Shown one piece after another: positions 1 to 64,000 of a DNA stretch of 64,000 nt (positions are counted from its first letter, which is position 1; the number at the start of each line of letters is the position of its first letter). Made by a program: the position numbers and the translations under genes. The stretch spans positions 62,001-126,000 of the forward strand of contig NZ_VFSV01000010.1 of the NCBI RefSeq assembly GCF_007004065.1. The letters are read 5' to 3'. Below the pieces are notes generated by a model. It saw nothing but the letters and a program-made list of their open reading frames with translations, did not search any database and was not told the DNA's origin. This DNA is from Palleronia caenipelagi. GTDB taxonomy: Bacteria; Pseudomonadota; Alphaproteobacteria; Rhodobacterales; Rhodobacteraceae.

Positions 1-2
1 TG

Positions 3-701
3 ATGCCCGAAGAGGCTTATGACATCGTTTACGATCAGGTCACGCAAATTGTGGGCGCGGCCAATTCGACGTTGGGCTGGACCACCTTTTTGTCGCTGGG
101 TGCGGCTCTGTGGTCCTCGCGAGCGGGGGTGGCGTCGCTGATTCGGGCGCTGAACGCCATTTACGGCCAGCGCAACCGGCAAGGTCTGCGCCAGATCGCA
201 ACAGCGTCGGCCATCACACTCCTGCTGATCGGCGTGTCGCTTGTGGCGCTTCTGTCGGTTGTTGTCTTGCCGGTGGTGCTGAATTTTGTGCCGCTGGGTC
301 CGGTGACTGAATGGCTCGTCGCCTCCGTGCGCTGGGTGGTGGCGCTGGGTGTGGTGATCGTCGCGATCGGTATGATCTATCGGTTCGGCCCTAATCGCCG
401 CAAAGCCCGACTGCCCTGGGTGACACCGGGGGCCATCGTGGCGATGTTCCTCTGGGGACTCGTGTCGTGGGGCTTTAGTTACTATCTCTCGAATTTCGGA
501 AATTATAACGAGATCTACGGCACACTCGGCGCGGTGATCGCTCTGTTGATGTGGATGTTCCTGAGTGCCTTCACGGTGCTTCTCGGGGCCGCGCTGAACG
601 CAGAGCTTGAGCTGAGAACCTACCGAGACTCTACTGTGGGACCGGACCGGCCCATGGGCTATCGCAAGGCCGTGGTCGCCGACAATTACATTGAAAAGTG
701 A
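3..701 (+). CDS. YihY/BrkB-family inner-membrane protein, 5'-truncated
   Basis: This is a multi-pass inner-membrane protein of the YihY/BrkB family (formerly misnamed ribonuclease BN), whose role is not settled. The visible 232 residues contain about five hydrophobic segments (roughly residues 25-45, 70-95, 105-125, 140-160 and 172-198). The C-terminal stretch with YGTLGAVIALLMW and GAALNAELE is typical of the family. Family members are usually about 280-320 residues, so the N-terminus almost certainly lies outside the window. The ATG at the window edge is therefore probably an internal methionine. The gene converges on the Crp/Fnr-type regulator, whose stop codon follows immediately. Confidence 0.85.
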   Translation: MPEEAYDIVYDQVTQIVGAANSTLGWTTFLSLGAALWSSRAGVASLIRALNAIYGQRNRQGLRQIATASAITLLLIGVSLVALLSVVVLPVVLNFVPLGPVTEWLVASVRWVVALGVVIVAIGMIYRFGPNRRKARLPWVTPGAIVAMFLWGLVSWGFSYYLSNFGNYNEIYGTLGAVIALLMWMFLSAFTVLLGAALNAELELRTYRDSTVGPDRPMGYRKAVVADNYIEK

Positions 702-1442
702 TCAGATCAGCGGTCGCTTGTCCAGAAGCGGCCCTCCGCACACCATGGCCAGCTCTCTCAGCTTGTCGATTTCGTACACCCGTAAACGATCGTCCCGCCA
801 CTCGAACAGTCCCTGATCGGTGAGCTTGTGCATGGTCTTGTTGAAATGGACGAGGGAGATTCCCAGGGCGTCGGCTGCGTCGCGCTGGCGGTAGGGCAGA
901 GGCATCGCTCCGTTCTCCACCAGACCGAGTGACGCCCCCCGTTCCCAAAGACGCAATACGCCCCATGCGATCAACTCGGTCGCTTTGCGCTGGCCTACGG
1001 CGGTCAGAATTTCGCTCAGAAAGTGCTCTTCGGTCGCGGCGACCCAAGTCAGGTTGAAGGCGACTGAGGGGTGGCTTTTAAACAGCGACCAGACCCGGTC
1101 GGCCGGGAAAACGCAGAGGGTCATATCGGTTGTTGCTTCGATACTCTGCGTCATGTCTCGCCCGAGCGCAGATTGGATGCCGATGAAATCGCCGGGAAAA
1201 ACGAAGTTGATGACTTGCCGCCGCCTGTCGTGAAGCGTCTTGTAGCGCAGCCCCATACCGGACAGCACCGTATAGAGATGCGCTGATCGCTCACCCTCGA
1301 CCATCAGCGTTGTCCCGGCCTCGATCTGAAGTTCACCCGCTTTGAAGCGCTGAATGAAGTCGAGTTCAGTATCGGTCGCGTTGTCGAACACCGCCAGCCG
1401 TCTCAAGGGGCAATCTGTGCAATCGGTTGTCACGGGCCTCAT
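702..1442 (-). CDS. Crp/Fnr-family transcriptional regulator
   Basis: This 246-residue regulator has an N-terminal cyclic-nucleotide-binding-like beta-barrel (about residues 25-125) and a C-terminal helix-turn-helix (about 165-220, with YRQRDAADALGIS). The N-terminal CTDCPL motif resembles Fnr-like proteins. However, only this Cys pair is present near the N-terminus, so I would not assume an oxygen-sensing 4Fe-4S cluster. I chose the ATG at 1442 because the protein then begins MRPVTTDC, as relatives do. An in-frame ATG at 1499 with GAGG six bases upstream is an alternative that would add 19 residues. It is the last gene of a co-directional series and follows the YqjE-like gene. Its ligand is unknown. 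Confidence 0.85.
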   Translation of the reverse strand: MRPVTTDCTDCPLRRLAVFDNATDTELDFIQRFKAGELQIEAGTTLMVEGERSAHLYTVLSGMGLRYKTLHDRRRQVINFVFPGDFIGIQSALGRDMTQSIEATTDMTLCVFPADRVWSLFKSHPSVAFNLTWVAATEEHFLSEILTAVGQRKATELIAWGVLRLWERGASLGLVENGAMPLPYRQRDAADALGISLVHFNKTMHKLTDQGLFEWRDDRLRVYEIDKLRELAMVCGGPLLDKRPLI

Positions 1443-1511
1443 CCTTTCAACAGTTGGCGAGGTTGGGAGAAGCGCTGAACCGCCTCTCCCTGGGATCATG
1501 CGCGCCTCGGA

Positions 1512-1871
1512 TTATTTGCGCAGGGCCCGGCCGAGCGTCACCCCAAGCATCAATGCGTTGATCATAGACGCCGTCGTACCAACTGGCGTCGGAGTGCCGG
1601 TAGTTCCCAGTTGCTGTGCGGTCTGCTTTGGGACGACACGAGGGGGACGGCTGGCAAAAGCCTTCGCGCCGAGAGCAAGGATCAGAAAAAACGCCCCAAA
1701 TCCGAGGGCGGTTGGGACAGTACCAAAGAGGTCGGTCAGAAGGACCCACGCCGCAATGGCGAAGAAAATCACAGCGAGCGCTCCAAGAGCGCCCGCCACA
1801 CCGCCCCAGAGGGCTTTGCGTTTCGCAAGCCGGGCCTTGTATTGCAGTTCGGCGATCTGGGGGATCATCAT
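1512..1871 (-). CDS. YqjE-like / phage-holin-superfamily small membrane protein
   Basis: This 119-residue protein has a short amphipathic N-terminus and two adjacent transmembrane segments (about residues 22-46 and 53-72). A Pro/Thr-rich linker and a second weakly hydrophobic patch near the C-terminus follow. Size, topology and position directly behind a DUF883 gene resemble the E. coli yqjD-yqjE arrangement (YqjE belongs to the DUF1469/phage-holin superfamily). That resemblance is the main basis for the name. The start lies four bases after the DUF883 stop, so the two genes are almost certainly co-translated. An ATG one codon downstream is equally possible. No enzymatic function is suggested. 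Confidence 0.65.
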   Translation of the reverse strand: MMIPQIAELQYKARLAKRKALWGGVAGALGALAVIFFAIAAWVLLTDLFGTVPTALGFGAFFLILALGAKAFASRPPRVVPKQTAQQLGTTGTPTPVGTTASMINALMLGVTLGRALRK

Positions 1872-1875
1872 CGGA

Positions 1876-2163
1876 TCAGCGGCGCCCCATGAAGCCGATC
1901 AGCAGTCCGATCCCGGCAGCGATGCCCATCGCCTGAAGGGGGTTACGGCTGACATAGGCTTCGAGTTCACCGAGTTGGTTTTCGGCCTCATGGCGGAGTT
2001 CCTGCGCTTTGAATTCGGCCTTGGCACGCATTTCCTGCCCCTTGGCCTTTCCCAGATCACCCATGAGTTCGGTGAGCTGTGCCAGATCGCTTTTCAGGGT
2101 TTCCATCTGACGGGCGAGGTCGTCCGTGGTGGGGTTGCCGATTTTCACAGAGCGGTCGCTCAT
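1876..2163 (-). CDS. DUF883 (ElaB/YqjD-like) membrane-anchored protein
   Basis: This 95-residue protein has a long amphipathic, coiled-coil-like region rich in Lys, Glu and Ala (about residues 12-68). A C-terminal transmembrane anchor follows, with NPLQAMGIAAGIGLLIGFM and a terminal Arg-Arg. This is the hallmark of the DUF883/ElaB/YqjD family. In E. coli such proteins are C-tail-anchored, ribosome-associated and induced in stationary phase by RpoS. Here a sigma-EcfG-like element (GGAACC-N16-ATTG) lies about 35-60 bases upstream, which would be the alphaproteobacterial equivalent of that control. An AAAGGA Shine-Dalgarno sits nine bases before the ATG. The gene is the first of a pair with the YqjE-like gene. 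Confidence 0.85.
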   Translation of the reverse strand: MSDRSVKIGNPTTDDLARQMETLKSDLAQLTELMGDLGKAKGQEMRAKAEFKAQELRHEAENQLGELEAYVSRNPLQAMGIAAGIGLLIGFMGRR

Positions 2164-2198
2164 GGGAGAGGTCCTTTCGGGTTAAGTGTTACTGGCAC

Positions 2199-2223
2199 AA
2201 TGCGAGAACCCGGAGGAGGTTCC
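2199..2223 (-). promoter_or_regulatory. Candidate sigma-EcfG promoter of the DUF883 gene
   Basis: On the minus strand GGAACC (2223-2218) is followed by a 16-base spacer and ATTG. The spacing is identical to that of the strong elements at phyR, nepR and the amidoligase, but the -10 reads ATT where the consensus is GTT. The start codon is about 35 bases downstream. Assignment rests on pattern match and on the stress-linked nature of the product. Confidence 0.45.
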
Positions 2224-2256
2224 GGAGTTTGTCCGACTTTTATCCGGCGTTTCGAC

Positions 2257-2982
2257 TCAGCTTGCGAGCGGTGCGCGGTCGTCCACATGTTCCAGCTGGT
2301 CGCTCTGACGACGTCGCGCCGCGGCGGCGGAGACCAGCGCCTTAAAGATCGCGCGTTGGCGCCGGGCGTAAAACAGGTGCTCGGGATGCCATTGGACGCC
2401 CAGCCAGAACGGTTCGGCTGTCCGTTCAATGGCCTGAACCATACCGCCCCCGTCCTTTGCCGCGACCCGGAGATCCTGCCCGAGATCGGACACGGCCTGC
2501 GTATGGAGGGCGTTCACTTTCATCTCGTCAAGTCCGGTGTGGTCGGCGAGGCGTGACCCTTCCGCAATCTGGACAGAGCGTCGCGGCAGGATGGTCTTGT
2601 ACTTGCGGCTGTCTCTGTGCGTGGCAAACGCGTCTTGATCGAGCTTACCGCCGAGCGCGATGTTGAGCATCTGCGAGCCACGGCAGATGCCCAGAACCGG
2701 CATATTCCGCTCCAATGCGCGCCGCGCGATCGTCAGCTCCATCTCGTCGCGCGCCGGGTCGAGGCGCGCCGACGCCGTGAGATTTCCGCCATAGAGGTCG
2801 GGCGAGATGTCATCTCCGCCGCCGATGATGATCCCGTCCACAGTCTCAACATTACAGGGACGCCCGGTCACCCAGCGAACCGCCCGGCCGCCCGCTAAAT
2901 GGACGTTGAGCGCCACCAGCGGAAAAATCCGCCAGCCAGACCGCGTCGAGGTGGTCACGCCGATCAGCGGACGGTCGGTCAT
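2257..2982 (-). CDS. Class I glutamine amidotransferase-like gamma-glutamyl hydrolase (peptidase C26)
   Basis: This 241-residue protein is related to PuuD-type gamma-glutamyl-gamma-aminobutyrate hydrolases, which cleave gamma-glutamyl amide bonds with a Cys-His-Glu triad. The nucleophile elbow is visible as GICRGSQ with Cys100. The His/Glu pair is in WHPEH (His199, Glu201). The GGGDDISP motif near residue 54 is also typical. Its start codon overlaps the amidoligase stop (ATGA), so the two are translationally coupled. This suggests that the hydrolase acts on, or trims, the product of the amidoligase. In such pairs one enzyme may make a gamma-glutamyl-type amide and the other remove it. The actual substrate cannot be read from sequence; polyamine catabolism genes are not nearby. 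Confidence 0.85.
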   Translation of the reverse strand: MTDRPLIGVTTSTRSGWRIFPLVALNVHLAGGRAVRWVTGRPCNVETVDGIIIGGGDDISPDLYGGNLTASARLDPARDEMELTIARRALERNMPVLGICRGSQMLNIALGGKLDQDAFATHRDSRKYKTILPRRSVQIAEGSRLADHTGLDEMKVNALHTQAVSDLGQDLRVAAKDGGGMVQAIERTAEPFWLGVQWHPEHLFYARRQRAIFKALVSAAAARRRQSDQLEHVDDRAPLAS

Positions 2983-3935
2983 CGGAAGGTCACCGCTTGG
3001 TCAAGGATCTCTGCCGAGGTTTTACCCCAGAGGCCTGGGACCGGCACAGTGCGGTTGCGGTAGTCGCGCCACGCGTCCATGAGCTGGGCCATGAGGTTCG
3101 TGTCAGCGGCCACGGTTTCCACGGCACACCAGCGGTTCCATTCCAGAGCAATGGACCAGCCCTCTTCGCCCAGACGGCAATCGGGAAGCCGGTAGTGCCA
3201 GGCCGGGCGTGCTCCTTTATCCGCCATCTCGGGAACGGCAGAGACAACGCGATCCTCGTCGAGCGATTTGAAGAGGGGGAGGGCGTCCAGACCGTGGTTA
3301 CGACTGCCCGCGTGCTCCAGATAGGCATCCATCAGCCGCTCAAGGGTCCAGTCCGTATCCCGATCACAAAGGGCATCCACCAGATCCGCCGAGTAGGGAT
3401 TGATGAAGGGCAACAGACGGCGGGACGCATCAATGTTCATCCGGTCCCGCATCCAGTCCTCCATCAGCGCAAAGGCGGTGAGTGTGGGCTGAATGGCATC
3501 AAGCTCAGTGCTCGCCAGCGCGACGTTCAGATGGACGCCGTACCCGAGGGCGATGCCCTCATTCGTTCCGAACGCACCGTCTTTGATCAGGTCCTGACAG
3601 ACGCTGTCGAGCGTTTCGATCTGTTCGGGCAGGATGGGCTCGGTAACAAACTCCACCGGAATCACCGAGCGCCCGAGGTCGAGGCCGGATTTTTCCAGAT
3701 CGCTCTCGACGCTTTTGCGCAAGGCGGTATCGAGCAGCACCTCGACTTCACCCAGCTCGGAGCCGGTCACGATCCATTCATACGGCGCTTTTTCCCGGGC
3801 TTCGCCACCCAGGCGACGGGCGAGGGTACGCGCCAGATCGTCTTCGGGCAGCCCCCCGCATTCGACTTCGATGCCCACGCGGCGGGGGGCGCCATCGCGG
3901 GTGTTAGGGTTCGGGAGATGCGCAATATGTGTCAT
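2979..3935 (-). CDS. Putative amidoligase (glutamine-synthetase/GCS-like fold)
   Basis: This 318-residue protein looks like the Amidoligase_2 family, predicted ATP-dependent COOH-NH2 ligases sharing the glutamine synthetase/glutamate-cysteine ligase fold. The N-terminal strand has the metal-binding style motif RVGIEVECGG (Glu23, Glu25). A second acidic strand follows around residues 62-66 (GEVEVLLD). The YGVHLNVAL segment near residue 150 carries the conserved His-x-Asn. Such ligases have been predicted, by comparative genomics, to make peptide-like metabolites or modify proteins, often next to gamma-glutamyl hydrolases, exactly as here. A sigma-EcfG-type element ends nine bases before the ATG and no proper Shine-Dalgarno is seen, so the message may be leaderless. 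The gene follows the stress histidine kinase by 59 bases. Activity is untested and the substrate unknown. Confidence 0.75.
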   Translation of the reverse strand: MTHIAHLPNPNTRDGAPRRVGIEVECGGLPEDDLARTLARRLGGEAREKAPYEWIVTGSELGEVEVLLDTALRKSVESDLEKSGLDLGRSVIPVEFVTEPILPEQIETLDSVCQDLIKDGAFGTNEGIALGYGVHLNVALASTELDAIQPTLTAFALMEDWMRDRMNIDASRRLLPFINPYSADLVDALCDRDTDWTLERLMDAYLEHAGSRNHGLDALPLFKSLDEDRVVSAVPEMADKGARPAWHYRLPDCRLGEEGWSIALEWNRWCAVETVAADTNLMAQLMDAWRDYRNRTVPVPGLWGKTSAEILDQAVTFR

Positions 3936-3943
3936 GCCCTAGC

Positions 3944-3968
3944 AACCCCGCATCGCCCGGCTGGTTCC
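3944..3968 (-). promoter_or_regulatory. Candidate sigma-EcfG promoter of the amidoligase/hydrolase pair
   Basis: On the minus strand GGAACC (3968-3963), a 16-base spacer (3962-3947) and GTTG (3946-3943) match the general-stress consensus GGAAC-N16/17-(C)GTT exactly. They have the same spacing as the phyR and nepR promoters in this window. The -10 triplet ends nine bases before the amidoligase ATG at 3935, so transcription should begin at or within a base or two of the start codon. Confidence 0.65.
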
Positions 3969-3994
3969 GGCGCCAACCGAAAATACTGACGATG

Positions 3995-5698
3995 TCAGGC
4001 GCTTTCAGGGCTGAAATCGCTGGGCGTGAACCGGATTTCAGTGATGTAGGCGTCGTCTTCACGCGTCACAACGATCTGCGCGCCCAGTTGCAGGGTGAAG
4101 GCCTGAATGAGTTGTGTGCCAAGCCCGGACGAGAACTGCGGTTCATCCACCAGAGGCTCCCCGACCGAGTTTCCAATTCTCAGCCGGACCCGCCCGTCAT
4201 CGAGAGGCGCGAGGATGAAAGATACCCATGGCTGCCCATCTGGGGGTTTGCCCACATATTTCATCGCGTTCGTCAGTGCTTCGGCGACGAGCAGCGACAA
4301 AGGGACGGCCTGATCGGGATAGAGCGGGATATCAGCGACTTCGATAGTTCGGTCGACCTCGGCGCCGAGCAGCGCGGAGCGGTCAAACACCTGTTGGGCG
4401 AGATCTCGGATCAGCTCGCCCGTAGAAACACGCGACAGTACGGATGCCTCGTAGAGCGACTGGTGGATCGCTGCGAGACTGTGCACCCGATCCTGGAGCC
4501 TCTGGAGCACAAAGCGCGTCTCCGGAGTCTCCGTTTTGCGCAGTTGCATGTTGGTCAGAGAGGCGATGAGCTGCAGGTTGTTCTTCACCCGATGGTGCAC
4601 TTCTTTCAGAAGCACATCTTTTTCATGGAGTGAGTTTTCCAGCTCCGCTTCGTCCATAACGATCCGCTCGGTGAGCACCTGAAACGCATCGGCAACCTCG
4701 CGGATATCGCTGGGAGTATCGGGCTCGTAGTCGATGCCGAAGACACGGCGATTAGACGTAAATGCTCTGATCCGCATCCTGATGCGCCGGATATGGCGGA
4801 TGACCAACCGGTGCACGGCGAGATACGCGACCCAGATCGTCGCCAGCCACATGATGAGCGGAAACAGCAATGCCGTGGAGGTTGTGAGAGGCGACTCCGG
4901 TATCGCGTCCGGGTGCCAAACGGCCATGGTGTAGATATTGCCCTGAAGCAGCGGTGCGATCACGTAGATCTGGCTCTGACCCGCTATGGAATCAGCCCGA
5001 AACACCTTCGCCTCGCCCGACACAGTGAGGCTTTCCAGCGTTGTATTCGCGGGAAAATCGCCTTCTTCGCTGGCGATATTGTCGGAGTCCCACAGGACAT
5101 GCCCGGCCCGGGTGAAGGCGGTGATGTATTGCGGTCCGGACACTTGCATCCCATCTTCCTGTCGCCGGATTGACCGGCGCGGAACGTGGACCAGAGCGTA
5201 GCCTTCCTCGCCATTGGGCATGACCAGCGGCTCGGCGATCGCCAAAAGCGTCCGTTTGCCGTCACCGGCGCGTACAGATCTGATGGATGAGAGGGGGGCG
5301 GCCTCGAAGTCTTTGTGCGTCAGGGTCTGAGATAAATCCATTCCCGTTCCGGCAGAACTGCACCGCACAATACCGGTCTCATCGACGTAACCGGCGAATT
5401 CGACCGCCGATGTCTGCTCGGCAAAGCGCGACAGAGTGCGGGAGCACACCTCCGGCTGTGTCATCAGCGCCGGGATGGCTTCTGCCAGCATGCGCGCAGA
5501 GCCCCGCATCTGCATCACACTTTCCCGCTCGCTCTGCGCGGCATTCACAGTGGCCGAGATAAGCGACTGCTCTGCGGTGGCCCGTGCGTCCTGAATCACC
5601 CGATGAGTCTGCACCATGGCAATCATCCCGATCGGCAGAAGTGCGATGCCGAGCAGAAAAACAACCCGGACGTCCAGCCGGTTCAGCCCGTCCGTCAT
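3995..5698 (-). CDS. HWE/HisKA_2-type sensor histidine kinase of the general stress response
   Basis: This roughly 567-residue membrane histidine kinase is the likely sensor that phosphorylates PhyR. A first transmembrane helix near residues 12-32 is followed by an extracytoplasmic domain of about 235 residues. A second helix near 275-298 leads into a HAMP-like linker. The HisKA_2 dimerization box reads EVHHRVKNNLQL (phospho-acceptor His about residue 369), as in PhyK-type kinases. An ATPase domain follows, with N-box AEALTNAMKYV and a GLGTQL box. I chose the ATG at 5698; an in-frame TTG at 5716, just four bases past the ecfG stop, is possible. It sits directly behind nepR-ecfG, the usual alphaproteobacterial order. 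The stimulus sensed by the periplasmic domain is unknown. Confidence 0.88.
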   Translation of the reverse strand: MTDGLNRLDVRVVFLLGIALLPIGMIAMVQTHRVIQDARATAEQSLISATVNAAQSERESVMQMRGSARMLAEAIPALMTQPEVCSRTLSRFAEQTSAVEFAGYVDETGIVRCSSAGTGMDLSQTLTHKDFEAAPLSSIRSVRAGDGKRTLLAIAEPLVMPNGEEGYALVHVPRRSIRRQEDGMQVSGPQYITAFTRAGHVLWDSDNIASEEGDFPANTTLESLTVSGEAKVFRADSIAGQSQIYVIAPLLQGNIYTMAVWHPDAIPESPLTTSTALLFPLIMWLATIWVAYLAVHRLVIRHIRRIRMRIRAFTSNRRVFGIDYEPDTPSDIREVADAFQVLTERIVMDEAELENSLHEKDVLLKEVHHRVKNNLQLIASLTNMQLRKTETPETRFVLQRLQDRVHSLAAIHQSLYEASVLSRVSTGELIRDLAQQVFDRSALLGAEVDRTIEVADIPLYPDQAVPLSLLVAEALTNAMKYVGKPPDGQPWVSFILAPLDDGRVRLRIGNSVGEPLVDEPQFSSGLGTQLIQAFTLQLGAQIVVTREDDAYITEIRFTPSDFSPESA

Positions 5699-5719
5699 CT
5701 TCACCGGAAGCAGCAAGGA

Positions 5720-6286
5720 TTAACCCTGTCGGTTACGTTGCGCGGTCAGAACGCCGACATTCGTACTGTCCGCGATCACAGGATCTTCGTTCGGGTCAAG
5801 GCCCATCAATTCGGCCAGACGGCGGCGCCCCCGATTGGCGCGGCTCTTGATGGTGCCAACGGCGACACCGCACATCTCGGCGGCTTCATCATAGGCGAAA
5901 CCTGACGCCCCAACCAGCATCAGCGCCTCGCGCTGCTCGTCCGGAAGTTGTTCAAAAGCCTTGCGAAAATCATTGAGCGCAAGGCGGCCATCATGGGCCG
6001 GTCGTTCCGACAGTGTGGCCGCAATCGCGCCGTCCACGTCGGCGACTTCCCGCTTTGACTTGCGCCGGACGGAATAGAAGGCGTTCCGCTGAATTGTGAA
6101 GAGCCAAGCCCGAAGATTCGTGCCAGCCTCGAATTTCTCTATATTTTTCCAAGCTTTCTCAATCGTGTCCTGTACTAGATCGTCCGCCGCAGCCGAGTTG
6201 CGGGTCAAAGACATCGCAAACGCTCTCAGTGCTGACAGATGGTCGAGGATTTCTTCGCGCGGGTCGCGATGACCGGCATCAGCCAT
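5720..6286 (-). CDS. ecfG: General stress response ECF sigma factor EcfG
   Basis: This 188-residue ECF sigma factor has sigma region 2 (about residues 15-85, with NSAAADDLVQDTIEKAWKN and LRAWLFTIQRNAFY). Region 4 (about 110-165) includes LPDEQREALMLVGASGFAYDEAAEM. The overall match is to the EcfG/SigT type that binds GGAAC-N16/17-CGTT promoters. In unstressed cells it is held by NepR, and PhyR~P sequesters NepR to release it. The ATG lies inside the end of nepR (8-base overlap), giving coupled, stoichiometric translation. A Shine-Dalgarno (AAGGA) is present within nepR. Autoregulation is expected through the sigma-EcfG-type promoter upstream of nepR. Confidence 0.93.
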   Translation of the reverse strand: MADAGHRDPREEILDHLSALRAFAMSLTRNSAAADDLVQDTIEKAWKNIEKFEAGTNLRAWLFTIQRNAFYSVRRKSKREVADVDGAIAATLSERPAHDGRLALNDFRKAFEQLPDEQREALMLVGASGFAYDEAAEMCGVAVGTIKSRANRGRRRLAELMGLDPNEDPVIADSTNVGVLTAQRNRQG

Positions 6287-6434
6287 CCCGCTGTTCCTTT
6301 TCTTTCAGCTTCTCGAGAAGGACCTTGAAGCGGTCGGGAACATCTGTCGGTGGCTCATCGTCGCGATAGACCCGACGAAGGTTTTCATCGATCTGTCGCA
6401 TGACACTGGACCAGTCTTTTTGCTGTGACGCCAT
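6279..6434 (-). CDS. nepR: Anti-sigma factor NepR
   Basis: Translating the minus strand from the ATG at 6434 gives a 51-residue acidic/basic protein beginning MASQQKDWSSVMRQIDENL. It contains LRRVYRDDEPPTDVPDRF and LLEKLKEKE, which match the two-helix NepR core that binds EcfG and, on stress, the sigma-like domain of PhyR. At 51 residues it is at the short end of the family. The stop codon overlaps the first codons of ecfG by eight bases. A GTG at 6440 would add two residues. The Shine-Dalgarno is weak. Transcription should start from the minus-strand sigma-EcfG-like promoter at 6505-6481. Confidence 0.92.
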   Translation of the reverse strand: MASQQKDWSSVMRQIDENLRRVYRDDEPPTDVPDRFKVLLEKLKEKEQRDG

Positions 6435-6474
6435 TTTTCACCGCTTCGTAGAGCTAATTTTTTATCTGTTTGCT

Positions 6475-6500
6475 GGAACCAACGCCGTTTCTCTATGTTA
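6475..6500 (+). promoter_or_regulatory. Candidate sigma-EcfG promoter of phyR
   Basis: GGAACC (6475-6480), a 16-base spacer (6481-6496) and GTTA (6497-6500) fit the general stress consensus. The phyR start at 6540 lies about 40 bases downstream. The element interlocks with the opposite-strand promoter of nepR. Confidence 0.75.
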
Positions 6501-6505
6501 GTTCC
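6481..6505 (-). promoter_or_regulatory. Candidate sigma-EcfG promoter of nepR-ecfG-kinase
   Basis: On the minus strand GGAACT (6505-6500), a 16-base spacer (6499-6484) and CGTT (ending 6481) match the consensus. Its -35 lies on the -10 of the phyR promoter and vice versa, because GGAACYAAC forms an inverted repeat around a 13-base core. The nepR start is about 47 bases downstream. Confidence 0.75.
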
Positions 6506-6539
6506 CCAACAGTATCTAACAAGGTGGAAAGCGCGACAC

Positions 6540-7367
6540 ATGGCCGGAGATGACACACAGATTCATATCGCGGATCTGATCGGAAATGAGCTGCCATACC
6601 TGCGTCGCTACGCACGGGCGCTGACCGGATCGCAATCGACCGGTGACAATTATGCGGCTGCGACGCTGGAGGCGATCCTGCAGGAGCCGGCAATTTTTCA
6701 GCGGGCTCTCTCTCCTAAAACTGCGCTGTTCCGGGCCTTTCACCTGATCTGGTCCACGGCGGGCGCGCCCACGGCAGACACTGAGGATCCTGAGAGCCTG
6801 CTGGAAAGCCAGGCGCTGGCGCACATGTCCGGCCTGACAAACAACACCCGCGAGGCGCTCTTGTTATCGACCATCGAGGGCTTCAGCTTTGAGCAGGTCG
6901 GCAAGATCATGGATATCGAGCCCGGCGAAGCCGCCAATCTGGTGGATATTGCGATCTCCGAGATGCAGAAGTCCATGTCCGGTCGCGTTATGGTGATCGA
7001 GGACGAGGCCCTGATCGCCATGGACATTCACTCCATTGTCAGCGGAATGGGCCACACGGTGACTGGCATTGCCCGGACGCGCAGTGCCGCCGTGGAGCTT
7101 GCGGCGAAGGAAAAGCCCGACCTGATCCTCTCGGATATCCAGCTGGCTGACAACTCCTCGGGGATTGATGCCGTCGAGGATATTCTCGGCCAATTCGGCG
7201 ACATCCCGGTGATTTTTATCACCGCCTTCCCGGAGCGGCTTCTGACAGGCGACAAGCCCGAACCGGCGTTTTTGATCTCCAAGCCCTACACCGAAGAGCA
7301 GGTCCAGTCTGCGGTCAGCCAAGCCATGTTCTTTGCCTCCAGCAGATCGCTCCAGGTCGAAGCTTAA
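6540..7367 (+). CDS. phyR: General stress response regulator PhyR
   Basis: This 275-residue protein has an N-terminal EcfG-like sigma domain that lacks promoter-binding function in the family (about residues 8-140). A C-terminal receiver domain (about 148-268) has the acidic pair Glu155/Asp156, phospho-acceptor Asp199 in LILSDIQLAD, and the LISKPYT switch Lys. When phosphorylated, PhyR binds NepR and frees EcfG. The ATG at 6540 was chosen because GGAAAG lies eight bases upstream. An in-frame ATG at 6495 lies inside the promoter and has no ribosome site. The gene diverges from nepR-ecfG and is followed by a strong terminator. Confidence 0.94.
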   Translation: MAGDDTQIHIADLIGNELPYLRRYARALTGSQSTGDNYAAATLEAILQEPAIFQRALSPKTALFRAFHLIWSTAGAPTADTEDPESLLESQALAHMSGLTNNTREALLLSTIEGFSFEQVGKIMDIEPGEAANLVDIAISEMQKSMSGRVMVIEDEALIAMDIHSIVSGMGHTVTGIARTRSAAVELAAKEKPDLILSDIQLADNSSGIDAVEDILGQFGDIPVIFITAFPERLLTGDKPEPAFLISKPYTEEQVQSAVSQAMFFASSRSLQVEA

Positions 7368-7389
7368 AGATTGCCGTCATCCGAAACAG

Positions 7390-7415
7390 AAACGACCGCC
7401 CTCGGGCGGTCGTTT
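7390..7415 (+). terminator. Rho-independent terminator of phyR
   Basis: An 11-bp perfect stem AAACGACCGCC / GGCGGTCGTTT closes on a CTCG tetraloop and is followed by a T-rich tail (GCGTTTT). It begins 22 bases after the phyR stop. Confidence 0.9.
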
Positions 7416-7504
7416 GCGTTTTGGCTGTCATCGGGGAACGCCTAACGATCACAGACATGCGCGCGTAGGTGGATGCCATTGCATCCGACTTCGCGCCTGT
7501 CCGG

Positions 7505-7681
7505 TCAAGGTCGTTCCGGACCATCCCGGCGGGACAAACGGACGAGGGGTTGGATTACTGCGATCGCCAGCAGGACCAGAAATACGATCCGCGCGGCATT
7601 CGCATGCACTGTCTCGCCGCCGCCGAAACCCCAAAGTCCAATCAGGGTGGCGATAACGAGAAAGATGACGGATCTGACCAT
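7505..7681 (-). CDS. DUF1328-like small membrane protein
   Basis: This 58-residue protein has two hydrophobic helices (about residues 3-20 and 29-47) with the WGFGGGETVHANAARIVF turn between them. It resembles DUF1328/YtjA-like small membrane proteins of unknown function. The ATG at 7681 has a very good Shine-Dalgarno (GGAGGG, eight bases upstream). A longer reading frame from 7714 would lack this. A sigma-EcfG-type element lies about 40-65 bases upstream, placing it in the stress regulon next to phyR. The gene stands alone between phyR and the tamA-tamB operon. Confidence 0.75.
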   Translation of the reverse strand: MVRSVIFLVIATLIGLWGFGGGETVHANAARIVFLVLLAIAVIQPLVRLSRRDGPERP

Positions 7682-7722
7682 GTGCTGTACCCTCCCGGAC
7701 CGTGGTGCGTTCATGCGCAGAG

Positions 7723-7747
7723 AACGGGCAGGGGCGGCAAATGTTCC
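7723..7747 (-). promoter_or_regulatory. Candidate sigma-EcfG promoter of the DUF1328-like gene
   Basis: On the minus strand GGAACA (7747-7742), a 16-base spacer ending in C, and GTT (7725-7723) match the consensus with the same spacing as the phyR and nepR promoters. The start codon at 7681 is about 41 bases downstream. Confidence 0.65.
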
Positions 7748-7790
7748 CGCACCTATCCCAACGCGCCAGTGCTATCCAAGAGGATAGGGG

Positions 7791-10700
7791 TCAGTAGTCC
7801 CGCTCGAAGAAGATTCCCAGCTTGGCTTCGCCGTCATTGGCCGCGCTCCCGCGCACGGTGATATCAGGCGTCAGGTCGAGATTGATCGATGCTTCTGCCT
7901 CGCCGCTCGCGCCGACACTGACATCGGTATAGACGTTTTCCGCCACGTATTTGCCCGCTGTGACGCCAACATTGCCTTCGGAGTCGGTGGTCACGTCCAG
8001 ATCGTCGAGGCCGGTCTTGCCGCGCAGTTTACTGATGACACCCTCGCCGCCTTTGCCTGCAAGCGTTGCCACGGCAGACGCCAGCTGAGCCGCCTGTAGT
8101 GCGGAGATGTTGGAGATCGATTTGCCGAACAGCAGCCTTGCCAGAACCTCGTCTTCAGGCAGTTCCGGTTCCGATCCAAAGGAAATTTCGGGCTCGGTTG
8201 CCACACCATCCACGTCTACGCGGATCGTGACATCATCGGTCTCGGTCCGGGCGACAAGGCGGATCACCGGTATAAAATCGCCCTGCAGTGTGACCGAGCC
8301 TTCGTCCATCGTGATCCGTTGGCCGAGGATATCGAGCCGACCCCGGATCAGGCTGAACTGCCCCGAGGGGACCACATTGCGCGTTGTTCCGCCAATGGTC
8401 AGATCCCCGCCCATTTCCGCATCAAGGCCACGTCCCCGGATGAACACCCGGTTTGGCGCGCTGAGGGTGATATCCAGCGGGTAGACCGGCCCGCCGCCGC
8501 GCGCGGCGCGCTCCTCGCGTTTGATGATCCCGGCATATTCCCGAGTGCGGCGGACGTCGGCGGGCTCGCCCACGTGGACCATGCCTTCGGGGATTGGGCC
8601 TGTCACGCCGAGACCAGTGGAAGGCACGCGCAGGTTTGTCTCGCCCAGCGTCAGCGCGCCGCCAATCCGCGCGCCACCGCGCAGGGGGCCGTCGACCTGC
8701 AGGTTGCCGGTCAGTGTGGTGCGGTAGAGGCGGGGGTCCTCAAAAACCAGCTCATCCGCGTTCAACGACAGCCCGGCATTAAAGGGGCTGGTCAGGCCGA
8801 TCGGACCGGAAGCCCGGAGGCGACCGCCCTCTTGCTTATTTGCGGTGAGATCCACGGTGATCCGTCCACCACTGATTTGCCCGCTGCCGGAAATATCGTT
8901 CAGAACCAGCGACAACTTGGGGTCCACGTAGCGTACATCCGCCAGTTGGACCGTACCCGCGAGAGCGTCGAGATCCAGCGGGCCGTTCAGGCGCAAATCG
9001 TATCGCGCGTCCCCGGCGAGCGAGCGATTTCCGAGAAATGGGTTCACCAGTCGCAAGGGGGCAGTTCCCGTGGCGGTCAGGCCCGCACGGGCAAAGTTCT
9101 GCGCGACGCTGCCACCGATCTGAGCCGTGATGCCCTCGGGGCCTTGCAGCCCGAGATCGAGATTGATCGTCTGGCCCGATTGGCGCACGCGGCCTGCGGC
9201 GCTCAGAGGGCCGCTAAGTTTCGGAACAAACTGGCCGAGATCAGCCAGTCTCGCGTCGAGAGTCAGATTCGCACCACCGCCCAGGACTGTCCCGCTGGCG
9301 GTCGCATCCAGACCGGGGGAATCCAGGCGGAAGCTTCGGACGCGGATCGGCGCAGACGCCGCATCGCGCGCCGCATCAACGCGCAACTCGGTGGCACCGC
9401 CTGCAAGAAGCTTGTCGGCTTGCGGGATGCCGACCCGCAGCCCCTGTCCGGTCACATCGGCGGTCACGTCAAACCGGCTTGCGTCAAAGCGCAAGAGGCC
9501 GACCACATCCGCGTTCAAGCTGCCCGCGAGCGATCGCCGGGCGATCCGGTTGAACCGCGACAGGTCGGCAGAGCGCAAGCTGGCTCTGCCGTCAAAGCTC
9601 GGGCGCCGTGTCAGGTCGGAGACCTGTCCCAGCACATCGACCGTACTGCCCGCCCCGTCAGCATCGAGCGACAGCTGCCAGTCCCGGCCAGTTTCCTCGG
9701 CCACAAGCCGCAGATTGGCGGGGCCGCGCATCTCGGGCAGGACCGCCCCCAGCTCTGGCATCCGCGCCGTCAGCTCCACCGCGCCGGGATCGCCGCCGCC
9801 ATAGGATCCGTTTCCGTCCAGCGTAATCTGGGCATTGTTGAGGGTCAGTTCAGTGACCCGATGCACGTCTTCAGACTTCGTGGCTTTGAGCGCCAGCGTG
9901 GTTGCGCCTCGCAGGAGCCGGTCGGCCTCAGGCTGATCGATGCGAAGAGATTGCAGCGTCCCGCTCAGGTCCACGCCGGCCCTCGACAGATCGGTCCTTG
10001 CGCGCCCGTCAAAGCGCACATCCACGGCGCCTCCGAGGTCGCGCTTTGCCAGTTCGGAATAGACCGAGAGGTCCGCGACCGAGAGGGTACCGGACCCGTT
10101 CACCAAAGGCGTGGTGTCCAGATCGGAGACGGCCACCTCAGCCCGTATGGCACTGCCCGCACCATCGCCGTCGAGGACGATCTGCCAGTCCTTATCCTGT
10201 TCCTCGGCGGTGAGCGTGATCTCAGCCGGTCCGCTCATGGCGGGGACAATCTGACTCAGCTCGGCGAATGTGATGTTTGCACCGGCCTGTCCGGGAGTTT
10301 CGCCCCCATACTGGCCGTCGCCGGTGAGAGTGACTTGCGGATTGGTGATACGCACCTGACGCGCGTTGATCCGGTCGCCGCTCTTATCTGCGGACAGAGC
10401 GATGTCCGTCCGCCCGCCGAGCAGCCGGTCGATCTGGGCTTGTCCAATGGCGATATCTGTCGCGGTACCGCTGATTTCCGCCTCGGCGCGGGACAGGTCT
10501 GCGCGGGCCTGACCGTCGAAGCTGACGTCAAAGGATCCGCCCAGAGGACGTCGCGCCAGATCGTCAAAGGCCGAAAGCCGATCGGCGCTGATCCGCGCGG
10601 TGCCGTCAAACAGGGGCACAGCGTCCAGCTCTGTCACGGTCGCGTCGGCGACGATCCGGGCCCCTGCGCCGTCACCGTCGAGGTCGATGACCCAACCTTT

Positions 10701-13058
10701 GCCGTCCTCTCGGGCATCCAGCGTCAGCCGCGCTGGGCCTGTCATGTCGGGCACGATCTTCGACAGATCGGCGAGGAGAACCCGCGCTTTTGCGGTGCTG
10801 TCACCGGGGCGTACATCAGCGGTGCCAGTGACCTCGATCTGCGGGTTTTCGAGGCTCAGTTCAGGTACCCGGATGACGCCGCCCGCGCGGAAAACCTCGG
10901 CATCAAGGGCTGTCTGCCCGGTCAGCAGCCGGTCCAGTTCCCGCTGACCGAGGGCCAGATTGTTGAGGCTGCCGGTCAAGGTCGCGTCGATGGATTGCAG
11001 GTTCAGCCGCGCGCCGCCCTTGGCCTCTATATCGAAAGTTCCACCCAGATCCCGACCTGCAATACCGGAAAAACGGCCCAAATCCTCGGCCGTTGCGGTC
11101 AGATCAAATCGCGCCAACGGACTGTCCTCGTCCAACTCAGAGAGGTTGGCCTCCCCGCGGATCGCAGTTCCGGCCGCGTTGGCGCGCAGCACGATGTCCC
11201 AGACATCTTCGGGCCGGTTGGCGCTGAGCGTGGCGATGGCGGGGCCGGTGAGGGCCTCGTCTACCCGGCCCAGATCGTCGATGCGCAGGTCGAGAGACGC
11301 AGTGCCCCCTTCGGAGGTCAGGTCCGCCGCGCCGTCGAGGGTCACGGCGGCATTGTCAAAGCGCAGCACCGGCACCACCAGCCCAGTCTCATCCCGCCAG
11401 GCCGAGAGCGCGAGATCAGAATCTCCGCCCAGCAGCGGATCAAGCTTGGGGATGTTGATCGTCAGATCGCCGGTCTGGCCGCTCAGCGTCACGTCAAATG
11501 TCCGGGCGAGGACCCGGGCGCTGGCATCAAGGCTCAGCCGTGCGGCCCCCGAGAGCGGACGACCCGCAAGCGCGGTAAAGATCGACAGATCTGCGGCGCT
11601 CACCTGCCCGGTAAAGCTCACCGGCAGGCCGTCGCCATCGGGATCGAGACCACCCGTCCCGTCCAGATCAAACCCGGCGCCTTTCAGTCGCAGGGTCGAG
11701 AGGGTCACGGGGGCGCCGGTCTCATAATCGAGGTCGATGCGCCCGGTCAGCGAGTTGCCGAGCGCGTCCTCCAGCCCGCCATCAGCGAGCGACAGCCCCT
11801 CCGCGTCGAAATCGAACCCCGCTGTGACGGCCAGCGCGTTGGCGGTGTTGGCGATGATGCCGGAACCATCCAGCGCGATCCGATCAATGCCCAGATCCGG
11901 CTGGTCAAAACCGTTGATCTCGATGAGGCCCGTCCAATCTTCGCCTTTTGTGGTGTCGTACTGTACGTCGAGGGTCAGCTCATTGACCCGCAGATTGGTC
12001 CCCACCGGCAGCAGGACCGGCCCATCATCCGCGGCAATGCGCCCGGTGATGTCGATCAGGTCCGGCACCCGGTCCGCGCCGATCACCACCTCGCCTGCGA
12101 GGGTCATGGCCTCGGCTTCGAGATCGAGCTGGTCGAGCCGCACGGAGCCATCCGGGCCACGCTGGCCATTCGCCTTCAGCTGGATGTTGTCGCCAAAAAA
12201 GGGCCTGTAAGAGGGCAGGAACAGCGCCGTCACATCGCCGCCGAGATCCACGGCAAAGGTCGAGGCCCCGTCCACATCCTTCAGCGCTACCTGCCCGTCG
12301 AGCCTCGGGGTGCCGTCGGTATCCAGGTCCAGAGTGGCGGTGAAATCGGATAACGGCCCCTCACCAGCGATTTCCACGTTGAGGGACGGGTTGCCGGGGA
12401 GGTTCAGAATCGTCCCGATCCAGCCCCCCGCAGGCTCATTCAGCGCAACATCCACCGAGAGGTCGCGGCTGGCGCTTTCATAACTGACATCGACGTTGAA
12501 GGACCCGCCCTTGCCGTCGATCCGCTCCGAGGTGATCTGAACCGCACCATCGCCATCCACCAGCCGGGCCGCGCCGGAGAGCGACAGCTCCACGTCCTGT
12601 TTTGCGACTGGTGCCCCCAGCGCCACGCGGGCTGCTTCGATCTCGTCGATCTCGATCGCCACAGGCAGGTCGGGCAGCGAGAAGGGCTCGGCCTCAACGT
12701 TGGGCATCTCGGTCTTCGGCTTCGCTTCCGGCAGTCGGGGCAGCAGGATTTCCCCGGCCGAGAGGCTGGTGATGTCGAGCCGACCGCGCAACAGTGCCGT
12801 CCGGCGCCAGTCGAGTTCAGCGTTGTTGATTGTCAGCCAGACACCCTTCGGGTCGGAGATCTCGATCTGATCAATCGTCGCCTTGCTGGACAGCGCGCCG
12901 TCGAGCCCTCGGACCCGGACGGTCATCTCATCGCTGGACAGCTTGTCCTCGATCAGCCGTTCCAGAAAGCCGCCTTCGTCCTCGCCACTGTCCTGCGCCA
13001 GCACGGGCAACACGCCGAGAGCGGTTCCGATCAGGGCGATGCGCGCCAGTTTGTTCAT
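7791..13058 (-). CDS. tamB: TamB, inner-membrane-anchored AsmA-like subunit of the TAM complex
   Basis: This is a 1755-residue TamB/DUF490 protein. It has an N-terminal signal-anchor (MNKLARIALIGTALGVLPVL) and a very long beta-rich periplasmic body of the bridge type. The conserved C-terminal TamB domain includes the stretch EDEVLARLLFGKSISNISA and ends in a beta-barrel-like FFERDY. With TamA it helps insert outer-membrane proteins and may move lipids across the periplasm. It is longer than E. coli TamB (about 1260 residues). The extra length comes from about five degenerate repeats of roughly 170 residues between residues about 480 and 1250, each with an F/Y-x3-AxRxLGG-like motif. The start follows the tamA stop by 11 bases. 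Confidence 0.93.
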   Translation of the reverse strand: MNKLARIALIGTALGVLPVLAQDSGEDEGGFLERLIEDKLSSDEMTVRVRGLDGALSSKATIDQIEISDPKGVWLTINNAELDWRRTALLRGRLDITSLSAGEILLPRLPEAKPKTEMPNVEAEPFSLPDLPVAIEIDEIEAARVALGAPVAKQDVELSLSGAARLVDGDGAVQITSERIDGKGGSFNVDVSYESASRDLSVDVALNEPAGGWIGTILNLPGNPSLNVEIAGEGPLSDFTATLDLDTDGTPRLDGQVALKDVDGASTFAVDLGGDVTALFLPSYRPFFGDNIQLKANGQRGPDGSVRLDQLDLEAEAMTLAGEVVIGADRVPDLIDITGRIAADDGPVLLPVGTNLRVNELTLDVQYDTTKGEDWTGLIEINGFDQPDLGIDRIALDGSGIIANTANALAVTAGFDFDAEGLSLADGGLEDALGNSLTGRIDLDYETGAPVTLSTLRLKGAGFDLDGTGGLDPDGDGLPVSFTGQVSAADLSIFTALAGRPLSGAARLSLDASARVLARTFDVTLSGQTGDLTINIPKLDPLLGGDSDLALSAWRDETGLVVPVLRFDNAAVTLDGAADLTSEGGTASLDLRIDDLGRVDEALTGPAIATLSANRPEDVWDIVLRANAAGTAIRGEANLSELDEDSPLARFDLTATAEDLGRFSGIAGRDLGGTFDIEAKGGARLNLQSIDATLTGSLNNLALGQRELDRLLTGQTALDAEVFRAGGVIRVPELSLENPQIEVTGTADVRPGDSTAKARVLLADLSKIVPDMTGPARLTLDAREDGKGWVIDLDGDGAGARIVADATVTELDAVPLFDGTARISADRLSAFDDLARRPLGGSFDVSFDGQARADLSRAEAEISGTATDIAIGQAQIDRLLGGRTDIALSADKSGDRINARQVRITNPQVTLTGDGQYGGETPGQAGANITFAELSQIVPAMSGPAEITLTAEEQDKDWQIVLDGDGAGSAIRAEVAVSDLDTTPLVNGSGTLSVADLSVYSELAKRDLGGAVDVRFDGRARTDLSRAGVDLSGTLQSLRIDQPEADRLLRGATTLALKATKSEDVHRVTELTLNNAQITLDGNGSYGGGDPGAVELTARMPELGAVLPEMRGPANLRLVAEETGRDWQLSLDADGAGSTVDVLGQVSDLTRRPSFDGRASLRSADLSRFNRIARRSLAGSLNADVVGLLRFDASRFDVTADVTGQGLRVGIPQADKLLAGGATELRVDAARDAASAPIRVRSFRLDSPGLDATASGTVLGGGANLTLDARLADLGQFVPKLSGPLSAAGRVRQSGQTINLDLGLQGPEGITAQIGGSVAQNFARAGLTATGTAPLRLVNPFLGNRSLAGDARYDLRLNGPLDLDALAGTVQLADVRYVDPKLSLVLNDISGSGQISGGRITVDLTANKQEGGRLRASGPIGLTSPFNAGLSLNADELVFEDPRLYRTTLTGNLQVDGPLRGGARIGGALTLGETNLRVPSTGLGVTGPIPEGMVHVGEPADVRRTREYAGIIKREERAARGGGPVYPLDITLSAPNRVFIRGRGLDAEMGGDLTIGGTTRNVVPSGQFSLIRGRLDILGQRITMDEGSVTLQGDFIPVIRLVARTETDDVTIRVDVDGVATEPEISFGSEPELPEDEVLARLLFGKSISNISALQAAQLASAVATLAGKGGEGVISKLRGKTGLDDLDVTTDSEGNVGVTAGKYVAENVYTDVSVGASGEAEASINLDLTPDITVRGSAANDGEAKLGIFFERDY

Positions 13059-13069
13059 CGTCCCGCTCC

Positions 13070-14860
13070 TCAGAATGCCTGCCCGATACCCAGATAGACC
13101 TCGAACCCGTTGCCGCCGCCCGAGACCGGAGCGGCCACGTCGAGGCGGATCGGTCCGATGGGCGTGGCATAGCGGACGCCAATCCCGGCGCCCGAATGAT
13201 CGTCGCTATCCCCGTCGGGGAAGGAGTCTTCTCCCACGATCCCGTAATCGTAAAACCCGACGACCCCGATTTTGGGTGTCACGTCGAAGCGGCCTTCGAG
13301 TGAAACGCCCACGAAAGACGCGCCACCTGAATCGGTGCCGTCATCCAGCGTCACGTCGAGGGATTGGTAATCCTGTCCGCGCACCGTGCCGCCGCCGCCC
13401 GAGTAGAATCGCAGGTCGTTCGGGGTCTCGTCCAGATCTGCACCAACAATGGAGCCGCCTTGCAGCCGTCCGGCCAGCGTAAAGCGATCATCGGTGCCAA
13501 AGCTGCGATAGGTTCGCGCGTCCCAGGTCATCCACGCGCCCGAACCGGTCTCGTCGTTGGTGCCAAGGAACGGCGCCAGATCGAGGTCCAGATAGTAGCC
13601 GCTCTTGGCGTTGAGCGGCTCTTCGCGGTCGTCATAGGTGGCCGAGAGGGGCAGGGCGAGCAGGCTGTAATCCGTGGTCCCGCTGTCATCTTCGACATGG
13701 CTAAAGCGATAGGCGAGCCCGTATTGGATCTCGATATGCTCGTTCACGTAGCGCTGAATGCCGACCTCCAGAAACCCGACATCCGAGGTGAAATCGTCCT
13801 CGTCGAGCCGCTCATAGCTCAGCTCAGTAAAGAAGGTATTCTCTGGCGAAAAGGTCGCCGGGCGCTCGAAGCGGGCCGACAGGTCAAAATCAACCCCGCC
13901 CGTGCCCCCACCAATCCCGGTAGCCTCGGCGTCCAGTTGCAGCCGTTCGGCCCCGCCAAAGAGGTTGCGGTGGATCCAGTAACCGTTCAGCCCCAACCCC
14001 TCGACCGTAGAGACCTCGGCGCCAAAGCCAATCCGGCGGGGCTTGTAGGCCACCAGATCGGCGGTCACGTCCAGCGTATCATTGGGTCCGAGGGTCTCGT
14101 CTTCGGTGACAGCGGCGGAGGAAAAGACCTGCGTGTCGCGCAACCGACGGGCTACGCCGTCCAGAGCTTCGGGGCTGAATACCTCGCCATCCGGAAACCC
14201 CGCGATCTCGCGCAAGCGCGCCGGGCGCACGGCATCGCTGCCCTCGAACTGGATCTCTCCGAACCGGACCAGAGGTCCCGGTGCAATCTGAACCTCGGAG
14301 GAGAGCTGGGCCTGCGGGTGGTTCGCCACAATCTCCTGACCGCCCACATCCGCTTTGGCGTGGCCTACCGCGCGCCAGCCGTCGATCGCCGCGCCAGCAG
14401 CGTCGCGGATCAGCTTCGATTCCGCGATTTCGCCACTGGTGTAGCCGTCGGGAAGGTCTGTGCCCTCGGCCAAAGGCCCGATTTGTGCACGCGAAAAGCG
14501 GTAGGGTCGTCCAGGCTCAACCGCAATAACGATGCTCTCGATTCGACCCAGACGCGTAAGCGGCGAAATCTCCGCCGCCTCCTGCCCGTTCACCCGGATG
14601 GAGACCACGCCGCCATAAAAGCCCTGAGAATACAGTGTGCCGACCAGACGCCCGTAATCCGCGCGCGCAGCGGCCAGAAGCTCGGCCGGATCCGCAACAT
14701 CTTCGTTCGCGGCACTCTGCACGAGCGACGTGGCCTTGATGTCTTTCAGCAGGTCTTCGCTGCCTTCCACATCGTAAACCGGGCCGTCGAAAGCGAGTGC
14801 GGGAACAGCAAGGCTGGCAGCGATCACGAGAGGCGCGCCAGCGCGGGCAAGGTTTCGCAA
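13070..14860 (-). CDS. tamA: TamA, Omp85-family outer-membrane protein
   Basis: This 596-residue protein has a signal peptide (about residues 1-23, ending PALAFDG). POTRA-like domains follow (about 60-270, e.g. GRPYRFSRAQIGPLAEG and LVRFGEIQFEGSD). The C-terminal 16-strand Omp85 barrel shows GGGGTVRGQDYQSL and GIGVRYATPIGPIRLDVA, and the chain ends in GQAF. It is the outer-membrane half of the translocation and assembly module. The only plausible initiator is TTG at 14860: an in-frame TGA lies just upstream, and GGGGGA sits six bases before the TTG. An ATG a few bases upstream is in another frame. It forms an operon with tamB. Confidence 0.93.
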   Translation of the reverse strand: MRNLARAGAPLVIAASLAVPALAFDGPVYDVEGSEDLLKDIKATSLVQSAANEDVADPAELLAAARADYGRLVGTLYSQGFYGGVVSIRVNGQEAAEISPLTRLGRIESIVIAVEPGRPYRFSRAQIGPLAEGTDLPDGYTSGEIAESKLIRDAAGAAIDGWRAVGHAKADVGGQEIVANHPQAQLSSEVQIAPGPLVRFGEIQFEGSDAVRPARLREIAGFPDGEVFSPEALDGVARRLRDTQVFSSAAVTEDETLGPNDTLDVTADLVAYKPRRIGFGAEVSTVEGLGLNGYWIHRNLFGGAERLQLDAEATGIGGGTGGVDFDLSARFERPATFSPENTFFTELSYERLDEDDFTSDVGFLEVGIQRYVNEHIEIQYGLAYRFSHVEDDSGTTDYSLLALPLSATYDDREEPLNAKSGYYLDLDLAPFLGTNDETGSGAWMTWDARTYRSFGTDDRFTLAGRLQGGSIVGADLDETPNDLRFYSGGGGTVRGQDYQSLDVTLDDGTDSGGASFVGVSLEGRFDVTPKIGVVGFYDYGIVGEDSFPDGDSDDHSGAGIGVRYATPIGPIRLDVAAPVSGGGNGFEVYLGIGQAF

Positions 14861-14963
14861 GGATCATCCCCCAATGAAGTTGTATTCAACCTTAATGGGG
14901 GATCAGCCGCGCGGCTAGGGCGACCGGGACGGGAATTCGTCACACCCTGCGGAGATTTGCCGA

Positions 14964-15224
14964 TCAGTCGGCAAAATCGGGGTTGTTCATGATCGCGCGG
15001 CCCTTCTGGCGGATCTCGGAATTGCTGGTGCGCCGCCGCCCGCCGCTCTCCACCAGCATCACTAGCGCGGCCGCCTGTGCTGTGGTGAGCGTGTTGAAAT
15101 TCACCGGGATATCATAACGCTTTGAGATGCGCTCGACTTTCAGGACCATCTGACGGTTCGGCCCGGCATAAACCGGGGCGGCGATGCTAAGTGCGGTGAC
15201 GAGCAGGACAGCGTATTTGATCAT
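14964..15224 (-). CDS. Small secreted protein of unknown function
   Basis: This 86-residue protein has a clear signal peptide (MIKYAVLLVTALSIAAPVYA, cleavage expected after the Ala of VYA). A mature domain of about 66 residues is rich in basic residues and contains LTTAQAAALVMLVESGGRRR. I do not recognise the family. The ATG overlaps the stop of the upstream DUF5671-like gene (ATGA), so this is the third member of a coupled three-gene unit. Nothing in the sequence suggests a catalytic centre. Confidence 0.7.
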   Translation of the reverse strand: MIKYAVLLVTALSIAAPVYAGPNRQMVLKVERISKRYDIPVNFNTLTTAQAAALVMLVESGGRRRTSNSEIRQKGRAIMNNPDFAD

Positions 15225-15835
15225 ATCTTCTTTCCTTCGACGGCCCCCGCATCCGCACGCAGGTCGGCCAGATAGTGGTATCCGACGCCCGCTGCGATCA
15301 GCGCGATCACGGCGGCCTTCAGCGCGATTTCCAGAACCAGCCCCCCGGACAAAGCCAGCGCGATGACGCTGACCAGCGTCAGCAGGAGGGCCAGGGCCGC
15401 AAAGAACAGCGCTGCATAGGAGAAGATCTTGCGCACCGGATTGTTCCGGTCGGAGCGCCACTCGATGCGCAGGAAGAGCGGAGTAAACACCATGATCGCG
15501 GCGATGCTCCAGCTTTCGCGTCGAAACGAAGACCTTGTTTCCTCACGCAAAAGAGCTTCGATCCCTTCGAACAAAACCGAGACGAGGTTGCTGATCACGA
15601 TGCAGAGAGCGAGGAAGGCGAGCCCGTAAATCAGCGCATCCCGCCCCGAGACAAAGGGCCGGGGGCGCGGGATCGGCGGCAGAAAAGGGGTGTCTGCAAA
15701 GGCGCTCAGCGCACCGTCCGCATCCTCATCCTGCCAGCCCGCGTCGAGGAGCGCGGTCCGGATCTCAACACGGCTGTGGCCCGCGATGAGCGCATCGCGG
15801 ACGAATTGCACCAGCTCGGCGCGGGTTCCGCTCAT
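15221..15835 (-). CDS. DUF5671-like membrane protein
   Basis: This 204-residue protein has an N-terminal soluble region (about residues 1-45, FVRDALIAGHSRVEIRTALL) that resembles a small helical, UBA-like motif. Four predicted membrane helices follow (about 67-88, 108-125, 140-160 and 165-190). The pattern resembles DUF5671-domain proteins. The ATG at 15835 overlaps the DUF1244 stop by four bases (ATGA). A longer frame to 15910 would run far into that gene and lacks a ribosome site. Function unknown. The coupling to both neighbours suggests a shared role. Confidence 0.65.
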   Translation of the reverse strand: MSGTRAELVQFVRDALIAGHSRVEIRTALLDAGWQDEDADGALSAFADTPFLPPIPRPRPFVSGRDALIYGLAFLALCIVISNLVSVLFEGIEALLREETRSSFRRESWSIAAIMVFTPLFLRIEWRSDRNNPVRKIFSYAALFFAALALLLTLVSVIALALSGGLVLEIALKAAVIALIAAGVGYHYLADLRADAGAVEGKKI

Positions 15836-16131
15836 GTCACGTGCTTGTGGCTGATCTCGTAGGCCGCTTGCTGTTCCGGGCTTGCCTCGGTCTGATACTG
15901 GTCCCGCCACTGCTCGTAGGGCATCCCATAAAAAATCTCGCGGGCCTCGTCCTTGGACATGTCGATGCCCTTGTCGTTGGCGGCTTCCTGATACCAGCGG
16001 CTCAGGCAGTTGCGGCAGAAGCTCGCCAGATTCATCAGGTCGATATTCTGCACATCTGTCCGCTGTTGCAGGTGGTCGCGCAGGCGGCGAAAGGCGGCGG
16101 CTTCGAGTTCGGTGCGGGTCGCGTCGTCCAT
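15832..16131 (-). CDS. DUF1244 family protein
   Basis: This 99-residue soluble protein has the conserved core LASFCRNCLSRWYQEAA (Cys-x2-Cys, residues about 39-42) and EAREIFYGMPYEQW, diagnostic of DUF1244. The family is a small, mostly helical protein widespread in Alphaproteobacteria and Gammaproteobacteria with no settled biochemical role. It is the first gene of the three-gene overlapped unit. The 153-base gap upstream separates it from divergent pyk and should hold both promoters. Confidence 0.85.
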   Translation of the reverse strand: MDDATRTELEAAAFRRLRDHLQQRTDVQNIDLMNLASFCRNCLSRWYQEAANDKGIDMSKDEAREIFYGMPYEQWRDQYQTEASPEQQAAYEISHKHVT

Positions 16132-16284
16132 GGGAGGCTCCTTTGCCAGTCAGATGTCAGAGACATGTGTCACCTGCGGCTTGGGTGCAAGATTTGACAC
16201 ATATTGCGCGGTAGTCGCGCGCCGGATGTTGCCAGTCGTCCCGGCTTGGCGCATAAGCCGTGCGACCGCTAACAGGAGACCTCC

Positions 16285-17730
16285 ATGCGACGTCTGCGCA
16301 AGATCAAGATCGTGGCCACGCTCGGCCCCGCCTCCTCCGATTATGAGACCATCCGCAAGCTGTTTGAGGCCGGGGCCGACGTGTTCCGTCTGAACATGAG
16401 CCATGGCAGCCATGACGAGATTATAGAGCGTCATGCCATCATTCGACAGGTCGAAACCGATCTGGGCCGACCCATTGGTATTCTCGCGGACCTGCAGGGC
16501 CCAAAACTCCGCGTTGGCGTGTTTGCCAATGGCGAGGAAGAGCTGACCGAAGGGCAGGAATTCCGCCTCGATCTGGACGACGCAGAGGGTGACGCCACCC
16601 GCGTGCAACTGCCGCACAAAGAGATCTTCGACGCTTTGGAGCCGGGTGCCACGCTTCTGGTCAATGATGGTAAGATCCGCCTTCGGGTGAAGGAACACGG
16701 TACAGATTTTGCTATTTGCGAGGTGGTCGTCGGTGGTACGATCTCCAATCGCAAGGGCGTGAATGTCCCGGATGTGGAGCTGCCGCTGGCCGCGCTCAGT
16801 GAGAAGGACCGCAAGGATCTGGAGTTTGTCTCCGAGCTGGGGGTCGACTGGCTGGCACTGAGCTTCGTGCAGCGCCCGTCCGACGTCGAAGAAGCCCGCA
16901 AGCTCTGCAATGGTCGCGCGGCGGTGCTGTCGAAGATCGAAAAGCCCTCCGCGGTGAAGAATTTCGACGCCATCCTCGAAGCCTCTGACGGCATCATGGT
17001 CGCGCGTGGCGATCTCGGCGTGGAGCTGCCGGTGCAGAACGTGCCGCCGATCCAGAAGAGCCTCGTGCGCAAATGCCGCGCTGCTGCCAAGCCTGTGATC
17101 GTCGCGACCCAGATGCTCGAATCGATGATCGAGAGTCCGGTGCCGACCCGCGCCGAAGTCTCTGACGTGGCTAACGCCATCTATGAGGGCGCCGACGCGG
17201 TGATGCTGTCTGCCGAATCGGCAGCAGGCGATTATCCGGTCGAAGCGGTCACCACGATGAACAACGTGGCTGTCGAGGTGGAGAGCGATCCCACCTATCG
17301 CGTCATCATCAATGCCAGCCGTGGCGCGGAGAAGACCACCGTGGCCGACGGCATCGTGACCGCCGCCCGTGAGATCGCCGAGACGGCGGATATCGAGGCG
17401 ATCTGCTGCTACACCCAGTCGGGCAAGACCGCTCTGCTGGTGTCGCGCGAGCGCCCAGCGGTGCCGATCATCGTACTGGCTTCGCTGGAGAAAACCGCGC
17501 GGCGCATGTGCCTGAGCTGGGGGACCCATTGTGTGCTGACCGGCAATCCGAGCCGGTTTAAGGACGCTGTGATCCATGCCGTTCGTGCGGCGCGGGGCGA
17601 AGGCTTTGCCGACGCAAAGGATCAGATCGTGGTGACCGCTGGCGTGCCCTTCGGGCAGACCGGCACCACAAACATCCTGCGGGTTGCCCCGTGTGAAGAG
17701 CGTCTGATCTCGGCCACTGATCCGGGTTGA
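16285..17730 (+). CDS. pyk: Pyruvate kinase
   Basis: This 481-residue pyruvate kinase catalyses phosphoenolpyruvate plus ADP to pyruvate plus ATP, the last step of glycolysis. The N-terminal barrel begins KIVATLGPASS. The active-site signature is VLSKIEKPSAVKNFDAIL and continues GIMVARGDLGVELP. Next to it is the loop PVIVATQMLESMIESPVPTR. The C-terminal domain (about residues 345-475) completes the fold. The ATG is preceded by AGGAGACCTCC. Length and motifs are complete. Confidence 0.97.
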   Translation: MRRLRKIKIVATLGPASSDYETIRKLFEAGADVFRLNMSHGSHDEIIERHAIIRQVETDLGRPIGILADLQGPKLRVGVFANGEEELTEGQEFRLDLDDAEGDATRVQLPHKEIFDALEPGATLLVNDGKIRLRVKEHGTDFAICEVVVGGTISNRKGVNVPDVELPLAALSEKDRKDLEFVSELGVDWLALSFVQRPSDVEEARKLCNGRAAVLSKIEKPSAVKNFDAILEASDGIMVARGDLGVELPVQNVPPIQKSLVRKCRAAAKPVIVATQMLESMIESPVPTRAEVSDVANAIYEGADAVMLSAESAAGDYPVEAVTTMNNVAVEVESDPTYRVIINASRGAEKTTVADGIVTAAREIAETADIEAICCYTQSGKTALLVSRERPAVPIIVLASLEKTARRMCLSWGTHCVLTGNPSRFKDAVIHAVRAARGEGFADAKDQIVVTAGVPFGQTGTTNILRVAPCEERLISATDPG

Positions 17731-17787
17731 TCAGAGACGGGTGGGCCTCTATCCCGTGGTCTGTTGATTAGGTGAGGACCCGCTGTG

Positions 17788-18045
17788 ATGCCGCTTATGC
17801 TTGCTCTGCTCCAGATCCCGTTGTCTCGCGATTACGGGATCGTGTTTGCGGCAATCATTCTGGCCATCGGCCTCATGTATCTGATCGGCGGTCTGGCGGC
17901 CGTCCGACTGTCCGCGTTCGGCCTGATCATGACCGTGCTCGGGATCGCTCTGGGCTACTGGACCCTGATGTCCTACCCGGCGAACTACACAATGGACGAT
18001 CTGGTCTATGCCTTCGTTGTGGTGTTCGCGGATATCATCAAATGA
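17788..18045 (+). CDS. Small two-to-three-helix membrane protein, unknown
   Basis: This 85-residue, strongly hydrophobic protein has three predicted membrane segments: about residues 1-12, 18-48 (FAAIILAIGLMYLIGGLAAV) and 52-80. It has few charged residues. I do not recognise the family. GAGGA lies nine bases before the ATG at 17788; a GTG at 17785 directly before it is also possible. It sits between pyk and rpmI and may be co-transcribed with pyk. Confidence 0.65.
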   Translation: MPLMLALLQIPLSRDYGIVFAAIILAIGLMYLIGGLAAVRLSAFGLIMTVLGIALGYWTLMSYPANYTMDDLVYAFVVVFADIIK

Positions 18046-18159
18046 CGGGAATGGCGGTTGCGCCTGATCCCCGGCCGGTGTAAGGCCCGGCTTCGTCTGC
18101 GCGCTCCGGCCATGTGGCATGCCGAGGGTGCGCTGAACCATCCGAAGAAGGAGACGGAA

Positions 18160-18360
18160 ATGCCCAAGATGAAGACCAAGTCGAGCGCCAAAAAGCGCTT
18201 CAAGGTCACCGCGACCGGTAAGGTCGTCGGCGGACAGGCCGGCAAGCGTCACGGCATGATCAAGCGGACCAACAAGTTCATCCGCGATGCCCGTGGAACC
18301 ACCGTGCTGAGCGAGCCCGATCAGAAGCTCGCCAAGCGTTACATGCCCTACGCCGGCTAA
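18160..18360 (+). CDS. rpmI: 50S ribosomal protein L35
   Basis: This 66-residue protein begins [20 protein letters not shown] and contains [13 protein letters not shown], the standard bL35 sequence. It is a component of the large ribosomal subunit. The ATG at 18160 has a strong GAAGGAGACGG Shine-Dalgarno. rplT follows by 12 bases in the conserved rpmI-rplT order. infC is not adjacent, as in many Alphaproteobacteria. The 114-base stretch upstream can form GC-rich hairpins and may be a regulatory leader, but I cannot assign one. Confidence 0.97.
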
Positions 18361-18372
18361 GGAGACCGAACC

Positions 18373-18738
18373 ATGTCGCGAGTTAAAGGCGGAACCACCA
18401 CCCACGCCCGTCACAAGAAGGTCATCAAGGCTGCGAAAGGCTATTATGGCCGCCGCAAGAACACCTTCAAGACCGCTACGCAGGCCGTTGATAAGGCCAA
18501 CCAGTACGCCACCCGTGACCGCAAGAACCGCAAGCGCAACTTCCGCGCGCTGTGGATCCAGCGGATCAACGCTGGTGTCCGGGCACATGACGAGAGCCTG
18601 ACCTATTCCCGCTTCATTAACGGCCTGTCGAAGGCCGGCATCGAAGTGGACCGCAAGGTTCTGGCGGATCTGGCCATCCACGAGCCCGAGGCGTTCGCCG
18701 CGGTCGTCGATCAGGCCAAGAAAGCGCTGGCCGCCTGA
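18373..18738 (+). CDS. rplT: 50S ribosomal protein L20
   Basis: This 121-residue bL20 starts [20 protein letters not shown] and contains [13 protein letters not shown] and [11 protein letters not shown], which bind 23S rRNA and direct early large-subunit assembly. Shine-Dalgarno AAGGAGACC. It ends the rpmI-rplT operon and is followed by a strong intrinsic terminator. In other bacteria L20 represses its own operon; whether that holds here is not visible. Confidence 0.97.
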
Positions 18739-18762
18739 TCTGGCCGCCAGACTGTAATTTGA

Positions 18763-18791
18763 AAGGGTCGCCTGCAAGGTGGCCCTTTTTT
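18763..18791 (+). terminator. Terminator of rpmI-rplT
   Basis: Stem AAGGGTCGCC / GGTGGCCCTT (10 bp with two G-T pairs) has a TGCAA loop, followed by a run of six T. It starts 25 bases after rplT. Confidence 0.9.
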
Positions 18792-18797
18792 GTGCTC

Positions 18798-19247
18798 TCA
18801 GGCCTCGCGGACTTTCAGCGGGACAGGCTGCTTTTCCCCATCCTGCAGGATCGCGAAATCAAGCCCACCATCCTCGCGCCGGGTCACATCGTAGCTCAGT
18901 CGGTCCGCAACGTCATTGTCTCGGGTGAAGGTCAGCACCTTGGGCGCAATCGTTTCAACGGCGCTGGCAGCGAGGTAATCCGATGCGCAGATAATGACCT
19001 GATCGCCCACCTGACAGGTCCGCGCCGCCGCGCCGTTCAAAATACAGCAACGTGACCCCCGCTCGCCGTAGATCACATAGGTTGAGATCCGCGCGCCCGA
19101 AGCCTTGTTCCAGATCTCGACGAATTCCAGCGGGAGAATCCCCGCCTCTTCGCAGTGATCGGGGTCGAGGGTGATCGAGCCGTGATAGTCCAGATCAGCC
19201 TCGGTGACATGGAGGCCATGCAGCTTTGCAGTGACGAATTTCTTCAT
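18798..19247 (-). CDS. panD: Aspartate 1-decarboxylase (PanD-like)
   Basis: This 149-residue protein matches pyruvoyl-dependent aspartate alpha-decarboxylase, which makes beta-alanine for pantothenate and CoA. It begins [19 protein letters not shown]. The self-cleavage Gly-Ser is in [10 protein letters not shown] (Gly23-Ser24); Ser24 would become the pyruvoyl group. The NGAAAR motif and [10 protein letters not shown] follow. The chain is longer than the usual 115-135 residues, with an extended C-terminus after residue 110. The ATG at 19247 matches the family; an in-frame ATG at 19271 would add eight residues. The gene converges on rplT. Confidence 0.85.
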
Positions 19248-19303
19248 GATCAGGGGTCCTGAGAGGGTCATGGGCGATGCGCCCTACTTATACGGCGCGG
19301 TGC

Positions 19304-19338
19304 AAAAGAAAACGCCCCGAAGCAAGGCGACGGGGCGT
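19304..19338 (-). terminator. Terminator of lepA
   Basis: On the minus strand the stem ACGCCCCG / CGGGGCGT with an 11-base loop is followed by TTTTCTTTT. It lies 24 bases beyond the lepA stop and separates lepA from panD. Confidence 0.88.
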
Positions 19339-19361
19339 CATGTCGGTGCGGTCAGAGTAGA

Positions 19362-21164
19362 TCAGCTATCCATCTTCAGCGCGTTGATAAACGCCTCCTG
19401 AGGGATCTCCACCTTGCCGAACTGGCGCATCTTCTTCTTACCGGCCTTCTGCTTGTCCAGCAGTTTGCGCTTTCGCGAGGCGTCGCCGCCGTAGCATTTC
19501 GCGGTCACGTCCTTGCGCATGGCTGAAAGCGTCTCGCGCGCGATGACCCGCCCGCCAATGGCTGCCTGAATCGGGATCTTGAACATGTGGCGCGGGATCA
19601 GCTCCTTGAGCTTCTCGCACATGGCGCGGCCCCGGCCCTCGGCCCGGTCTCGGTGAACCAGCATCGACAGCGCGTCCACTGGCTCGTCATTCACCAGGAT
19701 CTGCATCTTCACGAGGTGATCCTCGCGGTAGCCGATCATCTGGTAATCGAAGCTCGCATAGCCCTTCGTCACCGATTTCAGCCGGTCGTAAAAGTCGAAT
19801 ACGACCTCGTTCAGCGGCAGGTCATAGACCACCATCGCGCGGCTTCCCGCATAGGTCAGGTCCATCTGGATCCCGCGCCGCTCCTGACACAGCTTCAGCA
19901 CATCACCCAGATAGTCGTCCGGCACGAGGATCGTCGCTTTGATCCGAGGCTCCTCGATATGGTCGATATGGGTCGGGTCGGGCATGTCGGCGGGGTTGTG
20001 CAGATCCACCCGCGTGCCGTCGCGCATATAGACATGATAAATCACCGACGGGGCCGTGGTGATCAGGTCGATATCGTATTCGCGCTCCAGCCGGTCGCGG
20101 ATCACCTCCAGATGCAACAGCCCGAGGAAGCCGCACCGGAACCCGAATCCCAGCGCCGCCGAGGTCTCCATCTCGGAGGTAAAGGACGCGTCATTCAGCG
20201 CCAGCTTTTCGATGGCGTCGCGCATGTCTTCAAAGTCGTTCGTATCCACCGGGAACAGTCCACAGAACACCACCGGGATCGAGGGCTTGAAGCCCGGCAG
20301 CGCCTCGGTCGCGCCGTTCTTCTCCAGCGTAATCGTGTCACCGACGCGGGTGTCGCGCACCTGCTTGATCGACGCGGTGAGAAATCCGATCTCGCCCGGT
20401 CCCAGCTCGTCCACGTCCTGCATGGCGGGGCGATAGATCCCGACGCGGTCCACCGGATAGGTGCCGCCGGTGCCCATCATACGTATACGCTGGCCCTTTT
20501 TCAGGACGCCGTCGATGATCCGCACGATCACCACCACGCCCAGATAGCTGTCGTATTTACTGTCGACCAGCAGCGCCTTCAGCGGTTTATCCCGATCCCC
20601 GACCGTGGGCGCGGGCAGGCGCTGGACGATGGCTTCCAGCACTTCGGGAATGCCCAGCCCGGTCTTGGCTGAGATCTCCACCGCGTCATGGGCCTCGATG
20701 CCGATGACATCCTCGATCTGTTCGCGCACCCGGTCGGGCTCGGCGGCGGGCAGGTCGACCTTGTTCAGGACCGGCACGATCTCGTGATCGGCCTCCATGG
20801 CGGTGTAGACATTGGCCAGCGTCTGCGCCTCGACGCCCTGGCTGGCATCGACCACCAGCAAGGACCCCTCAACGGCCTTCATCGACCGCGACACCTCATA
20901 TGCAAAGTCCACGTGACCCGGCGTGTCGATCAGGTTCAGGACATAGGTGATCCCGTCCTTGGCCGGATATTCGATGCGCACCGTGTTGGCCTTGATGGTG
21001 ATCCCGCGCTCGCGTTCGATATCCATCGCATCGAGGAGCTGTTCCTTCATGTCCCGCTCAGCCACCGTCCCGGTGAGCTGGATCAGCCGGTCAGCGAGCG
21101 TGGATTTCCCGTGGTCGATATGGGCCACGATGGAGAAATTGCGGATGTGAGCAAGGTCGGTCAT
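19362..21164 (-). CDS. lepA: Elongation factor 4 (LepA)
   Basis: This translational GTPase of about 600 residues has G1 [10 protein letters not shown]3 DTPGH and G4 NKVD, and the family-specific C-terminal domain ending around [18 protein letters not shown]. LepA binds ribosomes and affects elongation or initiation under altered ionic conditions. The ATG at 21164 ([10 protein letters not shown]) fits homologues; an ATG at 21173 is three codons upstream. No clear Shine-Dalgarno is seen for either. Confidence 0.96.
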
Positions 21165-21263
21165 AGCCCGCATATGCGGCGCTTTGGGGCGTTTGTCGAG
21201 AGGTCAGTAGACAGGGCGACAGAAGGTCTTAGGGTGGAGGGAAGGGCAGGGGCGAGCGGTGGG

Positions 21264-22497
21264 ATGGATCTGGACGAGTATGAGGAGTGGCTGAAGGGGC
21301 AGGAGCGTGATGTTATAGTCGCGATGGCGGCTCGGGATGCGCTGCGGGTGGCGCCTGTTTTGATTCGTGATGCACCCGAGGCGCCATGGCCTACAACCTA
21401 TGGCCAGCTTGTGCTGCACTCCTACAGGTGCATTCTCGTGTCGGGAGTTTCTACCGCACACTCAACCGCCGATATAATTGAGGCTGCTGGCGCCGCCCTC
21501 GCCGCCGTGAGTAGTTACGCAACCGGCGGTTTCCCTTTGTCAGTGGCTCGGTTAGCCTCCGCTGCCGCGCATTCCTCGGACAAAGCGGTTGATCACGCCC
21601 GGGTCGGTGCTGCTGATGCAATATTTACCTTCAATAACGCTCACATCGTAATTGAGGCGGCCCATGACGCAGACATCAGCCTGCTGAAAAAAAGATGTTA
21701 CAGATTTGTTCGGCATACCCACATGGCCAGACGCGAAGGCGCCAGAGCACGCCGCGTCGGATGCCATCTCTGATCTTGCGCAGTCCGACCCGATCTGGTC
21801 CTTCTGGGCCCGCTGGTATGACGGCTTCCTGCGCGGTGAGCCGCTCGACTGGGAGCTGCAAAAGCAAATCGCCCTCATCCCCGACAATGACTGGGCCAAA
21901 GGCCCGGCCCACATCGCAAGGCTGATCGAAAAAATCGAAGCAAAGGCTCGGCCAGTCGCTGTTCCCGACCTGCCGGCGGAGATGATCCGAACTCATGTCC
22001 AGAACCTTCTGGCGTCGCCGGAATTTTCAGCGCGGACCTCTGAACTGGCCGCCGATACGGTCAAGGCGCAACTTGATCTCCTGCGCAATGAAACCGGCTG
22101 GAACCAACTGCCGGAGGAGCTTCGCCATCTCGAAGCGGTTACCCACCATTTCCGCAATCTGGCGACCCATCTGCGCGCGCAGGAAGATGAGGCGGCAAAG
22201 ATTGAGGCGCTGACCAAAGAGATCAAAGCGCTGAATGCCCGGATTGCGCTGCTGGAACGGGACCTCGCAGCCAAACCGCGTGGCTTTTTCAGCGCAAATA
22301 CGTCTCAGAAGGTGATCGAAGCCGCAGCCATCTGCGCAATCATTCAGCCATTTTCACCTTTGATCGCTCAGGGGTTCCATTTCCTCAGTGGCGCATTTCC
22401 GACCGACGCTTTGATGCAAGCGTTCGATGGCTGGATCGATCCGGGACGACCGGCAGAGCCTTTTGCCCCTGACCTGCCAGAGGTGACTGACGTTTGA
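21264..22497 (+). pseudogene. Frameshifted gene for a Rhodobacterales hypothetical protein
   Basis: Two adjacent reading frames look like one gene broken by a single extra base. The first half starts MDLDEYEEWLKGQERDVIVA at 21264 and runs through an Ala-rich segment to DISLLKK. The second half reads KKDVTDLFGIPTWPD and continues to 22497. It includes a WSFWARWYDGFLRGEPLDWE block, a coiled coil (about 22040-22270) and a mildly hydrophobic C-terminus. Both parts resemble one protein type seen in this bacterial group, beginning MDLDEYxEWLKGQ and later carrying a W-x-x-WY-x-x-R-L block. The break is at an A7 run (21687-21693); six A would join the frames into about 410 residues. It could be a real mutation, a base-calling error or transcriptional slippage. 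Confidence 0.7.
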
Positions 22498-22551
22498 GGG
22501 ATATGGACCCGCCCAAACCCTTCACCCGTCCATAAAATCCAAATCCCGTCC

Positions 22552-23112
22552 TCACACCTCGCTCTGCCGAAAGCATGTTTCGAGGTGGTCGTTCACCAAG
22601 CCACAGGCCTGCATCCATGCGTAGACGATGGTCGGGCCGCAGAATTTGAAGCCTCGCTTCTTAAGATCCTTTGACAGCGCCACAGAGATCTCCGTTTGCG
22701 CCGGGACGCCGGCCATCGTGGCGGGGCGGTTCACCAGAGGTGTGCCATCGACGTAGGACCAGCAGAACTCCGCGAAATCCTGTCTCTCTGACAGGTCCAG
22801 AAACGCCCGCGAATTGCCGATGGTGGCTTCGATCTTGCCCCTGTGGCGGATGATGCCGGGGTTTTGCACCAGCCGCGCCACCTCCGTCTCGCCCCAGCTT
22901 GCGATCACTTCGGGGTCAAAGCCCTCGAACGCCTCGCGGAAACTCTCGCGCTTGCGCAGGATGGTGATCCAGGACAGCCCGGCCTGAAACCCGTCAAGGA
23001 TCAGCTTTTCCCACAGCGCCCTCGGGTCATACTCCGGCACGCCCCATTCGGTGTCGTGATAGGTGACATAGAGCGGGTCCTCGCCGCACCACGGGCATCG
23101 CGTCTGGGTCAT
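22552..23112 (-). CDS. tag: DNA-3-methyladenine glycosylase I
   Basis: This 186-residue Tag enzyme removes 3-methyladenine from alkylated DNA in base-excision repair. It begins [20 protein letters not shown], containing the N-terminal Cys and His of the zinc site. It has the helix-hairpin-helix region [17 protein letters not shown] and the family stretch [18 protein letters not shown]. Length is normal. The start codon region faces divergent phaA with about 190 bases between. Confidence 0.95.
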
Positions 23113-23305
23113 GGTCTCTGCTCCTCGGCAATACTTGCTATGTTCTCTAGGTCAGACCTATGCGCCATATGCATATCCGCCAGCGGTCTTCGTCATGCAC
23201 GCTACTGCGCACAACCGTTGGCTTACAGTGGTAATTTGGTTAAGGTGCGCGCGGAACGAGGGGGGACGGATCGGCTGTCGCCCCGCACGATCGAGGAAAT
23301 ACTGC

Positions 23306-24481
23306 ATGACAAATGTCGTGATCGCTTCGGCAGCCCGGACGGCTGTCGGTTCTTTCGGAGGCACTCTGGCGGACACCCCGGCCCATGATCTGGGCGCAAA
23401 GGTGCTCGAAGAAATCTGCGCCCGCGCCGGTGTGGATAAGGCCGATGTGAGCGAGACGATCCTCGGTCAGGTTCTGACCGCCGGTCAGGGCCAGAACCCG
23501 GCCCGCCAAGCCCATGTAAATGCTGGCCTTCCCATCGAGAGCGCCGCCTGGAGCATCAACCAGGTCTGTGGCTCCGGCCTGCGCGCCGTGGCGCTGGGCG
23601 CTCAGCACATCCGTCTGGGCGATGCGAAGATCGTCGCCGCAGGTGGTCAGGAAAACATGTCCATGAGCCCCCACGTGGCGAACCTGCGCAAGGGCCACAA
23701 GATGGGTGACATGAAATTCATCGACTCGATGATTCGTGACGGTCTGTGGGACGCCTTTAACGGGTATCACATGGGGCAGACTGCCGAGAACGTGGCCGAG
23801 CAGTGGCAGATCAGCCGCGAGCAGCAGGACGAGTTCGCCGCCGCCTCCCAGAACAAGGCCGAAGCCGCTCAGAAGGCGGGCAAGTTCGCCGATGAGATCG
23901 TGCCCTTCACGATCAAGACCCGCAAAGGTGACATCGTTTTCGATCAGGATGAGTACATCCGTCACGGCGCCTCTGTCGAAGGCATGGCCAAGCTGCGCCC
24001 CGCCTTCACCAAGGACGGCTCGGTGACCGCTGGCAACGCCTCAGGTCTCAATGACGGCGCTGCCGCCGTACTGCTGATGTCCGCCGAGGATGCCGAAGCC
24101 CGCGGGATCACCCCGCTGGCCCGCATCGCCTCCTATGCCACGGTGGGTCTCGACCCGTCGATCATGGGCACCGGCCCCATCGGGGCCTCTCGCAAGGCAC
24201 TGGAGATCGCGGGCTGGAAGCCCGAGGATCTGGACCTCGTTGAAGCCAATGAAGCCTTCGCCGCGCAGGCCTGCGCCGTGAACAAGGACATGGGCTGGGA
24301 TCCGGCCGTGGTGAACGTCAACGGTGGTGCCATCGCCATCGGTCACCCGATCGGTGCCTCGGGCTGCCGGATCCTGAACACGCTGCTGTTCGAGATGAAG
24401 CGCCGCGACGCCAAGAAGGGTCTCGCCACGCTTTGCATCGGCGGTGGCATGGGTGTCGCCATGTGTCTTGAGCGTCCCTGA
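23306..24481 (+). CDS. phaA: Acetyl-CoA C-acetyltransferase (beta-ketothiolase)
   Basis: This 391-residue thiolase condenses two acetyl-CoA to acetoacetyl-CoA. The acyl-accepting Cys88 is in [11 protein letters not shown], the base pair is His349 in GHPIGASG, and the second Cys is in LCIGGGMG. The ATG at 23306 has GAGGAAA six bases upstream. A longer reading frame back to 23111 crosses the promoter region and is not supported. It is followed by the acetoacetyl-CoA reductase, so the pair supplies (R)-3-hydroxybutyryl-CoA for polyhydroxybutyrate. The polymerase phaC is not in the window. Confidence 0.95.
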
Positions 24482-24549
24482 TCTGACCTTGCCGCCTCGC
24501 CATGAGGGCGGGGCGGCCCCACTGACTTTCTGACATTCTGGAGAAAAAC

Positions 24550-25272
24550 ATGGCTCGAGTAGCACTTGTGACCGGCGGCAGCCGCGGCATCGGCGAAGCG
24601 ATTTCCAAGGCCCTGAAGGCCGCTGGTTATGAGGTCGCCGCGACCTATGCCGGCAATGACGAGAAGGCCGCGGCCTTCACCGCCGAGACCGGCATCAAGA
24701 CCTACAAGTGGAACGTTGCCGATTACGAGGCCTCCAAAGAGGGTCTGGCCAAGGTCGAGGCCGATCTCGGCCCCATCGATATCGTTGTCGCCAATGCGGG
24801 CATCACCCGTGACGCGCCGTTCCACCGCATGACCCCGGAGCAGTGGTCCGAGGTGATCGACACCAACCTGACCGGCGTATTCAACACCGTACATCCGCTC
24901 TGGAACGGCATGCGTGAGCGTGGCTTTGGCCGCGTCGTGGTGATCTCCTCGGTGAACGGCCAGAAAGGCCAGTTCGGCCAGGTGAACTACGCCGCCACCA
25001 AGGCGGGCGATCTGGGCATCGTCAAGTCGCTGGCGCAGGAAGGCGCGGCCAAGGGCATCACCGCCAACGCCATCTGCCCCGGCTACATCGCCACCGAGAT
25101 GGTCATGGCCGTCCCGGAAAAGGTGCGTGAGAAGATCATCGCCGGCATCCCCGCAGGCCGTCTGGGCGAGCCCGAAGAGATTGCGCGCTGCGTGACCTTC
25201 CTCGTGTCCGACGATGCGGGCTTTATCAACGGCTCGACCATTTCCGCCAACGGCGCGCAGTTCTTCTCGTAA
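24550..25272 (+). CDS. phaB: Acetoacetyl-CoA reductase
   Basis: This 240-residue short-chain dehydrogenase has the NADPH-binding TGGSRGIGEAI motif (residues 8-18) and the NAG motif at 82-84. Catalytic residues are Ser134, Tyr147 and Lys151 (YAATK). The family-specific insert ISSVNGQKGQFGQVNY identifies PhaB, which reduces acetoacetyl-CoA to (R)-3-hydroxybutyryl-CoA. Shine-Dalgarno GGAGAAA. It lies 68 bases after phaA and ends in a strong terminator, defining a two-gene operon. Confidence 0.95.
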   Translation: MARVALVTGGSRGIGEAISKALKAAGYEVAATYAGNDEKAAAFTAETGIKTYKWNVADYEASKEGLAKVEADLGPIDIVVANAGITRDAPFHRMTPEQWSEVIDTNLTGVFNTVHPLWNGMRERGFGRVVVISSVNGQKGQFGQVNYAATKAGDLGIVKSLAQEGAAKGITANAICPGYIATEMVMAVPEKVREKIIAGIPAGRLGEPEEIARCVTFLVSDDAGFINGSTISANGAQFFS

Positions 25273-25292
25273 GGACGCGCTACTGAGACAGG

Positions 25293-25323
25293 AAAGGCCG
25301 GTGCGATCTGCACCGGCCTTTTT
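25293..25323 (+). terminator. Terminator of phaA-phaB
   Basis: A 12-bp perfect stem AAAGGCCGGTGC / GCACCGGCCTTT around loop GATCT runs directly into a T tract. It starts 20 bases after phaB. Confidence 0.95.
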
Positions 25324-25368
25324 ATCTGGGTAACCGATCCGGCGCGAAATATCGCCGGGGATGTCGTG

Positions 25369-25533
25369 TTAGTGAGTGAGACGCTCGATCTCTTCCTTGA
25401 TACGCAGCTTCTCGCGCTTCATCTGCTGAATCTCGAAATCGCTGGTGGCCGGGCTCCGCTGAGCCTCTTCCACCCTGCTCGAGAGGGCCTGGTGCTTTTT
25501 CCGCAGTTCTTCGACATGCGCGCTCACAGACAT
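25369..25533 (-). CDS. YdcH/DUF465-like small coiled-coil protein
   Basis: Translation of the minus strand from 25533 gives 54 residues, MSVSAHVEELRKKHQALSS at the start and MKREKLRIKEEIERL near the end. This is the compact helical-hairpin, heptad-rich pattern of DUF465/YdcH. The ATG has an ideal Shine-Dalgarno, AGGAGGT, five bases upstream. The family is a small soluble protein of unknown function. It lies alone between the phaB terminator and the methyltransferase, on the same strand as the latter. Confidence 0.85.
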   Translation of the reverse strand: MSVSAHVEELRKKHQALSSRVEEAQRSPATSDFEIQQMKREKLRIKEEIERLTH

Positions 25534-25639
25534 GTGTCACCTCCTATGTTTCGATACCTTCGAAGGTAGGCACAAATTTCCCGGCTGTCATCTCTTGTAT
25601 CTCTATTCTTTCGTACAAGACGTAATATCTGCCCGAAAA

Positions 25640-26395
25640 TTAATCGAGTGCCGCCCCATTGCGCAGCACCGCTTCGATATTCGGGGCGAAGTCGGGTGCA
25701 TTGGCGCTGTGGGATTTGCCCCGATGCAGCAGGATCGGAGCGGCGATCCGGGCTGGGCTACGTCCTGATTTCACTCCCTCGACCAAAACCAGCGTGGCAT
25801 CGCGTCCAGCCCGGGGGGCGATAGGCCGAATCACCAGTGAGCCGAGCGTGTCTGCCATCGCGCCGACGAGGTCGGGCAGGCGGTCGGCTTTCTGGATCAC
25901 CGTCATTGTTCCTCGTGGCTCCAGCCGCCGCGCTCCTGCTGCCACCCAATCAGCAAGCGGCAGCGCCTCACCCAGCGCCGTTTCGCGCCGGGTTTCGGGC
26001 GACGCGGTGCCACGGCCACGGTCGTAATACGGGGGGTTGGCAATGATCCGGTCGAACCGTTGCTGGCGGAGGGTGGCCGGCATGGTACCGATATCGCCGG
26101 TGACAATCTCCGCCTCCAGCCCATTGCGCTCGGCATTGCGGCGCGCCAGTTCGGCCATATCGGGTTGTAGCTCCAGCCCGGTGAGGCTCAGACCCGACAC
26201 CCGCCGCCCCAGACACAGGAGCGCGGTACCGACCCCGCAGCCCATATCAAGTACGCTCTGCCCAACCTCTGCCCGGATGCTCGCGGCCAGCAGCACTGCG
26301 TCGAGGCCTGCGCGGTAGCCGCGTCGCGGCTGCCAGAGGGTCAGGAGGCCACCTAGAAAGGCGTCCTCGGTCAGCTCAGTGTCCGGTATCGACAT
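25640..26395 (-). CDS. TrmN6-like tRNA1(Val) (adenine-N6)-methyltransferase family protein
   Basis: This 251-residue class I S-adenosylmethionine methyltransferase has motif I VLDMGCGVGTALLCL (about residues 49-63) and the N6-adenine catalytic tetrapeptide NPPY near residue 119. The overall shape matches the TrmN6/YfiC family that modifies A37 of tRNA1(Val). The same fold is used for other nucleic acid or protein substrates, so the exact target is inferred. It overlaps the end of the DUF2007 gene by 20 bases and is translated after it. Confidence 0.8.
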   Translation of the reverse strand: MSIPDTELTEDAFLGGLLTLWQPRRGYRAGLDAVLLAASIRAEVGQSVLDMGCGVGTALLCLGRRVSGLSLTGLELQPDMAELARRNAERNGLEAEIVTGDIGTMPATLRQQRFDRIIANPPYYDRGRGTASPETRRETALGEALPLADWVAAGARRLEPRGTMTVIQKADRLPDLVGAMADTLGSLVIRPIAPRAGRDATLVLVEGVKSGRSPARIAAPILLHRGKSHSANAPDFAPNIEAVLRNGAALD

Positions 26396-26591
26396 CGTTG
26401 TCCCGCAGGATCGCGGCGGCCCGAAAGTGGTCCCGCTGCGCCACCATCAGGCGGCGCGGCAAAATGCCGATGGAGCCTTCGAGCACGCTTGTATGGACGT
26501 CGAGTTCGAACACCTCTATCCCCTCGCCCGACAGGAGTGCCTTGGCAAAGGCGATGGCCGTGGGATCGGTGGTGCGCATGAGTTCTTTCAT
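26376..26591 (-). CDS. DUF2007 domain protein
   Basis: This 71-residue protein contains AIAFAKALLSGEGIEVFELD and GILPRRLMVAQRDHFRAAAIL, the ferredoxin-like/PII-like fold assigned to DUF2007 (putative signal-transducing). It overlaps the following methyltransferase gene by 20 bases and diverges from the polyprenyl synthase gene across 44 bases. Function unknown. The pairing with the methyltransferase is tight enough to suggest co-regulation. Confidence 0.8.
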   Translation of the reverse strand: MKELMRTTDPTAIAFAKALLSGEGIEVFELDVHTSVLEGSIGILPRRLMVAQRDHFRAAAILRDNDVDTGH

Positions 26592-26635
26592 GGCACCGAC
26601 CTAGCCGGTCAGGGCGACAGGGGAAAGAGGCAGGA

Positions 26636-27616
26636 ATGACCGCGACGACCAAACCGCATGAGATGCTGGCGGAGATGCTGAGCGCAAAGCTGGAGGCGGT
26701 GGATGCCTTGATCCGCGAGCGGATGGCCTCGGAGAACGCGCCGCGCATCCCCGAAGTGACCGCCCACCTCGTCGGTGCGGGTGGCAAGCGCATCCGGCCG
26801 ATGCTGACTCTCGCGAGTGCGCGGCTCATGGGGTACGAGGGCCCTCATGACGAAAAGCTGGCCGCGACGGTGGAGTTTATCCACACCGCGACCCTGCTCC
26901 ACGATGATGTGGTGGACGAGTCAAAACAGCGCCGCGGACGACCCACGGCGAACCTCTTGTGGGACAATAAATCCAGCGTGCTGGTCGGCGATTACCTCTT
27001 TGCGAGGTCGTTCCAGCTGATGGTGGAGACCGACTCGCTGCGCGTGTTGTCGATCCTGTCCAATGCGGCGGCGACGATTGCCGAAGGTGAGGTGCTCCAA
27101 CTTTCGGCCATGTCGGATCTGGCGACCAGTGAGGACACCTATGTCAAGATCGTGCGCGGCAAGACGGCGGCGCTGTTCTCTGCGGCCACAGAGGTCGGCG
27201 GGGTCATCGCAGGCGCTACGGAGGCCGAGGTGCAGGCGCTGTGGACGTATGGGGACGCGCTTGGGATCGCGTTCCAGATGGCCGACGACGTGATCGACTG
27301 GATGGAAGGCACGGGCAAAGGTTATGGCGACGACTTCCGCGAGTGCAAGCTGACCCTGCCGATGATCCGGGCGATTGCGGGTTCGCCGGAGGAATGGGGC
27401 TTTTGGGCGCGCACCATCGGCAAGGGCCAGCAGCAAGAGGGTGATCTGGAGCATGTGGCCGCGTTACTCGCTCAAACCGGGGCGCTGGACAGCACCCGAC
27501 AAACAGCGCTGGACTGGGCTGGCAAGGCGCGGGCCGCCTTGCGGGACCTGCCCGAAGACCCCATCCGCGAGGTCCTGCACGATCTGGCCGACTATGTGGT
27601 GGCGAGGCTGAAGTAG
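26636..27616 (+). CDS. Polyprenyl (octa/decaprenyl) diphosphate synthase
   Basis: This 326-residue trans-prenyltransferase elongates isopentenyl units to the ubiquinone side chain. The first Asp-rich motif is LLHDDVVDESKQRRG (about residues 83-97) and the second is MADDVIDW (about 215). GKRIRPMLTLASARLMGY near the N-terminus binds diphosphate. Chain length (C40 or C50) cannot be decided from sequence here. It converges with ispE, one base apart, linking early and late isoprenoid steps in one locus. Confidence 0.92.
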   Translation: MTATTKPHEMLAEMLSAKLEAVDALIRERMASENAPRIPEVTAHLVGAGGKRIRPMLTLASARLMGYEGPHDEKLAATVEFIHTATLLHDDVVDESKQRRGRPTANLLWDNKSSVLVGDYLFARSFQLMVETDSLRVLSILSNAAATIAEGEVLQLSAMSDLATSEDTYVKIVRGKTAALFSAATEVGGVIAGATEAEVQALWTYGDALGIAFQMADDVIDWMEGTGKGYGDDFRECKLTLPMIRAIAGSPEEWGFWARTIGKGQQQEGDLEHVAALLAQTGALDSTRQTALDWAGKARAALRDLPEDPIREVLHDLADYVVARLK

Positions 27617-27617
27617 G

Positions 27618-28451
27618 TCAGAGCACCGGCGCGGCGGCGGTCCACCAGTCCGGGTGCGCCGCGCTGATCTTGTTTGCAGCGGCTTCGGCTGCAGCGTCTG
27701 AGGCATAGAGGCCGAAGCAGGTCGCGCCGGAGCCCGACATCCGCGCGAGAAAGCAGCCTTCCGTCGCAGTCAATGCGTCGAGGGCTTCGGAAATGACCGG
27801 AGCGATCTGTGTCGCCGGAGCTTGCAGATCGTTGCGCTGGGTTCCGAGCCACGCCGCGAACTCTGCGGCATCGCGACCTTCTGGGATGGTGCCCAGAGGT
27901 CGGTTGTCCCGTCTCTCAAGCGCACGGAACACAGCGGGGGTCGGCACAGCTTCTCCGGAGTTCAAAAGACAGAGCCAAAGCGGGGGCAAGGCAGGGAGGG
28001 GCGAGAGCGTTTCCCCAATCCCCGACATGCGACAGGGCTGGCCGTGGAGGCACACGGGTACATCCGCACCAAGGGATAGCACGGCCTCAGGCGTGGGCAG
28101 GGGTCGCCCGTCCATGTGATGCAGCGCCCGTAGCGTGGCCGCCGCATCCGCGGACCCGCCGCCGATGCCAGAGGCGACCGGCAGGCGTTTGTCGAGCGTC
28201 AACGCAGCGGGCGGACCGTCTGTCAGGCGTGCGGCGCGCAGAACCAGATTGTCGGGCGCGGCTGCGAGGTCCCCGCCAAACGGGCCGATGATCTCCAGCG
28301 ACCACTCACCCGCCGGTCGTGCATCTATCCGGTCACCCACCCCTGCAAAGACCACCAGCGAATCGAGCAGGTGATAGCCATCATCCCGACGGCCCGTGAC
28401 GTGGAGGGCGAGATTGACCTTGGCCGGCGCGAACCCCGCGTCAGCCGCCAT
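27618..28451 (-). CDS. ispE: 4-diphosphocytidyl-2-C-methyl-D-erythritol kinase
   Basis: This 277-residue GHMP kinase of the MEP isoprenoid pathway phosphorylates CDP-ME. The N-terminus begins [20 protein letters not shown]. The phosphate loop is [20 protein letters not shown] (about residues 90-108) and the third GHMP motif is [13 protein letters not shown]. The ATG at 28451 matches the family and overlaps the TPR gene's stop by 11 bases, so translation is coupled. The longer frame upstream lies in the TPR gene. Confidence 0.93.
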
Positions 28452-30129
28452 TCGCGGCCTCGGGCGCATCGGCGGCTTCTTCTTCAAGCACAGCGTCGAG
28501 ACCGATCTCAAGCTTGCGGCGGATCCGGTCCGGATCCACGTCGCCGTTCTGGTCGTTCTCAATGAAGCTCAGCGCACGGTGCCACTGGAATTCGGCCTCC
28601 AGCTTACGGCCCACAGACCAGAGGACGTCGCCCAGATGGTCATTGACCACCGGGTCCACCGGCATCAGCGCGGCGGCCCGCTCCATCGGTTCGACGGCCT
28701 CTTCATATCGGCCCAGCCGGTAGAGGCCCCATGCAAGGCTGTCCACGATATAGCCGGCATCGGGGGAGGCTTTCACGGCCTGCTCGATCAGGTCGAGCGC
28801 CTCGTCCAGCCGCTCACGCCGCTCGATCAGGGAGTAGCCGAGATAATTCAGCACCTGCGGCTGGCCCGGGTTCAGCTCCAGAGCCTTTTGGAAGTCGACC
28901 TCGGTACCTTCCCAGTTGCCCTGACGCTCGCGGGCAATCCCACGGGCGAAATAGACCACCCACTGGCCGCGTTCGTCGCGGTCGAACAAGGCGATGGCCT
29001 TGTCATAAGACGCTTCGGCCTCAGTGAATTTGCCATCCTCGCGCAACATATCGCCCAGAGTGATGTGGACCAGCGGCGATTTTGGCGTGGTCTTGGCCAG
29101 CGCCCGCAGCGCCTCTGTCGCAGCTTCGCGCTGGCCGCTCTCACTCAGGGCATCCGCCCGGCCGATCTGGGCGGTGGTGTGCGCGGGGTCGTCGGTGCCG
29201 ACGCTGTCATAGGCCGCGATCGCCAGATCGAACTGCTCCATCTCCTCAAACAGCACGGCAGACATGAGTTTCGCATCGGTCAGGTCGGGGCGCAGATGCT
29301 CAGCCAGCCGGGAATAGAGGACAGCGTAGCTGGGCGCGGTCTGGGTTATGACGGCGTTGGCCACGTCCAGCGAGACCTCGGCCACACCGGCGCGGGCATC
29401 GGGGATAATGGTGAAGGGCAGGGGGCCGTCTGCCAGCGCGGCTTCGGCGGCGCCCAGCGTGTCGTCGAGATTGTTGCCGGTCTCGGCGCGCAGCATCTCG
29501 CGGGCCTCGTCACTGCGGTCCAGCTGCGACAGGATCTGGGCACGGGCCAGGAGACCACGCCGTGTCAGCGTCATCTCGGGCGTATCCGCGAACACGCCTT
29601 CCGCTTCCTCGAACCGGCCCAGAGCGGCGAGGGCCAGCGCTTTGTAATAGATGCCAAAAGCCGCGGAGGCGTCCTGTTCTTCCGAAAGAGCGTCAAAGGC
29701 GGCAATCGCGGCGTCCCCGTCCCCGGTCCCGACGAGCGCCCAGCCCCGTACCAGTGTGTCAAAGAGCGGCCCGACGCTTAGCCCGTCCTCCATCGCGGCC
29801 AGCAACTCTTCCCATGTACCCAAGGTTACATGGTCCGAGAGCCGCGCCAGATTGGCGACCTGTGACGTGGCGCCGAGGCTGTCCACCTTGCGCCCGACTT
29901 CAACAGCCCGGTCCATCTGACCCAGAGTGATATAGGCGCCGGTCAGGGCCTCAAGCACCTGCAGGTTGGTCGGGTCGGCGGCCATGGCCCGGGCGAGGTA
30001 ATCGGCTGAAGATGCAAAAGAATCATCAATCTGCGCCTGCCTTCCGGCCAGATAGGGTCCAGCAACCTGAGCCTCTGCAGCCTGCATCCCGAGGGTGAGG
30101 GCGAGGGTGGCGGCGAGGGTCCGAAACAT
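28441..30129 (-). CDS. Secreted/periplasmic TPR-repeat protein
   Basis: This 562-residue protein has a signal peptide ([20 protein letters not shown]) and is then almost entirely tetratricopeptide repeats. Clear repeats are near residues 45-80 ([20 protein letters not shown]), 370-405 and 405-440 ([19 protein letters not shown]), and 475-510. It is probably a periplasmic or outer-membrane-associated scaffold. Its overlap with ispE is common in Rhodobacteraceae but does not by itself reveal a pathway role. Confidence 0.85.
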
Positions 30130-30152
30130 GAGCGCGTCCTTTGAAATAGCGT

Positions 30153-30214
30153 TGCCCGGAAGCTAGCGCTCCCGGGCAGTCACGGCAATCGGTGGGGGCA
30201 CGGTTTGTGCCCCC
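30153..30214 (-). terminator. Two hairpins between ETF-QO and the TPR gene
   Basis: Downstream of ETF-QO, on the minus strand, GGGGGCAC/GTGCCCCC with a 5-base loop (30194-30214) is followed by TGCCCGGGAGC/GCTTCCGGGCA (30153-30178, one mismatch). Neither is followed by a T run, so they may be Rho-linked or mRNA-stabilising ends. Confidence 0.4.
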
Positions 30215-30220
30215 GGCTGA

Positions 30221-31873
30221 TCACATATTCGGGTAATTCGGTCCATCGCCGCCCTGCGGTGTGGTCCAGGTGATGTTCTGGCTGGGGTCCTTGATGTCGC
30301 AGGTCTTGCAATGAACGCAGTTCTGGAAGTTCACCACGAAGCGGTCGGCCCCCGTCGTTTCATCCTTGACGAACTCGTAGACGCCCGCCGGGCAATAGCG
30401 CTGGGACGGGCCGTCGTATTTGGCGAGGTTCACGGAAACGGGGATGTCCGGGTCGGTGAGCCGCAGATGCGCGGGCTGGCTTTCCTCGTGGTTCGTCGCG
30501 GCAAAGGACACGTTGGTCAGCCGGTCAAAGCTGATCTTGCCGTCGGGCTTCGGGTACTCGATGACCTTATGCTTATCCGCCGGCTCCGTGGCCTCGGCAT
30601 CGGACTTGCCGTGCTTCAGCGTGCCAAAGAGCGAGAAACCTGCCGTGTTGGTCCACATATCCAGCCCGCCCAGCGCCAGCGACGCGGTGAGGCCCCACTT
30701 GGACCACATGGGTTTGACGTTGCGGACGGGCTTCAGATCCTTACCGATTGCGCCCTCGCGAACCTCGGTTTCGTAGGCGGTCAGCTCGTCGCCCGCACGG
30801 CCAGCCTCGATCGCCTCATGGGCAGCTTCGGCGGCGGCTTTGCCCGAAAGCATGGCGTTGTGGTTGCCCTTGATCCGCGGCACGTTCAGCATACCCGCGG
30901 AGCAGCCCAGCAGCGCTCCGCCCGGGAAGGTGAGCTTGGGCATGGACTGCCAGCCGCCCTCGCTGATCGCCCGCGCGCCATAGGCCACGCGCTTGCCGCC
31001 CTCCAGAAGCTCCTTGACCATCGGGTGGTGCTTGAATTGCTGGAACGCCAGATATGGGTTCACATGGGGATTCTTGTAGCCCAAATGCACCACGAAGCCA
31101 ACGTAAACCTGATTGTTTTCAAGGTGGTAGATAAAGCCACCGCCGCCCGCGCTTGAACCCAGCGGCCAGCCCATGGTGTGGGTGACAGAGCCTTGCTTGT
31201 GTTTGGCCGGATCGATCTCCCAAAGCTCTTTCATCCCGAGGCCGTATTTTTGCACATCGCTGTCAGCGTCGAGGCTGAATTTCGCGATGACTTCTTTCGA
31301 CAGAGAGCCCCGCACGCCCTCGCTCAGGAACACATATTTGCCGTGCAGCTCCATGCCCGGCTCGTAGCTGGGGCCGGGGGTGCCGTCGGGGTTCTTGCCG
31401 AACTCGCCCGCGACCACGCCCTTAATCCGGCCATCCTCGCCATAGACCAGCTCGGACGCGGCCATGCCGGGGAAGATCTCGACGCCCAGCTCTTCGGCAT
31501 ATTCGGCCATCCAGCGGCAGACATTGCCCATGGAGACGATATAGGTGCCGTGGTTGCTCATCAGCGGCGGCATCGCCCAGGTAGGGATCGACATTTTGCC
31601 GCTCTCGCCGAGGAAGTAGAACTTATCGCTCTTGACCGGAGTGTTGAGAGGCGCGGCCTTGTCCTTCCAATCCGGAACCAGCGCGTCCAGTCCCCGCGTG
31701 TCGAGCACCGCGCCCGACAGGATGTGCGCACCGACTTCGGAGCCTTTCTCCAGCACCACGACCTCGCGTTCCGGGTTCAGCTGCTTCAGCCGGATCGCAG
31801 CCGACAGCCCCGAAGGCCCTGCACCGACGATGACAACATCGTATTCCATCGCTTCGCGGGTAAATTCGGTCAT
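30221..31873 (-). CDS. Electron transfer flavoprotein-ubiquinone oxidoreductase
   Basis: This 550-residue membrane-associated enzyme passes electrons from reduced ETF to ubiquinone during fatty-acid and amino-acid oxidation. An N-terminal FAD-binding motif reads VVIVGAGPSGLSAAIRLKQL (about residues 14-33). The C-terminal 4Fe-4S ligands are in the CPAGVYEF and CVHCKTCDIKDP segments. The protein is full length. ETF subunits are not in the window. The divergent gap to greA is 256 bases. Confidence 0.95.
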   Translation of the reverse strand: MTEFTREAMEYDVVIVGAGPSGLSAAIRLKQLNPEREVVVLEKGSEVGAHILSGAVLDTRGLDALVPDWKDKAAPLNTPVKSDKFYFLGESGKMSIPTWAMPPLMSNHGTYIVSMGNVCRWMAEYAEELGVEIFPGMAASELVYGEDGRIKGVVAGEFGKNPDGTPGPSYEPGMELHGKYVFLSEGVRGSLSKEVIAKFSLDADSDVQKYGLGMKELWEIDPAKHKQGSVTHTMGWPLGSSAGGGGFIYHLENNQVYVGFVVHLGYKNPHVNPYLAFQQFKHHPMVKELLEGGKRVAYGARAISEGGWQSMPKLTFPGGALLGCSAGMLNVPRIKGNHNAMLSGKAAAEAAHEAIEAGRAGDELTAYETEVREGAIGKDLKPVRNVKPMWSKWGLTASLALGGLDMWTNTAGFSLFGTLKHGKSDAEATEPADKHKVIEYPKPDGKISFDRLTNVSFAATNHEESQPAHLRLTDPDIPVSVNLAKYDGPSQRYCPAGVYEFVKDETTGADRFVVNFQNCVHCKTCDIKDPSQNITWTTPQGGDGPNYPNM

Positions 31874-32082
31874 GAAACTGTTCCTCGGTTCTGGTCGTGT
31901 TGGCGCATTGTGACAGGCTTAGCCACTCGGCGTGGCGAGGGTCAATCTGGACACTGCGTTAATCAGCCTGACAACGCGGGCTGCGGGGCATCCGTTCCGC
32001 TCCCGCATTTCCGCCGGAACGTCACGAGATCGCTTTACCCGCGTCACGCCCTAAGTATATCCTTGCGGCGAATGACCACACT

Positions 32083-32111
32083 GCCCGGCGCGTCTTCGAG
32101 GCGCGCCGGGC
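32083..32111 (+). promoter_or_regulatory. GC-rich hairpin in the greA leader
   Basis: Ten-base perfect arms GCCCGGCGCG / CGCGCCGGGC flank a 9-base loop, followed by CTATTTT, ending 19 bases before the greA ATG. The form is terminator-like, so it could act as an attenuator of greA, or as the terminator of a short leader RNA. Confidence 0.55.
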
Positions 32112-32129
32112 CTATTTTGCAGGGAAGCC

Positions 32130-32600
32130 ATGGAAAAGATACCGCTGACCCAGGCCGGCCAGATCGCTCTGAACGACGAACTGAAGCGGCTGAAATCCAA
32201 GGACCGGCCCGAGATCATTCAGGCCATCGCCGAGGCGCGCGAGCACGGCGACCTGAGCGAAAACGCTGAATACCACTCGGCCAAGGAAAAGCAGTCCTTC
32301 ATCGAGGGCCGGATCAAGGAAATCGAGGGCATCCTTTCCCGCGCTGACGTGATCGACACGTCGAAGCTTTCCGGTGCGATCAAGTTCGGCGCTGTTGTGC
32401 GGATCGTGGACGAGGACACGGATGAGGAAAAGGAGTACCAGATCGTCGGCGAGCCCGAGGCGGATCTGGAGAATGGCAAGCTGAACCTGAAATCACCCCT
32501 CGCCCGGGCGCTGATCGGCAAGGACGAGGGCGACTCGATCGAGGTGCGCACTCCCGGTGGCGGCAAGTCCTACGAGATCCTCTCCGTTTCCTATTCCTGA
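32130..32600 (+). CDS. greA: Transcription elongation factor GreA
   Basis: This 156-residue GreA stimulates RNA polymerase to cleave backtracked transcripts. The N-terminal coiled coil contains [17 protein letters not shown] and the acidic tip [16 protein letters not shown]. The C-terminal FKBP-like domain carries [14 protein letters not shown] and [10 protein letters not shown]. Shine-Dalgarno AGGGAAG. It is preceded by a terminator-like hairpin. Confidence 0.97.
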
Positions 32601-32612
32601 GGGGGATGTGGC

Positions 32613-33566
32613 GTGAAGGGCGTTCGGCAGCTCGATCAGCGCACCCGCCTGCTGGCGGCGGCATGGGGCGGAACGGTGCTGTGGCTCCTTTTGTCCCTGT
32701 GGGCGATCTTCGGAGGGGCGGCGAGCAGCGTTGTTGTGCTGGTCGCTGTGATTCTGCCCGTCGCGCTGATCTGGCTTGTCTGGTCAGGTCTCCAACGGAT
32801 CGGGCAGCTCGAAGCCCGGCTGGCCGCCACCGGGGCCGCAGCGCCGCCGGATCTGACCGGAGTGCACGCCCGGATCGATGATCTGACCGAGAGTCAGAGC
32901 GCGCTCGCGGCGGCTTTAGCGCGGATGGGCGACGAGATTGCGCAGTATGAACGGCAGTCAGAGCCCCCCGTGTCTGCACCTATAGCGGCGCGCGAACCGG
33001 AACCCGCCTCCCCGCCTGCACGGCCAGACCCGACCCCGACGCCCGTTCCTGCCCAACCGGCGGCTCCCGCTCCCGAGGATCCACCGGAGAGCCGCTCTCT
33101 GCCGCCCGAGACACTGATCACGGCGCTGCAATTTCCGCTGGATGCCAGTGACCGCGCGGGCTTTGCCGCGTTGCGTCGCGCGATGGGGGATGTGCAGGCC
33201 CGGCGCATGGTGACTTCGGCGCAGGACATGCTGACGCTGCTCAGCGCCGAGGGGCTCTATATGGATGATTTCGATCCGCCCGCCGTGGGCGCCGCGCTCT
33301 GGCGGCGCTTCGTTCAGGGCGAGCGGGGCGGGGAGCTCCTCTTGCTGGGCGAGATCGCCACCGGGGAGCAGGTCGAGAAGGTCGCCACGCGGATCAATCT
33401 CGACATGATCTTCCGCGACACGGCCCAGCATTTTGTGCGCAATTTCGATACGGAACTGGTGCGGCTCGAAGCGGATCTGGACGACCGCCTGCTGGCCGAT
33501 CTGGGCGATACGCGGACGGGGCGGGCTTTCCGGCTCGTCGGGCAAGCGATGGCGCTCTTTGACTGA
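32613..33566 (+). CDS. Membrane protein with Pro-rich linker, unknown
   Basis: This 317-residue protein has two adjacent N-terminal membrane helices (about residues 18-38 and 40-60) and a predicted coiled coil (about 63-110). A long Pro/Ala-rich linker follows (about 115-165, e.g. PARPDPTPTPVPAQPAAPA). The C-terminal globular domain of about 150 residues includes RMVTSAQDMLTLLSAEGLYM. It starts with GTG at 32613 behind a GGGGG Shine-Dalgarno, 12 bases after greA, so it is probably co-transcribed with it. I do not recognise the family; the layout suggests an envelope-spanning or polymer-binding role. Confidence 0.75.
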   Translation: MKGVRQLDQRTRLLAAAWGGTVLWLLLSLWAIFGGAASSVVVLVAVILPVALIWLVWSGLQRIGQLEARLAATGAAAPPDLTGVHARIDDLTESQSALAAALARMGDEIAQYERQSEPPVSAPIAAREPEPASPPARPDPTPTPVPAQPAAPAPEDPPESRSLPPETLITALQFPLDASDRAGFAALRRAMGDVQARRMVTSAQDMLTLLSAEGLYMDDFDPPAVGAALWRRFVQGERGGELLLLGEIATGEQVEKVATRINLDMIFRDTAQHFVRNFDTELVRLEADLDDRLLADLGDTRTGRAFRLVGQAMALFD

Positions 33567-33581
33567 GCGCCACCGGATGGT

Positions 33582-34847
33582 TTAGCCCAGCGCCCGCCAG
33601 CCGATATCGCGGCGGTAGAATCCGTCCGCCCAATCGATTTGCTCAGCCATCGCGTAGCAGCGGTCCCGGGCCTCTTGCAGGTCTTCGCCGCGCGCTGTCA
33701 CCGCCAGCACCCGCCCGCCAGCGGCCACGATATCGTCGCCTTGCGTCTTCGTTCCGGCATGGAATACGGCCTGCGACGAGGTTGCCGCGAGCGCGTCGAG
33801 ACCCTGGATCACGGTGCCTTTCTCGTAGCTGCCCGGATACCCTTTGGCGGCCAGAACCACAGTCATGGCGTGGTCATTGGCCCAGTTCACCCGCATCTCG
33901 CTCAGCCGTCCTTCGGCGCAGGCCTGCATCAGATCGAGCGCCTGCGCGCCCAGCCGCAGCATCAGGCACTGGCATTCGGGGTCGCCGAATCGGGCGTTGA
34001 ACTCCACGAGGCTCGGCGCGCCGTCCTCGATCATCAGACCCACGTAGAGTACACCGGAATAGGGCGTTCCGCGCCGGGTGAGCTCGGCCACACAGGGCCG
34101 CACGATCTCGTCCATGGCACGCTGACAGACCGCGTCTGTCATGATCGGGGCGGGAGAGTAAGCGCCCATACCGCCGGTATTGGGACCCGCGTCGCCGTCA
34201 TAGGCGCGCTTATGGTCCTGAGCGGTGCCGATAGGCAGCACGTCTTCGCCGGAGACCAGCACAAAGAAGGACGCCTCTTCGCCGCGCAGCATTTCTTCGA
34301 TGACGACCTCAGCACTGGCGTCACCGAACTGCCCGCCGAAGATATCGTCGATTGCAGCTTCGGCGGTGGCGCGATCGTCGGCCACGACCACGCCCTTGCC
34401 CGCTGCGAGACCGTCGGCCTTGACCACGATGGGCGCGCCTTCGCGGCGGACATAGTCGCGGGCCGCGGCTGCGTCAGTGAAACGAGCGTAGCGGGCGGTG
34501 GGGGCGTTTACTGCGTCACAAAGCTGCTTGGTGAACGCTTTGGAGGCCTCGACCATGGCCGCCGCCTTGTCAGGGCCAAAGACCAGCACCCCGCCCGCGC
34601 GGAGCACATCTGCCACCCCGGCGGCCAGCGGAGCCTCGGGGCCAATGATCACGAAGTCGATGGCATTTTCGCCAGCAAATTCCAACACTGCCGCGCCATC
34701 CTCGATATCGAGGGTCGCGGTCTCGGCAATCCGGGCGATCCCGGCATTGCCCGGCGCGACGATCAGCCGGTCGCATTTGGGATTTTGCAGCACGGCCCAG
34801 GCCAGAGCGTGTTCCCGTCCGCCGCCACCAAGGATGAGGATGTTCAT
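33582..34847 (-). CDS. purD: Phosphoribosylamine-glycine ligase
   Basis: This 421-residue ATP-grasp enzyme makes glycinamide ribonucleotide, step two of purine synthesis. It begins MNILILGGGGREHALAWAV. The ATP-grasp region has VVKADGLAAGKGVVVADD and the signature RFGDPECQ lies near residue 290. The ATG at 34847 fits the family; upstream in-frame codons run through the intergenic region shared with xseA. It is divergent from xseA and convergent with the greA-linked membrane gene. Confidence 0.96.
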   Translation of the reverse strand: MNILILGGGGREHALAWAVLQNPKCDRLIVAPGNAGIARIAETATLDIEDGAAVLEFAGENAIDFVIIGPEAPLAAGVADVLRAGGVLVFGPDKAAAMVEASKAFTKQLCDAVNAPTARYARFTDAAAARDYVRREGAPIVVKADGLAAGKGVVVADDRATAEAAIDDIFGGQFGDASAEVVIEEMLRGEEASFFVLVSGEDVLPIGTAQDHKRAYDGDAGPNTGGMGAYSPAPIMTDAVCQRAMDEIVRPCVAELTRRGTPYSGVLYVGLMIEDGAPSLVEFNARFGDPECQCLMLRLGAQALDLMQACAEGRLSEMRVNWANDHAMTVVLAAKGYPGSYEKGTVIQGLDALAATSSQAVFHAGTKTQGDDIVAAGGRVLAVTARGEDLQEARDRCYAMAEQIDWADGFYRRDIGWRALG

Positions 34848-34946
34848 GGGGTCTGCCTCCGTAAGTTGCCTCAGGGAATAGGCCGGTGCGCTCCGGATGT
34901 GAAGCGCCCCCTTCCGCCCGGCGGGTGCCGGGATTAGGGTGGCGGC

Positions 34947-36503
34947 ATGGATATCTTCGACGACGAACCCGGCGCGCCCGGAGACAACGCCCATGAATAC
35001 ACCGTGTCGGAGATATCCGGCGCGGTGAAGCGCACGCTCGAAGGCAGTTTCGGCCGGGTGAAGGTGCGCGGCGAGGTGGGCCGGGTCTTTGTGGCGCGGT
35101 CTGGGCATCTTTATTTCGACATCAAGGACGACCGCAGCGTACTCGCCTCCGTCGCGTGGAAGGGGCAGGTGGCGCGCCTGACCCAGCCGCCCGAAGAGGG
35201 AATGGAGGTCGTGGCTTTTGGCAAGTTGACGACCTTTGGATCGCAGTCGAAATATCAGCTCAACGTCGACGATGTGCAGCCCGCCGGGGTCGGCGCGCTC
35301 ATGGCGATGTTGGAGAAGCGCAAGAAGCAGTTGGAGGCCGAGGGGCTGTTCGCGCCGGAGCGTAAACGCCCGCTGCCCTATCTGCCCGAGGTGATCGGCG
35401 TGGTGACGTCACCCTCGGGCGCCGTGATCCGCGATATTCTGCACCGGCTCCGGGACCGCTTCCCGCGCAAGGTGCTGGTCTGGCCCGTTGCGGTGCAGGG
35501 CCGCGATTGCGCGCCGCAGGTCGCAGCGGCGATCCGGGGCTTTAACGCGCTGGCACCCGGTGGTTCAATACCCCGGCCAGACCTGCTGATCGTTGCGCGC
35601 GGGGGCGGATCCATCGAGGATCTGTGGGGGTTCAACGAAGAAATCGTGGCTCGCGCGGCGGCTGAGAGCGAAATCCCCCTGATTTCTGCTGTCGGGCACG
35701 AAACGGATACGACGCTGATCGACTACGTCTCCGACCGCCGCGCGCCGACCCCCACGGCGGCGGCCGAACTGGCGGTGCCGGTCCGGCTGGAACTGATGGC
35801 GACGCTGGATGCGCAGAGCGCGCGGCTGTCGGGGGCGCTGGGGCGGTCAGTGGCGCAGCGGCGACAGCGATTGCAGGATCTGAGCCGCGTCTTGCCCAGC
35901 CCCGCGTCCCTGACCCAAAGCGCGCGGCAGCGCCTGGATGTGGTCGAAGCGCGATTCGATCAGGCTTTGCAAAGCGGGCTGATGGTGCGGCGGTCGCATC
36001 TGGCGCAGCTCTCCGCCGCCTTGCGTCCGGGGCTCTTGCGGGACCGACTGGCCCGGCGGCAAGACGCGGCTGCCGCGCTGAGCGATCGGCTGGCCCCGGC
36101 GCTGCGGCGCGGATTGCGTGACCGGCAGAAATCGTTCGATGCTGTCGCGCGGCGGCTCACCCCGCGGACCGTTACACGGAACGCTCAGCGCGGTGCGCAG
36201 GATCTGGCGCGGCTGTCGGAGCGGCTTGACCGGGTCATGGCCACGCGGCTGGAGCGCACACGGCAACGTCTCACTGCGCTGGAACGCCTGCACGGAACGC
36301 TGGGATATAAGGAAACGCTGGCCCGGGGCTATGCGGTGATCCGCAGCGGCGAGGCGGTTGTGACCTCGCGCGATCAGGCGGCGGGTTTTCCGACGCTGGA
36401 GGTCGAGTTCCACGATGGCACGCTGACCGTGGCCACTGGGGGCAAACCCGCGCGTAAGGCCAAGCCGAAGCCGTCAGAGCCGGATCAGGGTTCCCTGCTG
36501 TAG
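34947..36503 (+). CDS. xseA: Exodeoxyribonuclease VII large subunit
   Basis: This 518-residue XseA has an N-terminal OB fold (about residues 15-110, with VSEISGAVKRTLEGSFGRV). The catalytic domain carries GVVTSPSGAVIRDIL and RGGGSIEDLWGFNEE. A long Arg/Gln/Leu coiled-coil region (about 280-440) and a C-terminal extension follow. Together with XseB (not in the window) it degrades single-stranded DNA. The chain is somewhat longer than E. coli XseA (456). Confidence 0.95.
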   Translation: MDIFDDEPGAPGDNAHEYTVSEISGAVKRTLEGSFGRVKVRGEVGRVFVARSGHLYFDIKDDRSVLASVAWKGQVARLTQPPEEGMEVVAFGKLTTFGSQSKYQLNVDDVQPAGVGALMAMLEKRKKQLEAEGLFAPERKRPLPYLPEVIGVVTSPSGAVIRDILHRLRDRFPRKVLVWPVAVQGRDCAPQVAAAIRGFNALAPGGSIPRPDLLIVARGGGSIEDLWGFNEEIVARAAAESEIPLISAVGHETDTTLIDYVSDRRAPTPTAAAELAVPVRLELMATLDAQSARLSGALGRSVAQRRQRLQDLSRVLPSPASLTQSARQRLDVVEARFDQALQSGLMVRRSHLAQLSAALRPGLLRDRLARRQDAAAALSDRLAPALRRGLRDRQKSFDAVARRLTPRTVTRNAQRGAQDLARLSERLDRVMATRLERTRQRLTALERLHGTLGYKETLARGYAVIRSGEAVVTSRDQAAGFPTLEVEFHDGTLTVATGGKPARKAKPKPSEPDQGSLL

Positions 36504-36510
36504 GGGCGGG

Positions 36511-36915
36511 TCAGACCCCTACATCCGGACCGTAGCACAGCAGCTCCTCATCGGTGGAGCGGGTCTCGTAGAGAATGTCTGCGCCGAGGCGGTCGGCGAA
36601 CTCGGCACGGAGGCCGTTCGAGCCTTCGTAAAACCGCCAGCATTGGGGGTCGGGATTGCCTTCGTATTCAAAGCAGATCCGGTCTGCGGACTCGTACCAC
36701 ACACCTTGCTGACATTTGCCGTCGAGAAACGACCAGCGGACCCGCTGACCGGGGAGATATTCCTCCATACCGTAGGGCGCTCCGTCGGCGGAGAAGGTCA
36801 GGGTCTTGCCGCGGGTATAGGCATCAAACGCGTCGCCCGAGAGCGGTGTTTCCGCTGCTGCGATGTTCGCCAGCAGGAAGGTCAGACCCGTGAGAACCGT
36901 GCGGAATAAAGTCAT
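36511..36915 (-). CDS. Secreted protein of unknown function
   Basis: This 134-residue protein has a signal peptide (MTLFRTVLTGLTFLLANIAAA). The mature domain holds four Cys residues at motifs CQQGVWY, RICFEYEG, CWRFYEG and LLCYGPD, probably forming two disulfides. Many aromatic residues suggest a small beta-barrel, as in periplasmic lipocalin-like or lysozyme-inhibitor-like folds, but I cannot name it. The ATG at 36915 lies just past the alkB-like stop. A GTG 15 bases upstream is less likely. Confidence 0.7.
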   Translation of the reverse strand: MTLFRTVLTGLTFLLANIAAAETPLSGDAFDAYTRGKTLTFSADGAPYGMEEYLPGQRVRWSFLDGKCQQGVWYESADRICFEYEGNPDPQCWRFYEGSNGLRAEFADRLGADILYETRSTDEELLCYGPDVGV

Positions 36916-36916
36916 C

Positions 36917-37954
36917 TCAGGCCACCGCACCGGGCTGGTTCAGCTTGCGCACCCTGTGGTCCATCTTGCGCTTCCAGAGGGTCGGGGACATGGCAAGCGC
37001 GGCCATGATCGGCAGGGAATGGGGGAGTCGCGGTGCGTCCTGAGGCAGATCCAGCGCAGGGTAGGGACGCGCGGGGGTCGCGTGGTGGGCGGCATGGCGC
37101 GGGGCGTTCAGCATCATCGCACCCGAATACCAGTGCGGCGCATCCCAGCTATGGGCGGGGGAGACGGGCTCGTATTTGCCCGGCGCGCGCTCAGACCGTG
37201 TCAGGCCGTAATGCTGGACATAGTCGGACAGCATGAATTGCGCCTGCGTCGCCAGTGCCAGCCCGACGTACCAGATGAGGCCGAGAACTCCTACAAAGAT
37301 CAGCGCGAGGGCCATGCAGAACAGCGCGCCCCCCACATAGACCCGGTAAGGATCGTGTCGTTTCCAGTCATCGCCGTAGCGCTTTTGCAGCAGCGTACGC
37401 TCTGCGGCATGACCGGCGCGAAAGCTACCGATCCAGTGGCGCCGGACAAAGCGGTAATAGCTCTCGCCATAACGCGCCGTTGCCGGGTCGTTGGGAGTTG
37501 CGACCCATGTGTGGTGGACCTTGGTATGAGCAGAGGCGTGGTGGCCGTAGAGGGTCGAGATGAGCAGCGTCACCCCCAGCCGCCGCAGGGGACGGGCGGC
37601 ACGGTGGATCAGCTCGTGGGCGTTGGAATTGCCCACCTGCCCGATCCACATGGCCGCCGCATAGAACGTGGCCGCGCTGGCCAGCCCGCTGAGATGCCCA
37701 TTCGACAGGGCCATGACTGCAAAGGGGATCAGGATGAGCTGGGCCAGCCCGATCACCACCGAGAGCGCATCGCCCGCCGGGAACTCCGCGTCGGGGTCGG
37801 CGGTGGGCAAGACCCAATGGACAAGCCCGTCCAGCGTCATCACCAGCGCAGTCACCGACAGCATCGCGGCTAAGGCCCACCAGCCTCCATAGGACAGCCC
37901 GCCGAAAATCGGGATCAGCGGGAACAGCGAAGCAAAAGCAAAAACCGGGCTCAT
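36917..37954 (-). CDS. AlkB-type membrane di-iron alkane 1-monooxygenase
   Basis: This 345-residue membrane protein belongs to the alkane hydroxylase/fatty-acid desaturase superfamily. Histidine boxes are HELIHR (about residue 118), GHHASAHTKVHH (about 140), YVQHYGLTR (about 245) and RHAAHHA (about 285), which would bind the di-iron centre. About six hydrophobic segments surround them. The second AlkB box is usually EHxxGHH; here it reads HASAHTKVHH, so substrate range may differ. No rubredoxin or AlkS gene is adjacent. The downstream secreted protein gene begins two bases before this stop. Confidence 0.88.
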   Translation of the reverse strand: MSPVFAFASLFPLIPIFGGLSYGGWWALAAMLSVTALVMTLDGLVHWVLPTADPDAEFPAGDALSVVIGLAQLILIPFAVMALSNGHLSGLASAATFYAAAMWIGQVGNSNAHELIHRAARPLRRLGVTLLISTLYGHHASAHTKVHHTWVATPNDPATARYGESYYRFVRRHWIGSFRAGHAAERTLLQKRYGDDWKRHDPYRVYVGGALFCMALALIFVGVLGLIWYVGLALATQAQFMLSDYVQHYGLTRSERAPGKYEPVSPAHSWDAPHWYSGAMMLNAPRHAAHHATPARPYPALDLPQDAPRLPHSLPIMAALAMSPTLWKRKMDHRVRKLNQPGAVA

Positions 37955-38061
37955 GGGGACCTTGTACTCCGGGGTGGACCAGCGCTCAATGTAGCGATGC
38001 GTGATGGCTTTTACAGCGCGACGTTTCGGCCTAGATATCGAGGGCAGGAAGTGGAGACAGA

Positions 38062-39162
38062 ATGTCCTTTTTCAACAAGCTGAAAACCCGGCTCTTCAAT
38101 TCGTCCTCAAAACTGGATGAGGGTCTCGACGCGATTATGGAGGATGGAGGAGAGGTCTCCGCCCCCGAAGCCGCTCCTGCCGCTGTGCCCGAGCCCGCCG
38201 CGACCGCACCCCAAGCCCCCGCGGCTCCGGCGCCTGTCGCCTCGGAGCCGCAAGCGGCACCCGAAGAAACACAGCGCTCGGGCGTTTTGGGGCGGCTCTT
38301 TACCAAGGGCGGCGAGGCAGAAGAACTGCGCCGCCCTCTGGACGACGACATGTTGCAGGACCTCGAAGACCTGCTGATCTCCGCCGATATGGGCGTCGAG
38401 ACGGCGGCGCGGGTGACCGCGAACCTCGCCGAGGGGCGGTTCGGCAAGCGGGTGTCGAGCCGTGAGATCAAGCAGCTCCTCGCCGCCGAAATTTCGCGGA
38501 TCATGGACCCCGTCGCCCGGCCCCTGCCGCTTTATGCGAAAAAGCCGCAGGTTGTGCTTGTGGTGGGCGTGAATGGCGCGGGCAAGACGACGACCATCGG
38601 CAAGCTCGCCAGCCAGTTCAACGCGGCGGGCAAGAAGGTGGTGATCGCCGCCTGCGACACCTTCCGCGCGGCGGCGGTGGAGCAGTTGCAGGTCTGGGGC
38701 GACCGTGCCGGTGTGCCGGTGCTGACTGCGCCGCAAGGGAGCGATCCGGCGAGCCTCGCTTTTGATGCTCAAAAGCGGGCCGAGGAGGAGGGCGCGGATC
38801 TGTTGATGATCGACACGGCGGGGCGGCTCCAGAACCGGGCCGACCTCATGGAAGAGCTGGCCAAGATCGTCCGGGTGATCCGCAAGCGCGACGAAACCGC
38901 GCCGCACAACACGATCCTCGTGCTTGATGCGACCACAGGCCAGAACGCGGTCAATCAGGTGGAGATCTTCCAGAAGCTCGCGGATGTGTCTGGCCTTGTC
39001 ATGACAAAGCTCGATGGGACGGCCCGGGGCGGGGTGCTGGTGGCTTTGGCCGATCAGTTCGGCCTGCCGATCCACGCCATCGGGGTGGGCGAGCAGATTG
39101 ATGATCTGGCGCCGTTTGATCCCGAGGAATTCGCCGCCGCGCTGACGGGGCTTGAGCCGTGA
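38062..39162 (+). CDS. ftsY: Signal recognition particle receptor FtsY
   Basis: This 366-residue SRP receptor GTPase has an acidic/Ala-Pro-rich N-terminal A domain (about residues 1-85), which in this group is short. The N domain follows (about 90-150) and then the G domain with G1 GVNGAGKTTTIGKLA, the DTFRAAAVEQLQVW insertion, DTAGR and TKLDGTARGG. It guides co-translational targeting of membrane proteins. The following GNAT gene overlaps its stop by four bases. Confidence 0.96.
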   Translation: MSFFNKLKTRLFNSSSKLDEGLDAIMEDGGEVSAPEAAPAAVPEPAATAPQAPAAPAPVASEPQAAPEETQRSGVLGRLFTKGGEAEELRRPLDDDMLQDLEDLLISADMGVETAARVTANLAEGRFGKRVSSREIKQLLAAEISRIMDPVARPLPLYAKKPQVVLVVGVNGAGKTTTIGKLASQFNAAGKKVVIAACDTFRAAAVEQLQVWGDRAGVPVLTAPQGSDPASLAFDAQKRAEEEGADLLMIDTAGRLQNRADLMEELAKIVRVIRKRDETAPHNTILVLDATTGQNAVNQVEIFQKLADVSGLVMTKLDGTARGGVLVALADQFGLPIHAIGVGEQIDDLAPFDPEEFAAALTGLEP

Positions 39163-39572
39163 AGGGCGATGCATCCGCCCTGAAGTGGAGCGAGGGCGAT
39201 GTGCCGATCGTCGGCGAGTATCTGGAGCTACGGAATATTGCCGGGATGGGCAAGCGGTCCCCTCAGGCCGCCGCCAAAGGGTTGGAGCATACGCTCCATG
39301 TCGTCACGGTTCGCGATGGTGCGCGCCTCGTGGGGATGGGGCGCGTGGTCGGGGATGGCGGCACGGCGGTGACGATCACCGATATCGCCGTCGATCCGGG
39401 CTGGCGTCGGTTGGGGATTGCGACCGGGATCCTGAACCGCATCACCGATTGGTGCCGGGCTGAGCTGCCGCGCACCTGTTTTGTGTCGCTGATCGCGGAT
39501 CCGGGCGCCTTTGCGCTCTATCACAAAGCCGGGTTCGAAATGCGGACCGGGATGGCGATGAAACTGGAATGA
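39159..39572 (+). CDS. GNAT-family N-acetyltransferase
   Basis: This 137-residue GNAT protein has the acetyl-CoA-binding motif A DIAVDPGWRRLGIATGIL (about residues 74-91) and the C-terminal FALYHKAGFEMR block. GTG start at 39159 overlaps the ftsY TGA, indicating coupled translation. The substrate cannot be inferred; pairing with ftsY is positional only. Confidence 0.85.
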   Translation: MKGDASALKWSEGDVPIVGEYLELRNIAGMGKRSPQAAAKGLEHTLHVVTVRDGARLVGMGRVVGDGGTAVTITDIAVDPGWRRLGIATGILNRITDWCRAELPRTCFVSLIADPGAFALYHKAGFEMRTGMAMKLE

Positions 39573-39606
39573 CACGCGCGCGGGCCGGTCTCCGGCGGTC
39601 CTGTTC

Positions 39607-40512
39607 ATGAGCGGTTTCATCATCTCCCTCGAAGGGACCGTCGCAGGCCAGCATCTGGCGCTTGCCTTGGCGCTCACCGCCGCGCTGCTGCATGCCGTCT
39701 TCGGTGCCCTGCAAAAGGGGCGGCATGACCCGTGGGTCAGCCGCTTTGCCATGGATCTGAGCTACGGCTTGATGGCGCTGCCCTTTGCGCTCTGGGTGGT
39801 GCCCTGGCCTGAGCCCTTCATGTGGCCAATCTTTGCAGGCATGTTCGCGGTTCATGTGAGCTATAAGCTGTTTCAGGCCCTGACCTACACCAAGGGCGCC
39901 TATATCGTGGTTTATCCGGTGGTGCGCGGCACCGGATCGCTCTTTGCCGTGCTGGGTGCGTGGCTGGTGTTCCACGAGCAGTTCACCGGGACCCAATGGC
40001 TGGGGGTCGCAGTGTTACTGGCGGGGATCTTTGGGTTCGCGCTCTACAATCTGCGTTTCCACGACTTCCAGCGGGAGACGCTGGTCCACGCGCTCTTGCT
40101 GGCGGTGGCGACAGGTCTCTTTGTCGCGCTCTACACGACCTATGACGCCTACGGCATCCGGGCGACGGCGGACCCGTTCACCTTCCTCGCGTGGTTCTTT
40201 GCCATTGACGGGCTGGGCTTTGCGGCGCTGATGGCGATTTTTGCCCGGGACCGGCTCCGGTCCGTGACTGACTGGCCGGTTCTGGCCGGGCGCGGTTTGA
40301 TCGGCGGGCTGGTGGCCTTCGGGTCCTTCGGCTCGATCATGCTGGCCACCCGCCTCGACAAGGTCGGTGAGGCCGCGATCCTGCGCGAGACCTCCACCGT
40401 CTTTGCCGCGCTGATCGGCTGGATCATGCTGGGCGAGAGGGTGGGGCCGCGAAGGCTGGCGCTCATGGCGCTGATTGCGTTAGGAGCGGTCATCGTGGAA
40501 CTGGGCGGGTAG
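39607..40512 (+). CDS. EamA/DMT-superfamily transporter
   Basis: This 301-residue protein has about ten membrane helices, arranged as two EamA halves. The second half carries GEAAILRETSTVFAALIGWI and the closing LGERVGPRRL. DMT members export small metabolites. The substrate is unknown. It precedes yciB by five bases, so both are probably one transcript. Confidence 0.85.
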   Translation: MSGFIISLEGTVAGQHLALALALTAALLHAVFGALQKGRHDPWVSRFAMDLSYGLMALPFALWVVPWPEPFMWPIFAGMFAVHVSYKLFQALTYTKGAYIVVYPVVRGTGSLFAVLGAWLVFHEQFTGTQWLGVAVLLAGIFGFALYNLRFHDFQRETLVHALLLAVATGLFVALYTTYDAYGIRATADPFTFLAWFFAIDGLGFAALMAIFARDRLRSVTDWPVLAGRGLIGGLVAFGSFGSIMLATRLDKVGEAAILRETSTVFAALIGWIMLGERVGPRRLALMALIALGAVIVELGG

Positions 40513-40517
40513 TCGAG

Positions 40518-41105
40518 ATGAGCAAATCAACCCTGAAGACCGTGCTGGAGCTGGGGCCGATTCTGGCGTTCTTCGTGGCCTATGTGCTGCTGAAAGACCG
40601 GACATTCGAAATCGCCGGGACCAGCTACACGGGCTTCGTCGTGGTCACGGCGGCGTTTATCCCGCTGCTGATTGTATCCACGCTTCTGTCGTGGAAACTG
40701 ACCGGAGAGCTCAGCCGGATGCAGGTCGTCACCATAGTGCTGGTCGTGGTCTTTGGCGGGCTGACGGTCTGGCTGAATGACGAGCGGTTCTTCAAGATGA
40801 AGCCCACGCTCATCTATCTGATCTTTGGCACGCTTTTGCTGGTGGGGCTGTTGCGCGGGCAGAGTTATCTGCGCGCGGTCATGTCCGGGGTTATGCCGCT
40901 CGATCAAGAGGGCTGGATGAAGCTCACCCGGCGGATGTGCGCGTTCTTCTTTGGCCTCGCGGCGCTGAACGAGATCATCTGGCGCACCATGTCCACGGAT
41001 GCCTGGGTGAATTTCAAGACCTTTGGCCTGACCGCTGCGATCTTTCTGTTTTTCATCGCGCAGGGCCGGCTCTTTCGGGAGCACGCCACCGACGAGGCGG
41101 AGTGA
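40518..41105 (+). CDS. yciB: YciB-family inner-membrane septation protein
   Basis: This 195-residue membrane protein has five hydrophobic segments. It begins KTVLELGPILAFFVAYVLLK and has the family stretch FGGLTVWLNDERFFKMKPT (about residues 75-95), followed by RMCAFFFGLAALNEIIWR. These identify YciB/IspZ, which affects envelope synthesis and cell shape. It ends the DMT-yciB unit; the SAM-II element follows 55 bases later. Confidence 0.92.
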   Translation: MSKSTLKTVLELGPILAFFVAYVLLKDRTFEIAGTSYTGFVVVTAAFIPLLIVSTLLSWKLTGELSRMQVVTIVLVVVFGGLTVWLNDERFFKMKPTLIYLIFGTLLLVGLLRGQSYLRAVMSGVMPLDQEGWMKLTRRMCAFFFGLAALNEIIWRTMSTDAWVNFKTFGLTAAIFLFFIAQGRLFREHATDEAE

Positions 41106-41126
41106 CCGGCACGGCCCCGCGACATC

Positions 41127-41155
41127 TTGACGGAATCGGGGGCCGGGTCTAACGA
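41127..41155 (+). promoter_or_regulatory. Candidate housekeeping sigma promoter of metZ
   Basis: TTGACG (41127-41132), a 17-base spacer and TAACGA (41150-41155) fit the sigma-70 pattern. The predicted transcription start, about seven bases on, falls at the first base of the SAM-II aptamer. Confidence 0.6.
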
Positions 41156-41160
41156 CTGGG

Positions 41161-41218
41161 ACGTGGCGATTTGTTCACCGGATTGCGGGCCACGTAAAAA
41201 AATTCCGCTAAAGAGGTC
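41161..41218 (+). ncRNA. SAM-II riboswitch upstream of metZ
   Basis: The stretch shows the SAM-II pattern. P1 arms CGTGGC (41162-41167) and GCCACG (41189-41194) enclose a loop containing GATTTG, ACCGG and TTGC. An A-rich linker (TAAAAAAATT) and the conserved pseudoknot strand GCTAAAGAGG (41207-41216) follow. SAM-II elements in Alphaproteobacteria bind S-adenosylmethionine and repress methionine genes, usually by hiding the ribosome site. The metZ start is about 55 bases further on. Confidence 0.88.
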
Positions 41219-41272
41219 GGTCGCCAGCGATCCGATTCTTGACGGTGGGTCGGACGGCGAAGGGTTGGATCC

Positions 41273-42454
41273 ATGACAGACGACAAAAAACTCCGCACCA
41301 AGCTTGTGCATGGAGGCACGCGGCGCTCGCAGTATAACGAGGTGAGCGAAGCGATTTTTCTCACGCAGGGCTTTGTTTACGAGACCGCCGAGCAGGCCGA
41401 AGCGCGCTTCGAGCAGCTGGGCGAGGACGAGTTCATCTACGCCCGCTACGGCAACCCCACCGTCCGCATGTTTGAAGACCGCATGGCAATGATCGAGGGC
41501 ACCGAGGATTGCTTTGCCACGGCCAGTGGCATGGCGGCGGTCAACGCGGCGCTCATGTCTCTCCTGCGCGCGGGGGATCATGTGGTGTCGTCGCGCGCGC
41601 TATTTGGCTCCTGCCTCTATATCCTTGAGGACGTACTGACCCGGTTCGGGGTCGAGGTGAGCTTTGTCGACGGCACTGATCTGGAGGCTTGGCGCGCCGC
41701 GATCCGCCCTGACACAAAGGTGCTGTTCATGGAGACGATTTCCAACCCGACGCTGGAGGTGATCGACCTGAAATCCGTGGCGGATCTCGGCCACACGGTC
41801 GGTGCGACGGTTGTGGTGGATAATGTCTTTGCCACCCCGGTCTTCTCGCGCGCGGTCGAGATGGGCGCCGATGTCATCGTCTATTCCACGACGAAACATG
41901 TGGACGGGCAAGGCCGGGCGCTGGGCGGCGCGGTCTGTGGCACCCGCGACTATATCCGCAAGACGCTTGAGCCGTACCTTAAGCATACCGGCGCGGCCAT
42001 GTCGCCCTTCACGGCGTGGATTATGCTAAAGGGTCTGGAAACCCTCGACCTGCGCGTACGTGCTCAGGCCGAAGGTGCGCGGATCCTCGCCGAAGCGCTG
42101 GATGGGCACCCCAAGTTGAGCCGTGTGATCCATCCCGGTCTGCCAGCCCATCCCCAGCACGCGCTGGCCCGTGATCAGATGACCGGCTTCGGAACTATGC
42201 TGTCGCTGGAGATCAGCGGTGGAAAGGACGCGGCGTTCCGGGCCTTGAATGCGTTGGAAATATTTACCATTTCCAACAACCTAGGCGATGCAAAGTCGAT
42301 CGTGACCCATCCGGCGACCACGACCCACCAGCGTTTGCCCGTAGACGTGCGCGCTGAATTGGGGATCACGCCGGGCCTTCTTAGGCTTAGCATTGGGCTC
42401 GAAGATCCGCAGGACTTGCTGGCGGATCTGACCCGGGCGCTCGACGCAGCGTGA
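41273..42454 (+). CDS. metZ: O-succinylhomoserine sulfhydrylase
   Basis: This 393-residue PLP enzyme of the Cys/Met metabolism family makes homocysteine directly from O-succinylhomoserine and sulfide. The N-terminus KLVHGGTRRSQYNEVSEAIF is typical of MetZ. The PLP lysine is in VYSTTKHVDGQGR (about residue 208) and YGNPTVRMFEDRMA precedes it. The SAM-II riboswitch upstream supports a methionine-biosynthetic role. Confidence 0.93.
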   Translation: MTDDKKLRTKLVHGGTRRSQYNEVSEAIFLTQGFVYETAEQAEARFEQLGEDEFIYARYGNPTVRMFEDRMAMIEGTEDCFATASGMAAVNAALMSLLRAGDHVVSSRALFGSCLYILEDVLTRFGVEVSFVDGTDLEAWRAAIRPDTKVLFMETISNPTLEVIDLKSVADLGHTVGATVVVDNVFATPVFSRAVEMGADVIVYSTTKHVDGQGRALGGAVCGTRDYIRKTLEPYLKHTGAAMSPFTAWIMLKGLETLDLRVRAQAEGARILAEALDGHPKLSRVIHPGLPAHPQHALARDQMTGFGTMLSLEISGGKDAAFRALNALEIFTISNNLGDAKSIVTHPATTTHQRLPVDVRAELGITPGLLRLSIGLEDPQDLLADLTRALDAA

Positions 42455-42546
42455 CACCGGGTGCGAAGTGTCGCAGCTGTGGAAAAGCGGCTGCGATTAC
42501 CCTAGATTAAGATTTGTTCTAGGAGAGGCCTCCAGGAGAGCCCAAG

Positions 42547-43644
42547 ATGAATGTGCACCCGAAAGACATCGCGCCGTCCCTGACCCGCGAGGACGCCGAC
42601 GAGATGCTTACCGCCCTGAAAGCCTGGGCAAAGACCGCGTCACGCGAAGAGGTGCTGGACCTTGAGCCAGCGCTCCTGCCTCTCGTTGACGGGGGTGTGC
42701 AGGACTATCCGGCGCTGCGTCGGGCCTATCCCGAAGAATTCGAGGTGGATGACGCCTACAAGGCCAATATGCCCGATCTTCAGAACGGCCCGTCGAGCCT
42801 CATTCGCGGGGCGAAGCGTGAGATCCAGCATGTGGGGATCTCCAATTTCCGGCTGCCGATCCGCTATCACACACGCAACAGCGGTGACCTGACGCTCGAG
42901 ACTTCGGTCACGGGCTCGGTCAGCCTCGACGCGGGCAAGAAGGGCATCAACATGTCCCGCATCATGCGCACCTTCTACGAGCGCGCCGGCGATACGTTCA
43001 GTTTCGAGGTCATGGAGCGCACGCTCGACGCCTACAAAGAGAACCTCGACAGCTTTGACGCGCGTCTGTCCATGCGGTTTTCCTTCCCGATGATGATGAA
43101 GAGCCTGCGCTCTGGTCTGTCCGGTTATCAGTATTATGACTTCGCCCTCGAAGTGATCGACCGCGATGGTCAGCGGATGAAGGTCGTTCATCTTGACTAC
43201 GTTTATTCATCGACCTGCCCCTGTTCGCTGGAGCTGAGCGAGCACGCCCGCATGGCACGCGGCCAGCTTGCAACACCCCACTCTCAGCGCTCCGTGGCGC
43301 GGATCTCGGTTGTGGTCGAGCCGGGTGATCCGCTTTGGTTTGAAGATCTCATCGATCTGTGTCGCCGGGCCGTGGTCACCGAAACGCAGGCGATGGTAAA
43401 GCGCGAAGATGAACAGGCCTTCGCTGAATTGAACGCCGCCAATCCGATCTTTGTCGAGGATGCGGCGCGGCTATTTGCGGAGCAGTTCCAGGCCGATCAG
43501 CGTGTCGGCGATTTCCGCGTCGTGGCCAGCCATCAGGAAAGCCTGCACAGCCATGATGCCATCAGTATTCTCACCGAAGGCCCCACCTTTGCGTCGGACA
43601 GCGTCGACCCTCATCTTTTCCCGACGCTGATCCATGTGGGGTGA
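42547..43644 (+). CDS. folE2: GTP cyclohydrolase FolE2 (type IB)
   Basis: This 365-residue FolE2 (DUF198) enzyme makes 7,8-dihydroneopterin triphosphate from GTP for folate. The catalytic Cys lies in SSTCPCSLELSEH (about residue 224), and MSRIMRTFYER and GDFRVVASHQESLHSHDA are typical. FolE2 can work with manganese instead of zinc. The leader has a small hairpin CCTAGA/TCTAGG (42501-42523) just before the AGGAGAG ribosome site. I see no clear Zur box. The next gene overlaps or abuts its stop. Confidence 0.93.
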   Translation: MNVHPKDIAPSLTREDADEMLTALKAWAKTASREEVLDLEPALLPLVDGGVQDYPALRRAYPEEFEVDDAYKANMPDLQNGPSSLIRGAKREIQHVGISNFRLPIRYHTRNSGDLTLETSVTGSVSLDAGKKGINMSRIMRTFYERAGDTFSFEVMERTLDAYKENLDSFDARLSMRFSFPMMMKSLRSGLSGYQYYDFALEVIDRDGQRMKVVHLDYVYSSTCPCSLELSEHARMARGQLATPHSQRSVARISVVVEPGDPLWFEDLIDLCRRAVVTETQAMVKREDEQAFAELNAANPIFVEDAARLFAEQFQADQRVGDFRVVASHQESLHSHDAISILTEGPTFASDSVDPHLFPTLIHVG

Positions 43645-43649
43645 GCGTC

Positions 43650-44252
43650 ATGAAACCCCGGTGGTTCGACGACCGCCTCGCCGACGGCACGCCCGTCCGT
43701 GTGCGGAGTCTGTCGAAGGATGACGGTGACTGGTTGCGTCGTGGGCTGGAGTGCCTGTCCGACGAAAGCAGGATCATGCGCTTTTTCCACCCTGTCAAAG
43801 CGCTGAGCGATGCTGAGGTCGAAGCGCTGACAGATGCAAAGCGCCCGGAGCACCGTGCTCTTGGAGTTTGGCGTATCGAGAACGGGCGTGAGGTCGAGCT
43901 GATCGCGACGGGCCGCTATGTCCGTTCCGAGACGAACCGGAGACGCGCTGAGGTCGCGCTGACGGTCCTTGATCCGTACCATCGCAAGGGCCTAGGAGCG
44001 CATCTGCTTGGGGCTTTGCTGATGATCGCTGCCGAGAACAACATCACACTCTTCGACGCGCTGGTCGATGGCACGAACGCTCCGGTGCTTGGGCTCTTTC
44101 GTGCGCTGGGAGGCGAGCTGGAGCGTGACGGCAGCGAGGTGACCGTCCGATTGGCCGTCCTGAAAACTCCCGAAGGCTACCCGGAAAACGGTCCGGGTCT
44201 CGCGGTTCGCCGGGCCTCGCAGATCCGCGAAAAGCTCCTGGCTGCCGCTTGA
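43650..44252 (+). CDS. GNAT-family N-acetyltransferase
   Basis: This protein of about 200 residues has the GNAT core ALTVLDPYHRKGLGAHLLGA (about residues 100-119). The N-terminal VRVRSLSKDDGDWLRRGLEC resembles Pat-like acetyltransferases that modify proteins or small molecules. ATG at 43650 has GTGAG five bases upstream; a GTG at 43641 would overlap folE2. It lies between folE2 and the TrkH gene on the same strand. Substrate unknown. Confidence 0.85.
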   Translation: MKPRWFDDRLADGTPVRVRSLSKDDGDWLRRGLECLSDESRIMRFFHPVKALSDAEVEALTDAKRPEHRALGVWRIENGREVELIATGRYVRSETNRRRAEVALTVLDPYHRKGLGAHLLGALLMIAAENNITLFDALVDGTNAPVLGLFRALGGELERDGSEVTVRLAVLKTPEGYPENGPGLAVRRASQIREKLLAAA

Positions 44253-44283
44253 CAGCGTCCGGTCACGGGGCCAAGCGTCGGTC

Positions 44284-45732
44284 ATGATCGACCTGCGCCC
44301 TGTCGGATATGTGATTGGCATTCTCGTCGCCTTCATGGGCGTGACGATGGTTATCCCGATGGGGTTCGACATCGCCTACAACAATGGCCATTGGTCGGTG
44401 TTCCTGCGCTCGATGGTCATTGCATCGCTGTCGGGGGTGTTTTTGGCGCTGGCCTGCTCCAATGCGAACCCGGGCCGTCTGACAGTCCAGCAGACCTTTC
44501 TGCTGACCTCGCTTGTCTGGTTCTGTCTGCCGATCTTTGGCGGTATCCCGTTTTACCTGACAGTGGACCACGCGACCGTCACGGACGCGTTTTTTGAGTC
44601 CATGTCGGCTCTCACCACGACCGGATCGACCGTTTATTCCGGCCTTGAGCATATGCCCGAAGGTATCCTCGTCTGGCGGTCCATGTTGCAATGGTTCGGC
44701 GGGATCGGGATCATTGTTGTCGCCATGGTGTTCCTGCCGGAACTGAGGGTCGGGGGGATGCAGATCTTCAAGACCGAGTCGTTCGACACGATGGGCAAGA
44801 TTCTGCCTCGCGCCGCCGAGATCGCCCGTCAGATCTCGACCATCTACCTTTTGCTGACATTTGCGTGCTTTACCACATATCTCATTGTCGGGATGACGAA
44901 ATTCGACGCGCTGAATTTCGCGCTGACAACTGTCTCGACGGGCGGTTTTGCGCCCACCGATGAGAGTTTTGGCCGCTATCAGGGGCTGCCGGAATACGTG
45001 GCATCCGTCTTTATGGTGGCGGCCAGCCTGCCCTTCGTGCGTTATGTCCAGCTTATCGCGGGGACGGCGCGGCCAATCCTCACCGATCCACAGGTGCGGG
45101 CCTTCGTCATCATGATCCTGATGATAGCGTTCCTCCTGTGCCTCTTTCAGATCGTCGTGGATGGCGAGGATTTCGAGCAAGGGTTCCGCGAGGCCCTGTT
45201 TAACATCACCTCCATCGCGTCCGGGACCGGCTATGCGAGCGTAGACTACCAGCTCTGGGGTGTCTTCCCGATGGTGGTGTTCTTCTTCGTCGGGCTCGTG
45301 GGGGGCTGCGCGGGATCGACCTGCTGTTCGGTCAAGATCTTCCGCTATCAGATCCTGTTCTCTGCCATCGCATCGCAGATCCGGCGGATCCACAACCCGC
45401 ACGGGGTGTTCGCGCCGAAATTTGGCGGCAGGCGCGTATCCGAGGAAGTCCTGTCGTCGGTCATGGGTTTCTTCGTGATTTTCGTGGTCACGCTGGGGGT
45501 GATGTCCGTGGCCATGAGCCTCACCGGCCTCGATTTCGTCACCTCGGTTAGCGGGGCGGCAACGGCGGTGGGCAATATTGGACCCGGCCTCGGCCCTATC
45601 ATCGGACCCGCCGGGAATTTTGGCCCTCTGAATGATGCGGCCAAGTGGATCTGCATTTTCGGGATGTATGTGGGGCGTCTGGAACTGCTCGCGGTCTACG
45701 TCATCTTTACGAGCTATTTTTGGCGAACCTGA
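44284..45732 (+). CDS. TrkH-family potassium uptake protein
   Basis: This 482-residue membrane protein is the channel subunit of a Trk/Ktr potassium system. Four pore-loop filter segments are visible: TTTGSTVYSG (about residue 119), VSTGGFAPTDE (about 221), ASGTGYASVD (about 315) and AVGNIGPGLG (about 432). About ten membrane helices surround them. The regulatory TrkA subunit is not in the window. The 3' end overlaps the convergent P1 peptidase gene by 19 bases. Confidence 0.92.
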   Translation: MIDLRPVGYVIGILVAFMGVTMVIPMGFDIAYNNGHWSVFLRSMVIASLSGVFLALACSNANPGRLTVQQTFLLTSLVWFCLPIFGGIPFYLTVDHATVTDAFFESMSALTTTGSTVYSGLEHMPEGILVWRSMLQWFGGIGIIVVAMVFLPELRVGGMQIFKTESFDTMGKILPRAAEIARQISTIYLLLTFACFTTYLIVGMTKFDALNFALTTVSTGGFAPTDESFGRYQGLPEYVASVFMVAASLPFVRYVQLIAGTARPILTDPQVRAFVIMILMIAFLLCLFQIVVDGEDFEQGFREALFNITSIASGTGYASVDYQLWGVFPMVVFFFVGLVGGCAGSTCCSVKIFRYQILFSAIASQIRRIHNPHGVFAPKFGGRRVSEEVLSSVMGFFVIFVVTLGVMSVAMSLTGLDFVTSVSGAATAVGNIGPGLGPIIGPAGNFGPLNDAAKWICIFGMYVGRLELLAVYVIFTSYFWRT

Positions 45733-46709
45733 CCGTAGCGATCTGACCATGGCGCGACGACATCGCGTGGCGTTCGCGTGGCGGTGTAGACGGCCCTGGC
45801 AATCGCGCGGCTGAGGCAACAGGCCGCGAGATGTCCCAAGAGGGCGAGGCCAGCCGGATCGGGGGCAGGCCGGGCACCGGTCGAGGCGGCAAAGACCAGA
45901 TCTCCGTCAAAAGGTGTATGCGCGGGCAGGATGGCCCGCGCCAGCCCGTCATGGGCCGCGACCGCCAGCCTCGTGGCGGCGGCTTTGTCGAGGGTCAGAT
46001 CCGTGGCGACGATGGCGATGGTCGTACTGGTGCCGGAGGTCAGGGGCAGCTTGGTGACGGCCTCTGCGCGCTCTGGCGTTCCCAGCCCTCCGAACTCGTC
46101 ATCGACCTCGAAGGGAGCAGCCCAGAACCGCCCGGTTTTAGGGCAGATCGTTCCCCCGACCGGATTCGCCGCCACCAGCGCGCCAACCATGGCCCTACCG
46201 GGCAGGCGGGCCGAGGCGGAGCCGATGCCCCCCTTGAGCTGCCCCGCGATGGCGCCGGTGCCGGCCCCGACGCTACCGAGGACGAATTCAGAGCTGGCGG
46301 CCGCCAGCGCGGCGCGGCCTAAGGCGGGGTAGGGTGTCTCATCCCAGTCATGCTCCCCGCCCGAGGCGAGGTCGAAGAGGATGGCCGCGGGAACGATTGG
46401 CACGTGCTGGCCCGCGACCTCGAATCCGCGCCCCGCTGCGCGCAGACCTGCGATGACACCGTCCGCCGCGCTGAGGCCAAAAGCCGAGCCGCCCGCCAGC
46501 ACCAGCGCGTCGACAGCGCCCACGAGTTTGTCGGGTGCCAGAAGGTCGGTCTCACGCGTTCCGGGAGCCCCGCCCATGATATGGACGCCGGCGACAAAGG
46601 GCGCATCGGCGGTCAGGACGGTGACGCCCGAGTTCAGCCGCAGATCCTGCGCGTGGCCGACCCTGAGGCCGGGGATATCGGTGATGAGGTTCTTCGGGCC
46701 GGTTTCCAT
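45714..46709 (-). CDS. P1-family (DmpA-like) aminopeptidase
   Basis: This 331-residue member of the self-cleaving DmpA/P1 (S58) family shows the characteristic N-terminal GLRVGHAQD and VLAGGSAFGLSAADGV. The glycine-rich GSVGAGTGAIAGQLKGGIGS region (about residues 165-185) precedes the expected autoprocessing site. Relatives are aminopeptidases, beta-peptidyl peptidases or nylon-oligomer hydrolases, so the substrate is open. It is convergent with the TrkH gene and separated from the sulfotransferase by a terminator. Confidence 0.88.
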   Translation of the reverse strand: METGPKNLITDIPGLRVGHAQDLRLNSGVTVLTADAPFVAGVHIMGGAPGTRETDLLAPDKLVGAVDALVLAGGSAFGLSAADGVIAGLRAAGRGFEVAGQHVPIVPAAILFDLASGGEHDWDETPYPALGRAALAAASSEFVLGSVGAGTGAIAGQLKGGIGSASARLPGRAMVGALVAANPVGGTICPKTGRFWAAPFEVDDEFGGLGTPERAEAVTKLPLTSGTSTTIAIVATDLTLDKAAATRLAVAAHDGLARAILPAHTPFDGDLVFAASTGARPAPDPAGLALLGHLAACCLSRAIARAVYTATRTPRDVVAPWSDRYGQVRQK

Positions 46710-46748
46710 GGTTTCGACCCTATCGCCGCCCCACAGCTGTGCAAAATA

Positions 46749-46778
46749 AAACCGCCGGTCTTTGCAGAGCGGCGGTTT
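46749..46778 (-). terminator. Terminator of the sulfotransferase gene
   Basis: Arms AAACCGCCG / CGGCGGTTT enclose a 12-base loop. On the minus strand they are followed by TTTTATTTTGC. It lies just downstream of the sulfotransferase and ahead of the P1 peptidase start. Confidence 0.85.
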
Positions 46779-46793
46779 GTTTGTCCGAGGGGG

Positions 46794-47609
46794 TCAGCCC
46801 AGTTTCGCGTGGATTTCGTCGAGGTCGATTTCGCCCGTCGGCATCTTGTTGGCAGGGTTGTCGAAATCGTAGCGGAACAGCTTGAAGTCCCGATGATAGA
46901 TTTCCCACATCAGGTGACGCGACAAGTCGTCGAAGTAATCCTCGACCGGATGCGCACGCTTGGGCCCGTGGCCTTCGCTCTCGTTGAAGCGTGGGATCTT
47001 CGCCAGATCCACCTGATGCGGGGTCTCGATATTGTCGAGCACCGTCTGCATGCCGGCGTTGAAATCCTCGGTCCAGAAGATGTGGTTGTACCGCCCGCCA
47101 TTGGCGATGAAGGTCGACACATGGCCCGAGGTTGCGGACCAGTGAATGTCAGGATCCATGGGCTTGCGGAAACGGATGGTGTCCCGAACGAACAACAGGA
47201 ACCGGCGGAAGGATTCGATCTGGTCGAATTCCTCCGTTCCATCGGGACCGCCCACCTCGATACCGTATTTCTGAATCAGCAGAGGGACGAGCTTGCCCCT
47301 GTAGCGCTTGCCATTCCGCTGGATACCACAAATCTTGTCAAAGAAGGAACTGAGCACGCGCGTGTAGGGATTTCTCACGCAGGTGAAGGAGTACACCTCC
47401 CGCCCCTTAACGGCCTTCGTGATCAGTTGCTGACTGCTTTCGATGGCCCATTTGTGAATGCCGTCCTCGGCATCATGGATATCACCATCGAAAAATTCGC
47501 CGTGATCGGAGTAAAACATGATCTGCCCGATGGTCGAGCAGGCGCATTTGGGCACGACCCGATAGATCACACTCTCGTTGACGGTCATCCAAGTCCCGGG
47601 AAAACCCAT
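46794..47609 (-). CDS. Sulfotransferase-family protein
   Basis: This 271-residue protein has the two PAPS-binding elements of carbohydrate sulfotransferases. The 5' phosphosulfate loop is RVVPKCACSTIGQ (about residues 17-29) and the 3' phosphate motif is TCVRNPYTRVLSSF (about 76-89). No signal peptide or membrane anchor is visible, so it should act in the cytosol, perhaps on nascent glycan or lipid-linked sugars. It is divergent from the GT14-like glycosyltransferase over a 148-base AT-richer spacer, so the two may build one sulfated surface glycan. Acceptor unknown. Confidence 0.82.
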   Translation of the reverse strand: MGFPGTWMTVNESVIYRVVPKCACSTIGQIMFYSDHGEFFDGDIHDAEDGIHKWAIESSQQLITKAVKGREVYSFTCVRNPYTRVLSSFFDKICGIQRNGKRYRGKLVPLLIQKYGIEVGGPDGTEEFDQIESFRRFLLFVRDTIRFRKPMDPDIHWSATSGHVSTFIANGGRYNHIFWTEDFNAGMQTVLDNIETPHQVDLAKIPRFNESEGHGPKRAHPVEDYFDDLSRHLMWEIYHRDFKLFRYDFDNPANKMPTGEIDLDEIHAKLG

Positions 47610-47757
47610 AACGACACGTTCCTTTCAGCCCTTCGACGGCGTATTGTTTACTCTATCAACAGCAATTGCCAAAAAAGAGCAAACTCGCTCTGTATTTGCA
47701 ATCACATGCTGCGTTATCTGTCCAAACGAGTCGAGTTTAGCAAGGTCTATGTCCTGA

Positions 47758-49335
47758 ATGTCGAAGATTGCCTATATCCTGCTGTGCCATCAGGCCCCCG
47801 AAGCGATCATTGCTCAGGCGCAACGTTTGACGGCGACCGGTGACTTCGTCTCGATTCACTACGACAAGCGGGCGCCGCAAAGCACGTATCAGGAAATTGT
47901 TGACGCGCTCGAATCGAACCCGAGGGTCACCTTTGCTGAGAAAAGGATCAAATGCGGCTGGGGTGCCTGGAGCCTTGTCGAAGCGACCCTTTCCGCGCTG
48001 AGCTCCGCAGCGAAATCCTTCCCGAGAGCGACACATTTCTACCTGACATCAGGGGATTGCATGCCGATCAAGTCGGCTGAATACATCCATGATGCGCTTG
48101 ATCGGGTGGATTGCGACTACATCGAGGGTCATGATTTCTTTCGGTCTGACTGGATCAAGACGGGCCTCAAGGAAGAGCGGCTGATTTACCGCTTTCACTT
48201 CAACGAGCGCACCCAAGCCAAGCTGTTCTACGCCTCCCTGGCGCTCCAGCAGAAACTGAAAATCACCCGCCAGCCGCCGGCGGATCTGCAAATGATGATC
48301 GGGTCCCAATGGTGGTGTCTCCGCCGTGCCACGGTGGAGAAGGTGCTGGCGTTCTGCGACGAGCGTCCCGACGTGATGCGATTCTTTGCCACCACCTGGA
48401 TTCCGGACGAGATCTTCTTTCAGACGGTGGTGCGTCATCTTGTCCCGGTCAGCGAGATTCAGAACCGGACTCCGACATTTCTGATTTTTTCCGATTACGG
48501 CATGCCGGTGAATTTTTACGACGATCACTACGATCTCTTGCTGGGGCAAAACTACTTCTTCGCCCGTAAGATCAGTGTTGAAGCGCTCGAACTCCGCCAA
48601 CGGCTCGGTGACCTTTATGCGGAAGAAGGACACGAGTTCCATCTCTCCGGAGAGGGGCGGCGGGTCTACAGCTTCCTGACCGGTCGGGGTCGGATCGGGC
48701 GCCGGTTCGCCTCGCGCTTTTGGGAGCGGGACAGCAGCATCGGGCTTGAGCGAGAGGTATTGATTCTCGCCTGCAAGAAATGGCACGTGGCCAAGCGGCT
48801 TGCCGAGCGGATTCACGAGAAAACCGGTCTCCCCTATGTGGGCTACCTGTTTCATGAGCTTGACGCCAATTTGCCGGATCTCGGCGGCATCGAAACGACC
48901 TTGGAGAAACGTCACCGCCACCGGCGGGCTCTGATCCGGTTGCTGATGGACAACTATGACACCGACAGGATTATGTTCTGTGTTGATACGGCAGACTTGG
49001 AGTTGCTCCGAGACTTTGATTCGGCCCGTTGCGAGGTGCGGATCCTGGAACTGGAATGCGAATTCTCCGAGGACTATCTCGTTGGCCACGCGGAGCGCCT
49101 GAACCTGATCGGGGCGGATGCGCCCTCGGAAACAGTTTCGCGGCTTTTGCCGACCCTGCGCGCGGATATTGAGTTTGAGAGCCGGGCTATCCGCGAGAAT
49201 GGTTTCGAGTCGCTCAGCCGGGTGCGGCAGAGCGACGATGACGCGTCCCGTGCTGCGGGTCTCATTGATTTCCTCCAGGTCCCCGAAGACGATGCGAGAG
49301 AGATCCTCGATCTCCACTACCTCTTTTCCGACTAA
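47758..49335 (+). CDS. GT14-like beta-1,6-N-acetylglucosaminyltransferase with C-terminal extension
   Basis: This 525-residue protein has an N-terminal core-2/I-branching (GT14-like) domain (about residues 1-300). It begins KIAYILLCHQAPEAIIAQA, with HFYLTSGDCMPIKSAEYI and SQWWCLRRATVEKVL. The C-terminal half (about 310-525) is a separate domain that resembles a bacterial DUF5928-like region, with a nucleotide-binding style EREVLILACKKWHVAKRLAE. No transmembrane anchor is present. It probably transfers a sugar to a cell-surface polymer. It is followed within 11 bases by a HIT gene. Confidence 0.82.
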   Translation: MSKIAYILLCHQAPEAIIAQAQRLTATGDFVSIHYDKRAPQSTYQEIVDALESNPRVTFAEKRIKCGWGAWSLVEATLSALSSAAKSFPRATHFYLTSGDCMPIKSAEYIHDALDRVDCDYIEGHDFFRSDWIKTGLKEERLIYRFHFNERTQAKLFYASLALQQKLKITRQPPADLQMMIGSQWWCLRRATVEKVLAFCDERPDVMRFFATTWIPDEIFFQTVVRHLVPVSEIQNRTPTFLIFSDYGMPVNFYDDHYDLLLGQNYFFARKISVEALELRQRLGDLYAEEGHEFHLSGEGRRVYSFLTGRGRIGRRFASRFWERDSSIGLEREVLILACKKWHVAKRLAERIHEKTGLPYVGYLFHELDANLPDLGGIETTLEKRHRHRRALIRLLMDNYDTDRIMFCVDTADLELLRDFDSARCEVRILELECEFSEDYLVGHAERLNLIGADAPSETVSRLLPTLRADIEFESRAIRENGFESLSRVRQSDDDASRAAGLIDFLQVPEDDAREILDLHYLFSD

Positions 49336-49346
49336 TGGAGCGACTG

Positions 49347-49727
49347 ATGCCCGGCCTTTATGACGATCAGAACATCTTCGCGAAAATCCTGCGAGGTGAG
49401 ATCCCGAACGACACAGTGCTTGAAACGGAGCATACGCTGGCCTTCAATGATATCCAGCCGCAAGCCCCTGTGCATGTGCTGGTGATCCCCAAAGGTCCCT
49501 ACCTTAACAATGACCATTTCAGCGCCGAGGCCACTGATGCCGAGATCGCTGATTTCGCGCGAAGCACTGCGCAGGTGGTCGCACAGTTGGGTCTCTCACC
49601 GTCCAATGGTGGCCCGGGATATCGTGTTATTTCAAATGCCGGATCTGACGGGGTCCAGGAAGTGCCCCACTACCACCTGCATATCCTGGGCGGACGACGC
49701 CTCGGTCGGATGCTGAGTCGCGACTGA
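49347..49727 (+). CDS. HIT-family nucleotide hydrolase/transferase
   Basis: This 126-residue histidine-triad protein has the active-site motif HYHLHILGGRRLG (about residues 107-119), which hydrolyses purine nucleotide phosphoramidates. N-terminal IFAKILRGEIPND is typical. ATG at 49347 has GGAG eight bases upstream; an ATG at 49335 overlapping the glycosyltransferase stop is possible. It is probably co-transcribed with the glycosyltransferase. Confidence 0.92.
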   Translation: MPGLYDDQNIFAKILRGEIPNDTVLETEHTLAFNDIQPQAPVHVLVIPKGPYLNNDHFSAEATDAEIADFARSTAQVVAQLGLSPSNGGPGYRVISNAGSDGVQEVPHYHLHILGGRRLGRMLSRD

Positions 49728-50038
49728 CCCGCGCAGCCGGGTCTGTGATGCCTTAACGAGGGACGCGTCCAACTCCGTGGGCGCGTCCTTTCTGTGTTGG
49801 GATGCCCGCTGTTCAATTTTTCAAACGAACTCTCCCTTCAAGCCCGGACACAGCTAAGGTCCCTGTTTTGCCACAAAGGCCTCTCCTGACCGCTACCCCC
49901 AATAGGCAGGTACCTTCCGCAACAACTTCTTGGTTAGCTTAACGCCATAAAAAGTCGTTGGCCGCATGATTTGCGTTGCTGGCGGTTAAAATTCCCGCTG
50001 CGCAGCACACCCATTCCTCACCAGGAAAGGACGGTCCC
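49728..50038. other. Intergenic region between HIT gene and surface lipoprotein
   Basis: This 311-base gap carries the HIT terminator (49761-49788) and then a more AT-rich leader for the lipoprotein gene. It has a GTTC/GAAC inverted repeat at about 49813-49832. I see no open reading frame, convincing -10/-35 pair, sigma-EcfG element or clear Fur box in it. Confidence 0.5.
49761..49788 (+). terminator. Terminator after the HIT gene
   Basis: Stem GGACGCG / CGCGTCC with a 14-base loop is followed by TTTCTGT, 34 bases after the HIT stop. Confidence 0.7.
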
Positions 50039-50965
50039 ATGCGACTGACAGCTACGATTCTGATCCTGACACTCACCGCTTGCGGTGGTGGCGGCGGCGG
50101 AGGTTCCTCTGACGACGATAACATTTCCAGCGGGGGGGGGAAGGGGGGTACCGACTCTGGGGATGATCTTTCGGATGGCCCCACGAACCTGAGATATACA
50201 CCGCTCTCGGCGGGGGTGGATCGCAGGAGTGCGCTGACGGGGGTCGCCGTGCGGGTTGGCTCAGGCGACGGGGATCTCGCGCTGACCAGAGTGACGGGCT
50301 CGCGGCATCACGGGTCCGACGATCTCAGGTTAAACATCGACGGTACCAGTTTCCGCGATGCGGACGGGGCCGATTTGTACGGGAGGTATCGCAGCGGCGA
50401 TGCGGTCGTTGCCATAGATGGAAGACAGGGCTTCGACGGCGATTATAGCTACGTGACGGCTTATGATCACACCTATCGCCGCGACGGAACTGACTACGCC
50501 GCGTCGGGTATTGTCGGAATTGCCACGGACCCTGCCGATCTGCCCAGCTCGGGTCAGGCGACCTATACGGGCGAGGCGGTCGTCTCCACGGTGCGCGGTG
50601 GTCGTGTAGTGCGATACGGCATGGGGACGAGCCGCGTCTCGGCCGATTTTGGGACCGGTCGGGTCGATGCGACGCTCGGGGATTTCGGTGTTGTTTCGCA
50701 TAGCGTGGACGGAGCGGTGGGTGCGCAGCTCGATACGGTGCGCCTGCAGAATATGCGGATCGACGGCAATCGGTTCAGTGGTGGAACAGTTCGGGTCGAG
50801 CGGAAGGGATCGACGGTCGACTTGACCGGGGTGAACACGCGGTCCCAGTCGCAAGGTGTATTTTACGGCGGACGCGGCGATGTGGGACCCCCGGATGAGG
50901 TCGGCGGCGTCTTTACATCGCAGGGTGCGTCCGGGCGGGTGACTGGCGCCTATCTGGCGGATTGA
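50039..50965 (+). CDS. TbpB-like Slam-dependent surface lipoprotein
   Basis: This 308-residue predicted lipoprotein has signal MRLTATILILTLTAC with lipobox LTAC (Cys15). A poly-Gly tether (GGGGGGGSS) and a second GGGKGG stretch follow. The rest is a beta-rich, Gly/Asp/Arg-rich body. The C-terminal GVFYGGRGDVGPPDEVGGVF is the closing strand pattern of transferrin-binding-protein-like barrels (xxFYGxxAxExGGxF). ATG at 50039 has AGGAAAGGA upstream. The next gene, four bases on, is a Slam-like exporter, which supports display on the cell surface. The cargo or ligand is unknown; iron or heme binding is only one option. Confidence 0.8.
   Translation: MRLTATILILTLTACGGGGGGGSSDDDNISSGGGKGGTDSGDDLSDGPTNLRYTPLSAGVDRRSALTGVAVRVGSGDGDLALTRVTGSRHHGSDDLRLNIDGTSFRDADGADLYGRYRSGDAVVAIDGRQGFDGDYSYVTAYDHTYRRDGTDYAASGIVGIATDPADLPSSGQATYTGEAVVSTVRGGRVVRYGMGTSRVSADFGTGRVDATLGDFGVVSHSVDGAVGAQLDTVRLQNMRIDGNRFSGGTVRVERKGSTVDLTGVNTRSQSQGVFYGGRGDVGPPDEVGGVFTSQGASGRVTGAYLAD
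50132..50148 (+). repeat. G9-AA-G6 homopolymer tract within the lipoprotein gene
   Basis: Nine G (50132-50140), AA and six G (50143-50148) encode GGGKGG near residue 33 of the mature-protein tether. With nine G the frame is open; a gain or loss of one G would end translation early. Poly-G tracts of this size are known hot spots of slipped-strand change. Confidence 0.9.
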
Positions 50966-50968
50966 CCC

Positions 50969-52264
50969 ATGGCGATTCATCGGTTCAGGGCAAAGGTGGC
51001 CATCGTGCTTTTTGCGCTGGCACTGCTTCTGGTTGGCCGCCTGGGCTGGGCGGGTCCGGTCGAAGAGGCGGAGAGGGCTGCGCTCATCAGTGCGGGTCAG
51101 ATCGCCACAGCCCGGTCCCAACTTGAGGCCACGCAACCCACGACGGCTGACCGTATTTTCTTTGATGGGCAGGTCCGCAAGGCACGGGGACAGCACAAGA
51201 GTGCGATTTCCCTGTTCCGGCAGATGTTACGGATACGGCCTAACCATCTGAATGCGCGTCGTGAACTGGCCCATACGCTTCTGTTGTCCGACAATTTCGA
51301 AGCGGCGGAGCTCAGTTTCAGAGATCTTTTGCGCATGGACCCGAACCCGCGAATGCGCGCCGGTTACCGGGACTTTATCGACGAAATCCATCGGCATCAG
51401 CCTGTGACAGTGCGGACTCATCTTGCCGTTTTGCCATCGACAAATGTGAACCGGGGGAGCGCAGCGCGCAGCTTCGACACCGAAATCGGGCGCTTCGTCA
51501 TCGATCCAGCCTCCCGGGCGCGAACGGGTCTGGGGATCGAAACCGGCATTGGCGGTCATGTCAGGCACCAAAACGCGCCGGGGCAGTTGTCGATGCTGAG
51601 TTGGGGGCTGGAGGGGACCGTCTACGGCGACAGCATCCAGAACACGCTCACCGCACATGCTGCGCTCAGTTACAGCCTGACCAAGGGTTCCTCGACATGG
51701 ACGATCGCGCCATATTTCCGGCGGATCTGGCGGCGGGATCATACCGGGAACGTGGCGGTCGGGATGGGAGTCTCGTTTGGCCAGATGCTGCGACCGGGCG
51801 TTACACTGCTCGTGTCCGGCAGCCGTGAATACCGGACCTATCCGCGTCTCGACGGGTATGACGGGCGTTATTCGTCCTTGGGTGGAGAACTGATCTGGCA
51901 ACCAAGCCCAAGCCTGACCATCCGAGGAGGTCTTGAGATCGGACAGTCGGCGCTGGACAGAGCCTTTCTGAGCCACCGCTCGATCAGCCTTACCGCCGAA
52001 GCGACGAAACGCTGGCAGGGGGGGCTTGAGACCGGGATTGGGGTGGAGTTCGGAGAGGGGCGTTTTGACGCGGACTACCCACTTATGGGGCAGCCACGGT
52101 CTGACCATCTACGGGCCCTGAGCCTGACGATTGGTCATGACGCGGTCAGGATCTGGGGCGGTAGTCCGCGTCTGACATGTACGATCCGGCGGGATCGGTC
52201 GAATATCGGCTTGTTCGATCAGAACACATCCGAATGCAGGGCCACGCTCAGCCGGGCATTCTGA
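50969..52264 (+). CDS. Slam-like surface lipoprotein assembly modifier
   Basis: This 431-residue outer-membrane protein has a signal peptide (about residues 1-29). An N-terminal TPR-type region (about 35-130, with ALISAGQIATARSQLEAT and QMLRIRPNHLNARRELAHTL) precedes a C-terminal beta-barrel of the DUF560 type (about 145-431). The barrel ends SNIGLFDQNT...LSRAF, matching the closing strands of Slam proteins. Slams flip specific lipoproteins to the cell surface, and their clients are commonly encoded next door, as here. Only four bases separate it from the TbpB-like gene. Length is slightly below the Neisseria Slam1 size of about 490. Confidence 0.85.
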   Translation: MAIHRFRAKVAIVLFALALLLVGRLGWAGPVEEAERAALISAGQIATARSQLEATQPTTADRIFFDGQVRKARGQHKSAISLFRQMLRIRPNHLNARRELAHTLLLSDNFEAAELSFRDLLRMDPNPRMRAGYRDFIDEIHRHQPVTVRTHLAVLPSTNVNRGSAARSFDTEIGRFVIDPASRARTGLGIETGIGGHVRHQNAPGQLSMLSWGLEGTVYGDSIQNTLTAHAALSYSLTKGSSTWTIAPYFRRIWRRDHTGNVAVGMGVSFGQMLRPGVTLLVSGSREYRTYPRLDGYDGRYSSLGGELIWQPSPSLTIRGGLEIGQSALDRAFLSHRSISLTAEATKRWQGGLETGIGVEFGEGRFDADYPLMGQPRSDHLRALSLTIGHDAVRIWGGSPRLTCTIRRDRSNIGLFDQNTSECRATLSRAF

Positions 52265-52270
52265 GCGTGG
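52242..52270. terminator. Perfect inverted repeat at the end of the Slam gene
   Basis: CCACGCTCAG (52242-52251) and CTGAGCGTGG (52261-52270) form a 10-bp perfect stem over a 9-base loop. It spans the Slam stop codon and sits between two convergent genes. No T run follows on either strand. Confidence 0.45.
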
Positions 52271-52284
52271 GTGCAATGGCAAAA

Positions 52285-54567
52285 CTATCGATCACAACGA
52301 ACTGTGATTCGCGCGGCGCCTTTCCGGCTGCCGGGCCAGATGATCTGGACCTCGTTCGACTTTGTACCGGCCTCGGTTTGAATCGATGGCATGTCATAGG
52401 TGGGATCACCATTTCCGTTGCGAATGACGCCGTTGGGAACGAATGCGGTCACTGTGCGGGAGCGCCCCCCAAAGGGCAGAGACGCGCCGGTGCTCGCGGT
52501 CCATGTGCTCTGGGCCGACGCACGTGACACCTCGCAAATCAGCGGGTTCATCGTTCTCTGGGATACCCCGTTATAGGTGTTGCCTTCCCAGATGACATCC
52601 CGCGTCCGAGTATGGTCGAGATCCGAAATGGTATCATCCACGCCTTCCACCCGTTCGATGGTGCCGCTCATGGACCGGAAGACGTTGCCTTGCACACTCA
52701 GGCCACTGAGGAAATGACCCGGTCCGTGAGGCCGGATCACCAGCCAGGAGAAGGACGAAATGGCGTGACTGGCCGTGAAAATGTTTCCGGTGATCGTGAG
52801 CCCGCCAAAGCTGTATCCAGCCTCCAGACTGGGATCGGCTTCGCCTTCGTTGGTCCATTCGATCACGGCGTTGTCGATGTAGTTTCCTGTAACAACCGAT
52901 CGCATGTGGGGTTCGCCCAAAACCAGTCCGGCCGAACGCGGCGTGTCGGGAATGCCATCGCCCTGAAACCAATGGTTTCCGACGATCAGGTGACCGGTGC
53001 CCATCATCATCATCGATAGTCCGAGACGCCGGAACTGGCTGTCGCGAATCTTAGCATCATTGGCGTTGAAGTTCACACCGACAGATTTTCGGTCGATAGA
53101 AGCCACGGATTGTTCGCTCGATACGAACTGACACTGATCGATGTGCAAATCCTGGCATCCCCTGCCAATGGAGGTAATGCCTTTCTGTCCGAGTTTCTGG
53201 AACACGCACCCGCTGAGATGGAAAAGCTCGCCATCCGGAGCAAGCATGACGCCGCTTGCCGTGTCGTTGAGGAAGAACTCTACATTGGTGACGTTGAACT
53301 TTGAGAACTTCGCGAACCCGGAAAAGTCCAGCACGTACCGATAGCGCGCGAAAGTGTACGTCGCAGACCGCGCCCCACCCCAGAGAGCTTGGGACAGCGT
53401 GATGGTTTTTGCGGACAGGTTCCGGCCCGTCACATAGACTTCGCGTCCGATGCCAGGACCGGTCACATGGGCGCCAACCTCGATTTGTCCCACATTTGTC
53501 ACCCCGGTCATGACCTTTGGATTGTTGGGGTCGTAGCTGGCCGAGGACTGGACCACGCCAGTGGTCCAATCCGGACCCGCAATAACGTTAAGCTGTCCAT
53601 TCCTGAGGGAACGACGGATCTCAAAGGTTGTCTGGCCGGTGACCTGCGACACGTCGATCGGGCGGCGCAACTCGACCCGTCGCCCGCACATGTCCAGACT
53701 ATCGTGATCGGCGCTGCTCAGCAGCGCTGCGAGCGCTTTTTCAAACGCAAGCTGCTCATCCTTGAAGGCGTCAATATAGGTGGGCAGATCATAATTTTTC
53801 CTCAGAACGAGGGACTTGTTCGCGGGCTGTGTGATCTGGCCCTCGAACCGTATATGGGTATCGATATAAATGTCGGAGGCGAGGTGAAAGGTGCCCTCGG
53901 GCACAATAATTTCACGCCCGTCAGATGCGGCGTCGGCGGCATTGAAAGCAGCGCTGTCATCGGTGACCCCGTCGCCCCTCGCGCCGCAATCACGGACATC
54001 GACGACGGGGAGCATTTCGGCAATGAACACGTTTGTGACGTCCTCGACTTCGATATCGTCGATACGGACCACGCCACCCGAAGGGCCAGTCAGGTCAATT
54101 CCAACATACGCAAAGGTCGGTTCTGAGCCCCAACTCAGATCCACGCCGCCGCGATATCCCGAGCCGATAATCGCCGTAACCTCGACCACCTCACCATTGC
54201 CAGCAGGCGTCACGGACGGACCTGACTCTGGCAGGCCAGAGACATGCACATCGTCGCCCTTGCCCGGCCAGGCAGCAATGCGCACAGACGGGATCGAGCC
54301 TGCCATCACACGCATCCTCGCGGTAACCCGTAAATAACAACCCGGAATGATTGGCGTGCGGCGCATATAGCGCAGGCGCTGCACCGTTTCGGTCTTCAGC
54401 AGCTCCAGTGCACCACCGAAATGGGAATCGGCCGGGACGAAACTCGCGTCCATATCGCTTTCATAGGTCAGCGAGCCGGTCGTCCCGTCTTCCTTCGACC
54501 AGACATTCAGCCCGTCGCTGAAAGGTGTCGGCATCAGGATCAAACCCTCGGTAATCGTCTTGTTCAT
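52285..54567 (-). CDS. Right-handed parallel beta-helix protein (pectate-lyase-superfamily type)
   Basis: This 760-residue protein has an N-terminal jelly-roll-like domain (about residues 15-180). The glycosyl-hydrolase-28-related start VVDVRDCGARGDGVTDDSAA (about 185-205) follows. Many parallel beta-helix turns come next (about 215-690), for example LHIDQCQFVSSEQSVASI and GLTITGNIFTASHAISSF. A C-terminal beta-sandwich-like tail closes it. Such proteins degrade or bind polysaccharides. No classical signal peptide is seen, so export would need another route. It is near sulfotransferase, glycosyltransferase and surface-lipoprotein genes. Catalytic residues could not be assigned. Confidence 0.8.
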   Translation of the reverse strand: MNKTITEGLILMPTPFSDGLNVWSKEDGTTGSLTYESDMDASFVPADSHFGGALELLKTETVQRLRYMRRTPIIPGCYLRVTARMRVMAGSIPSVRIAAWPGKGDDVHVSGLPESGPSVTPAGNGEVVEVTAIIGSGYRGGVDLSWGSEPTFAYVGIDLTGPSGGVVRIDDIEVEDVTNVFIAEMLPVVDVRDCGARGDGVTDDSAAFNAADAASDGREIIVPEGTFHLASDIYIDTHIRFEGQITQPANKSLVLRKNYDLPTYIDAFKDEQLAFEKALAALLSSADHDSLDMCGRRVELRRPIDVSQVTGQTTFEIRRSLRNGQLNVIAGPDWTTGVVQSSASYDPNNPKVMTGVTNVGQIEVGAHVTGPGIGREVYVTGRNLSAKTITLSQALWGGARSATYTFARYRYVLDFSGFAKFSKFNVTNVEFFLNDTASGVMLAPDGELFHLSGCVFQKLGQKGITSIGRGCQDLHIDQCQFVSSEQSVASIDRKSVGVNFNANDAKIRDSQFRRLGLSMMMMGTGHLIVGNHWFQGDGIPDTPRSAGLVLGEPHMRSVVTGNYIDNAVIEWTNEGEADPSLEAGYSFGGLTITGNIFTASHAISSFSWLVIRPHGPGHFLSGLSVQGNVFRSMSGTIERVEGVDDTISDLDHTRTRDVIWEGNTYNGVSQRTMNPLICEVSRASAQSTWTASTGASLPFGGRSRTVTAFVPNGVIRNGNGDPTYDMPSIQTEAGTKSNEVQIIWPGSRKGAARITVRCDR

Positions 54568-54700
54568 CTCTAACCCCTTGGCGGCAAGGTCGCTCCGGTC
54601 GCGACATGGTGATGTGGGACTGCCGGTCCCGGAGGACGGCAGCGTGGGGTCAAGGATCAGAGAAGAGGGTTAAGCGTTCATGCCCGCACCGTACGGCGCC

Positions 54701-55102
54701 TCAGACGCCGATGCCGGGGGCCTCGATGAGGTGGACCCCGTTGATCCGCCAGTCAGTCCCGACACGGATCATGTCGTAATCAAGGAGATGCGTTGCGCCT
54801 CCTGAATCGCGGATCAGGACCCGCTGTCGCAGAACAGAACCCAGATCCTTGACCCCAAGGAATTGCACCTCGGTTGGGCGGTAGACCATGGGATAGCCTT
54901 GCCGGACCATGCGCCCGAAATTCTCTGCGCTGCCGAACATGTCCCGGATCATCGGAGAGGCGTAGCCAAAGGCTGTGACCATATCATCGGCCAGAAAGGC
55001 GTCGATCTGAGCCGAAATCACCGCGGTAAGTGCGGTGTCTTCGGCCATTGCCGGAGCGGTCAGAGCCGGGATCATCCCGGCCAGCAGAACGGTCAGTCGC
55101 AT
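54701..55102 (-). CDS. DUF4864-family secreted protein
   Basis: This 133-residue protein has a signal peptide (MRLTVLLAGMIPALTAPAMA). The mature part includes VISAQIDAFLADDMVTAFGY and SPMIRDMFGSAENFGRMVRQ, plus WRINGVHLIEAPGIGV at the end. That is the DUF4864 pattern, a small NTF2-like periplasmic fold of unknown role. A Shine-Dalgarno GGAGG is nearby. The lysS terminator-like hairpin lies upstream. Confidence 0.85.
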   Translation of the reverse strand: MRLTVLLAGMIPALTAPAMAEDTALTAVISAQIDAFLADDMVTAFGYASPMIRDMFGSAENFGRMVRQGYPMVYRPTEVQFLGVKDLGSVLRQRVLIRDSGGATHLLDYDMIRVGTDWRINGVHLIEAPGIGV

Positions 55103-55138
55103 GTGTTATCCTCCCGAAAAGGGAGAATAACACGGATC

Positions 55139-55163
55139 CCGCACAGGGCAGTCCCCTGCGCGG
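55139..55163 (-). terminator. Hairpin downstream of lysS
   Basis: On the minus strand CCGCGCAGGG and CCCTGTGCGG form a 10-bp stem (one G-T pair) with loop GACTG, eight bases after the lysS stop. Only a few T follow (GTTATTC), so termination strength is uncertain. Confidence 0.5.
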
Positions 55164-55170
55164 TTCGGTC

Positions 55171-56751
55171 TCAGTTGGCCAGATCGCCTGCCAGCGCGCG
55201 GTCGATCAATGCGACCGTCTCGGAGACGCCATAAAGCGCAATAAATCCACCAAAGCGCGGGCCCTGACTCTGGCCCAGCAACACTTCGTAGAGCGCCTGG
55301 AACCAGTTGCGAAGTTGCTCATAGCCGTGGGCCTTGCCGACCGCGAACACAGCAGACTGCAGGGTTTCCGCATCGGTCTCCCCGTCCCATGCGGTCAACC
55401 GGTCGCGCAGATCGGTCATCGCTGCGCGCTCGGTTTGGTCAGGCAGGCGGTAGGTTTTGCCGGGCTTCACGAAGTCGTTGTAATAACGCACCGCAAAGCC
55501 CGCCGCCTCATTGAGTTGCGGGTTCTGCTCGGGCGTCGCGTCCGGGGCATACCGGCGGATAAAGCCCCAGAGCGTCTCCTTTTCCTCGGCACCGGACACA
55601 CTGGCCAGATTCAGGAGCATGGAGAACGGCACCACCATATCAGAGGCCGGGACGGTCTGCCCGTGGATATGGAAGACAGGGTTCGCGAGTTGCTTATCGA
55701 CGTCCTGATCTGGATAGGCGCGGAGCTGCTGGTGGTACTCGTCCATCGCCTTGGGGATCACGTCGAAATGCATCCGCTTGGCCGTGCGGGGCTTTTGGAA
55801 CATGAAATAGGACAGTGACTCAGTCGAGGCGTAGGTCAGCCATTCGTCGATCGAGATGCCATTGCCAGACGTCTTGGAGATCTTCTGGCCGTTCTCATCG
55901 AGGAACAACTCGTAGACATAGTGCTCGGGCGCGGGCTGGCCGAGGATTCGGCAGATGCGGTCATAAACGGGCGTATTGGCGGCGTGGTCCTTGCCGTAGA
56001 TCTCGAAATCCACACCAAGCGCAGCCCAGCGGGCCGCGAAATCGGGCTTCCACTGGAGTTTCACATGCCCGCCGGTGACTGGCAATGTCCATTCTCGTCC
56101 GTCTTCATCGTCAAAGGTCACGGTGCCTTCGTCGCCATCCACATGCTTCATCGGCACGTAGAGCACGCGCCCGGTTTCCGGATGGATCGGCAGGAAGATT
56201 GAGTAGGTCTGCCGCCGCTCGTCGCGGAGCGTCTTCAGCATCACGTCCATGATCTCGTCATAGCGCTCGGCGGCGCGGCGCAGCACGTCGTCGAACTGAC
56301 CCGAGCGGTAGAATTCCGTGGCCGAGATGAACTCGTATTCGAAGCCGAATGTATCGAGGAACCGCCGCAGCATGGCGTTGTTATGGTGGCCAAAGCTGTC
56401 ATGAGTGCCGAATGGATCGGGGACCGATGTCAGCGGCTGCTGCAGATGCTGGGCCAGCATCTCCTGATTGGGTAGCCCGCCGGGGATCTTGCGCATCCCG
56501 TCGAGGTCGTCGGAAAAGCAGATCAGCCGGGTCGGAATGTCGGACAGGATTTCGAATGCCCGGCGCACCATGGTCGTCCGCGCCACTTCGCCAAAGGTGC
56601 CGATATGGGGCAGACCCGAGGGACCATAACCGGTCTCGAACAGCACGTGCCCCTTTTCGGGCGGCGCCTTTTCGAAGCGTTTCACCAGCTTGCGCGCCTC
56701 CTCGAAGGGCCAGGCCTTGGATGTCATCGCTGCGTCTCGGAGATCGGTCAT
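55171..56751 (-). CDS. lysS: Class I lysyl-tRNA synthetase
   Basis: This 526-residue archaeal-type class I LysRS charges tRNA-Lys. It shows the HIGH-like [13 protein letters not shown] (about residues 49-61), the KMSKS-like KISKTSGNG (about 281-289) and the C-terminal helical anticodon-binding region. Class I LysRS replaces the class II enzyme in many Alphaproteobacteria. No class II copy is in the window. The ATG at 56751 follows the family; an internal ATG eight codons on is possible. Confidence 0.96.
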
Positions 56752-56851
56752 GGGAGAATCCGCTTCTGTCTGGATTGCGCTCTGCTATTGCCGGAGAGTG
56801 CGGAGGTCAATTATGCCTGTTATGTGGGCCGGTAGCGTGAGATGATAAAAT

Positions 56852-57274
56852 ATGAACGACTTTGCACAGACCATGACCCCGCAGGACTGCCTTGTCGCAG
56901 TCATGATCGCCGAATCCGCATCTGATGAGAACCTGCGGACCTCTGAACTCGTCACGATTGAGCGAATCGTCAACCACTTACCGGTTTTTGCGGATTTTGA
57001 TCAGAGTCGAATTCCGGAGATTTCAGAACTGGTGCTGGAGCTCTTCGCAGATGAGGACGGGCTTGATGAGCTGTTCTCGATCCTGAAAGCGAAGATGCCT
57101 GAAAAGCTCTATCAGACGGCCTATGCGTTGGCCTGCGACGTGGCCGCCGCCGATGGAAAACTGCAAGAGGTTGAAATAGCTTTGTTGCAGGAGATGCGAT
57201 ACCAGTTCGGGATTCCCCGTCTTGATGCTGTTGCCATCGAGCGGGCGGCGGCTGTCCGCCATACGACGTTCTGA
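56852..57274 (+). CDS. TerB-family (tellurite-resistance-like) protein
   Basis: This 140-residue, all-helical acidic protein resembles TerB/COG3793 metal-binding proteins. Features are VMIAESASDENLRTSELVTI (about residues 15-34) and the EF-like ACDVAAADGKLQEVEIALL (about 93-111), with Asp/Glu pairs suited to divalent metals. It stands alone, without other ter genes, so a general stress or metal role is more likely than tellurite resistance. Confidence 0.82.
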   Translation: MNDFAQTMTPQDCLVAVMIAESASDENLRTSELVTIERIVNHLPVFADFDQSRIPEISELVLELFADEDGLDELFSILKAKMPEKLYQTAYALACDVAAADGKLQEVEIALLQEMRYQFGIPRLDAVAIERAAAVRHTTF

Positions 57275-57499
57275 AATTATAAGTTTACCGTCAATCTTAC
57301 CTGATCGGCCATATCCCGTCTGACGCACCTTTGCACCTATGTGCCGGGCCCGCCTCCGCAGTGATTGCCAGTCTCAGCAAGGCGTGACGTCCGGTGACAA
57401 TCCTTCGGCGACGAGGAGGGTGGGCTGTATCTCGGAAAATCATGAAACCGAAACAGCAGTGGGGCGTTGGTTGGTCAAATCCCAAGCAGGAGCAATCTC

Positions 57500-57676
57500 A
57501 TGAAGACTCTTCTCGGAGCGATCATCTTTATCGCTGACGTCTACGCCTTGTACCACATCATCACCTCCTCTGCCCCGACGCTGAACAAGGTGTTGTGGTC
57601 TCTGGCGGTTCTGATCCTGCCGGTTCTCGGCTTCATTGCCTGGTACTTTGCGGGTCCGCGCGGCGGGACAGCCTGA
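57500..57676 (+). CDS. PLDc_N-type small membrane protein
   Basis: This 58-residue protein has two membrane helices (about residues 3-22 and 30-52). VLWSLAVLILPVLGFIAWYF at the end is the signature of the PLDc_N domain. The ATG has GGAG eight bases upstream. It is not attached to a phospholipase domain. Function unknown. It converges with dacB, 12 bases apart. The 225 bases upstream to the TerB gene show no further gene. Confidence 0.8.
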   Translation: MKTLLGAIIFIADVYALYHIITSSAPTLNKVLWSLAVLILPVLGFIAWYFAGPRGGTA

Positions 57677-57688
57677 ACCCGCCAGCGT

Positions 57689-59155
57689 TTACCCTGGGAG
57701 CAGATACAGCGCGCCCCATCGTTGCAGCATGGCGCGCTGTATTCTTTTCGCAGACTTGTTCCACGCGATGCCGCCGTCTGGGCGCTCTCGTTCGGCTTCG
57801 CTCAGAGAATCCCGCCGTGGAAGGTCGGCACAAAAGATCGAGAACGCGAGCGGCTTGCCCCTGGGGCCTTCCAGGTACCCCGCAAGTCCGCTGACAAAAT
57901 TCAGGGTACCCGTCTTGGCCGATACGGAAAGCCGATCGTCCTCCGGATCGAACTGGCGCAGCAGAGGCCGCAACGGACCTTCCCATCCAGCGCCCGACAT
58001 CGCTCTGACCATATCTGCGGGCGATAGCGCGCTATCATCCCCAAGACCGGAATGATCCTCAAGCAGTGGGCGACGGAGACCATATTTCTGGCTCAGCCAG
58101 CTGTTCATCCTGCCAGCAGAATCCGCGAGGGTCTCCCCTTGCCATCCAGCGGCAAGGCTTGCGGTCAGTCCGGTGACCTCTGCCGTCAAATTGGTGGAGT
58201 ATTGCAGCATGCCGCGGAGGATGCCGCTCAGGGCCGGGCTGTCATGCGTGTGAAGCACCGTGCCCGTGGCGGCGTCGGTGCGTTCGACCGGTCCGTTCGA
58301 CCCGATACCTTTTGCCAACAAAAGCTGTTGCAGAACTTCGCCTGCATAAAGACCCGGCACCCGGACCGGCAGCCACCTTGCACCGCCCCGGCCCAACGCC
58401 GATTGCGCTACTGTCCAGCGGTCGATGTCGCCATCAGCAGCGTAGGTGTAAATCGGGAGACCCCGGTCGATGACCTCCATGCGGGCAAAGCGCACAGGCG
58501 GGACAATCGTTTCGGAGCGCCCATCCATGGACACTGTGTAACCGCCGGCATTGCGACTCCAGCCGAAATGCACCCGGTTAAAGTTCAGATTGAGACCACC
58601 GACGGCGGGGTTATAGCCGACTTGATCGGGTTGCTCGCTATCGATCTCGCGGATGCGGGGCAGGGCACTGGTCCACACTTTTACCCCGCCTGCGATCTCG
58701 CGGAGTCCAAGAGCATGGAGCGCTTCGACCATAGACCAGAGTGCGTCTGTATCGAGAACCGGATCGCCACCACCGGCGAGGACGAGATCTCCTTCGAGCC
58801 GGCCTGCTGTCAAAGGGCCGGTTGCGAGGGTACGGGTCGAAAAGCGATAATCCGGCCCAAGGTTTTCGAGCGCATAAAGTGCTGTCAGGGCCTTTGCTGT
58901 CGAGGCAGGTGGCAGGGCGCGCAGTGGATGCAGGACCTCAATCATCTCACCGGTAATTGCGTCGGCGAGAGCGAACCCAACACGCCCGCTCAGTTGTTCC
59001 GACGCGATGATTTCCGCGGCGTCTGGGATCTGGCGAGTCAATAGATTCGCCGGCCGCGCCAAAGGACGTGGCGACGACAGAAGGCTCTCGGCGGCGCCGG
59101 GAGACGCCGTGAGTCCGGCAAGCCCGGTAACGAATCCGCGTCGTGTCAGGCCCAT
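57689..59155 (-). CDS. dacB: D-alanyl-D-alanine carboxypeptidase/endopeptidase (PBP4)
   Basis: This 488-residue PBP4-type enzyme trims peptidoglycan peptides in the periplasm. A twin-arginine-like signal TRRGFVTGLAGLTASPGA is present. Active-site motifs are SxxK as STAK (Ser85, Lys88), SxN in YSTNLTAEV and KTG in SAKTGTLNF. The ATG at 59155 has GAAGGGA upstream; a longer frame would overlap nadD. The twin-Arg signal suggests folded export, which is uncommon for PBP4. Confidence 0.93.
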   Translation of the reverse strand: MGLTRRGFVTGLAGLTASPGAAESLLSSPRPLARPANLLTRQIPDAAEIIASEQLSGRVGFALADAITGEMIEVLHPLRALPPASTAKALTALYALENLGPDYRFSTRTLATGPLTAGRLEGDLVLAGGGDPVLDTDALWSMVEALHALGLREIAGGVKVWTSALPRIREIDSEQPDQVGYNPAVGGLNLNFNRVHFGWSRNAGGYTVSMDGRSETIVPPVRFARMEVIDRGLPIYTYAADGDIDRWTVAQSALGRGGARWLPVRVPGLYAGEVLQQLLLAKGIGSNGPVERTDAATGTVLHTHDSPALSGILRGMLQYSTNLTAEVTGLTASLAAGWQGETLADSAGRMNSWLSQKYGLRRPLLEDHSGLGDDSALSPADMVRAMSGAGWEGPLRPLLRQFDPEDDRLSVSAKTGTLNFVSGLAGYLEGPRGKPLAFSIFCADLPRRDSLSEAERERPDGGIAWNKSAKRIQRAMLQRWGALYLLPG

Positions 59156-59168
59156 GCAGCGAATCCCT

Positions 59169-59765
59169 TCATCGTTTCCACTGTCCCGCAGCACGGATTC
59201 GTGTGGAGCTTTCATCGTTCAAAGGCAGGCTCGCGAAGGCAAAGGCCGGGGCGTTGCGCAAGCTCAATTCACCCGGCGCGCAGCGGTGACGGCGCAAAAG
59301 GCGACCGGCTGGGGAAAGAAGGCCCCGGGTCCGCGATCCGGGCCGGGCCAGAACGCCGATGGGGACAGTGGCGATGATGTCCTGCCAGCGATCCCAACGG
59401 TGGAATTCGGCCAGATTGTCCGAGCCCATGAGCCAGACAAATCTCTGTCTCGGGTAATTTCGCTGAAGCGCGGCCAGTGTGTCCGCAGTGTAACGCGTCC
59501 CCAGATCCGCCTCGATGCCAGTAACGGTGACAAACGGGTGTGCCGCAACGCGACGCGCACGCTCCGTACGGCGGAATATCGCGGCGGCATCTTGAGATTT
59601 CAAAGGATTTCCGGGCGTGACAAGCCACCAAACGTGGTCGAGGCCGAAACGGGCCAGAGCTGCAAGGGTGACAGCCATATGACCCGAATGCGCCGGATCA
59701 AAAGAGCCACCGAGCAGTCCGACGGACTGCCCGGGCCGGGCTTTGGGCCATGAATACCGGGTCAC
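59169..59765 (-). CDS. nadD: Nicotinate-nucleotide adenylyltransferase
   Basis: This 198-residue NadD makes nicotinate adenine dinucleotide. The nucleotidyltransferase motif is LLGGSFDPAHSGH (about residues 17-29) and the C-terminal ISSTxIR-like motif is DESSTRIRA. I chose a GTG start at 59765, with AGAGG six bases upstream, because the protein then begins shortly before the motif. The frame stays open back to 59852, which would overlap hdeD. RsfS, often linked to nadD, is not adjacent. Confidence 0.9.
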   Translation of the reverse strand: MTRYSWPKARPGQSVGLLGGSFDPAHSGHMAVTLAALARFGLDHVWWLVTPGNPLKSQDAAAIFRRTERARRVAAHPFVTVTGIEADLGTRYTADTLAALQRNYPRQRFVWLMGSDNLAEFHRWDRWQDIIATVPIGVLARPGSRTRGLLSPAGRLLRRHRCAPGELSLRNAPAFAFASLPLNDESSTRIRAAGQWKR

Positions 59766-59823
59766 GCGGAGCCTCTTGTCATGCGCTACCGGTAGCCGGG
59801 ACCGCGCGGAGAATGCAAGCTGA

Positions 59824-60384
59824 TCAGTTCCGCGAGGCAAGTCCCAGACCAATCAGCGCTGCTCCGGTCATGGTGAGGTCGATGCCCAGAAGAATTCCGA
59901 GTGTCGTCGCGGCGGCGAAGGGCATGTTCAGAAGAACAAACAGACCAAGGCCGATGGACAACAGTCCGGCGACGAGAACCCAGCCCCAACCCTTGCGCGG
60001 CTTCATCCGGAAGGCGAACCAAGCGCGAAGGGCACCCATCGCGATGAACAGGGCCGCAACGGTCAGCGTGAGCGTGACGAGGCCAGCCAGTGGATCGAAC
60101 CACAGGGCGAGCGCCAACAGGACCATCAGGACGCCGAGCAGGCCTGTGGTCCAGCGGGCACCCGTGCTGCCGTCCTCGGCGCGTATGGCGAGCACGGTCT
60201 GCATAATACCCCCGACGAAAAATGCGGCAGCGGCCATGAACGTGACCGTGAGCGATGCGATGAAAGGGTAAATCAGCGAGGCAAGTCCGCCCAGCGTCAT
60301 CACGACGCCCATGAAGATCATCCACTTCCAATTCAGTTTCGCTTCCTCAGTGACAGCGAAGTCTTTGGTTTCGGTGTTGGCCAT
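59824..60384 (-). CDS. HdeD-family (DUF308) acid-stress membrane protein
   Basis: This 186-residue protein has six membrane helices in three pairs, for example FMGVVMTLGGLASLIYPFIA and LLGVLMVLLALALWFDPLAG. These match the HdeD/DUF308 repeat. In E. coli HdeD helps acid survival at high cell density. A sigma-EcfG-like element about 60-90 bases upstream would place it in the general stress regulon with the 6.4-kb locus. It diverges from ctaD. Confidence 0.88.
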   Translation of the reverse strand: MANTETKDFAVTEEAKLNWKWMIFMGVVMTLGGLASLIYPFIASLTVTFMAAAAFFVGGIMQTVLAIRAEDGSTGARWTTGLLGVLMVLLALALWFDPLAGLVTLTLTVAALFIAMGALRAWFAFRMKPRKGWGWVLVAGLLSIGLGLFVLLNMPFAAATTLGILLGIDLTMTGAALIGLGLASRN

Positions 60385-60445
60385 TTTGGCAGTCCTTTTG
60401 ACGGGCTGACGCGATTACGCGTCTAATTTGCAGATTTGACCTCCC

Positions 60446-60471
60446 AACACGTCACGACCATGCCAGGTTCC
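60446..60471 (-). promoter_or_regulatory. Candidate sigma-EcfG promoter of hdeD
   Basis: On the minus strand GGAACC (60471-60466), a 17-base spacer and GTTG (from 60448) fit the consensus with one base more spacer than the elements at 6.4 kb. The hdeD start is about 60 bases downstream. Confidence 0.55.
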
Positions 60472-60619
60472 GTTCAATTGTACCGACGCAGCGTTGGTTA
60501 TCGCGAGAACTGCGGCAAAGCCGTCATTGCGGGCGGCGATATCTCTGTCTAAAAGGAGCCCAGAAAACGGGGTGGAGTGGTCCGCCCTGGGGTTGGATCG
60601 TCAGACAGGAGGCACGCAA

Positions 60620-62296
60620 ATGGCAGACGCCGCCATTCACGGCCATGACGGGCATGAGGACAATCGGGGTTTCTTTACCCGCTGGTTCATGTCCACAAAT
60701 CATAAGGATATCGGGATCCTCTATCTGATCACCGCGGGTGTGGTCGGGTTCATCTCGGTGGCCTTCACCGTTTACATGCGCATGGAGCTTCAGTCTCCCG
60801 GTGTGCAGTATATGTGCATGGAAGGCGCGCGCCTGTTCCCGACCTCAGTCGAGAACTGCCAGCCCAACGGCCATCTCTGGAATGTGCTGATCACCGCACA
60901 TGGTATCCTGATGATGTTCTTTGTGGTTATCCCGGCGCTGTTTGGCGGCTTTGGCAACTACCTGATGCCGTTGCAGATCGGCGCGCCGGATATGGCGTTC
61001 CCTCGTCTGAACAACCTCAGCTTCTGGCTGTTCTTCGCCGGGACCTCGCTTGCTGTGGCCTCGGTGTTCTCCCCGGGTGGCAACGGCCAGATGGGCTCGG
61101 GTATCGGCTGGGTGCTTTATCCGCCGCTTTCCACCACCGAAGGCGGCTTCTCCACCGATCTAGCGATCTTCGCCGTGCACGTTTCGGGTGCCTCATCGAT
61201 CCTTGGCGCGATCAATATGATCACCACCTTCCTGAACATGCGTGCCCCCGGCATGACCCTGTTCAAGGTGCCGCTTTTCTCTTGGTCGATCTTTGTCACC
61301 GCGTGGCTGATTCTCCTTGCTCTGCCGGTTCTCGCCGGTGCCATCACCATGTTGCTGACTGACCGGAACTTCGGGACGACGTTCTTCGATCCGTCGGGCG
61401 GCGGCGATCCGGTACTTTACCAGCATATCCTTTGGTTCTTCGGTCACCCCGAAGTGTACATCGTGATCCTGCCCGGCTTCGGTATCATCAGCCACGTGAT
61501 CGCAACCTTCTCGCGCAAGCCGATCTTTGGCTACCTTCCCATGGTCTGGGCGCTGGTCGCCATCGGTGTGCTGGGCTTTGTGGTCTGGGCGCACCACATG
61601 TATACGGTCGGCATGTCCCTGACCCAGCAGAGCTACTTCATGCTGGCGACCATGGTGATCGCGGTACCTACGGGGATCAAGATCTTCTCTTGGATTGCAA
61701 CCATGTGGGGAGGCTCTATCGATCTGAAGGCTCCGATGCTCTGGGCATTTGGCTTTCTCGCCCTATTCACCATGGGCGGCGTGACCGGCATCGTGCTCAG
61801 CCAGGCTTCGATCGACCGAGCCTATCATGACACCTACTACGTAGTGGCTCACTTCCACTATGTGATGTCGCTGGGTGCTGTGTTCGCGATCTTCGCCGGG
61901 ATCTACTTCTACTTCCCGAAGTTCACCGGACAGATGATCCCTGAATGGATCGGCAAGGTGCATTTCTGGCTGATGTTCATCGGCTCGAACCTCACCTTCT
62001 TCCCGCAGCACTTCCTGGGCCGTCAGGGCATGCCGCGCCGTTACATCGACTACCCGGACGCGTTTGCCACCTGGCACTACGTCTCATCGATTGGCGCATA
62101 CCTGTCCTTCGCCTCGTTCCTGTTCTTCATCGGTGCTATCGTCTGGGTTCTGCGCACGCAGCCCAAGACCGCGCCGGCCAACCCCTGGAACGAGTGGGCT
62201 GACACCCTGGAGTGGACCCTGCCTTCCCCGCCGCCGGAGCACACCTTTGAGACGCTCCCCAAGCAGGAAGACTGGGACAAGGGCCACGCGCACTGA
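60620..62296 (+). CDS. ctaD: Cytochrome c oxidase subunit I (aa3-type)
   Basis: This 558-residue, 12-helix heme-copper oxidase subunit holds heme a and the heme a3-CuB centre. Key stretches are [16 protein letters not shown] [16 protein letters not shown] (about residues 21-36), [16 protein letters not shown] (CuB His and the His-Tyr pair), [10 protein letters not shown] and [11 protein letters not shown] (heme ligands). A Cys pair in the first periplasmic loop is also seen in Paracoccus CtaD. Shine-Dalgarno ACAGGAGG. Subunits II and III are not next to it. Confidence 0.97.
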
Positions 62297-62303
62297 TCCC
62301 GGG

Positions 62304-62834
62304 ATGCCTGTAGAATGGCGAAAATCTGACGAGGCCCCGGGTAATACCGGGGCCTTTTCGCATGTGGGGGGGCAGCCCTATGCGAGTGCGCTGTTGTGGC
62401 CGCATCGGTCGCTGCCCTTGCCCGGATTCGCGGCCGTGATGGGCATTACCTTCGTGCTGATCGTGATCCCGACCCTGCCACTGCTGGGGACCCCGGTGTT
62501 TTGGGGGCTACTACCCTTCGTCATGGGTGCGGTGGCTTTGCTCTACGTGATGATCCGCCGCAACTATCGGGACGGACACCTGCATGAGGAACTGACTATC
62601 TGGTCGGATCGCGTACTGCTCGTGCGCACTGATCCAAGGCGCCCGCAGCGGTCGTGGGAGTGCAATCCCCACTGGATCCGCCTGTCCCTGCATCAGGACA
62701 AAGGGCCGGTGGAGAAATACCTGACTCTCAAAGGCTCAGGCCGCGAGGTAGAGCTGGGGGCGTTTCTGAGCCCCGAGGAGCGGGAAGAGCTCTACGACGA
62801 GCTCGACCACTTACTCAAACGCTTGCCGCTATAG
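62304..62834 (+). CDS. DUF2244 membrane protein
   Basis: This protein of up to 176 residues has two membrane helices (about residues 42-60 and 64-84) and a C-terminal soluble domain containing HEELTIWSDRVLLVRTDPR and LGAFLSPEEREELYDEL, typical of DUF2244. The ATG at 62304 has no good ribosome site, and the ctaD terminator lies within codons about 10-18. Translation may begin later (a GTG is at 62363), or read-through from ctaD may be regulated. DUF2244 genes often follow oxidase genes in Rhodobacteraceae; function unknown. Confidence 0.8.
   Translation: MPVEWRKSDEAPGNTGAFSHVGGQPYASALLWPHRSLPLPGFAAVMGITFVLIVIPTLPLLGTPVFWGLLPFVMGAVALLYVMIRRNYRDGHLHEELTIWSDRVLLVRTDPRRPQRSWECNPHWIRLSLHQDKGPVEKYLTLKGSGREVELGAFLSPEEREELYDELDHLLKRLPL
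62332..62358 (+). terminator. Terminator after ctaD, lying within the DUF2244 5' end
   Basis: Perfect 9-bp stem AGGCCCCGG / CCGGGGCCT with loop GTAATA is followed by TTTTC. It starts 36 bases after ctaD but overlaps the first codons of the reading frame assigned to DUF2244. Confidence 0.8.
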
Positions 62835-62843
62835 GCAAGCACA

Positions 62844-63302
62844 CTAGCCGATTCGGATTTTGACTTTCGGACCAACCGTGGCGAAATCCATCTGTCCCAT
62901 GTAGCGTTCGCGTAGCACGCCCATGACGCGACCCATGTCGCGAATCGAACTCGCGCCCGTTTCGGCAACGACTTCAGCAATCGCCTTTTCGATTTCCTCC
63001 TCAGAGAGCTGGCGAGGTAGAAACTCCTCGATCACCTCAATTTCCTCGCGCTCAGCCTCGGCTAGCTCCAGCCGCGCCGCTTCTTCATAGGCCCGCGCGC
63101 TCTCCACCCGTTGTTTCACCATGCGTCCGAGGATTTTTCGCACTTCTGCATCGCTAACAATGTCGACGCCTTCCTCGCCGCGAGCCGCAATGTCACGGTC
63201 CTTTATCGCGGCATTGATCAGCCGGATGGTCCGCAACCGAACTTGCTGGCGTTCGCGCATGGCGGTCTTCAGGGCCTTGTTGATCTGCTCACGCAATTCC
63301 AT
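62844..63302 (-). CDS. YqeY/GatB-like protein
   Basis: This 152-residue protein begins MELREQINKALKTAMRERQQ. It contains LGRMVKQRVESARAYEEAAR, EEFLPRQLSEEEIEKAI and GRVMGVLRERYMGQMDF, which match YqeY, a protein related to the tail domain of GatB. Role in tRNA-dependent amidation or ribosome use is not established. ATG at 63302 has AGGAGA seven bases upstream. It diverges from carA across 119 bases. Confidence 0.92.
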   Translation of the reverse strand: MELREQINKALKTAMRERQQVRLRTIRLINAAIKDRDIAARGEEGVDIVSDAEVRKILGRMVKQRVESARAYEEAARLELAEAEREEIEVIEEFLPRQLSEEEIEKAIAEVVAETGASSIRDMGRVMGVLRERYMGQMDFATVGPKVKIRIG

Positions 63303-63421
63303 CGTGATCTCCTGTGCTGGGCCGCTGATAGGTAGGGTGGGGCGGATCATATGACAAGCGAGCCTTGACCCCCCGCTCCCAGCCACTTAGGGAACGGCAG
63401 ATTTGCCCAGCCGGAGTCGTG

Positions 63422-64000
63422 ATGATGTCGAATGCCACCCCGACCGCCTGCCTTGCCCTCGCCGATGGACGGATCTTCAAAGGGTACGGGTTCGGCGCGA
63501 CCGGAACCACAACTGCAGAGCTTTGCTTTAACACTGCCATGACGGGATATCAGGAGATCATGACCGATCCCTCCTATGCCGGTCAGGTCGTAACTTTCAC
63601 CTTCCCCCATATCGGGAATACCGGGATCACCCCCGAGGATGATGAGGCCTCGGAGCCCGTCGCCAGCGGGATGGTGGTGAAGTGGGATCCCACCGAGCCC
63701 TCCAATTGGCGATCTGCCGGGGAACTCGGAGACTGGCTCGCCCGCCATGGCCGGATCGGCATCGGCGGTCTTGATACCCGTCGTCTGACCCGCGCGATTC
63801 GCGAACAGGGCGCTCCCCATGTGGCGATGGCCCACGATCCGGAGGGGAAATTCGATATCGAGGCGCTGGTCGCTCAGGCCCGCGCTTTCCCGGGACTGGT
63901 GGGTATGGACCTCGCCAAAGAGGTCACCTGCGCCCAGTCCTATCGCTGGGACGAGATGCGCTGGGCCTGGCCCGAGGGCTACACCCGCCGGACCACGCCG
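63422..64000 (+). CDS. carA: Carbamoyl-phosphate synthase small subunit, 3'-truncated
   Basis: The first 193 residues of CarA are in the window; the gene runs off the end. CarA hydrolyses glutamine to feed ammonia to CarB for arginine and pyrimidine synthesis. Visible are ACLALADGRIFKGYGFGATG, TAMTGYQEIMTDPSYAGQVV, FPHIGNTGITPEDDE and GGLDTRRLTRAIREQGAPH, all N-terminal-domain motifs. The glutaminase domain with the catalytic Cys is beyond the window. Two tandem ATG codons (63422 and 63425) are both possible starts. Confidence 0.95.
   Translation, partial: MMSNATPTACLALADGRIFKGYGFGATGTTTAELCFNTAMTGYQEIMTDPSYAGQVVTFTFPHIGNTGITPEDDEASEPVASGMVVKWDPTEPSNWRSAGELGDWLARHGRIGIGGLDTRRLTRAIREQGAPHVAMAHDPEGKFDIEALVAQARAFPGLVGMDLAKEVTCAQSYRWDEMRWAWPEGYTRRTTP

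Follow-up and report, generated by a model that had tools for sequence, protein, structure and literature searches.

An overlapping amidoligase and hydrolase gene pair that looks as if it is switched by the general stress response in part of the Rhodobacteraceae

A predicted amide-forming ligase (AmL) and a hydrolase (GAT26) are encoded side by side in the window, the whole 64-kb stretch of DNA that was analysed, directly downstream of nepR-ecfG-histidine kinase on the same strand, with phyR divergent. This arrangement raises the question of whether the two enzymes belong to the general stress response (GSR) and, if so, which amide is gained or lost once the GSR is active. The locus comprises the following features.

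2257..2982, minus strand: GAT26, Peptidase_C26 / class I GATase-fold hydrolase, 241 aa, triad C100-H199-E201 (Pfam, fold)
2979..2982, minus strand: ATGA overlap of AmL and GAT26 (sequence; kept in relatives)
2979..3935, minus strand: AmL, Amidoligase_2 (PF12224) protein, predicted ATP-dependent amide-forming ligase, 318 aa (Pfam)
3944..3968, minus strand: predicted EcfG-type promoter of AmL, GGAAC-N16-GGTT (motif; position shared by relatives and by held-out genomes)
3995..5716, minus strand: HWE/HisKA_2 sensor histidine kinase (Pfam HisKA_2 2.9e-22, HWE_HK 3.3e-8)
5720..6286, minus strand: EcfG-type sigma factor (NCBIfam NF009198, 307 bits, cut-off 270)
6279..6434, minus strand: NepR anti-sigma factor, 51 aa (ORF; Pfam NepR E 1.9e-9, 37.4 bits, cut-off 25.7)
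6481..6505, minus strand: predicted EcfG-type promoter before nepR-ecfG, GGAAC-N16-CGTT (motif)
6495..7367, plus strand: PhyR response regulator / anti-anti-sigma factor (NCBIfam NF006623, 352.7 bits, cut-off 240)
7723-7747, minus strand: EcfG-type motif exactly 8 nt before the ATG of a DUF1328-like ORF

The nepR-ecfG-kinase genes and phyR constitute a standard GSR locus; on the kinase, the NCBIfam PhyK model scores 203.5 bits, below its cut-off of 750. The reading frames of AmL and GAT26 overlap as the preliminary description had proposed, both lying on the minus strand and sharing the ATGA of 2979-2982. AmL contains the sequence GIEVECGG and matches Amidoligase_2 PF12224 with an E value of 3.2e-44 (152.1 bits against a cut-off of 22) over model positions 2-244 of 245. 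GAT26 matches Peptidase_C26 PF07722 (E 1.6e-48), which outscores the GATase model (E 1.4e-16). Its description as an amidotransferase-fold hydrolase with Cys100, His199 and Glu201 is borne out by this match, by the Foldseek fold match and by the alignment of its relatives (103 rows minus 2 short), where each of the three residues is invariant in 101/101.

The distribution of the ligase family and of the pair was surveyed in draws of genomes from the order, the class and the family. PF12224 is present in 47 of 292 genomes of the order Rhodobacterales, all in Rhodobacteraceae and with one copy each, in 26 of 385 genomes of the class Alphaproteobacteria, 24 of them outside Rhodobacteraceae, and in 72 of 394 Rhodobacteraceae genomes of the second draw. 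The loci comprised ~18 kb for the first 47 genomes and ~17 kb for the 24 outside the family, and were joined by those of 48 new second-draw genomes whose genus codes were all absent from the first draw (the held-out set). Genes were called by a purpose-written codon-usage script that gives approximate start positions. Loci with no AmL by blastp with the window protein were dropped (4/48 held-out and 4/24 outside-family), leaving 44 and 20. L002, L004 and L008 were left out as apparent duplicates of G165, G280 and G284, and L163 is in no count; the held-out L219, apparently the same locus as L007 by its gene order and earlier scored without promoter, was kept in the counts.

GAT26 is the next gene on the same strand in 40/47 and 39/44 genomes, thus 79/91 Rhodobacteraceae, and in 19 of the 20 outside-family loci with a recognised AmL. 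A 4-nt NTGA overlap in the GAT26 frame is possible in 36/40 and 33/39 adjacent pairs of the two family sets and in 10/19 outside Rhodobacteraceae. Because the hydrolase follows so regularly and the overlap is so widely possible, AmL/GAT26 is a translationally overlapping amidoligase/hydrolase pair beyond chance; an adjacent hydrolase is lacking for 12/91 family AmL genes. PhyR or EcfG is found within the ~18-kb AmL locus in 20/47 and 20/44 genomes (40/91 together), the random-place expectation being about 0.45% for a genome assumed to be 4.1 Mb. In 12/20 and 9/20 of the GSR-linked loci EcfG lies upstream in the same co-directional run as AmL.

Other contexts are also frequent. In one clade of 18 rows, 16 have rlmN directly upstream of AmL; elsewhere AmL lies behind DUF3618 and an AI-2E-type transporter. 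AmL genes without GAT26 occur near cell-wall synthesis genes or a flavoprotein, as labelled by eye from protein starts. One such clade (L077, L080, L083 and L226) has AmL beside peptidoglycan-precursor ligase-like genes, again by eye, in 3/4 members. Asparaginase II, LOG and DapD genes lie near the pair where it follows rlmN in L041, L047, L051, L084 and others.

The regulatory question turns on the sequence before AmL. In the covered part of a study of Sphingomonas melonis, the EcfG motif is given as GGAAC-N17-20-GTT (PMC6599016); the motif searched here was GGAAC-N16-17-[CG]GTT. Over the whole window it occurs 4 times against 1.51 expected, a count that 8/100 shuffles reach and that is not unusual. 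The argument rests on the three of them that lie within 3.8 kb, before AmL, nepR and the DUF1328-like ORF, and on comparative data. The window AmL motif is separated from the start codon by 8 nt (3936-3943), and its -10 element is GGTT instead of the commoner CGTT. The ORF within 7505-7747 (minus strand), whose upstream motif has an AmL-like geometry, resembles the DUF1328 small membrane proteins (E 2e-4, 22 vs 27 bits).

Across genomes the motif is enriched before AmL. A search of the 300 bp upstream of the leading gene of each AmL operon found it in 21/72 cases, compared with 43/524 control operons, and was then narrowed to AmL itself. Within 200 bp before the start, a search that allowed 30 bp into the gene, it precedes AmL in 17/47 genomes of the first set (13/27 genera) and 71/778 other genes, with 3/47 on the other strand of these AmL upstream regions; the corresponding held-out values are 15/44 and 64/716. 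Often the motif ends immediately ahead of the ATG. A motif ending 5-10 nt before the start, a distance chosen after viewing the first-set data and then applied to the held-out genera, is found for AmL in 10/47 first-set genomes (8 genera) against 9/866 other genes (Fisher 3e-9), and in 11/44 held-out genomes against 9/716 (Fisher 7.8e-10), or 8/44 against 5/716 when only CGTT is accepted in the held-out set. Before GAT26 it is found in 0/41 cases in either set. The same anchored motif is also enriched where AmL is not near GSR genes (7/51 vs 7/921), and among the 28 AmL motifs located 0-25 nt before an ATG the spacer is exactly 8 nt in 20. Given this fixed spacing and a start point a few bases past the -10 element, the 5' end would fall at the ATG and the mRNA would probably be leaderless.

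The promoter is far from universal. The strict anchored motif is missing from 70/91 family AmL genes, it is present in a single row of the 18-row rlmN-linked clade, and outside Rhodobacteraceae it is almost absent (1/20 AmL). On the AmL tree of 90 rows, from which one short AmL was omitted, its distribution requires 14 changes, at least 9 of them forced by starred branches. The promoter is thus clustered but recurrent, since fewer changes are needed than in 499/500 shuffles and yet 14 are required. Promoter presence and GSR-locus linkage show no clear association across the AmL tree (6 independent pairs, not significant).

The proposal that AmL/GAT26 takes part in the general stress response is strengthened both by the locus linkage and by the position-locked promoter, which was confirmed on held-out genera. 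EcfG control of the pair, the regulatory half of the interpretation, is well supported by comparison and is judged highly probable from the sequences. In a sizeable part of Rhodobacteraceae the pair looks as if it is switched on by the GSR. The promoter geometry points to leaderless messages for part of the GSR regulon of this family. In the covered part of the S. melonis study (PMC6599016), the EcfG motif stands 8 or 10 nt ahead of the start codon in a few genes; the core genes and promoter type described there are those of the window, and no amidoligase is mentioned in that part. A near-fixed 8-nt promoter spacing for one gene across genera was not found described in the literature searched.

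A cultivated species carries the same combination. In Dinoroseobacter shibae the amidoligase DSHI_RS19780 and the hydrolase DSHI_RS19775 are encoded on pDSHI02 (NC_009956.1), with phyR-nepR-ecfG-kinase-PLD about 100 kb away, and an EcfG-type motif ends 8 nt before the annotated DSHI_RS19780 start (this locus is L224 of the held-out set, and the motif is counted there). EcfG-type motifs number 14 in the 35 kb around the pair, against 0.81 expected, and 9 in the 36 kb around the GSR core, against 0.48 expected. pDSHI02 (L235, L241) holds a dense stress island with Trk, Dps, a mechanosensitive channel, a PRC-barrel protein and a formate/nitrite transporter, and many EcfG-type motifs. The covered parts of two reports describe the 153-kb D. 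shibae chromid as essential at least under salt shock (PMC9426580) and count three of its genes, for a kinase, a sigma factor and a hypothetical product, among those of the stress response (PMC4373377); these three are probably the D. shibae GSR genes. With a promoter fixed in place across genera and a cultivated model species in which a single chromid carries both the pair and the GSR core, the question of which amide responds to the GSR is testable.

The nature of that amide depends on the chemistry of the two enzymes. The AlphaFold2 model of AmL is of high confidence (pLDDT 91.6, pTM 0.91). Its two top matches in a Foldseek search of the PDB are weak, namely Dop (E 0.017, TM 0.20) and GS III (E 0.023), with none at or below 0.001, whereas a viral library returns 18 matches at E≤0.001, 9 of them named amidoligase (best E 7.8e-6). 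AmL has no match in the PDB by sequence, and a profile search of the PDB gives matches at chance level only (best E 0.47). Profile alignments with hhalign, in which 50 and 72 AmL rows were set against GCS2, YbdK-like GCS2 and GlnA, yield E values of 0.12-0.62 for GS and the two GCS2 sets compared with 0.086-0.52 for five unrelated control families. The candidate active-site residues are nevertheless strongly conserved in the alignment of 110 sequences (111 rows minus 1 short): E23 and E25 in 109 each, E95 and N137 in 110, R243, H247, R249 and E273 in 110 each, and H135 in 101 with Q in the remaining 9, while the motif positions R163, E95, N137 and R249 are kept in 102-110 rows. By eye, the order of these residues resembles the GxExE, E, GxHxN/H and xRxP elements of GS/GCS, to which they may correspond. 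The GS/GCS-type ATP site to which the preliminary description refers is weakly supported, by the identity of the two top fold matches, whose E values exceed 0.001; the profiles do no better than controls. The kinship of AmL to glutamine synthetase and GCS is weak.

The affinities of GAT26 are clearer. Its model has a pLDDT of 90.6, and in the PDB Foldseek retrieves lin1909 (3fij, E 7.1e-19), PuuD (6vtv, E 1.1e-17) and SpuA (7d53, E 1.4e-17), which are the closest solved relatives by sequence as well as by fold. PuuD and SpuA are gamma-glutamyl-amide hydrolases. GAT26 clearly belongs to this lin1909/SpuA/PuuD group and is not a PuuD by the NCBIfam cut-off, as the PuuD model NF008471 scores 94 bits against 266. 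Lower in the same list are the GATases that supply ammonia to the GMP, carbamoyl-phosphate and aminodeoxychorismate synthases.

These observations can be combined into a mechanism. Under stress PhyR frees EcfG from NepR, as established in other alphaproteobacteria, and the same release would be expected at this locus. EcfG would transcribe the pair from the nepR-ecfG promoter, possibly by read-through, and also from the promoter of AmL itself, with a leaderless start at or next to the ATG. Using ATP, AmL would join a carboxylate, most likely the gamma-carboxyl of glutamate, to an amine. Translation of GAT26 would begin at the overlapping start codon, and this enzyme would cleave the gamma-glutamyl amide through its Cys-His-Glu triad, so that the two together would set the level of this amide in times of stress. 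The ligase chemistry, the gamma-glutamyl substrate and the direction of the cycle are suggested by analogy with related enzymes. That AmL and GAT26 form a two-enzyme amide module of the GSR, with opposing activities on a gamma-glutamyl amide, is considered about evenly balanced between right and wrong. A more detailed and more tentative proposal, possible but less probable, is an undescribed arm of the GSR in which a leaderless, EcfG-driven AmL makes a gamma-glutamyl amide that serves as a new protectant, as a new signal or as a reversible tag of a protein or an envelope polymer, which the co-translated hydrolase erases after stress.

The main rival keeps the same stress control and places the two activities in one direction, GAT26 acting as a glutaminase that feeds ammonia to AmL, which amidates a carboxylate. 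The class I GATase fold of GAT26, its Pfam GATase match and the ammonia-supplying GATases among its lower-ranked fold neighbours are consistent with this arrangement, and the near-fixed pairing with a 4-nt overlap would suit a 1:1 AmL-GAT26 complex. However, the best sequence and fold matches of GAT26 are free-standing hydrolases, the Peptidase_C26 model scores above the GATase model, and in 12 of 91 genomes AmL has no GAT26 next to it (only adjacency was scored), which leaves ammonia feeding rather unlikely. Less probable again is a reversible mark: under stress AmL would couple an amino acid or an amine to a large partner, be it a protein, a peptide or an envelope polymer, and GAT26 would take it off again, in the manner of the ligase/deligase pair PafA/Dop with Pup. 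Dop is indeed the best, albeit weak, PDB match of AmL, and envelope or membrane genes are frequent in GSR loci (DUF883, Holin-like and YihY in the window; CsbD, PLD and AI-2E transporter in relatives), but the surveyed loci share no third gene beside the pair that would encode a substrate protein, and the C26 hydrolases of known function act, to our knowledge, on small molecules.

A reading in which the pair is under no stress control, comprising housekeeping or amine-using enzymes that lie near GSR genes merely by shared locus ancestry, would explain why many family members are found elsewhere, such as after rlmN, without the promoter, and why the pair is older than the GSR link, as seen from its occurrence in further alphaproteobacterial families in which that link is missing. 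This is very improbable, since the promoter is enriched in held-out genera and away from GSR genes, its distance to the ATG is nearly constant, and changes of context and promoter recur on the AmL tree. The two-enzyme module acting on a gamma-glutamyl amide is the preferred reading, and it can be compared with systems that are already known.

Iyer et al. reportedly predicted in 2009 that Amidoligase_2 proteins are COOH-NH2 ligases, together with the existence of amidoligase/GATase pairs. AmL resembles this family in lying far above the Pfam cut-off and in the match of its model to predicted phage amidoligases. The phage members are remote, since a tblastn search of 50,697 phage records with AmL gives no match at E 0.01, and unlike them the Rhodobacterales-type AmL is coupled with a C26 hydrolase and in many cases linked to the GSR. 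If AmL formed and GAT26 hydrolysed a gamma-glutamyl amide, the logic would be that of the PuuA/PuuD and SpuA-type gamma-glutamylpolyamine cycle, and GAT26 is nearest to SpuA, PuuD and lin1909; in contrast, the PuuA-type ligase is a Gln-synt_C protein, which AmL is not, and no oxidase or dehydrogenase of the pathway is kept beside the pair. The covered part of the Phage-ZRK32 report lists an amidoligase, a glutamine amidotransferase, a glutathione synthase and a gamma-glutamylcyclotransferase as auxiliary genes and proposes a role in nitrogen metabolism (PMC10945688). By that description the first two parallel AmL/GAT26, and the phage setting and the two further enzymes differ. The pairing of amidoligase and GATase is thus already known, while the stress setting and the promoter geometry appear to be new. 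Amidoligase_2 is named by prediction, and no worked-out physiology was found in the literature searched; nor was an amidoligase found together with EcfG or the general stress response in that literature, which excluded subscription papers.

A known pathway that would account for the pair, such as polyamine or glutathione synthesis, had been raised in the preliminary description; both were looked for in this genome and neither explains it. The 99.7%-complete draft of this genome contains one Gln-synt_C (PF00120) protein, so that no PuuA-type ligase is present at the Pfam level. No GCS2 gene lies beside the pair, the two GCS2 proteins of the genome being encoded on other contigs. A phage or defence origin was likewise rejected, as neither AmL nor GAT26 has a PADLOC match and AmL has no phage record by tblastn; among PHROGs, there is none for AmL and a glutamine amidotransferase group for GAT26. 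One other C26 protein of this genome also scores strongly (G000:C1, 177 bits); its neighbours, of which 10 of the 15 ORFs listed for that stretch were scanned, include peptidase M1, SDR and transhydrogenase genes.

Two further features of the GSR-linked loci concern neighbouring genes. A PLD-family protein of ~515 aa is encoded between the histidine kinase and AmL in several close relatives (L003, L005, L006, L062, L063, L075 and others), and the window is without it at this place. Downstream of the pair, at 1512-2163 on the minus strand, the window encodes DUF883-like and Holin_3_6-like small proteins, envelope genes of the GSR type that are kept in near relatives.
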